A DNA stretch of 54,408 nucleotides from Desulfuromonas sp. CSMB_57 (GTDB lineage Bacteria > Desulfobacterota > Desulfuromonadia > Desulfuromonadales > Syntrophotaleaceae). The notes below the pieces were generated by a model. The model saw nothing but the letters and a program-made list of their open reading frames with translations, was not told where the DNA came from and searched no databases. This document shows positions 1 to 54,408 of this stretch, in pieces. The DNA lies in the NCBI RefSeq assembly GCF_020194955.2, contig NZ_JAFCIY020000002.1, positions 1 to 54,408 on the forward strand. Reading direction: 5' to 3'. A program made the translations under genes and the position numbers. The stretch's first letter is position 1; every line of letters starts with the position of its first letter.

Positions 1-145
1 TGCCCTCGGGCTTCCTTCGGACCCCTCCTCACGGAGACGCCCTTGCCGTCGGCTAGTACTTTCGTGACCCCGTCTCCAGACGGGTTTGGATTCACCGTAC
101 AGGGGACTTGCACCCCATAAGTTCACGCCCATGCCGGGCGTACAC
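1..145 (-). mobile_element. 5' end of a group II intron (partial, runs off left edge)
   Basis: Read on the minus strand, the sequence from about 145 downwards begins GTGTACGCCCGGCATGGGCG and continues with the GGGGTGCAAGTCCCC block and a GTCCGAAGGAAGC block. These are typical of the 5' end and domain I of bacterial group II introns. Two hairpins are visible: CGCCC/GGGCG (126-140) and CCCGTCT/AGACGGG (near 70-86). The rest of the ribozyme and any reverse transcriptase would lie left of the window. The exact 5' splice site (about 145/146) is inferred from the GTGT start and could be off by a few bases. The intron points away from the defence genes to its right. Confidence 0.72.
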
Positions 146-247
146 CAGTCAATCCAGCGGACGGGGGAACTGCCATGGTTCACGAAAAATATCTACTAGA
201 CTCACGGTCGCTACGCCGCCGCTGATTTTTTCGTTGGGGGAGGAAAA

Positions 248-292
248 ATGAGAAGAACATTTCTGGTGATATTACATGTCTGCCATAACTGA
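248..292 (+). CDS. possible 14-residue leader peptide upstream of the ABC-3C operon
   Basis: A strong Shine-Dalgarno (GGGGGAGG, 236-243) stands 4-5 bases before ATG 248, which opens a 14-codon frame ending at TGA 290-292. This tiny frame overlaps the ATG of the downstream effector gene (276) in another frame. The effector ATG itself has only a weak GGTGA upstream. The arrangement suggests translational coupling or a leader peptide. No homology can be claimed for such a short peptide, and it could be chance. Confidence 0.3.
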   Translation: MRRTFLVILHVCHN

Positions 293-1478
293 CAACTTTT
301 CCGCTTGCGAACAGGCTCTCGGCTATCTCTACCAAGTCCGATATGCTCTATTGCAGATGATAAGGCTACCGGAAGAGACCGCTTGTTTCATTGAACGAGA
401 TGATGACCTTGACTTTACCGACCCTGAGGAAGGCCAGATTCTCGCCTCTCTCAAGCATAAGGCCCCTGGCGACCGCCTGACAGACCTGAGCCCGGACTTC
501 TGGAAATCGGTGCGGATCTGGCTCACCCGGTTCAAAGCCGAAAAGCAAGCCGCCGATACACTCACCTTTTTCCTGTTCACTACCGGAACCGTCGCTGAAG
601 GCTCGTTTCTAGAAAACTTCCTCCCCGGCAAAAGTAAACCCGACGACCTTGCCGCCACGGCAGATGCCATCTTGGGGATGACGACATCCAAGACCATCCT
701 GAAGACCAAAGACCTGTTCAGTACACTCGACGCTGATGAAAAGGATGACTTCCTGGCGCGCATAACCATTTTTGATAACCAGGTCCGTATCGAAAACATT
801 CCCGCTGCCGTCATGGACCGCATGCGTACGGTCCCCTCTGCATTCCGCCCCCCTGTCTACGAGCGCCTCGAAGGCTGGTGGGTAAACGTCGCCATCGAAC
901 TCATGACCGGCGGGCGAAGCGAACCAGCCCAAGGGCGGGAAGTTTCGGAGATGCTTGCGGCCATTGCGGATCAATTCAAGTCGGATAATCTTCCCATCGA
1001 CTTTTTCGGCAAAGAGCCCCTGGAAGAGGTGAACCCCGACGCGGACGACCGTATGTTCGTTACCCAGTTACGAGCCCTCGGCCTGAAAACGGATCGGATT
1101 CGCCGGGCCATCCTCGACTATTACCGGGCCTTCGAGCAACGCGCTTCCTGGGCCAGGGAGCAGTTGACCCTTAACGGAGAAGTTGAGCAATATGACGACC
1201 GGCTCGTGGATGAATGGGACCGTTACCGGGCGATCCTCTGCGAAAGCCTCGACGATGACTGTTCCGAAGAAGCCTTGACCGCCACAGGACGCAATCTGCT
1301 GCACTGGGTGGAAACGAACGACAGCCCACGGTTTCGCATCAGGCGGGAGGTCACCGAGGCCTACGTGCTGATCGGTAGCTACCACATGCTGGCCAACGAA
1401 GCGCCGACACCACGTGTGCATTGGCACCCCCGGTTCATGCAGCGGCTGCAGGAAATCGTTGGAGCGGGGCAGTCATGA
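276..1478 (+). CDS. ABC-3C system effector, DUF4297-type nuclease-like N-terminus
   Basis: This 400-residue protein is the first gene of a three-gene overlapping operon whose third gene is a DUF3732-type ABC ATPase, the layout of ABC three-component (ABC-3C) conflict systems. The N-terminus carries E40, the acidic run D42-D44 and an ASLKHK segment (K60). This resembles the E...D...(Q)xK active site of DUF4297/Cap4-like dsDNA endonucleases, although the usual Q of QxK is not seen. The remainder is helical and probably holds the C-terminal domain that binds the other components. The role as DNA-cleaving effector is inferred. It ends in an ATGA overlap with the next gene, so the three products are probably made together. 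Confidence 0.72.
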   Translation: MSAITDNFSACEQALGYLYQVRYALLQMIRLPEETACFIERDDDLDFTDPEEGQILASLKHKAPGDRLTDLSPDFWKSVRIWLTRFKAEKQAADTLTFFLFTTGTVAEGSFLENFLPGKSKPDDLAATADAILGMTTSKTILKTKDLFSTLDADEKDDFLARITIFDNQVRIENIPAAVMDRMRTVPSAFRPPVYERLEGWWVNVAIELMTGGRSEPAQGREVSEMLAAIADQFKSDNLPIDFFGKEPLEEVNPDADDRMFVTQLRALGLKTDRIRRAILDYYRAFEQRASWAREQLTLNGEVEQYDDRLVDEWDRYRAILCESLDDDCSEEALTATGRNLLHWVETNDSPRFRIRREVTEAYVLIGSYHMLANEAPTPRVHWHPRFMQRLQEIVGAGQS

Positions 1479-1963
1479 AGGCATGGGCAGAGAGACCGCG
1501 AGAGATCAGAAACCTGTTTAACCCAGCATTCTGCGGGGTCGTGCTGCTGCGCAGCCTGATGAGTTTTGAGGTCGCCCAACAGGAGGGAATGCCATTTTCC
1601 CTCTCCTTGCTGGTACTGCCGCTCAGTCTCCACAAGGTCAGCCGTGAGGCGATTATCAGCGGGACTCGCAGCTACCTTACCAGAGTTGTGGACGAGAACC
1701 CGGAAATTCTGGTCGGTCTGCCGGAGCGGGCCAGGAGCCTGCTGCCATATACCTTCGAAGCATGCGGGCTACTCATGCAACAGGGAGCAATCAGTATCAG
1801 CGCCGATGGCAGGATAACTGCGACGCGCGGTTGCCTTCGCAAGCAACTCTTCGGCACTGCCGAATCACAAGCGTGCCAGCAGGCAGCGCAGATTCTCGGC
1901 AGGAAGTTCGCCGCCATCGGCGACCGCGTGACAATCTACACTACGTTTGGAGTCCGTCCATGA
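1475..1963 (+). CDS. ABC-3C system middle component
   Basis: This 162-residue protein starts at the ATG that overlaps the effector stop (ATGA, 1475-1478) and ends in an identical ATGA overlap with the ATPase gene. It begins MKAWAERPREIRNLFNPAFC. Its size, its position between effector and ATPase, and its motif PFSLSLLVLPLSLHK match the middle-component family of ABC-3C systems, thought to bridge effector and ATPase. No catalytic motif is visible. A longer frame opens upstream at 1421, but it would overlap the effector by 58 bases, so the ATGA start is preferred. The assignment depends partly on gene context. Confidence 0.72.
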   Translation: MKAWAERPREIRNLFNPAFCGVVLLRSLMSFEVAQQEGMPFSLSLLVLPLSLHKVSREAIISGTRSYLTRVVDENPEILVGLPERARSLLPYTFEACGLLMQQGAISISADGRITATRGCLRKQLFGTAESQACQQAAQILGRKFAAIGDRVTIYTTFGVRP

Positions 1964-3909
1964 AAATAGTCGCCATCATTGTCTACAGCCACTCCGGCAG
2001 CAAGCGAGTCCTTCTCTTCAATCCCGACGGCCTGAACATCATCACCGGCCGGTCATCAACCGGGAAATCGGCCCTGTCGGAGATCGTGGAATACTGCATG
2101 GGGCGGAGCACTTTCAATGTGCCGGAAGGGGTCATTCGGGACAAAGTCTCCTGGTACGGTGTGATTTACCAGTTTGCCGGCGAGCAAGTGCTTGTTGCCA
2201 AGCCATCGCCCGGCTCGGGTCACTCCAGTTGTTCCAAGGCCATGATCAGACGGGGGGCTGCATTGGCAGCGCCGGAGTTTTCCGAACTTGCCGCAAACTC
2301 TGACGACGATACGGTCGTCTCCCTGCTCAGCAATCTCCTCGGCATTCCTGAAAATCAGACCGATGTCCCCTTGCACCAAAGCAGAGCCAGTTACAGCGCC
2401 ACCATCAAGCATACCTATTTTTACCTCTTCCAGAAGATCGGCATCATCTCCAGCAAGGAACAGCTCTTTTACCGGCAGAACGAAGATCATATGCAGCAGA
2501 CGATCAAGGACACGCTCCCGATCCTGCTGGGTGTCGCTCCACAGGACCGGCTCGAAATCGAGTCGAAATTACGGGAGGCCCGCCGGGAACTGCGCATTCT
2601 GGAGAAAGCGATTGTCGAGGCCATGCAGTCCCGCCGGCAACTGAATACAAATGGGGTTGGCCTGCTGTCCGAAGCCAGACAGTTGGGCATAGTCAAACCG
2701 GACCGCGCCCCGGAAACCACGGAGGAGATACTCGATCTTCTAAGTGATGCCGTTAAGTGGAAACCGGCCACCGTGCCGGATGAGGATAGCGGCAGAATAT
2801 CTGCTCTCGAAAACGAACTGTTTACACTCCGGGCTGAACGGAAGACCCTCAAGCAGCGGCTGGAGGCGGCACGGCTCTTTGCGGACAAGGGGGACGGTTT
2901 CAGCCGTGAGGCCGGCGAACAACAAGACCGCCTGGCATCCATCAACGCCCTGCCGCGTAATCCCCAAACCGGAGCATGGCAGTGGCCGTTTGCCGAAGAA
3001 AACCTGGGGATGGATTCGCCCATTGCAGCGGCGCTCCTGGCCGAGCTCCACTCACTCAACACCGAAATGGCACGAGTGACGGGAGAGCGGCCCCAGTTGC
3101 AGTCCTTCATAGCCGAACTTGACGGGGAGATTGCCGAGACCAACCGATTGATCAGGGACAAGGAACAGGAGCTTGCGTCGGCCATTGCCACCAATGAGGC
3201 CATTGCGCGACTAGGCAGCCTGAATAACGCCGCCGCGAAAGTCGTCGGCAGGATCAGCTATTTTCTCGATACCTTCAGCCCGGAAGCTGATGTTGCTGAA
3301 TCGGAGAAGAGAAAGAGAGCGCTGCAACGCCGCATCGAAGAGTTGGAAAAGCAGTCGGGCGCCGATGACAGCAAGGAACGGCTTGCCTCAATTCTGAACA
3401 TTATCTCCAGCAAAATCAGCAGCTATGCGAAGGAATTGCGGGCCGAGTTTTCCGAGTATAACTTCCGTCTCGACCTGGCCAATCTTACCGTGGTGGTGGA
3501 TCGTCCGGACCGGCCCATCCCCATGCACCGGACCGGCGGCGGGGCCAATCATCTGGCCTATCACCTCGGGACACTGCTTTCCCTCCACCAGTTTGCCGCC
3601 GCTAATGGGCGGCCCATACCCCAATTCTTATTCCTGGATCAGCCGACACAGGTCTATTTCCCCTCGGAAACTGCCTACAAAGAAGCAGATGGTTCCTTTG
3701 AGCGAACAGAAGCCGACTCGGATGTTGAACGGGTTCGGACTTTGTTTGCGCTATTACACCGCTTTGTGACAGAGCTCTGTCCGGGGTTCCAGATCATCGT
3801 CACTGAGCATGCGAACCTTCGCGAGGAGTGGTTCCAGCAGGCGTTGGCAGAACAGCCATGGACAAAACCACCGGCCTTGATTCCGGAGGGTTGGCCGACT
3901 AGTCTTTAA
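1960..3909 (+). CDS. ABC-3C system ATPase, DUF3732 family
   Basis: This 649-residue SMC/Rad50-like ATPase is the sensor/regulator component of the ABC-3C operon. The N-terminus begins MKIVAIIVYS and carries the Walker A motif GRSSTGKS at residues 30-37. A long charged central region (about residues 190-490) is consistent with a coiled coil. Near residue 525 there is a signature-like TGGGANHLAYHLG segment, and near residue 558 a Walker B-like LFLDQP. The C-terminal half matches DUF3732. The start is fixed by the ATGA overlap with the middle component; an in-frame start at 1762 would overlap that gene by 200 bases. The insertion sequence begins only 23 bases after the stop, but the gene appears complete. 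Confidence 0.85.
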   Translation: MKIVAIIVYSHSGSKRVLLFNPDGLNIITGRSSTGKSALSEIVEYCMGRSTFNVPEGVIRDKVSWYGVIYQFAGEQVLVAKPSPGSGHSSCSKAMIRRGAALAAPEFSELAANSDDDTVVSLLSNLLGIPENQTDVPLHQSRASYSATIKHTYFYLFQKIGIISSKEQLFYRQNEDHMQQTIKDTLPILLGVAPQDRLEIESKLREARRELRILEKAIVEAMQSRRQLNTNGVGLLSEARQLGIVKPDRAPETTEEILDLLSDAVKWKPATVPDEDSGRISALENELFTLRAERKTLKQRLEAARLFADKGDGFSREAGEQQDRLASINALPRNPQTGAWQWPFAEENLGMDSPIAAALLAELHSLNTEMARVTGERPQLQSFIAELDGEIAETNRLIRDKEQELASAIATNEAIARLGSLNNAAAKVVGRISYFLDTFSPEADVAESEKRKRALQRRIEELEKQSGADDSKERLASILNIISSKISSYAKELRAEFSEYNFRLDLANLTVVVDRPDRPIPMHRTGGGANHLAYHLGTLLSLHQFAAANGRPIPQFLFLDQPTQVYFPSETAYKEADGSFERTEADSDVERVRTLFALLHRFVTELCPGFQIIVTEHANLREEWFQQALAEQPWTKPPALIPEGWPTSL

Positions 3910-3932
3910 TCCATGAGAATCGAAATATTTTA

Positions 3933-3957
3933 TGGCTCTTCAGCAGAATCTGTGGGT
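3933..3957 (+). repeat. left terminal inverted repeat of the ISL3 element
   Basis: The 25-bp repeat starts TGGCTCTTCAGCAGAATC and ends in GGGT. It is identical to the reverse complement of 5318-5342. Confidence 0.88.
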
Positions 3958-4081
3958 AGATCTCACCCCCCCCTTGTGAGCTGAGGGGTCATCGCGGTAC
4001 CGAAAAAAAGAGCATCCCGTCTTCATGTCTGGCATTATGGGTTCCGACCAAGAAATCCATAACCGGACAGAGGAGAACGGG

Positions 4082-5335
4082 ATGCTGCTTAAGTCTATCC
4101 TCAATCGGGTCCAGTTGCACAGAGGTTTTGTCTACGGGGCGGTCCGTTGGAGCGAAAGTCGGGGCCGCCGGGTCCTTGAGATTGAAATCCGGGCTCGGAA
4201 AGGAAGTCGGCCCACCTGTTCTGGTTGCGGCCGACGTGCTTCCGGGTATGACGTTCTTTCCAAGCGCCGCTTCGAGTTCGTTCCCCTGTGGGGCATCGCC
4301 GTATTCTTCCTCTACGCCATGCGCCGGGTTGCTTGCCCGCGCTGCGGCGTGAAGGTGGAAAGGGTGCCGTGGGCCGAGGGGAAGAACCATCTTACAACCA
4401 CCTATGCGTGGTTCCTGGCCCGCTGGGCCAAGCGACTGTCTTGGAAGGAGGTCGGCGCCGTTTTCCAAACCTCTTGGGATAACGTCTTTCGCTCGGTGAA
4501 GATGGCGGTCGCCTGGGGACTGTCCCACCGCAACTTGGAGAACGTGACCGCCATCGGCATCGACGAGATCGCATGGAAGCGAGGACACAAGTATCTGACG
4601 CTGGTTTACCAGATCGATGCCGGTTGCCGGCGGCTGCTGTGGGTCGGCCAAGAGCGCACCCAGAAAACCTTGCGGCAGTTCTTCAAGGACTTCGGGCAAG
4701 AGCGTACCGCCCGGCTCACGTTTATCTGCAGCGACATGTGGAAGCCATACCTGCGCATTGTCGCTGAGGTGGCCGGTCAGGCGTTGCATGTGCTGGATCG
4801 CTTCCATATCATGACTCACGTTTCCAAGGCCATTGACCAGGTGCGGGCGAAAGAAGCCAAGGAACTCAAAGCCCATGGGCAACAGCCCGTCCTGACTGGT
4901 AGTCGCTGGTGTTTGCTCAAGCGTCCCGAGAATCTGAGCGAGACGCAGACGGTCAAGCTCAAGGAACTGCTGAAGCTGAACCTCAAGACCGTGCGGGCCT
5001 ATCTGCTCAAAGAGGATCTCGGACGCTTCTGGCACTATAAGACTCCCGGGTGGGCCGGTCGGTTCCTGGATGATTGGTGCAAACGGACCATGCGTTCCCG
5101 ACTGACTCCGATGAAGAAGGTTGCCCGCATGCTGCGCTCTCACCGGGGGTTGTTGCTCAACTGGTTTCGGGCCAAAGGCCGGGTTGCCTTGGGCGCCGTG
5201 GAGGGATTGAACAACAAGGCGAAAGTGACATCGAGAAAAGCATACGGTTATCGCAGCTTCGATGTTCTGAAAGTCGCCCTATATCATACACTTGGTGATC
5301 TTCCAGAACCGAAGGTCACCCACAGATTCTGCTGA
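4082..5335 (+). CDS. ISL3-family transposase
   Basis: This 417-residue DDE transposase moves the surrounding IS. The N-terminal part holds a zinc-finger-like set of cysteines (CSGC, then CPRC) of the ISL3 helix-turn-helix/zinc-ribbon region. The catalytic domain shows the family pattern: GIDEIAWKRGH with the first Asp, CSDMWKPYL with the second, and VEGLNNKAK with the Glu. ATG 4082 is chosen because GAGGAG lies about 7 bases upstream and it gives the typical MLLKSILNRVQ start; an in-frame ATG at 4025 would add 19 residues. The frame is intact, so the element may still be active. Confidence 0.88.
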   Translation: MLLKSILNRVQLHRGFVYGAVRWSESRGRRVLEIEIRARKGSRPTCSGCGRRASGYDVLSKRRFEFVPLWGIAVFFLYAMRRVACPRCGVKVERVPWAEGKNHLTTTYAWFLARWAKRLSWKEVGAVFQTSWDNVFRSVKMAVAWGLSHRNLENVTAIGIDEIAWKRGHKYLTLVYQIDAGCRRLLWVGQERTQKTLRQFFKDFGQERTARLTFICSDMWKPYLRIVAEVAGQALHVLDRFHIMTHVSKAIDQVRAKEAKELKAHGQQPVLTGSRWCLLKRPENLSETQTVKLKELLKLNLKTVRAYLLKEDLGRFWHYKTPGWAGRFLDDWCKRTMRSRLTPMKKVARMLRSHRGLLLNWFRAKGRVALGAVEGLNNKAKVTSRKAYGYRSFDVLKVALYHTLGDLPEPKVTHRFC

Positions 5336-5342
5336 AGAGCCA
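5318..5342 (-). repeat. right terminal inverted repeat of the ISL3 element
   Basis: This is a perfect inverted copy of 3933-3957. It overlaps the last codons of the transposase, whose stop lies inside the repeat at 5333-5335. Confidence 0.88.
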
Positions 5343-5440
5343 CTTTTTGATTCCTTTATAGGTTCGGGCCGGTTCAAACCGACTGTTATTGGAGAAAGCG
5401 GACCGTTTCCCCCCCTTCTCAAGGATGAGCCTTAGGGAAC

Positions 5441-6496
5441 TTATTTTTCCAGTATTTCGGCAAGCCTCTTTTCCACATCCGCAACGCGAATCAGGTTCAT
5501 CGCATCCGGGTTTCGGACCCGTTTTCCCCAGCGAACCGCATCGCTTTCCTTCGCGAATTCCATCCTGACCGCTTCGGGGTATTTATTGACAGTGAACTGC
5601 CGGAAAAGGTAAGGTCCGGTACGTTCGGGATTTGAACTGGCATACAGCCCGATGACCGGAGTGCCGACGGCATTGGCCATGTGCGCCGGGCCCGTATCCG
5701 GGGCGACCACCACCTCGGCACGTTCCAGCACGGCCAGCAATTCCTTCAGGGTCGTACGGCCCACGGTATTGATGGGCTTGTTGGCCGCCTTGGCGGCAAT
5801 GGCTTCGGCATATTCCCTTTCCGCCGCCGAAGGACCCCCGGTCAGAACGGTCAGCAGGCCGTATTGTCGTGCCGCATGATCGATGATTTGGGCATAGGAC
5901 TGGATGTCCCAATTGCGCCAATTCCGGGATCGAACACTGGAGCATGGATTGATGGCCAGTACGCGACGGTCTTCCGGAATGTTTTTTGCCACGAAGTCTC
6001 TTGCCTGTTGTGGAATGGGGATGTTCCATGCCATAACAGTCTCTTGAAGACCCAGGGCGCGCGGAAATTCCAGAAAGCTGTCAAGCACATGTTGCCGTGT
6101 CCGGGCTGCAATCGAGCAATTGGTAAATAGCCATTGCAGGTTTTTGGCGCGGGCCCGATCAAAACCCAGGCGAACCGGCGCCTTGACGGCAAGGCTGGCC
6201 AGGCTGGCGCGCAGAGAAACCTGCATGTGCAACAGAACGTCGAATTGCCTGTTTCTCAATGAGGCAAAAAGGCTTCTGTAAGCAGACCAGCCAAGCTTTT
6301 TATCGAAAACAATGAATTCAACTCCCGGCAGATCGCCGATCAGACCCACTTCAGCCTTGCCGATTATCCAGGTGATGGCGGCCTGCGGCCAGTGATGCTG
6401 GAGGGTTCGTACCGTCGGCAGAACGTGGGTGACGTCCCCTATGGCAGAAAGTCGCAATATGCAGATGCTCTTGGGTGGAGCAGATAACGGTAGCAA
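5441..6496 (-). CDS. glycosyltransferase family 9, LPS heptosyltransferase-like
   Basis: This GT9 enzyme should transfer ADP-heptose (or a related sugar) to the LPS inner core on the cytoplasmic face of the inner membrane. The N-terminus has the family motif ILRLSAIGDVTHVLPT. The C-terminal domain has VVAPDTGPAHMANAVGTPVIGLY, the nucleotide-sugar site of ADP-heptosyltransferases. TTG 6496 is preferred because GAGGA stands about 7 bases before it; ATG 6511 has no visible ribosome site. Its 5' end overlaps that of the divergent Kdo kinase gene. It is one of three GT9 genes in the locus. Which heptose it adds cannot be told from sequence. Confidence 0.85.
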   Translation of the reverse strand: MLPLSAPPKSICILRLSAIGDVTHVLPTVRTLQHHWPQAAITWIIGKAEVGLIGDLPGVEFIVFDKKLGWSAYRSLFASLRNRQFDVLLHMQVSLRASLASLAVKAPVRLGFDRARAKNLQWLFTNCSIAARTRQHVLDSFLEFPRALGLQETVMAWNIPIPQQARDFVAKNIPEDRRVLAINPCSSVRSRNWRNWDIQSYAQIIDHAARQYGLLTVLTGGPSAAEREYAEAIAAKAANKPINTVGRTTLKELLAVLERAEVVVAPDTGPAHMANAVGTPVIGLYASSNPERTGPYLFRQFTVNKYPEAVRMEFAKESDAVRWGKRVRNPDAMNLIRVADVEKRLAEILEK

Positions 6497-7214
6497 TATC
6501 GTTCCTCGCATCGAAAGATTGGACGGCGGCTACATCCTATATGATTCCAGCTTGCTTGCAAAGCCTTTCAGCGGACTCTTCAACGCGGCAACCCTGGCGG
6601 AGCGGGCCCTGTTGATGGAACCCACGGTGGGACGGGGCGGGGGGTATTTCCTCCGTTTCGGCAGCCAGGAATGGGTGTGGCGTCATTATCGGCGCGGCGG
6701 CGTCATGGCCAGGGTTTTTGAGGATGAATTCGCAGGCTGGCGTCTGGAGCATACCCGTTCATGGAAGGAGTGGCGCCTCCTGGCGGATTTATATGGTCGG
6801 AGCTTCCCGGTACCGCGCCCGGTCGCCGCGTTCGTCTCCAGAAAATTCGGATATTATCGGTGCGATCTCATCACCCAACGCATTGCCCCGGCCCAGAACC
6901 TTTCCGCACTGCTGGAAAAGAGCCCGCTTTCGACCGAGGTCTGGGCGGCTATAGGTGCCTGCGTGCGGCGCTTCCATGATGCCGGCATCTATCACGCGGA
7001 TTTAAATGCCAACAATGTCCTGTTGGATGATGAGATGCGAGTTTACTTGATTGATTTTGACCGTAGCGGCCCGCGTAGGGGTGGTATATGGCAGAGAAAA
7101 AATATCGATCGGTTTCAGCGCTCCCTGCGGAAAATCGCCAAATTTACTCCTTCGTTCTATTTTGATGATGATGCCTTTCACTATTTCCTTGCTGGGTATG
7201 GAGCTGATTTTTAG
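6441..7214 (+). CDS. kdkA: 3-deoxy-D-manno-octulosonic acid (Kdo) kinase, KdkA family
   Basis: This roughly 257-residue LPS kinase, related to WaaP/protein kinases, would phosphorylate Kdo of the inner core. The catalytic loop YHADLNANNVLLD and the metal-binding LIDFDRS follow kinase subdomains VI and VII. The upstream segment LVPRPVA-like and the lysine-poor N-lobe fit KdkA. The start is uncertain: GTG 6429, ATG 6441, 6459 and 6465 are all in frame, and the family usually begins close to the VPRIERLDGGY segment. With any of these the gene overlaps the 5' end of the divergent heptosyltransferase. The specific substrate is inferred from family resemblance and the LPS context. Confidence 0.75.
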   Translation: MAESRNMQMLLGGADNGSNIVPRIERLDGGYILYDSSLLAKPFSGLFNAATLAERALLMEPTVGRGGGYFLRFGSQEWVWRHYRRGGVMARVFEDEFAGWRLEHTRSWKEWRLLADLYGRSFPVPRPVAAFVSRKFGYYRCDLITQRIAPAQNLSALLEKSPLSTEVWAAIGACVRRFHDAGIYHADLNANNVLLDDEMRVYLIDFDRSGPRRGGIWQRKNIDRFQRSLRKIAKFTPSFYFDDDAFHYFLAGYGADF

Positions 7215-7367
7215 AGAGGCCATAGTATTGATATCATTCGTTTTTTCTTTGATAGCTATTTAAAATCCATCCTTCGATGATAAAAGATTCCCGGTGGATT
7301 TCTGCAGGTCATATGTTTTAGAAATAAGCTTTTCGGTTGTGAACTCATCCGTTAAGGAGGATTTTGA

Positions 7368-8462
7368 TTGAATATCTCATGTCTTGCTGTAGCCAGTTAT
7401 AGTGATTTGCCCGAGACCAACCTTTTTATTGGCTTGCATCGCGCGGGCATTCGCTTGGTGGTAATGTGTCCGGCTGATGCGCCCAATCGCCATCTGCTGT
7501 TGGAGGCGGGAGTCCCGGTAGTGGATCTTTCCTTGAAGGGACGTTATGATCGCGCAGGCGTCGCTGCTATTGCCAAGCAAATTCATCAGCACAAACCGGA
7601 TATCCTGCATGCATTCAACAATAAGACGGTTTCCAATAGCTTGCTGGCAAGTAAAGGGGTTCCGCTTAAGTTCATCGCCTATCGTGGCATAGTGGGGAAT
7701 GTAAGTTACTGGGATCCGGCCTCGTGGACCACTTATTTACACCCCCGGGTAAATGTCATCGTGTGTGTCGCCGATGCCATTCGCCGTTATTTTCATGCCA
7801 TGCGCTTTCTCGGATTGCCTTTTCCCGTGCGCAAGGCCCGCACCATCTACAAAGGGCATGATCCTTCCTGGTATACTGCCCAGGCTTCGGAGTTAGGCCA
7901 ATTCGGCGTCCCGGAGAAGGCGTTTGTCATCGGTTGTACGGTCAACGACCGTCCCCGTAAGGGCTTGGAATATCTGGTTAAGGCCACTTATTTCCTGCCT
8001 TTGGACGCGCCCATTTATTGGTTGTTGATCGGAAAAATCGGCAACCCGAAGCTATCGAAAGTGATTGCCGGAAGCCCCAATGCAGACAAGATAAAGTTGC
8101 TGGGTTTCAGACGGGATGCGCCGGCTTTGATTAAGTCTTGCGATATTTGTATTCTTCCCTCGATAAAACGGGAAGGTTTGCCTAGAGCTATCATCGAGGG
8201 TATGATCCAAGGCGTCCCGGCCGTGGTTACCAATTCCGGGGGGAGTCCCGAATTGGTAGAGCAAGGCGTTTCCGGTCTGATAATACCGCCGAAATCTCCT
8301 GAAGCTATTGCCGAAGCGGTGATGACATTATATGAGAACCCTCACAAGGTCGCTGAAATGAAGTGCGCAGCCAAACAGCGCATCGTGCAGCATTTTAACG
8401 TGACTGATACAATCAGCCAGCATTTGGCCTTATATCAGGAACTGGTTGCAGGAAAGGGCTGA
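7368..8462 (+). CDS. glycosyltransferase family 4 (GT-B)
   Basis: This 364-residue GT-B glycosyltransferase is probably an LPS core or outer-polysaccharide enzyme. The C-terminal half has the GT4 pattern: VNDRPRKGLEYLV, then SIKREGLPRAIIEGMIQGVPAVV with the E-x7-E-like donor motif, then a GGSPELV loop. It starts at TTG 7368, backed by a strong TAAGGAGG seven bases upstream and no better ATG. Donor and acceptor sugars cannot be told. The gap to kdkA (about 150 bases) holds no recognisable feature. Confidence 0.82.
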   Translation: MNISCLAVASYSDLPETNLFIGLHRAGIRLVVMCPADAPNRHLLLEAGVPVVDLSLKGRYDRAGVAAIAKQIHQHKPDILHAFNNKTVSNSLLASKGVPLKFIAYRGIVGNVSYWDPASWTTYLHPRVNVIVCVADAIRRYFHAMRFLGLPFPVRKARTIYKGHDPSWYTAQASELGQFGVPEKAFVIGCTVNDRPRKGLEYLVKATYFLPLDAPIYWLLIGKIGNPKLSKVIAGSPNADKIKLLGFRRDAPALIKSCDICILPSIKREGLPRAIIEGMIQGVPAVVTNSGGSPELVEQGVSGLIIPPKSPEAIAEAVMTLYENPHKVAEMKCAAKQRIVQHFNVTDTISQHLALYQELVAGKG

Positions 8463-8656
8463 TAATCCTTTTGCCGGATTTGAAATTCAATCATCCGATC
8501 GAAGAATGCCCTCCAAAGTGAAACCGATTACCGCAGGGCGGTATAAAAAAACAATGGAAATTTGGAAAGTTCACGACTTGGCCAGGTTATGCTGCTCTTT
8601 CGCAACGGCCCATTCAAGGAGTTCTTGGCGGCATTCATGCAACCGCCGGAGTTTTT

Positions 8657-9733
8657 ATGCGAATTCTAATCGTCAAAATCAGCGCCTTGGGAGATGTCGT
8701 CCATTCTCTGCCGGTCTTGGCCTATATCAAGAAACTCCATCCGGAAGCTGAAATTGATTGGTTGGTAGAGGAGGGCCTGGCACCACTCCTCGAAGGGCAT
8801 CCTTTATTGCATCGGGTGCATCGTCTGGGCTTCAAACGCTGGCGCCGTCAGGGGTTTATTGTTTTGCTGCGTGGTCTGCTGGAGATGGCACGTACCCTGC
8901 GGCGACAGCCCTACGATGTGGTACTCGACCTGCAGGGTAACTGCAAAAGTGGCTTGTTCACCCTGCTGTCCAAGGCACGGTTGCGGTACGGTTTTGCTCG
9001 CCACGGGGTGCGGGAGTGGCCCAATCTTCTGGCCACCAACCGGAAGGTGGTTTTGGGCGAAGCCGATCACCATATCAGCGACCGCTCCCTGGCCGTGGCG
9101 CGGGAAGCATTTCCCAGCGGTGGCAAAGCTCCTTTGGCCGGGCCGCTCCATGTCGATGAGGGTGCTGCCGCCCAAGTAGATCGGCAGCTGCATCAGGCCG
9201 GTTTTGATGGACAGCCGTTGCTTGTGTTACAGTACGGAACTACCTGGCGAACCAAGTTGTGGTCGCTGGACTACTGGCGGGAGTTGGTGCGCCGCCTGAC
9301 TCTGGAAAACGGTTTTCGGCCGGTCCTCATCTGGGGCAACGATGAGGAACGGCAGGCGGCGGAATTGATTGCCGCGGCAAGCAACGGCCGTGCCGTCATC
9401 TGGCCGCGGGCTTCTCTTCAGGAGCTGGTGGCCCTGTTGCAGCGGGCCGCCCTGGTTGTGGGCGGCGATACCGGCCCAATCCATATTGCCGCGGCTCTGC
9501 AAAGACCCACCGTTTCCATTTTTCGCGCTACCGATGCCACGCGCAACGGACCGCGAGGCAAGGAACATATACGTCTGCAGGCGCCCATGCCTTGTGGACC
9601 CTGCCTGAAAAAGACTTGTCCGCAGGATGCGGAATGTGCCAGAAGCATCAGTGTAAGCCAAGTTCATGAAGCAGTATCGAAACTTTTGGCCTTTGGGTCC
9701 GGTTGCGGGAGAACGACAGATGAAGATAGATGA
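8657..9733 (+). CDS. waaC: LPS heptosyltransferase, GT9 (WaaC-like)
   Basis: This 358-residue GT9 enzyme begins [20 protein letters not shown], the hallmark of heptosyltransferase I, which adds the first L,D-heptose to Kdo2-lipid A. Mid-protein [12 protein letters not shown] and C-terminal [23 protein letters not shown] complete the family pattern. Four cysteines occur in the tail ([15 protein letters not shown]), a feature common in these proteins from deltaproteobacteria. CCGGAG lies upstream of ATG 8657. The next gene, gmhA, starts inside its last codons (14-base overlap), tying heptose synthesis to transfer. WaaC rather than WaaF is a judgement from the N-terminus. Confidence 0.82.
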
Positions 9734-10292
9734 TATACGTGCCAATTTTTTCGAACTGCAGGAAGCCTTTGCACAGTTGGCGGACCAGGTTGGCGACCAA
9801 ATGCTCCAATGTGGGCAAGAAATTGTTCGGTCATTGCGGCAAGGAAAAAAGGTATTGGTTTTTGGCAATGGCGGGTCCGCCGCCGACGCCCAACATTTTG
9901 CTGCCGAGTTGGTGGGGCGTTTTTTAAAGGAACGACGGGGGTTGCCGGCAATTGCGTTGACTACTGACTCATCTATCCTTACCGCAGTGGGAAACGATTA
10001 CGGATTCGACGAAATATTCAGCCGGCAGGTTGAGGCACTAGGCTGCCCTGGTGATGTGGTTATCGGTATCTCTACCAGTGGCAATTCAAAAAATGTCTAT
10101 AATGCCTTGCGCGTCGGAAAAGAAAGAGGTTGTCTGGCCATCGGACTGTTAGGCAGAAATGGTGGCATGATTGCAGATATTGCGGATATTAATCTCATTG
10201 TTCCTGCATCGGCAACCCCGGTCATCCAAACGGCACATGGCGCCATCATTCATTTTTTATGTGGCTTGATTGAAAACGAGCTATTTGAATAA
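9720..10292 (+). CDS. gmhA: D-sedoheptulose-7-phosphate isomerase
   Basis: This 190-residue SIS-domain enzyme makes D-glycero-D-manno-heptose 7-phosphate, the first step to ADP-heptose. The SIS signature [22 protein letters not shown], the ALTTDSS segment and the [10 protein letters not shown] phosphosugar loop are all present. The C-terminal [18 protein letters not shown] holds the metal-binding His/Glu region. ATG 9720 is chosen because GGGAGAA lies upstream and it gives the normal family length; an in-frame ATG at 9666 adds 18 residues. It overlaps waaC by 14 bases. The other heptose genes hldE and gmhB lie 10 kb downstream. Confidence 0.92.
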
Positions 10293-10332
10293 CTACATGT
10301 TCCATTGAGTAGGCGGATGATCCGAGGCCCTG

Positions 10333-11160
10333 ATGCATGAATTACATCTCGAGCCGCCTTTCGAGGCACTCTGGAAAGAGAGGGATCCCTTTATTGAGGT
10401 TGAAAAACTCCAGGGCGTCGTGTTTCGCGAGTTGGAGGCGCGTCGCACTTTGCGCACCGAAATTGAGGGTCGCGGCTATTTTGTAAAAATTCACCGTGGC
10501 GTAGGGTGGAGGGAGATTTGGAAAAATCTTGTCTACTTGCGCCTTCCAGTAATCAGCGCCCGGAATGAGTGGGAGGTCATTCAAAGGTTGCACAAACTTG
10601 GGATACCAACCATGCGGCCGGTCGCCTACGGTATTCAAGGTCGGAATCCGGCTAGCGTGCGATCCTTCATTATTACGGAGGACCTCGGTCACACAATCAG
10701 CCTGGAGGATTTTACCCGCAACTGGGTTGCCGAGCCCCCCCCGGTTTCTCTGAAACGGGCGTTGCTCGAGAGAGTTGCCGACATCGCCGGCAAAATGCAC
10801 CAGGGCGGGATTAATCATCGTGATTTTTATCTCTGTCACCTTCTATTGCATACCGACCAACCCTTTCAGAATGACCAACTGAAAATTTCCCTGATCGATC
10901 TGCACCGAGCCCAATTGCGTTCACGAGTGCCACGGCGCTGGCGGAATAAAGACTTGGCCGGGCTGTATTTTTCTGCTCTGGATGCCGGATTGACCAAACG
11001 CGATCGCTTACGCTTTCTGAAGTGGTATTTTGGCGTCCCCCTACGGATGATCATGGCACAAGAGGCCGGGACTCTCTTGGCGCTTGAGAAAAAAGCAGCT
11101 CGTCTTAGGTCGCGTTTTCAGCGTAAATATGCTCCTTCTCTTAAGGATAACGACCTTTGA
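10333..11160 (+). CDS. waaP: LPS core heptose(I) kinase
   Basis: This 275-residue protein-kinase-like enzyme would phosphorylate the first heptose of the inner core, which strengthens the outer membrane through divalent cation bridging. Typical features are FVKIHRGVGWREI in the N-lobe, IITEDLG, the catalytic loop INHRDFYLCHLLL and the metal-binding LIDLHRAQ followed by RRWRNKDLAGLYFS. Family length is normal. It follows gmhA by 40 bases in the same direction. A second, decayed kinase gene follows directly. Confidence 0.9.
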   Translation: MHELHLEPPFEALWKERDPFIEVEKLQGVVFRELEARRTLRTEIEGRGYFVKIHRGVGWREIWKNLVYLRLPVISARNEWEVIQRLHKLGIPTMRPVAYGIQGRNPASVRSFIITEDLGHTISLEDFTRNWVAEPPPVSLKRALLERVADIAGKMHQGGINHRDFYLCHLLLHTDQPFQNDQLKISLIDLHRAQLRSRVPRRWRNKDLAGLYFSALDAGLTKRDRLRFLKWYFGVPLRMIMAQEAGTLLALEKKAARLRSRFQRKYAPSLKDNDL

Positions 11161-11210
11161 TGATGATGCAGTTTTCGCCTTGGACCCCTCATGAAAAACT
11201 GTGATCCGTC

Positions 11211-11888
11211 ATGGATTTGATTGTTGACAGCTCTTGGCGCCGCGTTTTAGGGGTGACTCCGACAGCCGGGCCATGGCTCTCCGATTTCCTGAAGGATCCG
11301 GAACTGGCCATTTCCCGAGGAGGGCCGCTAAAGCCATGCGACACCACCACAGCGGTAAAATTGGACCCTCATGGCCTTCAGGTGGTGAACAAGCGATATA
11401 ATATTCAAAATCGGAGTAACCGCTTGAGCCGTTGTTGGAGGCCCCGTCGGGCCTGGAGGTGTTGGAAAGCGGCAAAGCACCTCAAAGAACTTGGCATAGC
11501 AACTCCGATGCCATTGGCTATGGGTGAAGAGCGTTGCGCCCCCTTGCGGAGTGGGGCATGACTGATGACGGAATATGTGGGTGGTGGACATCTTCACAAG
11601 CATTTTCCCCCATGGGGCCCACCGCACACGGTTCAGCGAGCGTTTCGCAATCAAAAACCTTTTTCGACGATTGGTTCAGGGCAAAATCAGTCACGGCGAT
11701 ATGAAAGGCACCAATCTGATTTGGTCCAACGAATCGGATCCGGCTAATAGATCTCGATGCCATGACGAAACACAGTGTGGATAGCGAAATTTCGGCTCTT
11801 CTGGAATAAAGATCGAAAACGGTTCCTGCGTAATTGGCTAAAGAAATCCGAACTTTACAAGTGGTTAGATGAATCCTTGCAGCACTGA
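11211..11888 (+). pseudogene. decayed LPS kinase (Kdo/WaaP family) gene
   Basis: Fragments of one kinase appear in different frames. From 11211 one frame gives LKELGIATPMPLA, which is the N-lobe region. After a TGA near 11560 the same frame resumes with TEYVGGGHLHKHFPP. A shift then gives IKNLFRRLVQGKISHGDMKGTNLIW, the catalytic loop (shown here only as HGDMKGTN for the key residues). A further shift gives LIDLDAM, the metal site, and the original frame ends with FWNKDRKRFLRNWLKK and a TGA at 11886-11888. At least three frameshifts and one stop make a functional product unlikely. It lies directly after waaP and may be an old paralogue or a neighbouring kinase of the same core locus. Confidence 0.75.
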
Positions 11889-11985
11889 ATGAGTTTTCCA
11901 AGTAAAATCTTGTCTAGCGAACATTTAGAGTAACTATTTCAAAATGATTTTCATGGAGAGTTGGCAGTATAGCGACATCTAATCA

Positions 11986-13143
11986 ATGAGATACGTATTT
12001 TGTATATTCAAATATTTTCCCTATGGGGGACTGCAACGTGATTTCTTGAAAATTGCACTGGAGTGTCAGCGACGTGGGCATCAAATAGCTGTATATACCC
12101 TGCAATGGCAGGCGGAAGTTCCGCAAGGTTTTGAAATAGAGATTATTCCTTCTCATGCCTTAACCAATGCCGGACGTTGCTTGCAGTTCGCAATGGCTGT
12201 AAAAAAGCGGTTGCAAGAATCACCGGCGGATTGTGTGATTGGTTTCAATAAAATCCCTGGCTTGGATATTTATTTTTGCGGAGATTCCTGCTTCGTAGCC
12301 CGGGAAAAATATAAAAAAAATTTCCTTTCTCGATTTGGATTTAGATATCTCATCTATTCTGCCTTGGAAAGGGCGGTTTTTGAAAAAGCCTCAAAAACTA
12401 AAATATTGACTCTGACCGCGTCGGAAAAGAAAAAATACCAATATTATTATCAAACTTCGGAAGAGCGGTTTCATCAGGTGCCCCCCGGAATCACCTGTGA
12501 TCCAATGGACATGGAGAGAGTTCAAAAATCACGGGATGCCTTTCGTCACGAAATGAACATTCCGGAAGGAACATGTTTACTTTTAATGGTTGGGTCGGGA
12601 TTTCAGACCAAAGGCCTTGACCGCAGTTTGTTGGCGTTCGCTTCGCTGCCTAATGAGTTGCGTAAGAAGTGTTTGCTATGGGTGGTTGGTGAGGGGACCG
12701 AAAAACCATTCGTACGGATGGCGCAGGAACTCGGTGTTGATGGCCAGGTGATGTTTTGGGGGCCGAGATCTGATGTGTTCAGGTTCATGTCGGGGGCCGA
12801 TATTCTATTGCATCCTTCCTACCATGAATTGGCAGGAATGGTATTGCTGGAAGCCATGGCGGTTGGATTGCCGATTCTGGTATCCGATGTATGCGGATAT
12901 GCGTTTCATGTTGCCAAGGCAAAGGCCGGCCTATTAATTTCGTCACCGTTTAAACAAAAAGAAATGAATGAAATATTAGAAAACATGTTGCGGATGTATA
13001 AAAATTCCAGTTGGAAGGTAAATGGAATGTCATATGTCGGCGAAAATGATTTTACCTCCCTGCCCGAAAAGGCGGCGGATATCATAGATTCATTTTCCAA
13101 GTATCATCGTAGATACGCTGATTGTAAAAAATTCTCTCACTAA
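11986..13143 (+). CDS. glycosyltransferase family 4, WaaG-like LPS core transferase
   Basis: This 385-residue GT-B enzyme resembles the WaaG group, which adds the first outer-core hexose to heptose II. It opens with FKYFPYGGLQRDFLKIA, the acceptor-side loop of WaaG, and has VIGFNKIPGLDIYFCGD, then GSGFQTKGLDRSL. The donor motif is HPSYHELAGMVLLEAMAVGLPILV. The 97 bases after the decayed kinase gene show nothing. Codon use is more AT-rich than in upstream genes, and the trend increases in the next genes. Confidence 0.8.
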   Translation: MRYVFCIFKYFPYGGLQRDFLKIALECQRRGHQIAVYTLQWQAEVPQGFEIEIIPSHALTNAGRCLQFAMAVKKRLQESPADCVIGFNKIPGLDIYFCGDSCFVAREKYKKNFLSRFGFRYLIYSALERAVFEKASKTKILTLTASEKKKYQYYYQTSEERFHQVPPGITCDPMDMERVQKSRDAFRHEMNIPEGTCLLLMVGSGFQTKGLDRSLLAFASLPNELRKKCLLWVVGEGTEKPFVRMAQELGVDGQVMFWGPRSDVFRFMSGADILLHPSYHELAGMVLLEAMAVGLPILVSDVCGYAFHVAKAKAGLLISSPFKQKEMNEILENMLRMYKNSSWKVNGMSYVGENDFTSLPEKAADIIDSFSKYHRRYADCKKFSH

Positions 13144-13212
13144 ATTAGAAAAAACTCAGTCTATGGTAAAATTAAAAGAGAATTGCTTTCTATTTAAATA
13201 AGAACAAGACTC

Positions 13213-14181
13213 ATGGACAATTCAGGCAGGCTACTAAATATAAAAAATATAATAAAAAATAGTCTAAGTTCAGTGATATGCAATGATTATGTATTTCTTG
13301 ACTTGCCTTATTATTCAAATATTGGTGACTCGCTAATTTGGAAGGGGACTGAATCGTTCTTGGCAACCCTTCCATATACATGCATATATAGAGCATCTAT
13401 TGAAACGTATATACCACCTGATATCGATAAAGATGTGATTATTTTATTGCATGGTGGTGGCAATTTTGGAGATCTATGGCGTAGGCACACCGAATTTGTT
13501 TTAAAGATTGTTGAAAGATTTTATGATAATAGAATAGTTATCCTTCCTCAAACAGTTCACTATCAAGATCAAACTGTAATGATGGAAGACGCCTTGAAGT
13601 TAAGCATGCATCCCAGATTGAGCATTTGTGCAAGGGATTCCGTGACTAAAAAGCTTCTGGAAAAATACTTTAGTAATCAAATTTTACTTGTTCCAGACAT
13701 GGCATTTTTTATTTTTCCGAAAAAAAATTCAGTTTGTAAAAACAAAAATTTCGATAAGACCTTATTATTGTTCAGGAGAGATAAGGAACTGCGGATTTTT
13801 AATGCTTTTGAAACGTTAAGAAAGCAAAACAATAATGACGAAAAAGATTGGCCTGGAATGGAAAAAAAGCTTTTTTGTACAAAAATTCTTTCCAGGCTAA
13901 TTAAAATTAGAAATAAGATTAAAAATAAAGTAGTCGTATTATATTTATCAAAGTTTATTGACTGGTATGCTCTAAAAATTCATATGCCGAGACTTTATAA
14001 AATTGGATTGAAGTTTATAAATAGCTACGAAAAAATATATTCAACACGACTCCATGGCGCAATCATGGGAATTTTATTGAAAAAACATGTTGTAATTTTT
14101 GACAATTCATATGGAAAAAATAAATCTTTTTATAATACTTGGCTTAATGGTTTTGAGTCTACCTATTTGGTAGAAAAATGA
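13213..14181 (+). CDS. polysaccharide pyruvyl transferase family protein
   Basis: This 322-residue protein resembles the CsaB/ExoV/WcaK family, which adds pyruvate ketals (from PEP) to sugars, although many members have unknown substrates. Visible family marks are LPYYSNIGDSLIWKGTE near the N-terminus, ILLHGGGNFGDLW, VILPQTVHY, CARDS and a C-terminal STRLHGAIMGILLKKHVV. The gene is strikingly AT-rich, with runs of A and T unlike the GC-rich backbone, which suggests recent transfer. It lies between a WaaG-like gene and a GT2 gene on the same strand. Confidence 0.82.
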   Translation: MDNSGRLLNIKNIIKNSLSSVICNDYVFLDLPYYSNIGDSLIWKGTESFLATLPYTCIYRASIETYIPPDIDKDVIILLHGGGNFGDLWRRHTEFVLKIVERFYDNRIVILPQTVHYQDQTVMMEDALKLSMHPRLSICARDSVTKKLLEKYFSNQILLVPDMAFFIFPKKNSVCKNKNFDKTLLLFRRDKELRIFNAFETLRKQNNNDEKDWPGMEKKLFCTKILSRLIKIRNKIKNKVVVLYLSKFIDWYALKIHMPRLYKIGLKFINSYEKIYSTRLHGAIMGILLKKHVVIFDNSYGKNKSFYNTWLNGFESTYLVEK

Positions 14182-14192
14182 GATGTTAAAGC

Positions 14193-15191
14193 ATGAAAGT
14201 TTCCGTTGTTGTTCCTGTTTATAGGGTTGAACCGTATATAAGGCGCTGTTTTGCATCGATATTAGTGCAAACATATACAAAATTGGAGTGCATTTTTATC
14301 GATGATGGGTCTCCGGATAATTGTTACTCAATTCTGAAAAATTTAATTGCAGATTATTGTGGTCCCATAGAATTAAAGTTGATAAAACATGAAAAGAATA
14401 TGGGGTTGTCGGTTGCGCGAAATACAGGGACGTTAGCCGCATCCGGAGATTATATTTTTTACCTAGATAGCGATGATGAAATTTCCGTAAATTGCATCCA
14501 TGATTTAGTCGAATTGGCGCTTAAATATCCCGGTGTTGAAATTGTACAGGGAAATACCAAAACGGTTCCGTTGCAAAGCAATGATTGGCGGAATATAAGG
14601 CTTAAACAATTTCCTGAATATGTAGATGATTTAAAATGGATAGAAAAACATTGTTTTTCAAACCCAAAAATTCCAGTAAATTCATGGAACAAATTGATTT
14701 GTAAGAGATTTATTCTGAATAACAATCTATATTTTTATGAAAATATCGTGCATGAAGATGAACTTTGGATGTTTTATGTATCAAGAAATCTTACCCGTAT
14801 CTGTTTTACTGGAAAGGTTACATATATACATTATATAAATGCACATTCGATAATGCAAAGTTCGAATAATTATAAAAAAATTTATTCATTTTTCAAGATT
14901 ATCGAACACTTGATGGGTGCAGGAACGGAGCAATTATCGGGCCTGGAACGGCAGTATATCCTAAAGTCGTTAAGAAGTAATATGATTAAGGTGAATGTTG
15001 CAAACAATGAAAAAGAACTTTTATCACTCTATAGAAATTTAGCTAAAAAAATTTTAGTTTTTTCATTGAGGAACTTCTTGATATTTGATTCTCTAGCAGT
15101 AGGTATTTTTCTTCTGCCAAGGTTCTTTTATTGTAGCTATTTTGGAAAAAAATTATCAAAAAATATCATTAAGGTCGTGCCTTTTTTTTAG
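14193..15191 (+). CDS. glycosyltransferase family 2 (GT-A)
   Basis: This 332-residue enzyme starts MKVSVVVPVYRVEPYIRRCF and carries FIDDGSPDN, GLSVARNTG and YFLDSDDEIS (written here as FYLDSDDEIS), the GT-A metal and nucleotide sites. The acceptor-side half has HEDELWMFYV. The C-terminal third is hydrophobic and basic, fitting membrane association. It is very AT-rich, like its upstream neighbour, which ends 11 bases before it. The sugar specificity is unknown. Confidence 0.85.
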   Translation: MKVSVVVPVYRVEPYIRRCFASILVQTYTKLECIFIDDGSPDNCYSILKNLIADYCGPIELKLIKHEKNMGLSVARNTGTLAASGDYIFYLDSDDEISVNCIHDLVELALKYPGVEIVQGNTKTVPLQSNDWRNIRLKQFPEYVDDLKWIEKHCFSNPKIPVNSWNKLICKRFILNNNLYFYENIVHEDELWMFYVSRNLTRICFTGKVTYIHYINAHSIMQSSNNYKKIYSFFKIIEHLMGAGTEQLSGLERQYILKSLRSNMIKVNVANNEKELLSLYRNLAKKILVFSLRNFLIFDSLAVGIFLLPRFFYCSYFGKKLSKNIIKVVPFF

Positions 15192-15296
15192 TTATGAACT
15201 TATTTTTAAAGTTCACGGCATTTTTCTAAACCTTTTTTGTGTATCCGGTTTTTGGTATGTTTTTCAAAATTAATTGGCAAATAAGGGATTTTTTTG

Positions 15297-16514
15297 ATGG
15301 GACTGAAAAAAATCATCAGGTTTTGTCTTAAGTTATGGAAGAGTCTATGGACCGCATTTCGTCGTTTTTGGTTTCTTTTTGGTGCGGATATTATTTCTGT
15401 TACAGGTAGTTGTGGCAAGACGAGTACGACCTTTTTTTTATCAAAGATTCTCTGTGACCAGGCGCCTTGCTATGTGGGTATAAGAGAGAACAGTGCAAAG
15501 ACTATTAAGAATAAACTTCGTAAAATTCGCACTCCCTATCGTTTCTATCTTCAAGAGTCCGGCATAGCCTATCCTGGTGATATGAAAAAGATTGTTTCTA
15601 ATTTGCGTCCAAATGTTGGTGTCGTTACGACAATTGGAAGAGATCATCACACAAGCTTTAGAACGCTGGAAGGTACCGCGGCTGAAAAGGGTATTTTGAT
15701 TGAATCTTTGCCGAGGTCTGGGGTCGCTGTGCTGAATGCGGACGATCCTTATGTGATGGGAATGAGGGGAAACACCAGGGCAAAGGTGCTGACCTATGGT
15801 TTGTCTGATGGCGCTGATGTTCAGGGAAGTGAAATTCATTCTGCATGGCCGAACCGTCTTTCTCTCTCTGTAAGGTATAAAGGAGAAATCGTTCGAATCG
15901 AAACGGGTCTGTTTGGTGATCTACTGGTCATTTCACTTTTGGCGGCGATTGCGGGAGGCCTGGCTCTCGGCGTTTCTCTTGAGCAATGTGCCATTTCTCT
16001 GCAGGGCGTTGAGTCATTTCCGGCGCGCCTTTCCATACATCGCAGTATGCAGGGGGGCTGGATTATTAAGGATACGGTCAAGGCGCCTTTTTGGAGCGTG
16101 GAACAGGTACTTCTTTTATTCAAGGACGCCGTCGCACCACGAAAAACGATCTTTTTGGGTTCATTTTCCGATACGCCGGGTTCGGATTCCAATAAGTATC
16201 GTCGGATGGCCAGGGTGGCCTTGGACGTCGCGGATCGAGTTGTCTTTGTGGGCGGAAAAGCTGGTTATGTCAAAAAAATGCAGGATCCTTCGCTGGATGG
16301 GCGACTTTTTGTTTTTGAATCTCATCGGGAGGCCTGTTGGTTTTTAGCTTCCGACATGATTGAAAATGAACTTGTTTTATTAAAATCTAATGTTAATTCT
16401 CATCTCGAAAGGCTAGTTTGCGGACAATATTCAGGGTTCAATTGCTGGAAGGATTCCTGTGAAAAACAAATTGACTGCGAAGAGTGCTCTGAAAGTGGGT
16501 TGACACATGGTTAA
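15297..16514 (+). CDS. Mur-ligase-like ATP-dependent amide ligase in a glycan locus
   Basis: This 405-residue protein has the central and C-terminal domains of Mur ligases. The P-loop is VTGSCGKTSTT, followed by VVTTIGRDHHTSFRTLEG and VAVLNADDPYV. The region IIKDTVKAPFWSVEQVLLLF replaces the MurF-type DDSYNANP segment. The usual MurF N-terminal UDP-binding domain is missing; instead a short basic, hydrophobic stretch precedes the P-loop. Mur ligases join amino acids to a carboxylate through an acyl phosphate, so an aminoacyl transfer onto a sugar acid or lipid-linked glycan is a reasonable inference. It is clearly not the peptidoglycan murF. ATG 15297 (AAGGGA upstream) is preferred to the preceding TTG. 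Confidence 0.75.
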   Translation: MGLKKIIRFCLKLWKSLWTAFRRFWFLFGADIISVTGSCGKTSTTFFLSKILCDQAPCYVGIRENSAKTIKNKLRKIRTPYRFYLQESGIAYPGDMKKIVSNLRPNVGVVTTIGRDHHTSFRTLEGTAAEKGILIESLPRSGVAVLNADDPYVMGMRGNTRAKVLTYGLSDGADVQGSEIHSAWPNRLSLSVRYKGEIVRIETGLFGDLLVISLLAAIAGGLALGVSLEQCAISLQGVESFPARLSIHRSMQGGWIIKDTVKAPFWSVEQVLLLFKDAVAPRKTIFLGSFSDTPGSDSNKYRRMARVALDVADRVVFVGGKAGYVKKMQDPSLDGRLFVFESHREACWFLASDMIENELVLLKSNVNSHLERLVCGQYSGFNCWKDSCEKQIDCEECSESGLTHG

Positions 16515-16562
16515 TACTTATTTTTTATTTTCCTATTCAACTTATTATACGTATTGAATATT

Positions 16563-17720
16563 ATGAAAAAAAAATCCTTTCTATTTGGTAGGATCGTTAA
16601 AAATATTCGCCTAGCTAAAATTAGGTTGCTTAAAACTCCAATTTTCATTGAATCTGGAAAAATCACAGAAAATTCGGTTTCTTTTTTAATTGAAAGGGAT
16701 GGACTAAAAGAAAAATTATATTTGAAATCAAATCATGTGCGTTTTCAAAATAGCCCTGATGTACCATTATTGATAGTATTGCTTCAGGCAATGAAGAGGA
16801 AAAGGAACATTTTTATCAGGGAAACCATCTCTAATGGTTTGATTGTTAATTTAATCCGTTATATGGATATATTCTGCACTTGGCATTCTTCTTATCGACC
16901 CATTAAAATCCATGTCAATAACCCCCCTGGTCAATTTGAAAAAAACTCTTTCGAAAAATCACGGCGAGTAGGGGCGTTTTTTAGCGGCGGGGTCGATTCC
17001 TTTTATACCTTTTTTAAGCACAAAGATGAAATCACCGATTTGATTTTTGTGCATGGCTTTGATGTCCCATTGAGTTCGGTGGAACTGCGTCAGCAAATTC
17101 GCGAAATGGGTTCAAAAGTGGCCGCCGAATGGGGAAAAAGGTTTGTTGAAATTGAAACCAATGCCCGTGATATTCTTAAAGGGTGGGGACATTGGGGTTT
17201 TCATGCGCATGGCCTTGCGTTGGGCACGGTTGCCAGATCCCTTTCCGGTAGTTTTCAAAAAATTTTTATTGCCAGCAGTACTTCCATAGATCAATTAAGG
17301 CCGTGGGGCTCACATCCGGAATTGGATAATCTGTTGGGGGATAGGACAATAGAGATCATCCATGATGGAGTGCAAAAACACAGAAACGAAAAAATTGAAT
17401 ATAGTGTCTCTTATCCTTTTTTCCTGGAAAATCTGCGGGTTTGCTATATAAATCCGGGTGAAGCCTATAATTGTTGCGAATGTGAAAAATGCTTGAGGAC
17501 CATGACTACTCTTTATGCGTTGGGGTGTCTCGGTAAAGCCATACGTTTTCCCAAGCCGTTAAATGCCCGGATGATAAGTAGGTTGGAATTGTCCGATGCT
17601 GGTCAAATTTCCTTTGTTAACTATGCAATAGCTAATTTACAACTTTTGAGGGAACATGGGATGGAAAATTCCGAAGTCTACAACGCTTGGCATGACCTTC
17701 TGGCTAGATACGGACATTAA
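16563..17720 (+). CDS. PP-loop ATP pyrophosphatase-like protein of unknown role
   Basis: This 385-residue protein has the PP-loop signature SGGVDS at residues 141-146 (in GAFFSGGVDSFYTF), so it should adenylate a substrate. Further marks are VHGFDVPLSSVEL, ASSTSIDQLRPWGSHPELD, and a cysteine cluster C304, C305, C307, C310 in YNCCECEKCLRTM. The cluster recalls the zinc site of QueC. It has an extra N-terminal domain of about 130 residues and lacks other queuosine genes nearby, so it is not called queC. It follows the Mur-ligase-like gene by 48 bases on the same strand. It is AT-rich. ATG 16563 is chosen over the TTG at 16554; neither has a clear ribosome site. Confidence 0.7.
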   Translation: MKKKSFLFGRIVKNIRLAKIRLLKTPIFIESGKITENSVSFLIERDGLKEKLYLKSNHVRFQNSPDVPLLIVLLQAMKRKRNIFIRETISNGLIVNLIRYMDIFCTWHSSYRPIKIHVNNPPGQFEKNSFEKSRRVGAFFSGGVDSFYTFFKHKDEITDLIFVHGFDVPLSSVELRQQIREMGSKVAAEWGKRFVEIETNARDILKGWGHWGFHAHGLALGTVARSLSGSFQKIFIASSTSIDQLRPWGSHPELDNLLGDRTIEIIHDGVQKHRNEKIEYSVSYPFFLENLRVCYINPGEAYNCCECEKCLRTMTTLYALGCLGKAIRFPKPLNARMISRLELSDAGQISFVNYAIANLQLLREHGMENSEVYNAWHDLLARYGH

Positions 17721-17770
17721 GAATTCCGGTAAAAATAGATATAATATTGATTATCTTCTTTTTTTCATTT

Positions 17771-18739
17771 TCAACTTTTCCTTGGTACGCCTTTTTTTCT
17801 AGAAAGTCGCTTATTTTTGTTAAGGTCATATTCTTTATAAAGGAAATGTTTTCCAAATATCCCAGTTAGTTGTCCAAATTTGGAATATATTTTATATTTT
17901 AATAGAAAGTATGCATCAATTGACCAAGCTCTGACAAAAAGCATGGATGCCAGGCACCAAAATATTTGAATTGACTTTGAAAATCCCCAAAATAATTTCC
18001 GCGCTACTGAATATTTTCGGACGAAAATTCGACTATAGCCTTGTCCCTTGCGAAAGGACCGTAGGAGAATCCATTTTTCTGTAAGGCGGTTTTGTGGGAT
18101 TTTTTCATAGACTATGGCCTCATCGCATGCGATGAGTTTTTTGCCGGAACAATATAGGCGGTAAAAAAATTCGGTATCGCTGCCCCCTGTCAAAGCAAAT
18201 GTCGGATCGAATTCTTCCCGAGGTTCATCTAAAGCTCGCGTGCGAATCATCACATTGTTTGTGGCCCCGGTTTTGAGCAATGTTCCTGTGCCGAACCTCT
18301 TCGTTTTAAAGCAAGGATTGGTTCTAGCCCAAGTTGGCGCATTGTCAGGCAAAAGACTGACAACAGGACCGAAAACCACGTCCGCCTGGTGTTCTATCAT
18401 TGCCTTATACATTGTTGCCAGCCAATTTTCAGCCACTGTCTCGTCGTCGTCAATGAAGGCAAAATAGTTCGCGCTGACCTTCCGGATAGCCCTGTTGCGG
18501 ACAAATGAAATGCCCTTTTCCGGCTCCATGTCATAATCAATCTGAAAAGACGACAATCTTTGGTGGGCCTCCACTATGGGGTACGCGCTTTTGTCGGTGT
18601 CGTTATCGACAATTATTATGCGAATTATAAAATTTTCAATGGAAACTTGATTTTCCAGAGATTGAAGAAGCTCTTTGAGCATTTCCGGTCTTTGACACGT
18701 GCCAATGCAGATGTCGATGGGTGTTTTTTCTAGTGACAT
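17771..18739 (-). CDS. glycosyltransferase family 2 (GT-A)
   Basis: This 322-residue enzyme has the GT2 marks DICIGTCQRPEMLKELL, IIIVDNDTD, KGISFVRNRAI and FAFIDDDETVAENWL. A later GGSDTEFFYRL segment and QNRLTEKWILLRSFRKGQG fit the acceptor side. The C-terminal part has a hydrophobic stretch near residue 255-285. It is convergent with the PP-loop gene (50 bases apart, no clear terminator) and shares the AT-rich base use of the island. It is followed on the same strand by no gene within the island, so it may be its own unit with the GT9 gene upstream. Confidence 0.85.
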   Translation of the reverse strand: MSLEKTPIDICIGTCQRPEMLKELLQSLENQVSIENFIIRIIIVDNDTDKSAYPIVEAHQRLSSFQIDYDMEPEKGISFVRNRAIRKVSANYFAFIDDDETVAENWLATMYKAMIEHQADVVFGPVVSLLPDNAPTWARTNPCFKTKRFGTGTLLKTGATNNVMIRTRALDEPREEFDPTFALTGGSDTEFFYRLYCSGKKLIACDEAIVYEKIPQNRLTEKWILLRSFRKGQGYSRIFVRKYSVARKLFWGFSKSIQIFWCLASMLFVRAWSIDAYFLLKYKIYSKFGQLTGIFGKHFLYKEYDLNKNKRLSRKKGVPRKS

Positions 18740-18819
18740 TTAAAACCTGTAAATTCCCGTTTCAGGGTTCTTGTTTCATTAAATGGATGGTGCCAATGTC
18801 GTGGCGGACCAGATATGTG

Positions 18820-19869
18820 TCAGGCGAGCATATCGTGCATTTTCTTGATGACCATATCCGGGGTGATAAGGTCCATGCACTCAAGGTTGCGGACACAAAA
18901 CCCTTTGGCGCAATCCGAACACCGGTCTTTACCCCGCAAAACCACCGCCTTTTCTGACAGAGGCCCCCATATGGTCACATCCGTCGGCCCATAAAGGGCC
19001 AGAACCGGAATGCCTGTAATGGCCGCGAGATGCATGGGGCCGCTATCGTTTCCGACGAATAGTGTCGCTCGCTGAAATAGTTCCACCAGCTCCTGGAGCG
19101 AAAGCTGTTCTGTGAGATCGAGGGCTTGCAATTTCATGCAGGAGCGGATTTCGTCAACTTTCTTGCGTTCTTTTTTAGTGCCCAACAGCACCGCCTGGTA
19201 GCCGTTGGCAATCACCCAGTCCGCAACTTCGGCGAAGCCCCTTGAAGACCAGATTTTGTACTCCTTGCTGCCACCGGGATGGATGCACACCACCGGCCTG
19301 CCGTTCAGTCCCTTGTCGGTCCAGAATTGGTGTGCCTCTTGAGTTGAGCGCGGCGGACAAGCTAAAGGCACGATTCGAGGCGAAACAGCCATTCCCAATT
19401 TTTTCGCGATGTCCGATACCACGCTAAAGTAGGCATGCAATTGATGACGCTGTCGGGAAGCGGGAGTTTTCCAATTGTAGGCGAAGGGCCGCTTGGCGGC
19501 TTCGCTCCCGATTCGGGTTCTTGCACCGGAGAGCATGGTCATGACCCCGGAAACACGGCCATTTTTCAAATCGACCACCCATTCCGGTTTGGTAGCCCTG
19601 ATATTCCGGATGAATTGTGCGAACAGCAGCAGTTTTCGATCCAACCGGGCGTTGATGAGGTCTTTGCGCGGATAGGTGATTACTTGGTCGGGAGGAACGA
19701 CCGTTTCTGCAATGGATCGATAGGGAGCGTCGACGGCCAGGTAGTGGCGGCTCTCTGGAAAAAGTTCCTGTAATGCCCGGATCGCGGGAATTGAGATGAG
19801 CAAATTGCCGAGATGTTCTTCCGGGTGAAGGATCAGGATCGAAGAGGCCGAGGGCCATGCTTGAACCAT
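18820..19869 (-). CDS. glycosyltransferase family 9, heptosyltransferase-like
   Basis: This roughly 349-residue GT9 enzyme starts at ATG 19869 (MVQAWPSASS) with AAAAGGG upstream; a TTG at 19908 would add 13 residues. Family marks are ILHPEEHLGNLLISIPAIRAL, CIHPGGSKEYKIWSSRGFAEV, and FVGNDSGPMHLAAITGIPVLALYG. A cysteine pair CSDCAKGFC follows near the C-terminus. It is the third GT9 in the locus and lies divergently from hldE. It may be a heptosyltransferase II/III-like enzyme; the acceptor is unknown. Base use returns to the GC-rich backbone here. Confidence 0.85.
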   Translation of the reverse strand: MVQAWPSASSILILHPEEHLGNLLISIPAIRALQELFPESRHYLAVDAPYRSIAETVVPPDQVITYPRKDLINARLDRKLLLFAQFIRNIRATKPEWVVDLKNGRVSGVMTMLSGARTRIGSEAAKRPFAYNWKTPASRQRHQLHAYFSVVSDIAKKLGMAVSPRIVPLACPPRSTQEAHQFWTDKGLNGRPVVCIHPGGSKEYKIWSSRGFAEVADWVIANGYQAVLLGTKKERKKVDEIRSCMKLQALDLTEQLSLQELVELFQRATLFVGNDSGPMHLAAITGIPVLALYGPTDVTIWGPLSEKAVVLRGKDRCSDCAKGFCVRNLECMDLITPDMVIKKMHDMLA

Positions 19870-20190
19870 TACTATACCCTTTTGCGAGTTGCAGACTTTT
19901 TGGGTCAACTGTCAGGCCTTTTGTCCAGATAGCCGAGCCAGGCAATACCATAATGGCCGCCTTGCTCCCCAAGGCACGGATAGGATGGCAGCAGGATCTC
20001 CGAATTGCTTCTTCAAATTGGTCCTGTCATTGCGGTCGCCTTGGTAAGATATTGCATATCTTTGGCGGATATGGTATGCGCAGTGGCGCAGCGATTCTTG
20101 TTGGTTTCGGCGCGAGCCAAAAATCACCAACCTAAAAAGACGGCTTCTTATTAAGCCGATTGATTTTAGCTTTTGAAAGTGAAGATGTCC
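19870..20190. other. 321-bp gap between divergent GT9 and hldE genes
   Basis: I see no convincing gene here. A small hairpin CGGCTT/AAGCCG (20141-20158, 6-base loop) stands just before hldE, without a clear T-run. Frames crossing the gap on either strand lack ribosome sites and resemble nothing I recognise. Promoters for both flanking genes should lie here. Confidence 0.4.
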
Positions 20191-21663
20191 ATGGATCAGA
20201 TACAGATGGAAAATTTTCTCGACCGCCTGCCGGAACTTCGGGTGCTGGTAATCGGCGACCTGATGCTGGATGAATATGTCTGGGGGCGCACCGAGCGCAT
20301 TTCTCCCGAGGCCCCGGTACAGGTGGTGGACGTGGTGCGCGAGGATATCCGCCTCGGCGGGGCCGGCAACGTCATCAACAACCTGGTGACCCTGGGTTGC
20401 GAGGTGCATGTCGCCAGCGTCCTGGGGGATGGTCAGGACGGCCTCTGGCTGCGGCAGTGTCTGGAGGAGAAGGGGGTGGGGACGGCCGGTCTGCTGTTCG
20501 ATGCCCTGCGCACCACCAGTCGTAAGACCCGCATTCTGGCGGCGCACCAGCAGATGCTGCGCATCGACCGGGAAAGCCGAGAGCCCATCAGCGCCGCGCA
20601 GGAAGAGCAGTTGGCCGACTTTGTGCGGCGCCATGCCGGGGAGTTTCAGGCCATCCTGGTATCCGACTATCTCAAGGGCGTGCTCACCGAAGGTCTGCTG
20701 CAGGCGGTCATCGCCATCGGCAAGGAGCGCGGCCTGCCGGTGGTCATCGATCCCAAGGGGCGGGATTACCGCAAGTACCGCGGCGCGACCCTGCTGACAC
20801 CCAATCGCAAGGAAACGGAAACCGCTTCGGGGGTATCCATCGTCGATGAGGAATCCCTGCATCGGGCCGCGCGGACCCTCATGGAGCAGGTCGAGTTGGA
20901 AACCCTGATGGTGACGCGCAGCGAGGAGGGGATTTCCATTTTTTCCCGGGACGGCGGCGACGTGCATCTGCCTACGGAGGCGCGGGAGGTCTTCGACGTG
21001 ACCGGCGCCGGCGATACGGTCCTGTCCCTCATCGGTGCCGGTCTGGGCGCCGGCCTGGCCATCGAGGACGCGGCCCGATTGGCCAATCTGGCGGCGGGCA
21101 TCGTGGTCGGCAAGGTCGGCACTTCGACGGTGACCGTCGAGGAGTTGCGCCAAGCCATCGCCCTGCGCGGCCAGGAGGTGGACGCCAAAATCAAGGGGCG
21201 CGAAGAACTGAAACACCTGCTGGAGGTGGAACGCCGGCGCGGCAAGACCATCGTCTTCACCAACGGCTGTTTCGATTTGCTGCACGTCGGGCATGTCAAA
21301 TATCTGCAGCAGGCCCGACGCCTGGGGGATATGCTGGTGCTGGGGCTCAATTCCGATGCCTCCATCCGGCGTCTGAAAGGTCCCAACCGGCCGCTGATCA
21401 GCGAGCATGAGCGGGCCCATATTCTGGCCGCCCTGAGTTGCATCGATTACCTGGTGGTCTTTGACGAGGATACGCCCCTCGAACTCCTCGGTCTGCTCAG
21501 GCCCGACATTCTCGCCAAGGGCGCCGATTACACCCCGGATACGGTGGTCGGTCGCGATCTGGTGGAAAGCTACGGCGGGCGCGTCGAGTTGGTGCCCCTG
21601 GTGGACGGGCGTTCCACCACAAACATCATCGAGCGCATCCTGGACCGCTATGAAAAGGGCTGA
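20191..21663 (+). CDS. hldE: bifunctional heptose 7-phosphate kinase / heptose 1-phosphate adenylyltransferase
   Basis: This roughly 490-residue fusion catalyses two steps to ADP-heptose. The N-terminal ribokinase-like domain (about residues 1-320) has VIGDLMLDEYVWG, GGAGNVINNL and the catalytic VTGAGDTVLS near residue 271. The C-terminal nucleotidyltransferase domain (from about residue 350) has FTNGCFDLLHVGHVKYL and LGLNSDASIRRLKG. Both halves look complete. The start is ambiguous among TTG 20173, ATG 20185, 20191 and 20206; GAAG at a fair distance favours 20191. gmhB, the phosphatase acting between its two activities, overlaps its end by 14 bases. Confidence 0.93.
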   Translation: MDQIQMENFLDRLPELRVLVIGDLMLDEYVWGRTERISPEAPVQVVDVVREDIRLGGAGNVINNLVTLGCEVHVASVLGDGQDGLWLRQCLEEKGVGTAGLLFDALRTTSRKTRILAAHQQMLRIDRESREPISAAQEEQLADFVRRHAGEFQAILVSDYLKGVLTEGLLQAVIAIGKERGLPVVIDPKGRDYRKYRGATLLTPNRKETETASGVSIVDEESLHRAARTLMEQVELETLMVTRSEEGISIFSRDGGDVHLPTEAREVFDVTGAGDTVLSLIGAGLGAGLAIEDAARLANLAAGIVVGKVGTSTVTVEELRQAIALRGQEVDAKIKGREELKHLLEVERRRGKTIVFTNGCFDLLHVGHVKYLQQARRLGDMLVLGLNSDASIRRLKGPNRPLISEHERAHILAALSCIDYLVVFDEDTPLELLGLLRPDILAKGADYTPDTVVGRDLVESYGGRVELVPLVDGRSTTNIIERILDRYEKG

Positions 21664-22225
21664 GGGGCTCCGCCGGGCGGTGTTCCTCGATCGGGACGGC
21701 ACCATCAACGTCGAGCGCGACTACCTGCACCGCATCGAGGATTTCGCTTTCATTCCGGGGGTGCCCGACGCCATCCGGCGTCTCAACGAGGCCGGCTTCC
21801 TGGTGCTGGTGGTGACCAATCAGTCCGGCGTGGCACGCGGATTTTTCACCATGGCGGATGTCGACGCACTGCATCGGCACATGGCAGCCGGGCTCAACGC
21901 AGCCGGCGCGCACATCGACGGCTATTATGTCTGCCCCCATCACCCCACAGTCGGCCAAGACCCATTGCAAAATGAGTGTTCCTGTCGCAAAGGCGAGCCC
22001 GGCCTGCTCCTGCAAGGGGCGGCCGAGCATTGCATCGATCTGTCTCGTTCCTTCATGGTGGGGGACAAGGCCGCCGATCTGACGGCGGGACAGCGGGCCG
22101 GATGCACCCCGTTGCTGGTGCTGACCGGCTACGGCCGGGAAACGGCCGCCAATCCGGAGTTTCTGAACGTGCCCCGCTTCCCCAGCCTGGTCGAGGCGGT
22201 GGAGTTTATTCTAGAATCAGGCTGA
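21650..22225 (+). CDS. gmhB: D-glycero-beta-D-manno-heptose-1,7-bisphosphate 7-phosphatase
   Basis: This 191-residue HAD phosphatase removes the 7-phosphate between the kinase and adenylyltransferase steps of HldE. It has the nucleophile motif VFLDRDGTINVERDYL, then VVTNQSGVARG, a zinc-type cysteine loop (CPHHP and CSCRKG), and MVGDKAADL for the last HAD motif. ATG 21650 lies inside the end of hldE (14-base overlap), giving the normal family length. Its last codons and stop merge with the heptamer repeat array that follows. Confidence 0.92.
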   Translation: MKRAEGLRRAVFLDRDGTINVERDYLHRIEDFAFIPGVPDAIRRLNEAGFLVLVVTNQSGVARGFFTMADVDALHRHMAAGLNAAGAHIDGYYVCPHHPTVGQDPLQNECSCRKGEPGLLLQGAAEHCIDLSRSFMVGDKAADLTAGQRAGCTPLLVLTGYGRETAANPEFLNVPRFPSLVEAVEFILESG

Positions 22226-22456
22226 AGACTGAAGACTGAAGGCTTGAAAAGCAGGCTGAAGACTGAAGGCTTGAAAAGCAGACTGAAGCCTGAAAGATTG
22301 AAAAGCAAACTGAAGACTGAAGACTGAAGTCTGAAGGTAAGGCATGATCGCGATTTACTGTAATGAAAGGTGACTGAAACCGGATTGCTGGACGGATGCT
22401 TTCGGCCAATGATTTTGCTTCAGCCTTCAGCCTTCAGCCTTCAGCCTTCAGCCTGA
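22219..22456. repeat. inverted heptamer repeat element A (gmhB-yicC gap)
   Basis: The left arm (22219-22336) is a run of CTGAAGR-type heptamers with a longer sub-repeat containing GGCTTGAAAAGCAG. A spacer of about 80 bases follows. The right arm (22418-22456) is five head-to-tail copies of the inverse heptamer TTCAGCC. The arms can pair into a long hairpin. Related arrays occur at three other gaps in this window. Confidence 0.85.
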
Positions 22457-22478
22457 ATACCCCCGAAAGGCATAAACC

Positions 22479-23357
22479 ATGATTAAAAGCATGACCGGCT
22501 ATGGCAAAGGCCAAGCCCGGGTTGACGATGTGACCCTGACCATCGAGATCAAATCGGTCAATCATCGCTATGGCGATATCGGCGTGAAAACGCCGCGCTG
22601 CCTGCTGGCGCAGGAAACGGAGATCCGCCGGCGGATCGGCGAGCGGTTGAAGCGCGGCAAGATCGACCTGTACATCAATCTGGAATTGGCTTCCGGATCG
22701 GCGCGGATGCCGGTGCTGAACCGCGAATTGGCTGCCGCCTATCTGGAGCAGTTTCGGGCGCTGCAGTCCCAATTCGGCCTGGAGGGGGGGGTCACGCCGG
22801 CGCTGTTGGCCGGGCAGAAGGATGTGCTCACCCTTAGCGAGGGCGAACCGGACGAAGCGGCGTTGTTGGCCAGCCTCGATGCGGCCCTGGATCAGGCCCT
22901 GGATGCCATGGAGCGCATGCGCATGGCCGAAGGGGCGGCCACGCAGAGGGATCTGGAAGAACGGTTCATCGCTCTGGACGCGCTCCTCGAAGGTGCCCGA
23001 CAGCGTGCGCCGCTGATTCCCGCCGAATGGCAGGGGCGTCTCCAGGAACGCCTCAGCCGCCTGCAGAACGGTTTCGAATTCGATGTCCAGCGGGTGGCCC
23101 AGGAAATCGCCATTTTCGCCGATCGCTGCGACATCAGCGAAGAATTGACCCGCTTCCAGAGCCATCTGGAGCAGTTCCGGGGCCTGTTCGAGGCGGAGGA
23201 ACCCATCGGCCGCCAAATGGATTTCCTGGTCCAGGAGATGAATCGGGAAGCCAACACCATGGGTTCCAAGTCCAATGATCTGGAACTCACCCGGACGGTG
23301 GTCGCCATCAAGGCCGAATTGGAAAAGGTGCGCGAGCAGGTGCAGAATATAGAATGA
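22479..23357 (+). CDS. yicC: YicC-family endoribonuclease
   Basis: This 292-residue protein opens with the family hallmark MIKSMTGYGKGQ, followed by IEIKSVNHRYGDIGVKTPR. The C-terminus has the DUF1732 pattern RCDISEELTRFQSHLEQF and GRQMDFLVQEMNREANTMGSK. YicC-type proteins are RNases acting in RNA turnover. As in many bacteria, it precedes gmk and rpoZ. A heptamer repeat element lies on both sides of the gene. AAAGGC precedes ATG 22479. Confidence 0.92.
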   Translation: MIKSMTGYGKGQARVDDVTLTIEIKSVNHRYGDIGVKTPRCLLAQETEIRRRIGERLKRGKIDLYINLELASGSARMPVLNRELAAAYLEQFRALQSQFGLEGGVTPALLAGQKDVLTLSEGEPDEAALLASLDAALDQALDAMERMRMAEGAATQRDLEERFIALDALLEGARQRAPLIPAEWQGRLQERLSRLQNGFEFDVQRVAQEIAIFADRCDISEELTRFQSHLEQFRGLFEAEEPIGRQMDFLVQEMNREANTMGSKSNDLELTRTVVAIKAELEKVREQVQNIE

Positions 23358-23366
23358 GGCGGCCTA

Positions 23367-23574
23367 AAGACTGAAGTCCGAAGGCTGAAGGCTGGTAAGC
23401 AGGCTGAAGGACAAAGCCTGAAGTCTGAAGTAAAGGCACAAGCTCGAGACTATTCTTGCCATGGTTGCTCAGTGCAAAAACCTTTTAGTGGCACCAATTC
23501 TGGCGCTTTCTTCAGTCTTCAGACTTCAGTCTTCAGTCTTCAGACTTCAGCCTGCTTATTAGCCTTCAGCCTGA
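23367..23574. repeat. inverted heptamer repeat element B (yicC-gmk gap)
   Basis: The left arm (23367-23431) carries CTGAAGT/GCTGAAG heptamers and ends in GAAGTAAAGGCACAA, which resembles GAAGCAAAGGTACAA at element D. After a spacer of about 77 bases the right arm (23509-23574) runs CTTCAGT and CTTCAGA in the opposite sense. The right arm ends 9 bases before the gmk ribosome site. Confidence 0.85.
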
Positions 23575-23590
23575 ATTAAAGGAATTCCCC

Positions 23591-24241
23591 ATGGAACAAC
23601 CCAAATGGCCGCAGCGGCCCCTCGAACGGGAAGGCATCCTGTTCGTCATTTCCGCGCCGTCCGGTGCGGGAAAAACCACCCTTTGCAAGGAAGTCGTTGA
23701 CATTTTTCCAGGCCTGCGGCAGTCTATCTCCTTTACCACCCGGCCTCGAAGAGCCGGGGAGCAGGATGGCATCGATTATCATTTCGTCTCCGCGGAGACC
23801 TTTGCCGCCATGGTGGCCCAAGGCGCCTTTGCCGAGTGGGCGGAAGTGCACGGCAACCGTTACGGCACCGCTCTGGCGACCCTGGAAGATTGCCGCCGCA
23901 CCGGCACCGACGTGCTGCTGGACATCGATTGCCAGGGGGCGGCCCAACTCAAGCAGAACTGGCCCGGCGGTGTTTTCATTTTCATCGTTCCGCCCAGTTT
24001 CGAGGAGTTGGAACGCCGCCTGAGGGGCCGCGATACCGATAGCCATGAAGTCATCGCCCGCCGCCTGCTGAATGCCCGGCAGGAACTCCGGGAGATGGCA
24101 TGGTATGATTACCTGGTGGTCAATGACGACCTGGAACGGGCCCGCGAGGAATTGAAAGCGGTTTTCGTGGCCGAAAGCTGCCGCGTAACGCGGCGCCTGG
24201 CCGCAGCTCAAAAGCGCTTCGCCGAACCCGATCCCAGGTAG
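23591..24241 (+). CDS. gmk: guanylate kinase
   Basis: This 216-residue enzyme phosphorylates GMP to GDP with ATP. The P-loop APSGAGKTT lies at residues 22-30, followed by SFTTRPRRAGEQDGIDYHFVS (the GMP-binding Ser, Arg and Tyr) and EWAEVHGNRYGT. The lid region RLRGRDTDS precedes the C-terminal helix. Length is normal with a slightly extended N-terminus (MEQPKWPQRP). AAAGGAA stands before ATG 23591. Its neighbours yicC, rpoZ and rel are the usual ones. Confidence 0.95.
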   Translation: MEQPKWPQRPLEREGILFVISAPSGAGKTTLCKEVVDIFPGLRQSISFTTRPRRAGEQDGIDYHFVSAETFAAMVAQGAFAEWAEVHGNRYGTALATLEDCRRTGTDVLLDIDCQGAAQLKQNWPGGVFIFIVPPSFEELERRLRGRDTDSHEVIARRLLNARQELREMAWYDYLVVNDDLERAREELKAVFVAESCRVTRRLAAAQKRFAEPDPR

Positions 24242-24314
24242 GCAAACAACGCGTATGAAGATTGTTTCTTGTCCCGGCAAGCCGGGAGAGATCCTGTAAC
24301 CCCAATAATCGGAC

Positions 24315-24382
24315 TGCTGACTGAAACAAGCAGGCTCGAGGAATATTTTTCTTCAGCCTTCGGACTTCAGCCTTCAGCCTTA
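24315..24382. repeat. heptamer repeat element C, left arm decayed (gmk-rpoZ gap)
   Basis: The right arm (24350-24382) has CTTCAGCC heptamers like elements A, B and D. The left side keeps only GCTGACTGAA and CAGGCTCGAG remnants (24315-24340). It looks like a shortened or decayed member of the same family, again directly before a ribosome site. Confidence 0.65.
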
Positions 24383-24401
24383 CCCCCCAAAGGACAAACA
24401 C

Positions 24402-24608
24402 ATGGCTCGCATTACCGTCGAAGATTGTCTCAAACAGGTTCCCAACCGCTTCCTGCTGGTCATGGTGGCGGCGAAACGTACCAAGCAGCTGTACAAGGGC
24501 GCGCAGTCCCTCATCGAAAACAAATCCAACAACAAGCGGATCGTCCTGGCACTCCGCGAAGTCGCGGCCGGCAAGGTCGATTTTGAAATTCCCACCCGTA
24601 AAGGCTGA
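24402..24608 (+). CDS. rpoZ: RNA polymerase omega subunit
   Basis: This 68-residue protein begins [20 protein letters not shown] and has the conserved AAKRTKQL and [17 protein letters not shown] segments of omega. It helps RNA polymerase assembly and can form part of the ppGpp site. AAAGGA lies upstream of the ATG. It is placed between gmk and the Rel/SpoT homologue, the common order in proteobacteria. Confidence 0.96.
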
Positions 24609-24745
24609 ACCTTTTCTCCAGAAATCCGGCTGGTGACCGCTCCCATTGCCCATCCGCGATGGCCCCGGCGCTGCCTGCAACGGCGTCATCGGGATGGCAA
24701 CCGCCGCCCACGGCGGTCAACGGTTGCCAAACCGGAGAGTTCGAC

Positions 24746-26902
24746 ATGGTCCGCTTAGACGACATCCTGGAACAAGTCCGCAGTTACGCGCCCGAGGCCG
24801 ACAGCAGTCTGCTGCACAAGGCGGTCGTGTTCAGCGGCAAGGTCCACCGTGGCCAATTGCGTCCCGGCGGCGAGCCCTACCTCAACCATTCCCTGGAAAT
24901 CGGCTTTATCCTGGCCCGTCTCAAGCTTGACGTGGCCACCATTGTTACCGGCATGCTGCACGATATTCTGCAGGAAGGCCTGGCCGAGGTCCGGGAAATC
25001 CGCGAATTTTTCGGGGACAGCGTCGGTGAGCTGGTGGAGGGCGTCACCAAGCTGGGGCGCCTCACATTTACCACCAGCGAGGAACAGCAGGCCGAGAACT
25101 TTCGCAAGATGCTGCTGGCCATGGCCCGGGATATCCGGGTCATTCTGGTCAAGCTGGCGGAACGCCTCCACGAAATGCGCACCCTGGAGCGCCGCAGCGA
25201 AGCCGAACAGTGCCGCATCGCCCAGGAAACCCTCGACATCTATGCGCCCCTGGCCAACCGCCTGGGTATCAGCTGGATTAAATGCGAGTTGGAGGACCTG
25301 GCCCTGAAGCATGTTCTGCCCCAGGTCTATAAAGACTTGCGGCAGAAGCTGGATCAGACCCAGCAGGATCGTGCCGGTTACGTGGAGGAGGTCAAAAAGC
25401 AGCTGCGCACCAAGCTGGAGGCCAACGGGCTGCAGGGCGAGGTCTCCGGGCGACCCAAGCACCTGTATTCCATTTATCGCAAGATGGAACGGCAGGGCAT
25501 CGAGTTCGAACAGGTCTACGACCGGGTGGCGTTCCGCATCATCGTCAGGACGGTTCCGGAATGTTATGCCGTACTGGGCATCATCCATGCTTCCTGGAAG
25601 CCCATTGCCGGCCGCTTCAAAGACTATATCGCCATGCCCAAGCCGAACATGTACCAATCCCTGCATACCACGGTGATTGGTCCCCTAGGTGAGCGCATGG
25701 AAGTCCAGATCCGCACCGAAGAGATGCATCGGGTGGCCGAGGAAGGGATTGCCGCCCACTGGAAGTATAAGGAGGGCCGCACCGCCGACGAAGCGACCAC
25801 GGATGAGGATCAATTCGGCTGGCTGCGGCAAGTCCTGGAAACCCATCAGGACATGACCGACTCGCATGAACTGGTGGGTGCCGTCAAGATCGACCTGTTT
25901 TCCGAAGAGGTCTACGTGTTTACCCCGAAAGGGGAGGTCAAGGCTTTCCCACGCGGCGCCACCCCCATCGACTTTGCCTACAGTGTGCATACCGAAGTGG
26001 GGCATCGCTGCGTCGGGGCGCGCATCAACGGCAAGCTGGTGCCCCTGCGCACGCCTCTGAAAAACGGCGACGTGGTGGAAGTGGTGACCTCGGCCGGCCA
26101 GCGTCCCAGCAAGGATTGGCTGAAGTTCGTCGCGACCTCCCGGGCGGCCAGCAAGATCCGTCAGTGGATCAAGACCGAACAGCGCGAAAAGAGCATTGAG
26201 CTGGGCAAGGAACTGCTGGAAAAGCGGCTGCGCAAATATGGCATGAGCCTGAAGAAGGCTCTGGCCTCCCGGGAACTGGCGCAGGCCATGCAGGATTTGG
26301 GGTACCAGGCCTCCAGCGAACTGCTGGCGGCGGTGGGTTACGGCAAGCTGCCGCCCGGCCAACTGGTCAGCCGGGTGGTGCCGCCGGAGCTGCTCAAACC
26401 TGAGGCGGAATCCCGCGCCGCGCGACTCGAGCCGGGCGCCGGACCGGCCGTCAAGAAGCCGGCCAGCGCCATCCGCCTGCAGGGTATCGACGATATCATG
26501 GTGCGCTTTGCCAAGTGCTGCAGCCCCCTGCCGGGGGATCCGGTTACCGGTTTCATCACCCGCGGCCGGGGCATCACCGTGCATGCCGCCGACTGTCCCA
26601 GTGTGCTGCAGAGCGATCCGGCGCGCCGGGTGGAGGTGGAATGGGATCTGAAGAAGAAGGTGCCCCATACTGCCCACATCCGCATCCACAGCGTCGATCA
26701 GAAGGGGGTGCTGGCCGCCGTCACCAACGCCGTCAGCGCCTGCGAAGCCAACATCGTCAGTGCCAACGTGCAGACCTCTCCGGACCAGAAGGGGGTTATC
26801 GTCTTCGCCGTCAGCGTCGAGGACGTGCAGCATCTGAACCGGGTCATCAACGCCCTGCTCAAGGTGAAGGGCGTGCAGCGGGTCGAGCGACTGCGTCACT
26901 GA
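24746..26902 (+). CDS. rel: RelA/SpoT-family (p)ppGpp synthetase with altered hydrolase site
   Basis: This 718-residue protein has the full Rel layout: HD domain (about 20-190), synthetase (about 230-350), TGS (about 390-450) and C-terminal ACT (about 645-718). The synthetase looks active: GRPKHLYSIYRKM, FKDYIAMPKPNMYQSLHTTV and MEVQIRTEEMHRVAEEGIAAHWKYKEG. In the HD domain H48, H72 and D73 remain. However, the usual EDT after LHD is LQEG (Q76, E77), and LADR-HNM reads LAERLHEM (E139, E143). These positions matter for manganese and water in known hydrolases, so hydrolysis may be weak or lost. ATG 24746 gives the normal start MVRLDDILEQV. Confidence 0.93.
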   Translation: MVRLDDILEQVRSYAPEADSSLLHKAVVFSGKVHRGQLRPGGEPYLNHSLEIGFILARLKLDVATIVTGMLHDILQEGLAEVREIREFFGDSVGELVEGVTKLGRLTFTTSEEQQAENFRKMLLAMARDIRVILVKLAERLHEMRTLERRSEAEQCRIAQETLDIYAPLANRLGISWIKCELEDLALKHVLPQVYKDLRQKLDQTQQDRAGYVEEVKKQLRTKLEANGLQGEVSGRPKHLYSIYRKMERQGIEFEQVYDRVAFRIIVRTVPECYAVLGIIHASWKPIAGRFKDYIAMPKPNMYQSLHTTVIGPLGERMEVQIRTEEMHRVAEEGIAAHWKYKEGRTADEATTDEDQFGWLRQVLETHQDMTDSHELVGAVKIDLFSEEVYVFTPKGEVKAFPRGATPIDFAYSVHTEVGHRCVGARINGKLVPLRTPLKNGDVVEVVTSAGQRPSKDWLKFVATSRAASKIRQWIKTEQREKSIELGKELLEKRLRKYGMSLKKALASRELAQAMQDLGYQASSELLAAVGYGKLPPGQLVSRVVPPELLKPEAESRAARLEPGAGPAVKKPASAIRLQGIDDIMVRFAKCCSPLPGDPVTGFITRGRGITVHAADCPSVLQSDPARRVEVEWDLKKKVPHTAHIRIHSVDQKGVLAAVTNAVSACEANIVSANVQTSPDQKGVIVFAVSVEDVQHLNRVINALLKVKGVQRVERLRH

Positions 26903-26927
26903 CGGCATTCACCGCCAAGGAGGAACC

Positions 26928-27311
26928 ATGTCCATCGAACATATTGCCACCGCTGCGGCTCCGGCGGCCATCGGACCTTACAGCCAGGCGGTACGTGCCG
27001 GCGGATTTTTGTTCATATCCGGCCAACTTGGAATTGTGCCCGAGACCGGCCTGATGGCGGGGGCGGACGTCGCCGAACAATCCCGGCAGGCCCTGACCAA
27101 TTTGGGCGCGATTTTGACCGCGGCGGGACTGGACTGGGGGGCTGTCGTGAAGACCACGGTCTATCTCGCCGATATGCAGGACTTTGCTCTGGTCAACGAA
27201 ATCTACGCTGAATTTTTCGGCGGAGCATTGCCGGCCCGGGCCGCGGTGCAGGTTGCCGCGCTACCGAAAAGCGCCCGGATGGAAATCGACGCCATCGCGT
27301 TTTGCGGTTAG
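26928..27311 (+). CDS. ridA: RidA family reactive-intermediate deaminase
   Basis: This 127-residue protein of the RidA/YjgF family hydrolyses reactive enamines and imines made by PLP enzymes, forming trimers in the cytosol. It shows AAPAAIGPYSQAVRAGGFLFISGQL, the QALTNLGAILTAAGLDW segment, and LPARAAVQVAALP followed by MEIDAIAF, the family's substrate-binding Arg/Glu region. AGGAGG lies upstream of the ATG. It follows rel by 25 bases, a pairing seen in many proteobacteria. Confidence 0.94.
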   Translation: MSIEHIATAAAPAAIGPYSQAVRAGGFLFISGQLGIVPETGLMAGADVAEQSRQALTNLGAILTAAGLDWGAVVKTTVYLADMQDFALVNEIYAEFFGGALPARAAVQVAALPKSARMEIDAIAFCG

Positions 27312-27331
27312 CCCCCAGAGGGTCTGGCGCG

Positions 27332-27361
27332 AAAAAAAAAAGGGGAACCGTTCGGTTCCCC
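27332..27361 (-). terminator. Rho-independent terminator for rpmB
   Basis: The hairpin GGGGAACC/GGTTCCCC (27342-27361) has a 10-base A-run on its left, which is a U-run for minus-strand transcripts. It ends the rpmB transcript and may also stop ridA read-through. Confidence 0.85.
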
Positions 27362-27386
27362 TTTGGACCTTCTGTGCGCAGTCGAA

Positions 27387-27578
27387 TCAGACGGCCTTGG
27401 TAACGGCCCCGGCCCGCAGACAGCGGGTGCAAACCTTGACGGACTGTACCTTGCCTTTGAAGAGGGCGCGGACTTTCTGCAGGTTCGGGTACCAGACCTT
27501 GCGGGTCTTATTATGGGCATGGCTGACATTGTTGCCAGTCGTCGGGCGTTTTCCGCAAACATCGCATACTCGGGACAT
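27387..27578 (-). CDS. rpmB: 50S ribosomal protein L28
   Basis: This 63-residue L28 starts [20 protein letters not shown] and keeps the family's [14 protein letters not shown] core. Two CxxC pairs (C5/C8 and C50/C53) mark the zinc-binding form of L28. The start is set by AGGAGG about 9 bases upstream of ATG 27578; a longer frame from 27620 is not needed. It stands alone with its own promoter and terminator. Confidence 0.96.
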
Positions 27579-27610
27579 TGTGTAAACCTCCTGGAAATTT
27601 AGAGCGGCTA

Positions 27611-27639
27611 TATATACCATGACCGGTTGATGTTGACAA
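27611..27639 (-). promoter_or_regulatory. sigma-70 type promoter of rpmB
   Basis: On the minus strand TTGTCA (-35) is separated by exactly 17 bases from TATATA (-10), about 35 bases before the rpmB ATG. The match to the housekeeping consensus is good. Confidence 0.65.
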
Positions 27640-27695
27640 CCCCTTTTTCCTCACAGCATAAGGGCCTGGGAGCCCCGCGCCCCCGTGCTGAACCG

Positions 27696-28163
27696 TTACA
27701 ACAGATCCCCTTCTGAGATGAACTGCAGGCCATGCCGCAGCAGCAGGGCGGTGGTTACGCCTTGGCCCGCCACCTGCTCGGCTCCCAGATAGATGCGGTG
27801 TACACCGCAAGAGGGGCTGCCGTCCTTGAACAGAGCCCGCCGACAGCCGGCGAGTTGCGCAAGCTTAAGGGATTCGGCGGCTCCGCGGATGAAGGCTTCA
27901 CCAACGTCCGTGCCGTTTTCCTGCACCAGCAGGCCGTTGCCGTCCAGCACGTCGCTGCCGCCGCCGCTGGCGAAAAAACTCTTGGGACGAGGGGTCGGCA
28001 GGCCGGCCAACTGCTCGGGGCAGATGGGTATGGGCTGCAGGTTCTCGCGGCGCAGGTATTCCAAAACCTTGTCGTTGCGTTTGCTTTGCCCGTCATAGCG
28101 GGTCGACAGGCCAAGCAGGCAGGCGCTTACCAGGATTGGTTCCGGCATGGCATTGCCCGTCAT
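27696..28163 (-). CDS. DUF523 family protein
   Basis: This roughly 155-residue cytosolic protein has the family marks VSACLLGLSTRYDG, PICPEQLAGLPTPR and the C-terminal KDGSPSCGVHRIYLG. Conserved cysteines (SACLLG, ICPEQ, SCG) suggest metal or cluster binding; the function of DUF523 is unknown. It begins directly after the purN stop (TGA then ATG), so it is probably translated from the purN transcript. ATG 28148 (MPEPILV) is an alternative start close to the family consensus. Confidence 0.88.
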   Translation of the reverse strand: MTGNAMPEPILVSACLLGLSTRYDGQSKRNDKVLEYLRRENLQPIPICPEQLAGLPTPRPKSFFASGGGSDVLDGNGLLVQENGTDVGEAFIRGAAESLKLAQLAGCRRALFKDGSPSCGVHRIYLGAEQVAGQGVTTALLLRHGLQFISEGDLL

Positions 28164-28841
28164 TCAGACTGCGTCCTCAGAAGCCGGGGGCGGATTGAGC
28201 AGGGCCTGCTCCCGCGGGGACAGGGGCGGCACGATGCGCACCTTGCGGCCCTCGATGTGCAGCCGTCCCTCGGCGAAAAGTTGGATGGCCCGCGGATAGA
28301 TGCGATGCTCCTGGGCCAGGATGCGTGCGGCCAGGGTTTCCTCCGTATCATCGTCCAGCACCGGCACGGCGGCCTGGATGACGATGGGACCGGTATCCAC
28401 GCCGTTATCGACGAAATGTACCGTGCAGCCGGCCAGTTTCACACCATACTGGAATGCCTGCCGTTGGGCGTGGACCCCGGGAAAGGCCGGCAGCAGGGCG
28501 GGATGGATGTTCAGGATGCGCTGCGGGAAAGCGTTGAGGAACACCGGGGTCAGGATGCGCATGAAACCCGCCAAGGCCACCAATTGCACGCCGGCGTCCC
28601 GCAGGGCGGCTACCGCAGCGCGGTCGAAGCCCTCCCGGTCGGTATATTGGCGATGATCCAGGCACAGCGTCGGCAGTCCCGCTTTGCGACCGCGTTCCAA
28701 GGCACCGGCGTCCGACTTGTTGCTCAGCACCAAACCGATTTCGGCGTTGATGACGCCTTGGCGGCAGGTGTCGATGATTGCTTGCAGGTTGGTGCCGCCG
28801 CCGGAGGCCAGGACTCCCAGGCGTAATTTCTTGTTCAACAT
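28164..28841 (-). CDS. purN: phosphoribosylglycinamide formyltransferase
   Basis: This 225-residue enzyme formylates GAR with 10-formyl-THF in purine synthesis. It has VLASGGGTNLQAIID, LALAGFMRILTPVFL (read here as LVALAGFMRIL), NIHPALLPAFPGVHAQRQA with the catalytic Asn and His, and VHFVDNGVDTGPIVIQ. ATG 28841 (GAGGGGG upstream) gives the usual MLNKKLRLGVL start; the open frame continues to 29009 without support. It follows purM on the same strand with a hairpin in the gap. Confidence 0.95.
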   Translation of the reverse strand: MLNKKLRLGVLASGGGTNLQAIIDTCRQGVINAEIGLVLSNKSDAGALERGRKAGLPTLCLDHRQYTDREGFDRAAVAALRDAGVQLVALAGFMRILTPVFLNAFPQRILNIHPALLPAFPGVHAQRQAFQYGVKLAGCTVHFVDNGVDTGPIVIQAAVPVLDDDTEETLAARILAQEHRIYPRAIQLFAEGRLHIEGRKVRIVPPLSPREQALLNPPPASEDAV

Positions 28842-28871
28842 TGCCCCCTCAATACCATCATCCATATATGA

Positions 28872-28895
28872 AAAAAGACCATTGCTGGTCTTTTT
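28872..28895 (-). terminator. terminator-like hairpin between purM and purN
   Basis: AAAAAGACCA and TGGTCTTTTT pair around a TTGC loop, flanked by A/T runs on both strands. It could act as a weak terminator or attenuator that lowers purN expression relative to purM. The GC part of the stem is only four or five pairs. Confidence 0.5.
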
Positions 28896-28953
28896 CATTC
28901 TTGCTGTTCGATTGGCCGTTTGGCATTGTCCGCAGGTCGAGCCGGGTGGCGCC

Positions 28954-30006
28954 TCAGACCAGCATGACCGTCGGTTCGCCGTCCTGGGCCGAACGGGTGA
29001 TTTCGCCAATGACGAAAGCGGTTTCCTTCAGGCCCGACAGGCGGACCAGGATCTCCTCGGTTTCCGCTTCGGGGACCGCCAGCACCATGCCGATGCCGTA
29101 ATTGAGGGTACGGAACATTTCCGTTTCATCAATCTGGCCCGCCTGGCGCAGCAGTTCGAAAATCGCCGGCTTCGGCCAACTGTTTTTTTCGATGACCGCC
29201 TGGCAGTTGTTGGGCAGCATGCGGGGCACGTTTTCCAGCAGACCGCCGCCGGTAATATGTGCCATGCCCTTGATCTGGAAATCCCGCAGCAGGTTGAGAA
29301 TGGTTTTGACGTAAATGCGGGTCGGGGTCAGCAGTTCTTCGCCGAGGGGTCGGTTGAGTTCCTCGAGTTGACTGTCGACGGTCAGGTTCATGTGATCGAA
29401 AAAGACCTTGCGGGCCAGGGAGTAGCCGTTGGAATGCAACCCGCTGGAAGTCAGCCCGATAAGCCGATCGCCGACGGTGATGCTGGAGCCGTCGATGATG
29501 GCGTTGTTGTCCACGATGCCGACGGTGAAGCCCGCCAGGTCGTATTCCCCTTCGCTGTAGAATCCGGGCATTTCAGCCGTTTCGCCGCCGATGAGGGCGC
29601 AGCCCGCCTGAATACAGCCTTCGGCGATGCCCTTGACGATATGCTGGGCCTTTTCCGGGGACAGCTTGCCGGTGGCCAGATAGTCGAGAAAAAACAGGGG
29701 CTCGGCGCCCTGCACAATGATGTCGTTGACGCACATGGCGACCAGGTCGATGCCCACCGTATCGTGCTTGTCCATCATGAAGGCAATCTTCAGCTTGGTG
29801 CCGACGCCGTCGGTGGACGCAACCAGGGTCGGCTTCTGATATTTTTCGGCGTGCAGGGAGAAGAGGCCGCCGAAACCGCCGATCTCGGTAATCACCTCAG
29901 GCCGGTGGGTCGCCTTGACCAAAGGTTTTATCATCTGTACGAAACGGTTGCCGGCATCGATATCCACGCCGGCATTTTTATAGGTCATCTTGGTTGGGTC
30001 ACTCAA
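28954..30006 (-). CDS. purM: phosphoribosylformylglycinamidine cyclo-ligase
   Basis: This 350-residue AIR synthetase closes the imidazole ring in purine synthesis. It shows [80 protein letters not shown] and [15 protein letters not shown], all PurM marks. TTG 30006 is chosen because AAGGAG lies about 9 bases upstream and fits it; the next ATG is 18 bases further in. A sigma-70 type promoter lies just upstream. Confidence 0.95.
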
Positions 30007-30044
30007 CGGTAGGTACTCCTTGTTCAGCTGAAAGTATGCCGCAC

Positions 30045-30075
30045 ATTATTAAATCAACCTTCAGTCGGTTGTCAA
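30045..30075 (-). promoter_or_regulatory. possible purM promoter
   Basis: On the minus strand a perfect TTGACA (30070-30075) is followed after 19 bases by AATAAT (30045-30050). The spacing is longer than ideal. It lies about 40 bases before the purM start. Confidence 0.5.
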
Positions 30076-30114
30076 CGGCAAAGTCCCGGTTTTTCCGGGG
30101 TCCGGTATTGGATC

Positions 30115-30143
30115 TTTACAGTATCCGGCGGGTGCATTATGAT
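30115..30143 (+). promoter_or_regulatory. sigma-70 type promoter of the rimI-pyrK-pyrD unit
   Basis: TTTACA (30115-30120) and TATGAT (30138-30143) are 17 bases apart, each matching five of six consensus bases. The start of transcription would fall near 30150, immediately before two hairpins. Confidence 0.6.
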
Positions 30144-30148
30144 GCGCT

Positions 30149-30202
30149 CAGCGTCCAACGCGGACGCTGCGGCAGCCGCGGCGGCAACACCGCGGTTTTT
30201 TT
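30149..30202 (+). terminator. attenuator-like hairpins in the rimI-pyrKD leader
   Basis: A first hairpin CAGCGTCC/GGACGCTG (30149-30169) is followed by CCGCGG/CCGCGG (30176-30195) and seven Ts (30196-30202), a textbook intrinsic terminator. No plus-strand gene ends upstream. It therefore sits in the leader of the rimI-pyrK-pyrD transcript, some 30 bases before the rimI start, and probably reduces read-through. What signal would relieve it is not visible. Confidence 0.65.
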
Positions 30203-30233
30203 ATCCCGGGCAGTTTGTTTTTGAGGACACCCC

Positions 30234-30710
30234 ATGGCAGCACCGGTGCACATCCGTCCCATGGTGGATGCCGATCTGGAGCAGGTCACCGCTCTGGAGG
30301 TGGCCTGCCATCCGGCTCCCTGGTCGCGCCGGCAATTTGAAGAGGAACTGGCCAATCCCCTGGCCGCCATCGACGTGTTGCTGTTGGGCGAGGGGATGGG
30401 CGGTTATCTCTGCTCCTGGCTGATCTGCGACGAATTGCATATTCTCAATGTGACCACCCATCCCGCTTGCCGGCGGCAGCAGGTGGCGACCCGTCTGCTT
30501 CGCCATGTACTGGAACGCGCCCGACAAGGCGGCGGGCACCGGGCCTTCCTGGAAGTTCGGGTCGGCAACCACGGCGCCATCCGCCTTTATGAAGGGTTCG
30601 GCTTTCAAGTCATTTCGCGACGGGCCGGCTATTATGCCGACGGCGAGGATGCCCTGGTCATGGCAGGGTGCCTGTCCCGCCTCGGGCGAACGGCCGATTC
30701 CGGCAGTTGA
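30234..30710 (+). CDS. rimI: ribosomal protein S18-alanine N-acetyltransferase
   Basis: This 158-residue GNAT enzyme resembles RimI, which acetylates the N-terminal alanine of S18. Family marks are IRPMVDADLEQVTALE, HPAPWSRRQFEEEL, ELHILNVTTHPACRRQQVATRLLRH (acetyl-CoA pyrophosphate loop) and FLEVRVGNHGAIRLYEGFGF. GAGGA precedes ATG 30234. It lies 21 bases before pyrK and probably shares its transcript. The specific target is inferred from family resemblance. Confidence 0.87.
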   Translation: MAAPVHIRPMVDADLEQVTALEVACHPAPWSRRQFEEELANPLAAIDVLLLGEGMGGYLCSWLICDELHILNVTTHPACRRQQVATRLLRHVLERARQGGGHRAFLEVRVGNHGAIRLYEGFGFQVISRRAGYYADGEDALVMAGCLSRLGRTADSGS

Positions 30711-30731
30711 AGGGGGCCGGACCATATCTTG

Positions 30732-31610
30732 ATGGAACAGGATTTGCTGATGACCAATCTGAAGACCACGATTTTGTCCAACCAGGAAGTCGCGCCCGGT
30801 TATTTCCGCATGCGTATCCTGGCGCCGGGTTTCGTCACGTCGGCCCGGCCCGGTCAATTCCTCATGCTGCGGGTGCTCGACGGCATGGAGCCTCTGTTGC
30901 GGCGGCCCTTCGGCATCTTCCGCACCGGCTGGCTGCCGGCCGATTGCCAAGGCCTGCCACCCAAGGAATATGTCGAAATTCTCTACAAGGTGGTCGGCAG
31001 CGGCACGACCTTGATGAAAGACCTGCATCAGGGCGACGGGGTCGAAATCCTCGGGCCCCTTGGCAAAGGGTTTGAACTGTTGGACGCCCCGGAGCAGATC
31101 CTGGTCGGCGGCGGCATCGGCCTGGTGCCCCTGTTCATGCTGGCCGCCCAACTGGTCAAAAGAGGCCGGGTGCGTCTGCTCATGGGGGGGCGCTGCCGGG
31201 ACGACATTCTGGCGGTGACGGAATTCGAACGCCTCGGCGTCGAAACCTATGTCTCCACGGACGACGGCTCCCTGGGCGAGGCCGGCCTGGTGACCGAAGT
31301 TTTGGTGCGGCAACTGGAGCGCCTGCCACAGGCGGCGGTTTATGCCTGCGGTCCGACGGCCATGCTGCGTGCGGTACACGGGATCTGCGCAGCGCGCGAC
31401 GTGCCCCTGCAGGTATCCCTGGAAGCTTACATGGCCTGCGGGGTCGGCGCCTGTCTCGGCTGTGTCGTTGCCGGAGCCGAGCACACGGAACAGAATCCCC
31501 AATATCTCTGTACCTGCAAGGAGGGTCCGGTATTTCGGGCCGGGCAACTGCTTTGGCACAAGTTGGAAGAACCCCGGGATGTCTGTGGTTGCAACGAGGA
31601 GGAACCATGA
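30732..31610 (+). CDS. pyrK: dihydroorotate dehydrogenase B electron transfer subunit
   Basis: This roughly 292-residue FAD and [2Fe-2S] protein passes electrons from the type 1B PyrD to NAD. It has [25 protein letters not shown] (FAD site), [25 protein letters not shown] (NAD site) and a C-terminal cluster loop [14 protein letters not shown] with CTCKEG. ATG 30732 follows a TTG at 30729; ATG 30750 is another option. Its last codons overlap the pyrD start (ATGA), fixing the pair as one complex-forming unit. Confidence 0.94.
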
Positions 31611-32554
31611 ATAGGGCACAGCAAACCCGTGCGGCGGGCCCTTCTCTGGCGGTGGAGATTGCCGGATTGCACCTGAAGAACCCGGTCATGCCGGCGTCCG
31701 GTACGTTCGGTTACGGCGAGGAATACGCGCCATTTTTCAACCTTGATGAGCTTGGTGCCATTATCACCAAGGGCCTGTCCCTGCGCCCCAAGGCCGGCAA
31801 TCCCACGCCGCGCATCGCCGAAACGACCAGCGGCATGCTCAATGCCATCGGTTTGCAGAATGTCGGCATCGATGCCTTCATGCGGGACAAGATGCCCTTT
31901 CTGCGCCAGTTTCATACCCCGGTGATTGTCAACTTCTTCGGCAACACCCTGGACGAATATGGCGAAATGGCGCGGCGCCTGGCGGACCTGCCGGAGGTGG
32001 CCGCCGCCGAGTTGAATATCTCCTGCCCCAACGTCAAGGCCGGCGGCATCGTATTCGGCACCGATCCCGGCGCCGCCGCCGAGGTGGTGGCCCTGGTCCG
32101 CAGGCACCTTCGGCAACCGCTGATCGTCAAGCTGACTCCCAACGTCACCGACATTACGGTCATGGCGCGTGCGGTGGAAGAAGCCGGGGCCGATGCCATC
32201 AGTTGCATCAACACCCTGACCGGCATGGCGGTGGACATCCGCACCCGACGGCCCCGCCTGGCCAATCTCACCGGCGGTCTGTCCGGACCGGCCATCCGGC
32301 CCCTGGCAGTGCGCATGGTTTACCAGGTGGTGCGGACCGTAAAGGTGCCGGTCATCGGCGTCGGCGGCATCATGCGGGCCGAGGATGCCCTGGAGTTTCT
32401 CATTGCCGGAGCCCGCGCCGTTCAGGTCGGAACCGCCAATTTCGTCGACCCCGGCGCCATGCCGGCCATCATCGCCGGTCTGGAAAAATACTGCCGGGAG
32501 CAGGGCGTTACCGATATCAACCAGGTGATAGGCAGTTTGAAGACTGAAGGCTAA
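31607..32554 (+). CDS. pyrD: dihydroorotate dehydrogenase, NAD-dependent type 1B catalytic subunit
   Basis: This 315-residue FMN enzyme oxidises dihydroorotate to orotate in pyrimidine synthesis. It has [56 protein letters not shown] with the active-site Cys of class 1B, and [29 protein letters not shown] 31607 overlaps the pyrK stop. The last residues (LKTEG) are encoded by the first heptamers of repeat element D, so the array has been captured into the reading frame or grew from its end. Confidence 0.95.
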
Positions 32555-32724
32555 AGGCTGAAGGCTGAAGTCCGAAGGCTGAAGCAAAGGTACAAAACAA
32601 ACCTGAGGTTCGATTATACTTTATTCAGCCCTGCGTAGGATTTTCGCAGGAAAAGATTTTACTTCGGACTTCAGTCTTCGGCCTTCAGCCTTATTCTCAG
32701 CCTTCAGCCTTCAGCCTTCAGCCT
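32537..32724. repeat. inverted heptamer repeat element D (pyrD-CCA gap)
   Basis: The left arm (32537-32585) holds CTGAAGG-type heptamers and begins inside pyrD. It ends GAAGCAAAGGTACAA. The spacer (about 75 bases) contains a hairpin CCTGCG/CGCAGG (32630-32650). The right arm (32660-32724) has CTTCAGT, CTTCGGC and head-to-tail TTCAGCC heptamers ending just before the next start codon. Confidence 0.85.
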
Positions 32725-32733
32725 GGATTGAAC

Positions 32734-35379
32734 ATGGACGTCATCACCACTCACATCAATGCCGATTTCGACTGCCTTGGGGCGATGATCGCGGCGCGCC
32801 GGTTGTATCCCGATGCCGTCATGGTGTTTCCGGGCGCTCAGGAGCGCAGCCTGCGGGAATTTTTTCTGCAGAGCGCTTTCTACGCCTACGAGTTCAAGCG
32901 TCTGCGTGAAATCGATCTGGAAGCGATTCGCCGGCTGATCCTGGTCGATGTCTGTCAGGCGGATCGCATCGGACCCTTCGGCGAGGTGGCCTTGCGTCCC
33001 GACGTCGAACTGCACATTTTCGATCACCATCCCAACAAGCCCGGCGCCCTGCACGGGACCGTCGAGGTGGTGCGCCCGGTGGGCGCCACGGTGACCCTGT
33101 TCGTCCAACTGTTCCGGGAACGGAACATCGTGCCGACCCCCGACGAAGCGACCATGATGCTGCTGGGTCTTTACGAGGATACGGGCAAGCTCCTTTCCGG
33201 TTCGACCACGGTGCACGACTTCGAGGCGGCGGCCTTTCTGGTCGAACAGGGGGGAAACCTCAATACGGTGGCGGATTTTCTGGTCCAGGAGCTCACCTCC
33301 GATCAGGTGGGTCTGCTGCATGAACTGCTCAAGTCCCTGACGGCCCTGAATGTCAACGGCATCGATGTCCATATCGCCCACGCCTCCATCGACTATTTCG
33401 TCGGCGATCTGGCGATTCTGGCGCATAAGATCAAAGACATGGAAGGATTGGATGCCCTGATCGTGGCGGTGCGCATGGCCGACCGCATTTTCATGGTGGG
33501 CCGTTCCCGTTTGCCGGAAGTTCATGTCGGCGAGATCCTGGGCGAGTTCGGCGGCGGCGGTCACGGCTTTGCCGCCTCGGCCTCGGTACGCAGGATGACC
33601 CTGGTTCAGGTGCTGGACGAGTTGCCGGTGGTGCTGCGGCGGCTGGTCAACCCGCACTGGGAAGCCCGGCACCTGATGTTCTCGCCGGTCAAGACCGTGC
33701 CGCGGTCGGCGACCATCGAGGAGGTTCGGGCCATTCTGACCCGCTACAACATCAACGCCGTGCCGGTTATGGATGGCGACCGGGTGGTGGGCGTCATCAC
33801 CCGTCAGGTGGCGGAAAAGGCCGCCCACCACCGTCTGAGCGGCATGTTGGTGGAAGAATACATGAGCACCGACTTTGCCGCCGTGAGACCCCAGACCTCT
33901 CTGGCCGAAGTACAGGATCTCATCGTTGAACGGCATCAGCGGTTTGTTCCGGTGCTGGAAGACGGGCGGCTGGTCGGCGCCCTGACCCGCACCGACCTGC
34001 TGCGCTACATGGTGTACGGTGCCGCGGCCCGGCGCGCCGAAATGTCCGGCAACGGCCTGGCGCTGCGCAAGCGCGACGTGCTGCACCTGCTGAAGAACCA
34101 GTTGCCGTTGGAATTACAGCAGATTCTGGGGCGGCTCGGGGCGATCGCCGATGAATTGCAGGTCCATATTTTTCTGGTCGGCGGTTTCGTGCGCGATCTG
34201 CTCCTGCGCCAGGAAAATCTGGACCTCGATCTGGTGGTCGAAGGGGACGGCATCGCTTTTGCCGAGAGATATGCAGCCAGCTCCGAATGCCGGGTTCGAG
34301 CCCACCGGAAGTTCGGCACCGCCGTGATGATCTTTCCCGACGGCCTGAAGATCGACGTGGCCTCGGCCCGTACCGAGTACTATTTGCAGCCCGGGGCCCT
34401 GCCCATGGTGGAACATGCCAGCATCAAGCTGGATCTGTATCGGCGGGACTTCACCATCAACACCTTGGCCGTGGCTCTCAACGGGAAGCACTTCGGCGAA
34501 CTGCTGGATTATTTCGGCGGCCTGCGCGATCTGCAGGAACGGGCCATCCGGGTGCTGCACAACCTCAGCTTTGTCGAGGATCCGACCCGCATGTTTCGGG
34601 CCGTGCGCTTCGAGCAGCGGCTGGGTTTTCAGATCGGCGGCCATTCGGAACATCTGCTGCGCAGCGCGGTGCGCATGGGGTTTCTGGAAAAGATCAGCGG
34701 GCCGCGCATCTTCAACGAGCTGATGCTGATTTTCAGGGAGAACGATCCCCTGCCGGCGGTACGGCGTCTCGATGAACTGGGATTGCTCAAGGCCATTCAC
34801 CCCGGGCTGGCGTTGAGTGCCGAAACCCGGGAATTGCTCGAAGCGGGCAAACGGGCCGTGGACTGGTACGAGTTGCTGTATACCGGAGAGGGCTGCCAGC
34901 GCGGGCAGGTGCTGCTGCTATGTCTGCTGGGGGAGATGACGCCGGAGGAGGTCTCGGTGGTTGTAGACCGGTTGGTGGTGCCGGACCGCTATCGGACCCT
35001 GCTCCTGGAACAACGCCGGGCGGTTCAGGACCACCTGCAGGGCCTGGAATGGCGCCAGGCGAAAAATCGACCGCCGGGAGCGGTGCAACTCTACGAATGG
35101 TTTCACGACCTGCCCATCGAATTGCTGCTCTATGCCATGGCCATTACCGACAATGAGGCCTGCCGGCGCCTGATCAGCCACTTCATCACCCGGTTGCGGG
35201 ATACCGCCTGCCTGCTCGGCGGCCGGGACCTGCAGGACCTCGGGGTTCGGCCCGGCCCCGTTTATAAGGAGATTTTCCGGGCTTTGCTGCATGCCCGCCT
35301 GGAGGGCCGGGTGGTGACCCGCGAGGATGAAGTGGCGTTGGTGCGCAAGCGTTTTCTGCCTTCCGCGGCTAAGGCGTGA
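32734..35379 (+). CDS. DHH-CBS-tRNA nucleotidyltransferase/poly(A) polymerase fusion
   Basis: This 881-residue protein joins three modules. Residues 1-310 form a DHH phosphoesterase: HINADFDCLG (9-16), FDHHPN (DHH at 97-99), GLYEDTGKL and the DHHA1 motif FGGGGHGFAAS. Residues about 314-430 hold two CBS domains. From about 479 comes the nucleotidyltransferase: FLVGGFVRDLLL, LDLDLVVEGDG with catalytic aspartates, RRDFTINTLAV and EDPTRMFRAVRFEQR. This architecture is known in some bacteria as a CCA- or A-adding enzyme with adenine nucleotide-binding CBS domains. Whether it adds C, A or both cannot be read. ATG 32734 follows repeat element D; TTG 32728 is in frame. Confidence 0.88.
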   Translation: MDVITTHINADFDCLGAMIAARRLYPDAVMVFPGAQERSLREFFLQSAFYAYEFKRLREIDLEAIRRLILVDVCQADRIGPFGEVALRPDVELHIFDHHPNKPGALHGTVEVVRPVGATVTLFVQLFRERNIVPTPDEATMMLLGLYEDTGKLLSGSTTVHDFEAAAFLVEQGGNLNTVADFLVQELTSDQVGLLHELLKSLTALNVNGIDVHIAHASIDYFVGDLAILAHKIKDMEGLDALIVAVRMADRIFMVGRSRLPEVHVGEILGEFGGGGHGFAASASVRRMTLVQVLDELPVVLRRLVNPHWEARHLMFSPVKTVPRSATIEEVRAILTRYNINAVPVMDGDRVVGVITRQVAEKAAHHRLSGMLVEEYMSTDFAAVRPQTSLAEVQDLIVERHQRFVPVLEDGRLVGALTRTDLLRYMVYGAAARRAEMSGNGLALRKRDVLHLLKNQLPLELQQILGRLGAIADELQVHIFLVGGFVRDLLLRQENLDLDLVVEGDGIAFAERYAASSECRVRAHRKFGTAVMIFPDGLKIDVASARTEYYLQPGALPMVEHASIKLDLYRRDFTINTLAVALNGKHFGELLDYFGGLRDLQERAIRVLHNLSFVEDPTRMFRAVRFEQRLGFQIGGHSEHLLRSAVRMGFLEKISGPRIFNELMLIFRENDPLPAVRRLDELGLLKAIHPGLALSAETRELLEAGKRAVDWYELLYTGEGCQRGQVLLLCLLGEMTPEEVSVVVDRLVVPDRYRTLLLEQRRAVQDHLQGLEWRQAKNRPPGAVQLYEWFHDLPIELLLYAMAITDNEACRRLISHFITRLRDTACLLGGRDLQDLGVRPGPVYKEIFRALLHARLEGRVVTREDEVALVRKRFLPSAAKA

Positions 35380-35460
35380 CAGCCAGGTAGGTTTTGACAT
35401 TCCCGCCACCCCTCTGTTACAAGGTGGGAGAGAGACCCGGAGGGGGCTCCTGGAGATGCG

Positions 35461-36144
35461 ATGGAACAAACTCTGCTCAAGCTTTCGATCATGCTGGTGC
35501 CGGGATTGCTGGCCGTGGTCCTGCACGAGGTGGCCCACGGCTGGACGGCCGACCGTTTCGGCGATCCCACTGCCCGGTTGCTGGGGAGATTGACCTTGAA
35601 TCCCCTCAAGCATATCGATCCCATCGGTTTGCTGATGTTGTTGCTGGTCGGTTTCGGCTGGGCCAGGCCGGTGCCGGTCAGCGTCGGCAACCTGCGGCAT
35701 CCGCGCCGGGACATGGCCTGGGTGGCTTTCAGCGGCCCGGCCACCAATCTGCTGCTGGCCGTGCTGGCCGCCGGTCTGCTGCGCGGCCTGGGACTTTGGG
35801 CCGTGGCGTTGCCGGCCGGCGGACTGCTGGCGCCGGTGCTGGAACCCTTGACCCTGATGGTGGCTTTCGCCCTTTACATTAATTTGATTCTGGCGCTGGT
35901 CAACCTGCTGCCGCTGCCGCCGCTGGACGGCGGCCGGGTGCTGGCCGGCCTGCTGCCGGAGCGGGCCGCCGCGCTGCTGGCCCGCGTCGAGCCCTTCGGT
36001 TTCATGCTGGTGATCCTGGTACTATTCTTCACCCCCATCTGGCGGCAGGTGCTGCTGCCCGTGGCGGGCATGCTGACCGCCTGGTTGGCCGGTCCGCAAT
36101 GGCCCGTGGTGGAAAGAACCTTCAGCCTGCTGCTGCGGCCCTGA
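35461..36144 (+). CDS. site-2 protease family membrane metalloprotease (M50)
   Basis: This 227-residue integral membrane protein has the zinc motif HEVAH at residues 22-26 and the second metal ligand in NLLPLPPLDGGRVL near residue 150. Four or more hydrophobic segments are visible. It is the short SpoIVFB/YwhC-like type without PDZ domain. GGAGATGCG lies just upstream. It precedes scpA by 2 bases, a linkage common in Geobacter-like genomes; the natural substrate is unknown. Confidence 0.9.
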   Translation: MEQTLLKLSIMLVPGLLAVVLHEVAHGWTADRFGDPTARLLGRLTLNPLKHIDPIGLLMLLLVGFGWARPVPVSVGNLRHPRRDMAWVAFSGPATNLLLAVLAAGLLRGLGLWAVALPAGGLLAPVLEPLTLMVAFALYINLILALVNLLPLPPLDGGRVLAGLLPERAAALLARVEPFGFMLVILVLFFTPIWRQVLLPVAGMLTAWLAGPQWPVVERTFSLLLRP

Positions 36145-36146
36145 CC

Positions 36147-36911
36147 ATGGCCTACCACATCGATCTGGAAAACTTCAAGGGTCCCCTCGATTTGCTGCTG
36201 CATCTCATCAAGCAGCATGAGATGGACATCTACGATATTCCCATCGCCGAAATCACGGCCCAGTATCTCGCCGCCCTGGATACCATGAAAAGCCTCAACC
36301 TGGAAATCGCCGGCGAATTTCTGGTAATGGCATCGACCCTGCTGCATATCAAATCCAGGCTGCTGCTGCCGTCGCGCGAAGCAGCGGACAACGATGAGGA
36401 GGAAGTCGACCCGCGCGAGGAACTGGTGCATCGCCTCCTGGAGTACCAGAAATACAAGGAAGCGGCGCAAAGTCTGGAACGGCTGCCCCTGCTGGGCCGC
36501 GATGTCTTTGTGCGTCAGATTGCCGATGAGGCCATGGCCGGTAATGACGACGGCGAATTGCAACCGGTGCCCCTGTTCGAACTGGTCGAAGCCTTGCGGC
36601 GCCTGTTGCAGGAACCGCCCCCGCCGCCGGTGCATGAAGTGGCTCGAGAACGGCTGTCCGTTGCCGAGCGGGCCCGCCAGGTTCTCGAACTGCTGAGTCG
36701 GCGACCGCAGCTGCCGTTTCTCGATGTCGTGGGCCTGGGTTGTGATCGGGAACTGCTGATCGTCACCTTTCTGGCGGTATTGGAACTGGCCAAGTTGGGA
36801 CTGGTGCGAATACTGCAGGGTCAGCATCACGCCGCCATCTGGCTGCACGCCGTGGAACAACGGCCGGCGGCCGCGGCGATTCCCGTGGATGAAGCTTTTG
36901 GATACTGCTGA
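36147..36911 (+). CDS. scpA: segregation and condensation protein A
   Basis: This 254-residue kleisin of the SMC-ScpAB condensin begins MAYHIDLENFKGPLDLLLHLI, the family's N-terminal helix for SMC neck binding. The middle has IAGEFLVMASTLLHIKSRLLLP, and a C-terminal winged helix follows (FLAVLELAKLGLVRILQ). ATG 36147 starts 2 bases after the protease stop. scpB overlaps its end by 23 bases, so both partners are probably made together. Confidence 0.94.
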   Translation: MAYHIDLENFKGPLDLLLHLIKQHEMDIYDIPIAEITAQYLAALDTMKSLNLEIAGEFLVMASTLLHIKSRLLLPSREAADNDEEEVDPREELVHRLLEYQKYKEAAQSLERLPLLGRDVFVRQIADEAMAGNDDGELQPVPLFELVEALRRLLQEPPPPPVHEVARERLSVAERARQVLELLSRRPQLPFLDVVGLGCDRELLIVTFLAVLELAKLGLVRILQGQHHAAIWLHAVEQRPAAAAIPVDEAFGYC

Positions 36912-37506
36912 ACTCAAGACCCTCATCGAAGCTTTGTTGTTCGCCGCCCCGGGCCCGGTGCGGGCCGGGCAATTGGCGGCCGCCCTTCATCCGGATCTGC
37001 CGCCGGCGCGGGTCAGCGCCGTGGTGGAACTGCTGGCCGAAGAGTATCGCCAGACGCGGCGGGGTTTTGTGCTGCAGGAACTGGCCGAAGGTTACCAATT
37101 GCGCACCCGGCCCGAGCATGCCGAATACATCCGCCGCCTGCATCACAGTCGGCCGGTGCGGTTGTCCCGCGCTGCTTTGGAGACCTTGGCGATCATTGCC
37201 TATCGGCAGCCGGTTACCCGCGCCGATGTGGATTATCTGCGTGGTGTCGATTCCGGCGCGGTCATGAAGACCCTGCTCGATCGGCATCTGGTACGCATGG
37301 TCGGCCGCAAGGATCTTCCCGGACGGCCGGTGTTATATGGAACCGGTCCGGAGTTTCTGGAATTTTTCGGTTTGCGGAGCCTGGCCGAGTTGCCGTCCCT
37401 GCCGGAGTTCAACGAATTGCCCCCGGATTTGCTGGAGGCGGTGGAGTCCTTGTCGACGGCAGCCGGCGAGGCCTTTGCAGATCAGGACGGGAAGAGTCAG
37501 GGATGA
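36889..37506 (+). CDS. scpB: segregation and condensation protein B
   Basis: This 205-residue protein dimerises and stabilises ScpA within condensin. It has two winged-helix domains: IEALLFAAPGPVRAGQLAAAL near the N-terminus and LSRAALETLAIIAYRQPVTRADVDYLRGVDSGA mid-protein (key segment ETLAIIAYRQP). GRPVLYGTGPEFLEFFGL closes the second domain. The rluB start overlaps its stop (ATGA at 37503). Confidence 0.94.
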   Translation: MKLLDTAELKTLIEALLFAAPGPVRAGQLAAALHPDLPPARVSAVVELLAEEYRQTRRGFVLQELAEGYQLRTRPEHAEYIRRLHHSRPVRLSRAALETLAIIAYRQPVTRADVDYLRGVDSGAVMKTLLDRHLVRMVGRKDLPGRPVLYGTGPEFLEFFGLRSLAELPSLPEFNELPPDLLEAVESLSTAAGEAFADQDGKSQG

Positions 37507-38213
37507 AGCAACGGGTACAGAAATTGATCGCCCTGGCGGGGTTGGCTTCCCGCCGGGAAGCCGAAAAATGGATTGAGCAGGGCCGGGTCACGGTCAACGG
37601 CCGGATTGTCCAGTTGGGCGAACAGGCCGATCCGGACCGCGATCATGTTGCGGTCGACGGCCGCCCGCTTAGGCTTGAAGAAACCCCGGTCTACGTGCTT
37701 TTGAACAAGCCGGCAGGTTACGTCACCACCCTGCGCGATCCTCGAGGGCGCCCCGTGGTCACGGAACTGCTGCGCGACGTGCCGGCCCGCTTGTTCCCCG
37801 TCGGTCGCCTGGATCTGACCACCGAGGGCTTGCTGCTGCTCACCAACGACGGAAAACTGGCCTGGCGATTGACCCATCCCCGGCATGAGGTGACCAAAAC
37901 CTACCTGGTGCGGGTACGCGGCCGCCTGACCAGGGAGGCGCAGCGGACCCTGGAAACGGGTGTCATGCTTGAAGATGGCATCACCGCACCGGCCCGTGTC
38001 GCGGGCGTGCGCGGTTCGGACAGCCACACCTGGCTGGAGTTGACCATTCACGAGGGGCGCAATCGCCAGGTGCGGCGCATGTGCGAGGCGGTTGGCTACC
38101 CGGTCAGCCGGTTGAAACGCATCCGGTTGGCCTTTCTCGAATTGGGTACCCTGGCGCCGGGGCAGTATCGTCATCTGACCCGCGAAGAGGTGGCGCGTCT
38201 GAAGCGTCTCTGA
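37503..38213 (+). CDS. rluB: 23S rRNA pseudouridine synthase, RluB/RsuA family
   Basis: This 236-residue enzyme starts with an S4 RNA-binding domain (QKLIALAGLASRREAEKWI, residues 5-23). The RsuA-type catalytic domain follows, with VLLNKPAGYVTT and FPVGRLDLTTEGLLLLTNDG, where the Asp of GRLD is catalytic. The C-terminus has IHEGRNRQVRRMCEAVGYPV. Family length and the scpAB-rluB order point to RluB rather than RsuA. It ends the operon; no clear terminator follows. Confidence 0.92.
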   Translation: MKQRVQKLIALAGLASRREAEKWIEQGRVTVNGRIVQLGEQADPDRDHVAVDGRPLRLEETPVYVLLNKPAGYVTTLRDPRGRPVVTELLRDVPARLFPVGRLDLTTEGLLLLTNDGKLAWRLTHPRHEVTKTYLVRVRGRLTREAQRTLETGVMLEDGITAPARVAGVRGSDSHTWLELTIHEGRNRQVRRMCEAVGYPVSRLKRIRLAFLELGTLAPGQYRHLTREEVARLKRL

Positions 38214-38411
38214 TGGTTGCCGGCTGTGAATGAAGCGTGTTTTTGGCCGCCGCGGGTTGGGGAAGCGTCGCTGAGAGGCTCGGGTGGTCAAAATTATGAC
38301 AGATTTTCCAGGTGGGCGGCGGGATGCGGAAGAAGTCTTCATGAAATCACCGGACGGCGGGGTTTTTCTTTGCAGAACGGGTATTTCGGCAGATTGTATA
38401 CCGTCGTTTGC

Positions 38412-38440
38412 TTGACAGTCGAGCAGGCTCTGGTTTAACA
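38412..38440 (+). promoter_or_regulatory. possible promoter of the TPR-ExeA pair
   Basis: A perfect TTGACA (38412-38417) is followed after 17 bases by TTAACA (38435-38440). It lies 40 bases before the likely start of the TPR gene. The gap 38214-38411 shows nothing else. Confidence 0.45.
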
Positions 38441-38482
38441 TTCGTAGCGCATTTAACTCTTTCAGGCGATGGGTGGCCCGCT

Positions 38483-40693
38483 TTGCTGCAAAAAAAAGAA
38501 AAATTTCTGTTGTCGGCCCAGAAAAATCTGCAAAAAGGCCAGGTGGCGAAAGCCATCAAGGACTATCAGAAGGTTCTGGAGTTCGATCCCAAGGATATTC
38601 GCAGTCGGCAGCGCCTGGCCGAGTTGTACACTCGGGCCGGCATGTCGGACGAGGCTTATGCGGCCTTTGACCTGGTGGCGCAACATTACACCGGGAACGG
38701 CTTTTTCCTCAAGGCCATCGCCGTTTACAAGCAGATGCAAAAGATCGCCCCGGGGCAGCTGGTGGTTTACCGGCATCTGGCCACCCTCAACGAAAAGCAG
38801 GGTTTGCTGGGCAATGCCCTGACCGAGTACCGGCGGCTGGCCGACCTCCTCGAGCAGGAGGGGAAGGTTCCGGAATTCCTCGATGTTCTGGAGCGAATGA
38901 AAGCCCTGGACGGGCAGAACAGCAACCTGCGCCTGCGCATCTGCGAGGGCTGTCTGCGCCAGGGACTGCAGGAGCGCGGCCGGCAGGAGATCCTGGATGC
39001 CTTGGCGGTCATGGAACGCAACCGGGACTTGCCGGCGGCGCATAAGATCCAGTCGCTCCTGGAAGCGCATCACCTGTCCGATACCGCCCTGCTTTTGGCC
39101 CTGGCCAAAACGCTGCTGGCGGCTGACGGTGAGGCGCAGGCCAAGGCCGTATTGTCCGGCCTGGCGGCCGCCGATCCCGGCCAGCCGCAGGTGCTGGTCC
39201 TGTTGGCCCAAGCCCACGGAGCGCGACAGGATTATGCCGCGGAAAAGGATTGCTTCCGGCGGTTGCTGGCTCAAGAGGAGGAAAATCCGGAGTGGCAGTT
39301 GGGGTTTGCCCGGGCCGGGTTGCAGGCTGGAACCTTCGACGAGATTCTGGGTTGCCTGGAAACCTGGCGCGACAGCTTGCTCCGGGCCGGCAAAGGCGCG
39401 GACCTGAAGTCTCTCTATGAAACCCTGCATAAAGCCCTGCCCGGCAATCAGCAGGTTCAGGCCGGTCTCCGGGAGATTTACGAGCACACCGGGGAAGGCG
39501 CCAAATTGTTTGAGCTCATATCCGACGGCGACGCCGGGCCGGCCGATACGGTGGGGGCCCTGGCCGAGGAGTCGGGAACCGAAGAGTTCAACCATCTGGT
39601 TGATTTTGGTGCGGAGTCGGGCCCTGCGGTGCGTCCTGAGGCGGCGGCAGACCCTGCCGAGACCTGGCTGGGCGCGACGGAATTCGACGAATTTCCGGGT
39701 GCAGGGATGCACGACGAGGATTTCCCCAAATCCGCGGATGGGATGGAGTGGGGAAGTGCCGCGACGGCAGGTCCGGCTGCGAATGATTTCGAAATGGAAA
39801 TCGAATTGGACCTGGACGGGGACCTGCCTCCCGCCACTCCGGAGCGGGATGCGGCAGCAGCTCCCTACCGGGACGAACTGGCCGATTTGGAGCGGGAACT
39901 CGGCGCCGTGCTGGAGAACGATCTGCTGGATCTCGACGAGGACAGCCGGGGGGGCGCCGACCTCAGCGGCGAACTGGAGGAAGCCGAATTCTATCTGCAG
40001 CAGGGTTTCCTGGACGACGCGGAGCGCAAGTGCGGCGAAATTCTGAATCGGCAGCCCGATTTTCAGGACGCCCTCGATCTGTTGGCCGGGGTCCGGAAGC
40101 GCAAGCAGCAGGCGGCTCCCGCCAGAGCGACCGGTACCCGGTCGGCCCAACCTGCTCCGGTCGGCGTTGACCTGGGCGGCCTGGGAGATAAGGAGCGCTC
40201 GCGGCTGGACGGCAGTCTGTCGGCTTTCAAAAAAGGGCTGGCCGATGCCGTGGCGCCGGACGATATCGAAAGCCATTTCAATCTGGGTATTGCCTACAAG
40301 GAGATGGGACTGCTGGACGAAGCCATCGAGGAATTCGATAAATCCATGGCTCATCCCAGCCGGCACATCGACGCGTTAACGTTAAAATCCCTGTGCCTGG
40401 CCGCCCGGGGCAACTTTGCCGGTGCCGCGGACCTGTTTCGGCAGGGCCTCGATCACGATCGTCTCAAGGATCAGGAGCGGCTTAACCTGTATTTCGAACT
40501 GGGATTGCTCTACGTGGCCTGGAGCCGGCCCCTGGATGCCTTGGAAAGCTTCCAGCGCGTTGCCGATGTCGATCCGTTTTTCCGTGAAGCCTCCGAACAG
40601 GTTCGCCAGTTGCGTCGGCAGCTGGGACTGGATGGGGATGAGCCCGGCGGCTCCGGTCAGGGCCCGGGCCAGAGTCGGGTGACCTTTCTGTAA
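38483..40693 (+). CDS. large tetratricopeptide repeat protein with acidic linker
   Basis: This roughly 736-residue protein begins close to KKEKFLLSAQKNLQKGQVAKAIKDYQKVL, a TPR pair (key segment LQKGQVAKAIKDYQ). TPR-like helices run to about residue 360. A long acidic, low-complexity region rich in E, D and G follows (about 360-540), with FimV-like stretches such as MEIELDLDGDLP. TPRs return at the C-terminus (SHFNLGIAYKEMGLLDEAIEEFD). No signal peptide is seen. The frame is open back to 38408, but a promoter lies there, so TTG 38483 is taken as start with doubt. It precedes an ExeA-like ATPase by 27 bases, suggesting a joint role in envelope or pilus assembly. Confidence 0.75.
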   Translation: MLQKKEKFLLSAQKNLQKGQVAKAIKDYQKVLEFDPKDIRSRQRLAELYTRAGMSDEAYAAFDLVAQHYTGNGFFLKAIAVYKQMQKIAPGQLVVYRHLATLNEKQGLLGNALTEYRRLADLLEQEGKVPEFLDVLERMKALDGQNSNLRLRICEGCLRQGLQERGRQEILDALAVMERNRDLPAAHKIQSLLEAHHLSDTALLLALAKTLLAADGEAQAKAVLSGLAAADPGQPQVLVLLAQAHGARQDYAAEKDCFRRLLAQEEENPEWQLGFARAGLQAGTFDEILGCLETWRDSLLRAGKGADLKSLYETLHKALPGNQQVQAGLREIYEHTGEGAKLFELISDGDAGPADTVGALAEESGTEEFNHLVDFGAESGPAVRPEAAADPAETWLGATEFDEFPGAGMHDEDFPKSADGMEWGSAATAGPAANDFEMEIELDLDGDLPPATPERDAAAAPYRDELADLERELGAVLENDLLDLDEDSRGGADLSGELEEAEFYLQQGFLDDAERKCGEILNRQPDFQDALDLLAGVRKRKQQAAPARATGTRSAQPAPVGVDLGGLGDKERSRLDGSLSAFKKGLADAVAPDDIESHFNLGIAYKEMGLLDEAIEEFDKSMAHPSRHIDALTLKSLCLAARGNFAGAADLFRQGLDHDRLKDQERLNLYFELGLLYVAWSRPLDALESFQRVADVDPFFREASEQVRQLRRQLGLDGDEPGGSGQGPGQSRVTFL

Positions 40694-40720
40694 TGGAATG
40701 TTTTTCGGGGAGCGCAATCC

Positions 40721-41626
40721 ATGAGCTATATTGAGCATTTTCAGTTGGAGCGGGAACCCTTTTCCAATGCGCCGGACGCGCGCTTCTATTACAACAGCGA
40801 GCAGCACCAGCAAGCCTTGCTGCGCACCATGTACGCCGTTGATTCCAGCAAGGGGCTGGCGGTGGTGGTGGGGGGCGTCGGCACGGGCAAAACCACCCTG
40901 GCGCGGCGCATGCTCGATTGCCTGACTGAGGATCGTTACCAGTCTTCCTTGCTGGTCATGGTTCATTCCGGGGTGACGCCGGAATGGATTCTGACCCGCA
41001 TCTCCCTGCAACTCGGGGTCGATAATCCGGCTCCGGATCGCCTCACCCTGCTCAAGCAACTGTTCGATCGGCTGTTGGAAATCGACGAATCGGGACGCAA
41101 GGCGGTGGTGCTCATCGATGAAGCCCAGATGCTGCAGACCCGGGCGTTGATGGAGGAGTTCCGGGGTCTGCTGAACCTGGAGATTCCCGGCAAGAAACTG
41201 CTGAACATGGTATTTTTCGGTCTGCCCGAGGTCGAGGACTGCCTGCGCCTGGACGAGCCCCTGGCGCAGCGGGTGGCGGTCAAATACCGGCTGCGTTCCC
41301 TGACCTGCGACATTACCGAATCCTATATCCAGCACCGCCTGCAGATTGCCGGCGCCACCTATCCCATTATTCCCATCGATATCATCCCCGATATTCATAC
41401 CTTTTCGGGCGGTGTGCCCCGCTTGATCAATACCATCTGCGATAACTGCCTGTTCGAAGCCTTTTTGCGCAAGCACGACCGGGTCGACAAGCAGATCGTC
41501 CACAGCGTGGCCGGCGACCTGGGGCTTTTGCCGCATCCGGCGAGCAGCCATTTCGTGTCCGAACGTGCCGAGGAAGACTTTGACGATATCGATGAAATGC
41601 TCGATTCCCTCGAAAATCGTTTGTAA
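40721..41626 (+). CDS. ExeA/GspA-like AAA ATPase
   Basis: This 301-residue ATPase begins MSYIEHFQLEREPFSNAPD, the opening of ExeA/GspA/MshM proteins. The Walker A motif GGVGTGKTT is at residues 51-59 and Walker B is VVLIDEAQML, followed by RGLLNLE and LAQRVAVKYRL (arginine finger region). It has no transmembrane or peptidoglycan-binding segment at its C-terminus, only an acidic tail. Relatives act in type II secretion or pilus assembly, or as transposition regulators. The neighbouring TPR protein favours an envelope role. Confidence 0.85.
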   Translation: MSYIEHFQLEREPFSNAPDARFYYNSEQHQQALLRTMYAVDSSKGLAVVVGGVGTGKTTLARRMLDCLTEDRYQSSLLVMVHSGVTPEWILTRISLQLGVDNPAPDRLTLLKQLFDRLLEIDESGRKAVVLIDEAQMLQTRALMEEFRGLLNLEIPGKKLLNMVFFGLPEVEDCLRLDEPLAQRVAVKYRLRSLTCDITESYIQHRLQIAGATYPIIPIDIIPDIHTFSGGVPRLINTICDNCLFEAFLRKHDRVDKQIVHSVAGDLGLLPHPASSHFVSERAEEDFDDIDEMLDSLENRL

Positions 41627-41683
41627 CCGACCGCTTTCGCTAACTCCCCCGAGGCCCTTCGTCGCCGCCCATACAGGTTCGTT

Positions 41684-43510
41684 GTGAATCAGAAGATACA
41701 GATATTGCCGGAAACCCTGTGCAACCAGATTGCCGCCGGCGAGGTCGTTGAGCGACCGGCATCGGTTCTCAAGGAACTGGTTGAAAACGCGCTGGATGCC
41801 GGCGCCGATCGGATCCTGGTCGAGATCGAGCAGGGCGGCAAGCGGTTGCTGCGCATTACCGACAACGGTCACGGCATGAACCGCGACGATGCCTTTCTCT
41901 GCCTGGAACGCCACGCCACCAGCAAGATCCGTAGCGAACAGGATCTGTTCCGCTTGCAGACCCTGGGGTTTCGCGGCGAGGCGCTGCCCTCCATCGCCGC
42001 CGTCTCCCGCATGGCGTTGCGGACCCGTGGGACGGACAGTCTGGAGGGTTGGGAGATCGTCACCGAGGGGGGGCGCGTGCTGCGTGCCGGCGCCGTCGGC
42101 ATGCCCGTCGGAACGGTCATCGAAGTCCGCAACCTGTTTTTCAACGTTCCGGCGCGACGCAAGTTCCTGCGCCGGGATGAAACCGAGCTGGGCCACCTCA
42201 GCGAGGCCCTGACCCGACTGGCCCTGGCCAGTCCCGGGGTACATGTCCGCCTGACCCACAACGCCCGACTGCTGTGGGAGGTCAACCGCCAGAACGGTCT
42301 TGCGGAGCGCATCGGCGAATTGCTCGGTCGGGATATTCTGCGAGGACTGGTGCCCCTGCGGGAATTCCCTGAAGCCCCCTGGCGTCTGCATGGGCTGCTG
42401 TCGCGACCGGAGCTGCATCGGAGCACCAACAGCGGCATGTTCAGCTACATCAACGGCCGTTTCATCCGCGACCGCGTGGTGCAGCACGCCGTGGCGGAAG
42501 GCTATCGTCACCTGTTGCCCAAGGGGCGCTACCCCCTGGCGGTTTTGTTCCTGGAGCTCCCGGCCGACCTGGTTGATGTCAATGTGCATCCCACCAAACA
42601 GGAGGTCCGCTTCCGGGAGCAAAGCCAGGTGCACGACCTGATCGTGGCCGCGGTACGCGAGACCTTGGCGCGGCCGGCGGCGGCAGCGACCCGGCAACCG
42701 GCCTTAGCCCCTCAGGAAGTTGCCACCCGCCAGGCCCAGGCCGTTCCCACAGGGGAAGTCCCCTCGAAAATTCGCGATCCGCATGCCGCCTACCTGACCA
42801 AAGCGGGCCCGCAGCCGGCGCCTGACCCTGTCCACAAAGTCCACGAAGTCCACCAGGCCACACCGCCTGAGCAGGTCGCGACCCTGTTTGCGCCTCCCGC
42901 CGCCGAGAATCCGACGCCCGAGCCCAACGGCTATGGGAGCATGACCATCCTGGGGCAGTTTCGGGGCAGCTACCTGGTCTGCCAGGCCGGAGATGACCTG
43001 GTGTTGGTCGATCAGCATGCCGCCCATGAGCGCATCGGCTTCGAGAAGCTCTGCGCTCAGTACCGGCTGGGAACCCTGGAGCGGCAGTTGCTGCTGTTTC
43101 CCCTGGTGCTGGAATTTGATTTTCGGCACGCGCAGTTGATCTCCGAGTACCGCGATCTGCTGGGCCGCCTGGCCTTTGAACTGGAGCCTTTTGGCGGCCG
43201 TTCCTTTGCCCTCAAGAGTGTTCCGGCACTGTTGCAGAATGTGGCTGCGGAGCCGCTGCTGCGGGATCTGATGGACGATTTGGCCGAATTCGGCGTGACC
43301 CGCCAAGTTGACCGACAGGTGGAAAAATTGTTGTTGAAAATGGCCTGCCATGGCATGGTGCGCGCCAATCAAAGTCTGACTCCGGCAGAGATGCGGGCCT
43401 TGCTGGACCAATTGGACCAAGTGCCGTATAACCGGCAATGTCCCCATGGGCGGCCTATCACCGTGTGCTGGCAACTGGCCGAGGTGGAGCGGCTTTTCCA
43501 GCGCGGGTGA
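41684..43510 (+). CDS. mutL: DNA mismatch repair protein MutL
   Basis: This 608-residue GHKL ATPase couples mismatch recognition to strand incision. The N-terminus has IAAGEVVERPASVLKELVEN, DNGHGMN and GFRGEALPSIAAV. After a proline-rich linker (about 330-420) the C-terminal domain holds the endonuclease motif DQHAAHERIGFE near residue 443 and the CPHGRPI motif near the end. This is therefore the nicking type of MutL found in organisms without MutH. It starts at GTG 41684. Its stop overlaps the miaA start. Confidence 0.95.
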   Translation: MNQKIQILPETLCNQIAAGEVVERPASVLKELVENALDAGADRILVEIEQGGKRLLRITDNGHGMNRDDAFLCLERHATSKIRSEQDLFRLQTLGFRGEALPSIAAVSRMALRTRGTDSLEGWEIVTEGGRVLRAGAVGMPVGTVIEVRNLFFNVPARRKFLRRDETELGHLSEALTRLALASPGVHVRLTHNARLLWEVNRQNGLAERIGELLGRDILRGLVPLREFPEAPWRLHGLLSRPELHRSTNSGMFSYINGRFIRDRVVQHAVAEGYRHLLPKGRYPLAVLFLELPADLVDVNVHPTKQEVRFREQSQVHDLIVAAVRETLARPAAAATRQPALAPQEVATRQAQAVPTGEVPSKIRDPHAAYLTKAGPQPAPDPVHKVHEVHQATPPEQVATLFAPPAAENPTPEPNGYGSMTILGQFRGSYLVCQAGDDLVLVDQHAAHERIGFEKLCAQYRLGTLERQLLLFPLVLEFDFRHAQLISEYRDLLGRLAFELEPFGGRSFALKSVPALLQNVAAEPLLRDLMDDLAEFGVTRQVDRQVEKLLLKMACHGMVRANQSLTPAEMRALLDQLDQVPYNRQCPHGRPITVCWQLAEVERLFQRG

Positions 43511-44457
43511 TGGATCTGATACCGGACCGGAAGAGACAGCCGCCGCTGGTGGTGCTGTGCGGACCCACGGCCAGCGGCAAGACGGCCCTGGCCATGGACC
43601 TTGCCGAACGCTTGCCGGTGGAAATCATTTCCGCCGACTCCCGCCAAGTCTATCTCGGCATGGATATCGGCACCGCCAAACCCTCTCCGGAGGAACGGGC
43701 GCGGGTGCCGCATCACCTCATCGACGTGGTCACGCCCGATGAGGCATTCAGTGCGGCGGATTTCTGCCGCTTGGGCAGGGCGGCCCTGACCGGCATGGCC
43801 GGTGCCGGACGTTTGCCCCTGGTGGTCGGCGGCACCGGCCTCTATATTCAGTCCCTGGTGGATGGATTGGCCGATGTTCCCGGCCGGGACGACGTTTTTC
43901 GGCGCGAAATGCTGGCCTTGGAGGAGCGGGAGGGGGAAGGGGCCCTGCATCGCCGTCTGGCGGCCGTCGATCCGGCACTGGCCGCCCGCTTGGCGCCCCG
44001 CGATCGGGTGCGCATTCTGCGCGGCCTCGAAGTTCAGCACCTCAGCGGTCGTCGCCTGTCCGACTTGCAGGCCCAACATGCCCGCGCCCGCACATCTCTA
44101 CGGGCCCTTTTTATCGGCGTGCGCCGGTCGCGCAACGAGCTCTACGAGCGCATCGATGCGCGCACCTGCCGGATGTTCGAGGCGGGGCTGGTGGAGGAAG
44201 TGCAGGCTCTGCTGGCCGCCGGTTATGCGCCGGGCAGCAAGGCCCTGCAGACCATCGGCTATCGAGAATGCATCCACTATCTGCAGGGACATGCCTCCCT
44301 GCAGGAGGCTCGAGATGCGGTGCAGATGGCGACCCGGCGCTATGCCAAGCGGCAGATGACCTGGTTCGGCAAAGTTAAATCAATAATTTGGCTTGATTCC
44401 TTGGGAGAGTTTGCTAAGGTAATGACATTAATTGAGCAGTTTTTCAATGTCTCGTAA
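43510..44457 (+). CDS. miaA: tRNA dimethylallyltransferase
   Basis: This 315-residue enzyme adds dimethylallyl to A37 of tRNAs reading UNN codons. It has the P-loop LCGPTASGKTALAM, EIISADSRQVYLGMDIGTAKP, HHLIDVV and VVGGTGLYIQSLVDG. The C-terminus has GYRECIHYLQG and TRRYAKRQMTWF. ATG 43510 shares its A with the mutL TGA. The order mutL-miaA-hfq is the classic proteobacterial one. Confidence 0.96.
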   Translation: MDLIPDRKRQPPLVVLCGPTASGKTALAMDLAERLPVEIISADSRQVYLGMDIGTAKPSPEERARVPHHLIDVVTPDEAFSAADFCRLGRAALTGMAGAGRLPLVVGGTGLYIQSLVDGLADVPGRDDVFRREMLALEEREGEGALHRRLAAVDPALAARLAPRDRVRILRGLEVQHLSGRRLSDLQAQHARARTSLRALFIGVRRSRNELYERIDARTCRMFEAGLVEEVQALLAAGYAPGSKALQTIGYRECIHYLQGHASLQEARDAVQMATRRYAKRQMTWFGKVKSIIWLDSLGEFAKVMTLIEQFFNVS

Positions 44458-44469
44458 ACAGGAGAGGCC

Positions 44470-44703
44470 ATGTCCAAAACCCCGTTCAACATCCAGGATC
44501 AGTACCTTAACCAGGCCCGTAAAGAGCGCGTGCGGGTGAACATCATCATGATGTCGGGCGATAAACTTGAGGGCTACATCAAATCCTTCGACAGTTTTTG
44601 CGTCCTCATCGAAAGCCGGGGGGACCTGCTGCTTTACAAGCACGCCATCTCTTCCATAACCTCGGCGGACGGATCCTTCCGTCTGCATGGTGGCCGCGAC
44701 TGA
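44470..44703 (+). CDS. hfq: RNA chaperone Hfq
   Basis: This 77-residue Sm-like protein forms hexamers that pair small RNAs with mRNAs. It starts with FNIQDQYLNQARKERVRVNI (Sm1 region follows with GDKLEGYIKSFDSF) and keeps the Sm2 motif LLYKHAISSI. The C-terminus is short. AGGAGA precedes the ATG. A strong terminator lies about 110 bases downstream. Confidence 0.97.
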   Translation: MSKTPFNIQDQYLNQARKERVRVNIIMMSGDKLEGYIKSFDSFCVLIESRGDLLLYKHAISSITSADGSFRLHGGRD

Positions 44704-44812
44704 CGATTTGTCCGAACCGGTCTGTGAAGGCGTGTATGAGTGACTGAGGGAGGCTGCGCGCACCGTTCCCGCAGCAAGTCGACCGACAAAAGTCATGTAC
44801 GGCTGTTTCAAG

Positions 44813-44855
44813 ACCCCTGCCAGGGTTTTCAGAGACCCTGGCAGGGGTTTGTTTT
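44813..44855 (+). terminator. Rho-independent terminator after mutL-miaA-hfq
   Basis: A perfect 14-bp stem (44813-44826 with 44835-44848, containing CCCTGCCAGGG) is followed by TTGTTTT. It ends the operon. Confidence 0.88.
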
Positions 44856-44918
44856 CTGGGCCGGGTGCAGCAGGATTACCTTAAATAAGCCTGACAGGCA
44901 AAGGACTTAGGGGGGCAT

Positions 44919-45710
44919 ATGGGAGGCGAAGACTTGCGGAATTGGCTGCACAAGGCAGAACTGGCGGCCGAAGCCGGGGACTGGACGGCCGCCGTCCATT
45001 ACTACCGGGCCGCCCTGCAGGCCGGGGCCGCAGATGCCGATGTTCACTTCGGCCTGGGTGAAGCCCTGGCCGAAAGCGGTCGCTTGGCCGAGGCGGAGGT
45101 TGCCTTGAGGCAGGCCTTGGACCTGGATCCGCAGCATGCGGATAGTCTGTTCGCTTTGGGCGATCTGTTGTTCGAAGCCCGCCGCGGCAAGGAAGCGCTG
45201 GCCGTCTATAACCGCTTGCTGGAGGCCCCGGAAGAAGCCCATGAGGCGTGGCTGCGCATGGGGTTGGTGCGTTTTAGCGACGGCGAACTGACCGAAGCCA
45301 TCGCATGCTATGAACGGGCCCTGGCCCTGGATGCGCATTCGGCCTTTGCCCTGAATTGCCTGGGCGAGGCCTTGGTGGCGGTCGACCGGCTGTCGGAGGC
45401 CTTGCAGGTGTTTCAAAAAGCCCTGCGTGAGGATGACCAGGAACCGCAGATTCATCTCAATCTGGCGGAGCTTTATGATGCCCTGGGCGAAACGTCGGCG
45501 GCCGAGGAGGCCTGTCGCGAGGCGCTGCGCCTGGACCGGGATTTCGCCGAGGCGCATCTGTTGTTGGGCAATCTGCTGCTGGACCAGGAACAGCCCCAGG
45601 CGGCCCTGGGCCATTATCAGGCGTTTCTGAAGCTGGAGCAGAGCGAAGAAGCCCGCCAACTGCGCGAAGAAGTCGCGGCGGTAGTAGCCGGGCTCAAGGA
45701 AGAAGGCTGA
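44919..45710 (+). CDS. tetratricopeptide repeat protein
   Basis: This 263-residue protein is built of about six TPR units, for example VHYYRAALQAGAADADVHFGL and ALFALGDLLFEA-like helices, ending LGHYQAFLKLEQSEEA. No signal peptide or membrane segment is visible, so it is probably a cytosolic scaffold. GGGGGG lies before ATG 44919. It stands alone between two terminators. Its partner is unknown. Confidence 0.85.
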   Translation: MGGEDLRNWLHKAELAAEAGDWTAAVHYYRAALQAGAADADVHFGLGEALAESGRLAEAEVALRQALDLDPQHADSLFALGDLLFEARRGKEALAVYNRLLEAPEEAHEAWLRMGLVRFSDGELTEAIACYERALALDAHSAFALNCLGEALVAVDRLSEALQVFQKALREDDQEPQIHLNLAELYDALGETSAAEEACREALRLDRDFAEAHLLLGNLLLDQEQPQAALGHYQAFLKLEQSEEARQLREEVAAVVAGLKEEG

Positions 45711-45726
45711 GGCGGGTAAAAAACAA

Positions 45727-45752
45727 CGGGGCAGACCCGAAGGTCTGCCCCG
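45727..45752. terminator. terminator hairpin between convergent genes
   Basis: An 11-bp stem (CGGGGCAGACC with GGTCTGCCCCG, CGAA loop) has an A-rich run on its left, giving a U-run for the minus-strand PxxKW gene. It may also stop the TPR gene ending 16 bases upstream. Confidence 0.82.
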
Positions 45753-45776
45753 ACAATGCAGGACGGTCGATAAGGG

Positions 45777-46067
45777 TTACTTCTTCTTGCCGCCGGATGC
45801 CTTTTTCGAAGCCTTGAGAGGGTTGACCTTCTGCTCGGCGCTCTTGATATCGATCTTCTTGTGGGTCGCCAGGTTGCACAGGCCCTGAGCCCATTTGCGC
45901 TGCGGAGCGGGGTAGGCGGAGCAGACCTGACCGATGGCACTCTCCACCACCCGGTCGCAGCCCTGACATTCTTCAATGACGAGCTGGCAGGAGTTGCCTT
46001 CGAAGATGCAGCCGCGCTTGGTCCAGAAAGTACACTCGGTGCCGGGTTGTACAGTTTCACACTTCAT
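45777..46067 (-). CDS. PxxKW family cysteine-rich protein
   Basis: This 96-residue protein has eight cysteines (for example CETVQPGTECTFW, GCIFEGNSCQLVIEECQGC) followed by CSAYPAPQRKWAQGLC, which carries the P-x-x-K-W signature that names the family. The tail is lysine-rich (SKKASGGKKK). Members are typical of sulfate- and metal-reducing deltaproteobacteria; function is unknown, with metal or cluster binding likely. AGGAGG lies before the ATG. Confidence 0.87.
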   Translation of the reverse strand: MKCETVQPGTECTFWTKRGCIFEGNSCQLVIEECQGCDRVVESAIGQVCSAYPAPQRKWAQGLCNLATHKKIDIKSAEQKVNPLKASKKASGGKKK

Positions 46068-46200
46068 GAGCTGTATGTCCTCCTTGTAGGTGCGGTATTT
46101 TTGGGGGGTTCAAAAGACCGTCATTATTTAACAACCCGTCAAATTTTGTCAATCGATAATTTCAGGGTCGGTTCGAAGAACGGCGGAGAACAGGGCGAAG

Positions 46201-46515
46201 ATGCATGCTGTGAAAGGCCGGTCCATTGCGGGCAGTGCGGATTGGGAAGGACGTTGTCGGCGTTGCGGGCGTTGCTGTTTCGAAAAACTGGAGTTTGAAG
46301 GTCGCATCTATTACACCGATGTTCCCTGCGAATTTCTGGATCCGCGGACCCGGCAATGCATGGTGTATGAACGGCGGCATGCGTTGCGTCCGGATTGCGC
46401 ACCCTTGACGGAGGCGGTGCTGGCTTTGGGAGTTTTGCCTGGGGATTGCCCCTATGTGCAGCATCTGGAGAATTACCTGGCCCCCGAACTGTGGCCGGAG
46501 GCGGAGGAGGAGTGA
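46201..46515 (+). CDS. YkgJ-type cysteine cluster protein
   Basis: This 104-residue protein has the cluster CRRCGRCCF near residue 19, then VPCEFLDPRTRQCMVYERR and RPDC...GDCPYV, the CxxCxxCC-type pattern of the UPF0153/YkgJ family. Such proteins probably bind zinc or an iron-sulfur cluster; their role is unknown. It is divergent from the PxxKW gene by 133 bases. Confidence 0.82.
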   Translation: MHAVKGRSIAGSADWEGRCRRCGRCCFEKLEFEGRIYYTDVPCEFLDPRTRQCMVYERRHALRPDCAPLTEAVLALGVLPGDCPYVQHLENYLAPELWPEAEEE

Positions 46516-46689
46516 GGTTGTCCTTTTTTGGATCGACGGAAGAACCGGGGCATGCTGTAACGCGCCACGGTTTTCATGCTATTCTTGAGGGGTGATGAGT
46601 CGGGTAAAAACTTTGAATCGGCCAGAATTGGAGCAGTTATCCAAAGGGAAAATGGTGTTTAAATTCAGTTTTTAGTGGAGGAAATGTTA

Positions 46690-48111
46690 ATGTCTCGTAT
46701 CAAGTTTGGCACCTCCGGTTGGCGAGGGATTTTTTGCGAGGATTTCACCCTGGACAATGTTCGTGTGGTCACCCAGGCCATTGCCGATCACCTGCGCGCC
46801 CGGGGACAGCATCACCAAGGTGTGGTCATCGGTCACGACAGTCGTTTCATGGGAGAGCGTTTCGCACGTGAAACCGCGTGTGTGCTGGCCGGCGATGGTA
46901 TTCCTGCTTTTCTTTGCAACCGGGATACACCGACCCCGGTCATTGCTCTGGAGGTGTTGCGGCGCGGCGCGGCCGGGGCCATCAATTTCACCGCCAGTCA
47001 CAATCCCCATGACTATAACGGCATGAAATTTTCCTCCCATTGGGGCGGACCGGCGCTGCCGGAAGACACCAACGACATTGAAGAGCGGGCCAACGCGTTG
47101 CTCGGAGAAATCTGCTTCAAGGAAATGCCCTTGGACGAGGCCCTGCAGAACGGTATTGTTCAGGAAATCGATCCACGGCCGGGTTACTTTGCCGAACTGG
47201 AAAAAATGGTCAATCTCGTTGCCATCGCTGAATCGGGCCTGACCATTGCCGTCAATCCCCTTTACGGGACCGGCCGCGGCTACCTGGACGAACTGCTGCG
47301 CAAGGCCGGTGCTCGGGTGGTCTGCATGCACGATCACCGGGATCCTTATTTCGGCGGTTTTCCGCCCGAGCCGGCCGCCGCGTACATCGATGATTTCATT
47401 CAATTGGTGCGCAATGATGCGACAATCGGTCTGGGCCTGGCCACGGACGGTGACGGCGACCGCTTCGGCATTGTTGATGACGACGGCACCTTCATCGAGC
47501 CCAATTACATTCTCGCCCTGCTTTATGATTATCTGATTACCACCCGCCGGCTCAGGGGCGATGCCGCCCGTTCGGTGGCCACCTCCCATTTTCTCGATGC
47601 CGTGGCCGATTTCCATGGGCTGCGGGTCATCGAGACGCCGGTCGGCTTCAAATACATCGGCGAGCTGATTCGCGATGGGAAAATTTTGCTGGGCGGTGAG
47701 GAAAGCGCCGGTCTGACCATTACCGGCCATGTGCCGGAGAAGGACGGCATCCTGGCCTGTCTGCTGGTGGCGGAAATGGTGGCCATAACCGGCAAACCCC
47801 TCCGGGTGCTGCTGCAGGACCTTTATCGCCGAGTGGGAAGCTACTATTGCCGCCGCCGCAATGTGCGCCTCACCGAATCCCTGGAGCAGGCCTTTGCCAA
47901 GAAGATGGAGACGCCACCAAAGGCCATCGGGGCCTTTGCCGTGCGGCGCATCTCCACGGTCGACGGCTGGAAATTTTTCTTTGATGACGGCGGCTGGCTG
48001 CTCCTGCGGAAATCCGGTACCGAGCCCGTGGTACGCATCTACGGCGAAGGCCGCAGCGAGGATCAACTGGCAAGGCTGATGGCTGCGGCCAACGACTTTC
48101 TCCTGTCCTGA
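46690..48111 (+). CDS. phosphoglucomutase/phosphomannomutase family protein
   Basis: This 473-residue phosphohexomutase interconverts hexose 1- and 6-phosphates. It begins MSRIKFGTSGWRG and has the catalytic phosphoserine loop TASHNPHDYNGMKFS (Ser103), the magnesium site DGDGDRFGIVD near residue 254, the sugar-binding GGEESAG, and the C-terminal RKSGTEPVVRIYGE phosphate loop. ATG 46690 is set by GTGGAGG 8 bases upstream. Whether glucose, mannose or glucosamine is preferred cannot be told. Confidence 0.92.
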   Translation: MSRIKFGTSGWRGIFCEDFTLDNVRVVTQAIADHLRARGQHHQGVVIGHDSRFMGERFARETACVLAGDGIPAFLCNRDTPTPVIALEVLRRGAAGAINFTASHNPHDYNGMKFSSHWGGPALPEDTNDIEERANALLGEICFKEMPLDEALQNGIVQEIDPRPGYFAELEKMVNLVAIAESGLTIAVNPLYGTGRGYLDELLRKAGARVVCMHDHRDPYFGGFPPEPAAAYIDDFIQLVRNDATIGLGLATDGDGDRFGIVDDDGTFIEPNYILALLYDYLITTRRLRGDAARSVATSHFLDAVADFHGLRVIETPVGFKYIGELIRDGKILLGGEESAGLTITGHVPEKDGILACLLVAEMVAITGKPLRVLLQDLYRRVGSYYCRRRNVRLTESLEQAFAKKMETPPKAIGAFAVRRISTVDGWKFFFDDGGWLLLRKSGTEPVVRIYGEGRSEDQLARLMAAANDFLLS

Positions 48112-48129
48112 CACAGTTTGGAGGTCGGG

Positions 48130-48633
48130 ATGGGGCGTCGTTATTGGCTGATGAAGTCGGAGCCGGGCTGTTTTTCCCTGGATGATCTGCGAACCAGTCC
48201 GCAGGGGATCAGTGCTTGGGACGGAGTTCGCAACTATCAGGCGCGCAACCTGTTGCGCGATGACATTCAGGTTGGCGACGGGGTGCTGTTTTACCACAGC
48301 AACATCTCCCGGCCGGCCATCGTCGGCCTGGCCCGGGTGGTGCGTTCCGGGTATCCCGACCACACTGCCCTGGATCCGCGTTCGCGGCATTTCGATCCCC
48401 GGGCGACACCGGATTCACCCATCTGGTACATGGTGGACGTGGCCTACGTGACGGCATTGCCGCATCCCCTCACGCGCGAGGATCTGGGCCGCCATCCGGT
48501 CCTTGGTACCATGGACGTGTTGCGGCGCGGCAACCGTCTCTCCGTGCAGCCGGTCACCCCGGAACAATGGCGGACAGTGCTGACGGTGGCGGGACTGATG
48601 GACCCGTTGGAACATTTCGCCGGCGCAGGATAA
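48130..48633 (+). CDS. EVE domain-containing protein
   Basis: This 167-residue protein begins MGRRYWLMKSEPGCFSLDDL and has WDGVRNYQARNLLRDDIQVGD and LFYHSNISRPAIVGLARVV, the EVE (PUA-like) fold. EVE domains bind modified bases in DNA or RNA; the stand-alone YtqB/thymocyte nuclear protein 1 type is conserved but poorly understood. GGAGG lies before ATG 48130. It follows the mutase gene by 18 bases. Confidence 0.93.
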   Translation: MGRRYWLMKSEPGCFSLDDLRTSPQGISAWDGVRNYQARNLLRDDIQVGDGVLFYHSNISRPAIVGLARVVRSGYPDHTALDPRSRHFDPRATPDSPIWYMVDVAYVTALPHPLTREDLGRHPVLGTMDVLRRGNRLSVQPVTPEQWRTVLTVAGLMDPLEHFAGAG

Positions 48634-48686
48634 TGCCGGGGCCGGACCCCGCGCCCCTTCACCTTCGAACGGAAAGGAGCTCTCTG

Positions 48687-49202
48687 ATGAGCGTCTACGC
48701 CTTTGCCATGCAGATGGAAACGGATGCCGAGCAACTGTATCAGCGACTGGCCGAAAGCAACACGGTGCCGGGCATCCGGCGGATTTTTGCCGAACTGGCG
48801 GCCGACGAACACCAGCATCTGCTGCTTTTCCAGCGCTTGCAGGCGGCCGATTCCTCCCAATCGTCACCGCCCTCCACGGCCCTGGAGAATGCCAAAAACA
48901 TCTTTGCCGAGGTGCTGGCCGCGGGCGGAGCCCAGGAGGTTCTGCAGGACGATCTGGAGAGCTACCGCTATGCCATGGAAATCGAAGCCAAGGGGGTGCG
49001 CTTTTACGAGGATGCCATCAAACGGGAGCAGGATGCCGGAGTAAAGGCCATGTTGCGGCAGGTGGCGGACGAGGAACGCAAGCATTTCAATATCGTGGAA
49101 AACATCTATCGTTTCGCCAATGCCCCCAATGAATTTCTGGCCTGGGGAGAATTCAGCAACATCGATGAGTTCCACGCTTTCGGTCGCGATGTGGATCTGT
49201 AA
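48687..49202 (+). CDS. ferritin-like/rubrerythrin-family protein
   Basis: This 171-residue protein is a four-helix di-iron type. The first half has METDAEQLYQRLAE and ELAADEHQHLLLF; the second has YAMEIEAKGVRFYEDAI and QVADEERKHFNIVENIY, giving the paired ExxH ligands of rubrerythrins. The C-terminal rubredoxin cysteines of classic rubrerythrin are absent. Such proteins deal with peroxide or iron in anaerobes. AAAGGAG lies before ATG 48687. Confidence 0.9.
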   Translation: MSVYAFAMQMETDAEQLYQRLAESNTVPGIRRIFAELAADEHQHLLLFQRLQAADSSQSSPPSTALENAKNIFAEVLAAGGAQEVLQDDLESYRYAMEIEAKGVRFYEDAIKREQDAGVKAMLRQVADEERKHFNIVENIYRFANAPNEFLAWGEFSNIDEFHAFGRDVDL

Positions 49203-49209
49203 CGGGACA

Positions 49210-50388
49210 CTAGGTGAGGGCCGGCGCCTTCACCCTCAAATCGAGGATGGCTACGGCAATCAGCAGAATCAGCAGCATCAGCAGCGTTGCGCCGGCAAAC
49301 AGCCACTGGATGCCGAAACGGTCGAGGAGCAAGCCGTTGACATAGGTGCCCAGGGCGCCGCCGCCGAAGAGGTTGAAAGACACCAGGGACATGACCGTGC
49401 CGCGCATGTGCGGCATGAGGCTCTGAGCCGTCGTGACCAGGGTGGAGTGAATGGAAATAAAGGCGAACCCGAAGCCGAGCAGGGCCGCGGCAATGGCTGC
49501 GGGAGAGTGCAGCAACGGAAAAACGGCCAGGGAGAAGGCGCCGAGCAGGGCGGCACCGGGTACGTAGCGCTGGTTGAAGTAGTACCTCAGGCGGGTTGCG
49601 TAACGACCGCCGACAACCGTGCCAAAACCAAAAAAGGATAACAGCAGTCCGACTTGCAGGATACTGTACCCGGTAATGTTCTGGACGTATTTCCCGGAAT
49701 AGGTAAAGGTTCCGAAGACGCTGAAGCCGATGAGGAAAATGGTTCCGGTGGTTTTTATCAGAGCCCGGTTTCCGAAGGCTTCCCGGTAGATGGCTTTCAA
49801 ATCCAGGCGAGGGATGACGCCGGGGGCCTTGTTGAGATGCTTGAGCATGAAACAAGCCACGATCAATTCCAGAAAGCCGTAGACAAAATAGACTACCCGC
49901 CAGGATCCCACATGGGCGATGGCGCCGCCGATGGCCGTGGCGGTGGCGCCGCCCAGAAACATCATGCCGAAAAATCTGGCCAGGTATTGGTGCTGGGACG
50001 ACTTGTCGGAGCTTTCGCCGATATAGGCGAGGGATACGGGGAATATCCCCGATCCGAAGGCCCCATTGCAGGCCCGCAGGATGACCAGGGTGGCGAGGTT
50101 GTGGGAAAAGGCGCTCAAAACGCTGAAAATAGCCGTGCCGAATGCGGCAATATTGACAATGCGGGTTTTGCCGTAACGATCCGCCAGGGGGCCGACAAAA
50201 ACCGTAAATAAGCCGAAGCACAGCATATAGGAGGTCACCGACAAGGCGGTCGCGGAAATGCTGATGCCCAGATCGCGCGACATGTCGAGGAGCAGCGGGG
50301 CCACGGCGTAGTTGTCCCCGTTGGCTAAAAAACCCATGATTCCCAGAATCAGGATGACGCGAGCCATGTTCGGCTCTGTGTCGCGCAT
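49210..50388 (-). CDS. MFS transporter
   Basis: This 392-residue membrane protein has about 12 hydrophobic segments. Loop 2-3 carries FVGPLADRYGKTRIVNI, the major facilitator signature (GxLaDRxGrk). It opens ARVILILGIMGFLANGDNYA. GGGAGG before ATG 50388 decides the start. It resembles drug or sugar efflux transporters, but the substrate is unknown. It is convergent with the ferritin-like gene, 7 bases apart. A tRNA terminator lies between it and the tRNA genes upstream. Confidence 0.88.
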   Translation of the reverse strand: MRDTEPNMARVILILGIMGFLANGDNYAVAPLLLDMSRDLGISISATALSVTSYMLCFGLFTVFVGPLADRYGKTRIVNIAAFGTAIFSVLSAFSHNLATLVILRACNGAFGSGIFPVSLAYIGESSDKSSQHQYLARFFGMMFLGGATATAIGGAIAHVGSWRVVYFVYGFLELIVACFMLKHLNKAPGVIPRLDLKAIYREAFGNRALIKTTGTIFLIGFSVFGTFTYSGKYVQNITGYSILQVGLLLSFFGFGTVVGGRYATRLRYYFNQRYVPGAALLGAFSLAVFPLLHSPAAIAAALLGFGFAFISIHSTLVTTAQSLMPHMRGTVMSLVSFNLFGGGALGTYVNGLLLDRFGIQWLFAGATLLMLLILLIAVAILDLRVKAPALT

Positions 50389-50495
50389 GAAAGACCTCCC
50401 GTTGCTGGCGGTTGCCCGGAACAAGGCAGGGGAACCGCTGCGGTGACTGTCCTTTCCATGCCATGAACTTGGCGGTTGTTCCGAAGACAGCGGAT

Positions 50496-50533
50496 AAAAA
50501 AGAAAAAGCCCTGTCCGGTGGTCGGCCCAGGGC
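50496..50533 (-). terminator. terminator of the tRNA-Pro/tRNA-Arg transcript
   Basis: The stem GCCCTG/CAGGGC (50508-50533) has an A-rich run on its left, a U-run on the minus strand. It stands 20 bases after the tRNA-Arg CCA end. Confidence 0.7.
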
Positions 50534-50552
50534 GTTTTCCCACATACTAAGT

Positions 50553-50629
<77 letters not shown>

Positions 50630-50653
50630 CCGGATTGACGCAGGGCTTTAAAC

Positions 50654-50730
<77 letters not shown>

Positions 50731-50742
50731 ACAAGAGACCAC

Positions 50743-50771
50743 CTTCTAGCATGTGGCGGGATATTTTGCAA
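50743..50771 (-). promoter_or_regulatory. possible promoter of the tRNA pair
   Basis: On the minus strand TTGCAA (50766-50771) and TAGAAG (50743-50748) are 17 bases apart, each matching four of six consensus bases, just before tRNA-Pro. Confidence 0.4.
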
Positions 50772-50882
50772 CCGGAAAAGGGAAGTTGGGAACCTGTGCC
50801 AGGGAGCGGGAGGCCATCGGGACCGAGGGTGGTATAGTAGTTCTGTAACCCCTTCGGAGTGAGCGAGCTGACAGGAGGCGCC

Positions 50883-52655
50883 ATGGTTGTTTCGGAGCTT
50901 CTTCCCAAGGGTCCCCGGGATCCCTCCCCGGCCCGTTTGCTGGCGGTGGCACGCGGTGCCGAGGAAGCCGATGTGGTATTGACCAACCTGCGTTTGGTCA
51001 ATGTGCTGACCGGCGAAATTCGTGCCGCCGAGGTCGCACTTGCCGGTTCCCGAATTGCCGCCCTCGGCCACGGATTGCGCGGGCGGCGCGTCTGCGATCT
51101 GGGCGGCCGACTGCTGTGTCCCGGACTCATCGATGCCCATGTACATCTGGAAAGCAGTCTGGTCAGGCCCGCCGAATACGCTCGCGCCGTGGTGCCCCGG
51201 GGGGTGACCACGGTGATTGCCAATCCTCATGAAATTGCCAATGTGCTCGGCGCCCCCGGTCTCCGTTTGATGCTGGAAGAGGGTCGCGGGGTGCCTCTGC
51301 AGATTCTGCTCACCGTGCCGTCGAGCGTACCGGCCACGTCGCTGGCCACCTCCGGGGCCTGTCTGACCCATCTCGACCTGGAGGAATTGGCCAGGGAACC
51401 GGGGGTCGTCGGCTTGGGCGAGGTCATGAATGTGCCGGGCGTGGTGGCCGGCGACCCCGATTTGCTCAAGGAATTGCACCTGTTTCAACATCTGCCCCGG
51501 GACGGCCATTGTCCCGGTCTGTCCGGACCGTCCCTCAATGCCTACATTGCCGCGGGAATTTCCTCCGATCACGAATCCGTCAGCCGGGCCGAAGCCGCGG
51601 ATAAACTGCACCATGGACTGCGGCTGTTCCTGCGCGAGGGCAGCGCCGCCAGAAACTTGCGGGATCTGCTGCCGGCGATGACTCCCTGGAACGAGCGCTG
51701 GCTGTCCCTGTGCACGGACGATCGCGAACCGGACGAACTGTTGCAGGAAGGAGGCCTGGACCATGTCCTGCGCCTGGCCATGGCCTCGGGAGTGAACCCG
51801 GTGGCGGCGTTGCGGTTGGCGACCCTCAATCCGGCGGAACATTATCGCCTGGATGATCGGGGGTTGATTGCACCGGGACGGCGCGCCGACCTGGTGGTGG
51901 TTGATGACCTGCGCCGCTTCGAGGCGCATCAGGTCTGGCAGGACGGGGTTCCGGTGGCGGAAGAGGGTGCCCTGGTCTCGGCTTCGGCCCCTTCGGCGGC
52001 GAAGGGTGGCGGCTGGCCGAACACCATGAATGTCGATGTGGCGCGTCTCGATTTCTCCATTGCCGCGCGGCCCGGAGCGGCTCATGTCATCGGGGTGCGC
52101 GATGGTCAGTTGCTTACCGACAAACTCCTGCTGCCTCCCACCTGCCAGGGGGGACGGGTGCTCGCCGATGCCTCCCGGGATCTGGCCAAGCTGGCGGTGG
52201 TCGAGCGCCACCGGGGATCCGGTCGTTGCGGGCTTGGCCTGGTGCAGGGCTTCGGGCTGCAGCGCGGTGCCCTGGCCGGCAGCGTCGCCCACGATCATCA
52301 CAACCTGCTGGTTCTGGGCATGGATGACCGGTCCATGGCTACGGCGGTGGAGGCGGTAGTGACTGCCGGCGGCGGGCTGGCCGTGGCCTGCGGACGGGAC
52401 TTGTTGGCGTTGCTGTCCCTGCCCCTGGCCGGTCTCATGGCGGTGGCGGGCATCGAGCAGGTGGCCGCGGAAAGTCGCCAATTGATTGCAGCGGCGCGTA
52501 CTCTTGGATGTCCTCTGCAGCGGCCCTTCATGACCCTCAGCTTTCTGGGTTTGGAGGTGATTCCGGCGCTCAAGTTGACCGACCTCGGTTTGGTCGACGT
52601 GGCTGCCGGGAGGCTGCTGCCCCTGTTCCTCGATCCACCGGGAGGGAAGCTCTGA
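50883..52655 (+). CDS. ade: adenine deaminase
   Basis: This 590-residue amidohydrolase converts adenine to hypoxanthine and ammonia. It has the metal-binding CPGLIDAHVHLESSLV, the TTVIANPHEIANVLG segment, SSDHES, and CTDDREPDELLQEGGLDHVLRLA. The C-terminal domain has DHHNLLVLGMDD and GGGLAVACG. Family length is normal. ATG 50883 is chosen because AGGAGG lies about 7 bases upstream. Its stop overlaps the hpt start, which links it to salvage of the hypoxanthine formed. Confidence 0.93.
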   Translation: MVVSELLPKGPRDPSPARLLAVARGAEEADVVLTNLRLVNVLTGEIRAAEVALAGSRIAALGHGLRGRRVCDLGGRLLCPGLIDAHVHLESSLVRPAEYARAVVPRGVTTVIANPHEIANVLGAPGLRLMLEEGRGVPLQILLTVPSSVPATSLATSGACLTHLDLEELAREPGVVGLGEVMNVPGVVAGDPDLLKELHLFQHLPRDGHCPGLSGPSLNAYIAAGISSDHESVSRAEAADKLHHGLRLFLREGSAARNLRDLLPAMTPWNERWLSLCTDDREPDELLQEGGLDHVLRLAMASGVNPVAALRLATLNPAEHYRLDDRGLIAPGRRADLVVVDDLRRFEAHQVWQDGVPVAEEGALVSASAPSAAKGGGWPNTMNVDVARLDFSIAARPGAAHVIGVRDGQLLTDKLLLPPTCQGGRVLADASRDLAKLAVVERHRGSGRCGLGLVQGFGLQRGALAGSVAHDHHNLLVLGMDDRSMATAVEAVVTAGGGLAVACGRDLLALLSLPLAGLMAVAGIEQVAAESRQLIAAARTLGCPLQRPFMTLSFLGLEVIPALKLTDLGLVDVAAGRLLPLFLDPPGGKL

Positions 52656-53197
52656 TGGACGCCGCACTGGAGGTATTGCTGAGCGAAGCGGCCATTGCCG
52701 TCCGGGTGCGGGAGCTGGCCGGGCAGATCTCCGAAGACTATCGGCAGGCGGGTTCTCTGTTGCTGGTGGGGGTGCTGCGCGGCTGTTACATGTTTCTCGC
52801 CGATCTGTCGCGGCGGTTGACCATTCCCTGTCGCATCGATTTTATCGCCGTGTCGTCCTACGGTCAGAGTACCACCAGCGGTGCGGTGCGCCTGATCATG
52901 GATCTGCGCTCCGATATCGCGGCTCAGCATGTGCTGATTGTCGAGGATATCATCGACACCGGGCGGACCCTTGAGTATCTGACCCGCCTGCTGGGCGCCC
53001 GCCGTCCGGCATCCCTGAAAACCTGTTCCCTGCTGATCAAGGAACAGAGTATCCGCCGGGGAATCCGGGTCGACTATCTCGGCTTTACCATTCCGGATGA
53101 CTGGCTCGTCGGTTACGGCCTGGATTACGCGGACCGGTTTCGGGCCTTGCCCTACATCGCCACTCTGTCTCCTGCCGCCAGAAGGACCCTTGGCTGA
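52655..53197 (+). CDS. hpt: hypoxanthine phosphoribosyltransferase
   Basis: This 180-residue enzyme makes IMP from hypoxanthine and PRPP. It has VGVLRGCYMFLADLSR (pyrophosphate loop), FIAVSSYGQSTTSG, the PRPP motif VLIVEDIIDTGRTL, and DYLGFTIPDDWLVGYGLDY for base binding. ATG 52655 shares its A with the ade TGA, so the two steps adenine to hypoxanthine to IMP are translated as a pair. Confidence 0.95.
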   Translation: MDAALEVLLSEAAIAVRVRELAGQISEDYRQAGSLLLVGVLRGCYMFLADLSRRLTIPCRIDFIAVSSYGQSTTSGAVRLIMDLRSDIAAQHVLIVEDIIDTGRTLEYLTRLLGARRPASLKTCSLLIKEQSIRRGIRVDYLGFTIPDDWLVGYGLDYADRFRALPYIATLSPAARRTLG

Positions 53198-53830
53198 CAC
53201 GTGGTTTTGTGCCAACGGCCGTTTTCGGACTGATGGACTAAAGGACCACGATTATTTCCCTTGAGCCGTTTACGGATAAAATAGGGTTTTTTTTCGAACT
53301 GCCCCCGTTGAAAAAACTTGAAAAGCCGAAGTAAAAATGGTATCGAATAGCTGGCCGTTTTCAGCCGGTTCACTCGGCGGACGGTAGCGGAAGCATACAG
53401 GACGAGCTAGAACGCTGTAACACCGACCGGTAGGCGGCCTTGCAGGATGAACCGCCTGCCGAGGTGCCACCGGTTTTTGTTAGGCGGATGGCTCTGTGTG
53501 CCTGCCGTTGCGGACGCCGCGGAACCCGCGGATACGGTCTGCAAAGACGTTTGCATTGTTATTGGAGGAGGAGAAAAGGCCGATCTCCCCGGTCCGGCCT
53601 TTTTTCCGCAACACCCCCCACAGCGTAGGACCGTAACTGAAAATTTCGGAAGAGCAGTGCGACTGCTGAGGGTCGTGCTGTAGCTTGATGTCGTGCCAAC
53701 CGGAACCCCAGGTGCGTCCGGGCGCGGCGGCAGAATTGTGCCCGATTCCCTTGCGAGCATAAATTCTGCACGTGTGCGCAAATTCTGCCCGTACGTCCGG
53801 CGGTTCCAAACCTTTTATTGGGGAGGAAGT
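53198..53830. other. 633-bp gene-poor stretch before the hydrogenase cluster
   Basis: I see no convincing gene. One short frame (53447-53683) starts with a signal-like stretch (RFLLGGWLCVPAVADAAEPA), but it lacks a family and crosses a terminator hairpin. The region holds that hairpin (53574-53603) and a near-direct repeat AAATTCTGCACGT (53761-53773) and AAATTCTGCCCGT (53780-53792), 19 bases apart, 40 bases before hndA. The repeat could be an operator for the hydrogenase operon. Confidence 0.5.
53574..53603 (+). terminator. terminator hairpin in the hpt-hndA gap
   Basis: AAAAGGCCG and CGGCCTTTT pair around a 12-base loop and continue into further Ts on the plus strand and As on the other, so it could work both ways. 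Confidence 0.6.
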
Positions 53831-54346
53831 ATGTCGAGTTGTGCTCAGAAGACCCAGCAACAAACCATGGGCAAGTACACGTTGCCCGCCAACCTGTACT
53901 GCGAACTGGACGAATTCATCGACAGTTTGCCCACCAAGGAAGGACACCTGGTAACGGTCCTTCACAAAGCCCAGAGTATTTTCGGTTATCTGCCGGAAGA
54001 GGTGCAGGAATACGTGGCCGAGGCGATGAACGTGCCGGTGGTGCACGTGTTCGGCGTGGTCAGCTTCTACACCTTCTTCACCATGGTCCCCAAGGGCAAG
54101 CACCCCATTTCGGTCTGCATGGGTACCGCCTGCTTCGTCAAGGGTGCGGACAAGGTGCTGGACGCCATTCTGCTGCAGTTGGGCGGCGTGGAAGTCGGCG
54201 AGGTCACCGCGGACGGCAAGTTCTCCGTCGACCGCGTGCGCTGCATCGGTGCCTGCGCCCTGGCCCCGGCGGTGGTCATCGGTGAAAAGGTCTATGCCCA
54301 TGTCAGCACCGACCAGGTCAAGGGCATGCTTGCGGATTTCGAATAA
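53831..54346 (+). CDS. hndA: NADP-reducing hydrogenase subunit HndA / NuoE-like [2Fe-2S] protein
   Basis: This 171-residue protein binds one [2Fe-2S] cluster in electron-bifurcating or NAD(P)-linked [FeFe]-hydrogenases and in complex I. Ligands are C96 and C101 (CMGTACFVKG) and C138 and C142 (CIGACALAP). It also shows HLVTVLHKAQSIFGYLPEEVQ and HVFGVVSFYTFF. GGGAGGAAG before ATG 53831 decides the start. The following partial gene resembles HndB, which favours a hydrogenase over complex I. Confidence 0.88.
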   Translation: MSSCAQKTQQQTMGKYTLPANLYCELDEFIDSLPTKEGHLVTVLHKAQSIFGYLPEEVQEYVAEAMNVPVVHVFGVVSFYTFFTMVPKGKHPISVCMGTACFVKGADKVLDAILLQLGGVEVGEVTADGKFSVDRVRCIGACALAPAVVIGEKVYAHVSTDQVKGMLADFE

Positions 54347-54364
54347 TAACGGGGAGATAAAGCA

Positions 54365-54408
54365 ATGACCAAGATTTCGAGCATGGCGGAACTGCAGAAG
54401 AAACGCCA
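54365..54408 (+). CDS. partial gene, probable HndB-like ferredoxin-domain protein
   Basis: An ATG at 54365, with GGGGAGA upstream, opens a frame reading MTKISSMAELQKKR before the window ends. The start resembles HndB (typically M-x-(K/R)-I-S-S-x-x-E-L). Only 14 residues are visible, so the call rests mainly on its place after hndA. Confidence 0.5.
   Translation, partial: MTKISSMAELQKKR

Follow-up and report, generated by a model that had tools for sequence, protein, structure and literature searches.

Two neighbouring genes in a surface-glycan locus of Desulfuromonas sp. CSMB_57 encode a Mur-like amide ligase and a PP-loop ATPase whose modelled structure is QueC/QatC-like in fold, and the best reading of the cluster is a module that decorates the LPS core, or a related lipid-linked glycan, by amidating carboxylates. 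The more specific proposal that both enzymes amidate acids of one and the same surface glycan is given a probability of roughly 45%. A few distant bacteria show the pairing as well, though it is not a fixed one, and a PF04230 pyruvyl transferase gene is a steadier partner of the PP-loop gene than the Mur-like gene.

Organization of the locus

The window, i.e., the whole stretch of 54,408 nucleotides that was analysed, carries the following genes and motifs.

11986..13143, + strand: GT4 glycosyltransferase gene, upstream in the same co-directional run
13213..14181, + strand: polysaccharide pyruvyl transferase family gene (PF04230, Pfam), a recurrent neighbour of the PP-loop family
14193..15191, + strand: GT2 glycosyltransferase gene, between the PF04230 gene and the Mur-like gene
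15297..16514, + strand: Mur-like amide ligase gene, 405 aa from an ATG start, lacking the N-terminal UDP-binding domain
15297..15383, + strand: cationic amphipathic helix, residues 1-29, replacing the MurF N-terminal domain (helix 3-29 in the model)
15405..15428, + strand: P-loop GSCGKTST, residues 37-44 (G37, S38, G40 and K41 invariant in 11 of 11 rows)
16071..16094, + strand: segment D259-TVKAPFW where MurF has its NANP acceptor loop (D259 and K262 unchanged in all 11 rows)
16443..16487, + strand: CWx3Cx5Cx2C tail with C383, C388, C394 and C397 (identical spacing in 8 of 11 rows)
16563..17720, + strand: QueC/QatC-like PP-loop ATPase gene (fold as modelled), 385 aa
16983..17000, + strand: PP-loop SGGVDS, residues 141-146, read from the sequence
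17307..17318, + strand: GSHP, residues 249-252, aligned to SGYPDC of QueC
17442..17492, + strand: C294-x9-CxxCxxC (C304, C307, C310; NCCECEKC), a QueC-type zinc motif by alignment

The two-gene arrangement described in an earlier sequence-only reading is confirmed, with 48 bases between the stop of the Mur-like ORF and the start of the PP-loop ORF, both on the forward strand, and with the SGGVDS and CCxCxxC motifs in the second product; a TTG at 15294 shares the frame of the Mur-like ORF. The description of the pair as lying among glycosyltransferases and a pyruvyl transferase is likewise accurate, as the upstream GT4, PF04230 and GT2 genes are joined by GT2 and GT9 genes downstream on the opposite strand and, farther upstream, by genes for a GT9 heptosyltransferase, GmhA and an RfaP-type core kinase. 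The pair sits in a low-GC stretch of this LPS-core locus, with 32-39% GC at 13-18 kb vs. 44-64% in the remaining kilobases of the 5-24 kb region. The genome's own QueC and its own four-gene Mur cluster (with its MurF on contig C18) are on contigs other than that of the window, which bears out the remark that the pair is not near peptidoglycan or queuosine genes, and a literature search showed no described pathway with such a pair, as had been supposed. Both genes are more than a chance observation, each encoding a full-length protein of a family whose motifs are conserved across distant taxa.

A Mur-like ligase with its own architecture

The Mur-like protein matches the Pfam family Mur_ligase_M with 89.6 bits (cut-off 24), and its top NCBIfam match is murF with 144.3 bits, short of the cut-off of 288.6. 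The murF model of 418 positions is aligned to the protein solely from position 72 on, indicating that the MurF N-terminal domain is absent, and a KAP sequence occupies the place of NANP, the acceptor segment of MurF; both features had been proposed from the sequence together with the P-loop of an ATP-dependent ligase, and both hold, the replacement of NANP by xKAP being a trait of the Mur-like family. The N-terminal helix has a net charge of +7 and a best 18-residue moment of 0.75, a value reached by 9 of 2000 shuffles. The protein shares with MurF the fold of the middle and C-terminal Mur domains, the P-loop and the conserved His, Glu and Asp positions (H117, E130 and D149/D150), and MurF is the closest fold to the model (TM 0.74-0.78 to 4qf5/4qdi). 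Unlike MurF, it has no N-terminal domain, carries another segment in place of the acceptor loop, starts with the cationic amphipathic helix and has the CWx3Cx5Cx2C tail, and its gene lies outside the Mur cluster of the genome. To judge from its cysteine spacing the tail is probably a metal site; pLDDT in this part of the model is below 50.

The Mur-like family forms a separate 18-row clade with support of 100/99, and a tree calculated without L073 gives a 17-row clade with the same values. Support for grouping the Gemmobacter protein with the clade of the window's Mur-like protein changes from 98/94 in the tree without L073 to 81/63 once L073 is included. Several relatives carry a fused peptidyl-tRNA-hydrolase domain. 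MurT, the Mur-type enzyme of MurT/GatD, has a Cys4 motif and acts on a lipid-linked substrate. A weak MurT match (20 bits) is found in one Mur-like relative, and, unlike in MurT/GatD, there is no glutaminase among the scanned neighbours of the Mur-like gene. In viral contigs, there is no clear Mur-like relative, with three weak matches in the second scan and none in the first.

A PP-loop protein related in fold to QueC and QatC

The PP-loop family is without a matching family of its own in Pfam and NCBIfam. The window protein matches no Pfam family at E 0.1, including PF06508 and PF00733, shows no glutaminase domain match, and is not among the matches of a PF06508 search of its own genome. NCBIfam returns asn_synth_AEB alone (13.8 bits, E 0.022), with no WbpG-type model at E 0.1, and PADLOC leaves the protein unmatched at E 1; for the nine PP-loop proteins given to PADLOC, PglZ (0.0027) and an unknown small protein (0.021) are matched in one protein each, neither being that of the window. 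The 'QueC-like' family of PHROGs matches four of five PP-loop proteins given (0.0007-0.004). Searched by sequence against PDB chains, the window protein yields small heat-shock proteins only (E 0.7-0.83), and the family profile reaches GMP synthase among PDB chains at 7e-5. Compared with a profile of 27 QueC sequences (27 of 30 QueC loci, an ORF filter having removed three, and with L195 omitted from the PP-loop profile), the family profile gives a domain-wide match over 200 columns with a probability of 88.7% and an E-value of 2.6e-6; a single-sequence comparison of the window protein with QueC covers the zinc motif only (probability 13.9%). Foldseek alone gives no PP-loop match to the model below E 0.01 and no match of any kind at E 0.001. 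The QatC match comes from realignment, which is a ranking among Foldseek's own candidates and places QatC (9y01_B) first with Z 15.1 (299 residues, rmsd 5.7, model residues 23-379), followed by QueC (3bl5) with Z 12.4 and Cap9 with Z 11.2. The PP-loop assignment of the sequence-only reading stands, and the QueC/QatC-like fold, seen in the structure and profile comparisons, is what it missed. Such a fold, as predicted here, points to ATP activation of a carboxylate by the PP-loop protein.

With QueC, the PP-loop protein shares SGGxDS and a C-x(8-9)-CxxCxxC motif suggestive of metal binding, its spacer being one residue longer than C(x)8, in addition to the profile and structural matches. It differs from QueC in the lack of a PF06508 match, in an extra N-terminal part of ~130 residues, and in the absence of YPDC and VPxRN at the aligned places. 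According to PMC13329287, YPDC is the QueC substrate motif; in the PP-loop family it is replaced by GSHPxxD (GSHPELD in the window protein). An identity with QueC itself was rejected, as the genome's own, separate QueC lies elsewhere.

QatC of the qatABCD anti-phage defence system is the best structural match over nearly the whole chain and, like the PP-loop protein, has a QueC core with N- and C-terminal extensions and a length of about 400 aa. An HP motif is also named for QatC in PMC13329287, and the GSHP of the window protein may be its counterpart. In contrast to QatC, which has a C(x)19CGxCxxRR motif and a defence context, the PP-loop protein has a QueC-type CxxCxxC motif and its gene a glycan context. 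No qatA (PF07693) or qatD (PF01026) family is found among the eight neighbours scanned, the operon check consisting of these two families as qatB has no Pfam model, and the missing PADLOC match is a further difference.

AsnB-type amidotransferases (LtsA/AsnB), which amidate peptidoglycan stem peptides, are PP-loop enzymes as well, and AsnB-type genes flank Mur-like genes at L068 and L069 (Pfam-confirmed) and at L072 (by eye); the window protein differs from them in having no glutaminase domain match. Members of the PP-loop family are also present, one apiece, in nine viral contigs, an occurrence that resembles that of surface-altering phage genes.

Recurrence of the two families and the PF04230 association

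For each of the two families, between 136 and 395 whole genomes, all from a single phylum, were searched. Beyond the window, the sole adjacent case in the phylum is G305, from another class, where the Mur-like and PP-loop genes are about 70 bp apart and stand beside a gene for an ATP-grasp amino-acid ligase resembling LdmS (210 bits against a cut-off of 475) and beside PaaK-like and RimK-like genes. On a Gemmobacter plasmid, the two genes are 1.5 kb apart with a PF04230 gene between them. These two cases establish that co-occurrence extends beyond the source genome, so that the pairing put forward in the sequence-only reading is upheld as a recurrent association but not as a fixed one. A PP-loop gene of the window's family lies within 3.5 kb in 3 of 15 Mur-like loci, the window counted and a C-terminal remnant in G111 not counted, and nine of the 15 have no PP-loop-type gene within that distance (the contig of L185 ends at 252 bases, and one flank of L053 is 3.1 kb). 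Strict and looser motif scans, the latter with the family profile, sort the 15 loci into the same classes. A strict two-gene operon kept across taxa was rejected. No glycan locus is apparent by eye around five Mur-like loci (L067, L071, L073, G112 and G113), and in G712 the Mur-like gene adjoins a lipid A acyltransferase gene. G112 has two PP-loop matches at opposite ends of one contig, which may be one gene. In G659, 252 bases separate the end of the Mur-like gene from a contig end, and a PP-loop gene begins near the end of another contig.

At the level of genomes, with relatedness ignored, a PP-loop gene is present in two of three Mur-like genomes in a sample of 155 (p 0.007) and in three of five in a second sample of 136 (p 0.004; window and G111 remnant counted). 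Different tree branches hold the PP-loop genes from the window, from G305 and from Gemmobacter, which indicates that the pair was not inherited as one unit, and the two family trees are not congruent.

The PF04230 gene is the commoner neighbour of the PP-loop family. Of 26 phylum loci, 8 have it by Pfam no more than 2.5 kb from the PP-loop gene (18 have none within this distance), and in 6 of the 10 plasmid loci inspected it is at most two genes away. By eye, some PP-loop loci hold GNAT/ATP-grasp-like or BKACE-like genes instead, and in G753 the PP-loop and PF04230 genes are found among GT9-like and GmhB-like genes.

Proposed function and alternatives

From gene content, families, predicted folds, motifs and recurrence, we infer the reactions, their substrate and order and a pathway common to both enzymes as follows. 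The PF04230 enzyme would add a pyruvyl-type acid to a sugar, so that a carboxylate remains free, comparable to the lactyl one of MurNAc. The Mur-like enzyme would phosphorylate a carboxylate and join it through an amide bond to an amine that is probably an amino acid. Its lack of a UDP-substrate domain and the cationic amphipathic helix at its start lead us to expect action at the membrane, on a glycan that is lipid-linked. The PP-loop enzyme would adenylate a carboxylate and convert it to an amide with ammonia or an amine, much as in the first step of QueC on CDG, and in other Mur-like loci an AsnB-type enzyme may take this role. That the pyruvyl group is the acid being amidated is a somewhat unlikely detail of this scheme. 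Its fullest version, also unlikely and slightly more so, is a peptidoglycan-like ligation system transferred to the LPS core, in which PF04230 would supply a lactyl-like acid, a membrane-associated Mur-like ligase would lengthen this acid with an amine or amino acid, and an enzyme of the QueC/QatC fold, refashioned for substrates other than deazaguanine, would cap a carboxylate as an amide.

It is quite possible that the two enzymes share no pathway and are independent decoration genes, acting on different glycan residues and joined by recombination in a probably acquired LPS stretch. The low GC content at 13-18 kb, the Mur-like genes that have no PP-loop gene in G112, G113, G712 and others, the different neighbours of PP-loop genes in most genomes and the discordant trees are all consistent with such an origin, whereas the recurrence in G305 and Gemmobacter and the genome-level co-occurrence in two samples speak against it. 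A WbpG-like N-sugar amidotransferase converting an acetamido to an acetamidino sugar, independently of the Mur-like enzyme, is an improbable identity for the PP-loop protein. PMC13329287 lists WbpG among the QueC-superfamily enzymes, with a role in LPS synthesis, but no WbpG-type NCBIfam model matches the window protein at E 0.1, and HisH/HisF-type families are absent among the eight neighbours scanned. Very improbable is an activity of the kind that Cap9 has and that is proposed for QatC, in which the PP-loop enzyme would conjugate CDG or a related carboxylated base to an amine, here located on the glycan or on a protein partner, for instance the PF04230 or the Mur-like protein. Both Cap9 and QatC rank among the top structural matches, and each of the 58 genomes of the class that were searched, own genome counted, has a canonical QueC, suggesting that CDG is probably present; however, the CDG-recognition motif YPDC is exchanged for GSHPxxD, PF07693 and PF01026 are missing from the eight neighbours scanned, and PADLOC has no match for the window protein. 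An ordinary or spare peptidoglycan MurF beside an unrelated PP-loop gene is scarcely credible and was rejected for the Mur-like protein, since, although MurF is its closest fold and NCBIfam family, it belongs to a distinct clade, scores half the cut-off, lacks the N-terminal domain, has a replaced acceptor loop and coexists with a MurF in the genome's own Mur cluster.

Biological significance

Two enzyme families unnamed in the libraries searched, one QueC/QatC-like and one Mur-like with its own architecture, sit in surface-sugar loci. If both amidate glycan acids, surface charge would be altered, possibly together with recognition by phages and antimicrobial peptides, and the pair would offer insight into substrate choice within the QueC fold. 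As the reaction of QatC itself is called unresolved in PMC13279940, a glycan-locus relative with a QueC-type zinc motif could help to understand QatC. Should ligation on the LPS core prove to be the function, it would represent another repurposing of the QueC fold besides tRNA modification and defence, with an AsnB-type enzyme in the equivalent role elsewhere.

Genomic context of the gene pair

The features of the window that are discussed here are:
13000-18000: low-GC stretch
13213-14181 (+): polysaccharide pyruvyl transferase gene (PF04230)
15297-16514 (+): gene 1, Mur-like ligase
16563-17720 (+): gene 2, PP-loop enzyme

Gene 1 and gene 2 are separated by 48 bases at the end of a co-directional run that also includes a GT4 glycosyltransferase, the PF04230 pyruvyl transferase and a GT2 glycosyltransferase. 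LPS-core genes lie on both sides of the run: those for a GT9 heptosyltransferase, GmhA and an RfaP-type core kinase precede it, and genes of the GT2 and GT9 families follow it on the opposite strand. This context confirms the placement of the two genes in a glycan locus by the sequence-only reading. As GC content is 32-39% across 13-18 kb and 44-64% in the remaining kilobases of 5-24 kb, this stretch is probably a horizontally acquired cassette within the LPS-core locus.

The Mur-like ligase and its relatives

The gene 1 product is a Mur ligase by profile (Pfam Mur_ligase_M, 89.6 bits) and by fold, with MurF as the best match of the predicted model (pLDDT 82; TM 0.74-0.78 to chains of 4qf5 and 4qdi). 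Assignment as MurF itself was rejected, as the N-terminal domain is absent and the murF model matched only from position 72 at half the cut-off score. The host genome's own MurF is encoded on another contig among four Mur genes, and in a tree with MurF rows the gene 1 product falls inside an 18-row clade (support 100/99). Its N-terminus forms a cationic amphipathic helix with a moment of 0.75, attained by 9 of 2000 shuffles, and in all 11 aligned Mur-like proteins K+R exceeds D+E in this N-terminal part. Within the acceptor segment, D259-x-x-K262-A-P, the D and the K are invariant in the same rows (11/11), and a CWx3Cx5Cx2C motif ends the ligase part in eight of them.

Among 136 genomes of the window's order, Mur-like genes clear of MurF are found in G112 (61%), G113 (59%) and G015 (36%). 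G111 adds a remnant (L054, contig C3, 1131-1424) located away from the contig end, of which only the last ~72 residues align, at 56% identity. Of 395 genomes drawn from the phylum, just two, G000 and G305 (the latter from another class), hold such a gene, and the class of G305 has three Mur-like genomes in 155 (G305, G659 and G712). In G712 about 85 bp separate the Mur-like gene (L186:8694-10991) from one for a lipid A acyltransferase (PF03279), a further link to LPS. Named relatives among the matches listed include Rhodoferax, Propionivibrio, Undibacterium, Microvirga, Bauldia, a Rhizobiales MAG and a Thermoleophilia MAG. Propionivibrio carries four copies in tandem, which adjoin sugar-transfer ATP-grasp genes.

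A peptidyl-tRNA-hydrolase domain, located at the C-terminus, is fused to the ligase in three of the four relatives scanned with Pfam (L069, L070 and L072; absent from L068), in the G305 protein by NCBIfam, and in the G015, G659 and Undibacterium proteins by sequence. The L069 domain retains the GLGNP, HN and DD motifs but has Arg after GGH, where Pth has Asn.

Loci encoding Mur-like/peptidyl-tRNA-hydrolase fusions
L053: 13390-15321
L069: 9836-11740
L070: 7587-15233
L071: 9845-11788
L072: 7555-9510
L179: 8774-10630
L185: 253-2094

The PP-loop enzyme

The Pfam scan found no family for the gene 2 product, and a PDB search with its family profile gave a weak GMP synthase match (E 7e-5). The predicted model (pLDDT 76, pTM 0.79; residues 1-50 mostly poor) matched best to QatC of the QatB-QatC complex (Z 15.1, 299 residues, rmsd 5.7), followed by QueC (Z 12.4) and Cap9 (Z 11.2), with MnmA, LarE, TilS and others below these at Z 8-10; Foldseek alone returned nothing below E 0.01. 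Profile-profile comparison aligned the family to a profile of 27 QueC across 200 columns (probability 88.7%, E 2.6e-6). The zinc cysteines coincide, whereas SGYPDC of QueC is aligned to GSHPELD. Together, the model and profiles indicate a QueC/QatC-like enzyme. The QueC and QatC motifs compared are those given in PMC13329287, which mentions WbpG and in which "polysaccharide", "glycosyl" and "pyruvyl" do not occur; PMC13279940 describes the QatC reaction as unresolved.

Co-occurrence of the two genes

PP-loop family genes are present in 14/277 genomes of the window's class and 8/155 of the class of G305, at 26 loci in total. Such a gene is present within 3.5 kb in three of the 15 Mur-like loci whose flanks were read: in the window, at about 70 bp in G305 and at 1.5 kb on a Gemmobacter plasmid. 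An AsnB-type gene confirmed by Pfam is near the Mur-like gene in two (L068, L069), AsnB-like genes were recognised by eye without a Pfam match in L072, and nine have no PP-loop-type gene within 3.5 kb (one cut by a contig end, one with a 3.1 kb flank). The sequence-only reading, which proposed the pair as a candidate new system that could ligate an amino acid or other amine onto a sugar acid, is partly supported, the pair being recurrent but not obligate.

By genome, and with relatedness ignored, the PP-loop gene is also present in 3/5 Mur-like genomes of the window's order (p 0.004), a count that takes the G111 remnant as Mur-like and includes the window itself, chosen for the pair, and in 2/3 of the class of G305 (p 0.007). 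Searches of the plasmid collection with the window's PP-loop protein (20 records) and with the Mur-like protein of Rhodoferax, L069 (137 records, those listed being mostly MurF-like), both ranked Gemmobacter first, and its gene order is formyltransferase, PP-loop, GT25, pyruvyl transferase, Mur-like. In G305 the genes that follow the pair encode an ATP-grasp ligase resembling LdmS (210 bits against a cut-off of 475) and PaaK-like and RimK-like proteins. The window, G305 and Gemmobacter PP-loop genes lie on separate branches, that of Gemmobacter long and unsure, and the Mur-like tree places Gemmobacter with the window's clade (a well-supported 98/94 without L073, a weak 81/63 with it); the trees indicate that the pair was put together more than once, or reshuffled.

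The PP-loop family is found more often with a pyruvyl transferase than with a Mur-like gene. In 8/26 phylum loci (window, G192, G199, G258, G659, G669, G753 and G787) a PF04230 gene is no more than 2.5 kb away; in G679 the distance is about 7 kb, and G305 has no such gene close by. A PF04230 gene is within two genes in six of ten plasmid loci inspected from the 20 (Gemmobacter, Azospirillum, two Gloeothece and two Priestia) and absent from that range in Nostoc and three archaea. In the Gloeothece plasmids (L149, L199) non-ribosomal peptide synthetase genes lie a few genes away from both.

Other neighbours, assigned by eye, include GNAT and ATP-grasp-like, BKACE-like and ABC O-antigen-export-like genes. 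L058-L062 share a run of a ~760-1240-residue transporter-like protein, a GNAT-like protein and the PP-loop protein, several with a RimK-like ATP-grasp gene close by, and in L057, L063 and L065, which come from three genomes in the same family as the window, the PP-loop gene adjoins a BKACE-like (keto acid cleavage) gene. Some family members sit in prophage-like regions. Nine viral-contig loci (L187-L195, L188 and L189 being identical) hold one each, beside phage structural-type genes, assigned by eye, in some of the six whose neighbours were viewed (e.g., L191, L192).

Proposed function

Mur ligases form acyl phosphates and QueC uses ATP to activate a carboxylate, with amides resulting from both. 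Given an LPS locus that also encodes a pyruvyl transferase, the simplest interpretation is that the two enzymes would each convert acids of the same glycan to amides. A lipid-linked substrate is suggested by the amphipathic helix of the gene 1 product and by its lack of the UDP domain. In peptidoglycan stem peptides the work is divided between a ligase and an amidating enzyme, and the recurrence of AsnB, another PP-loop type, beside other Mur-like genes would fit such a division of labour.
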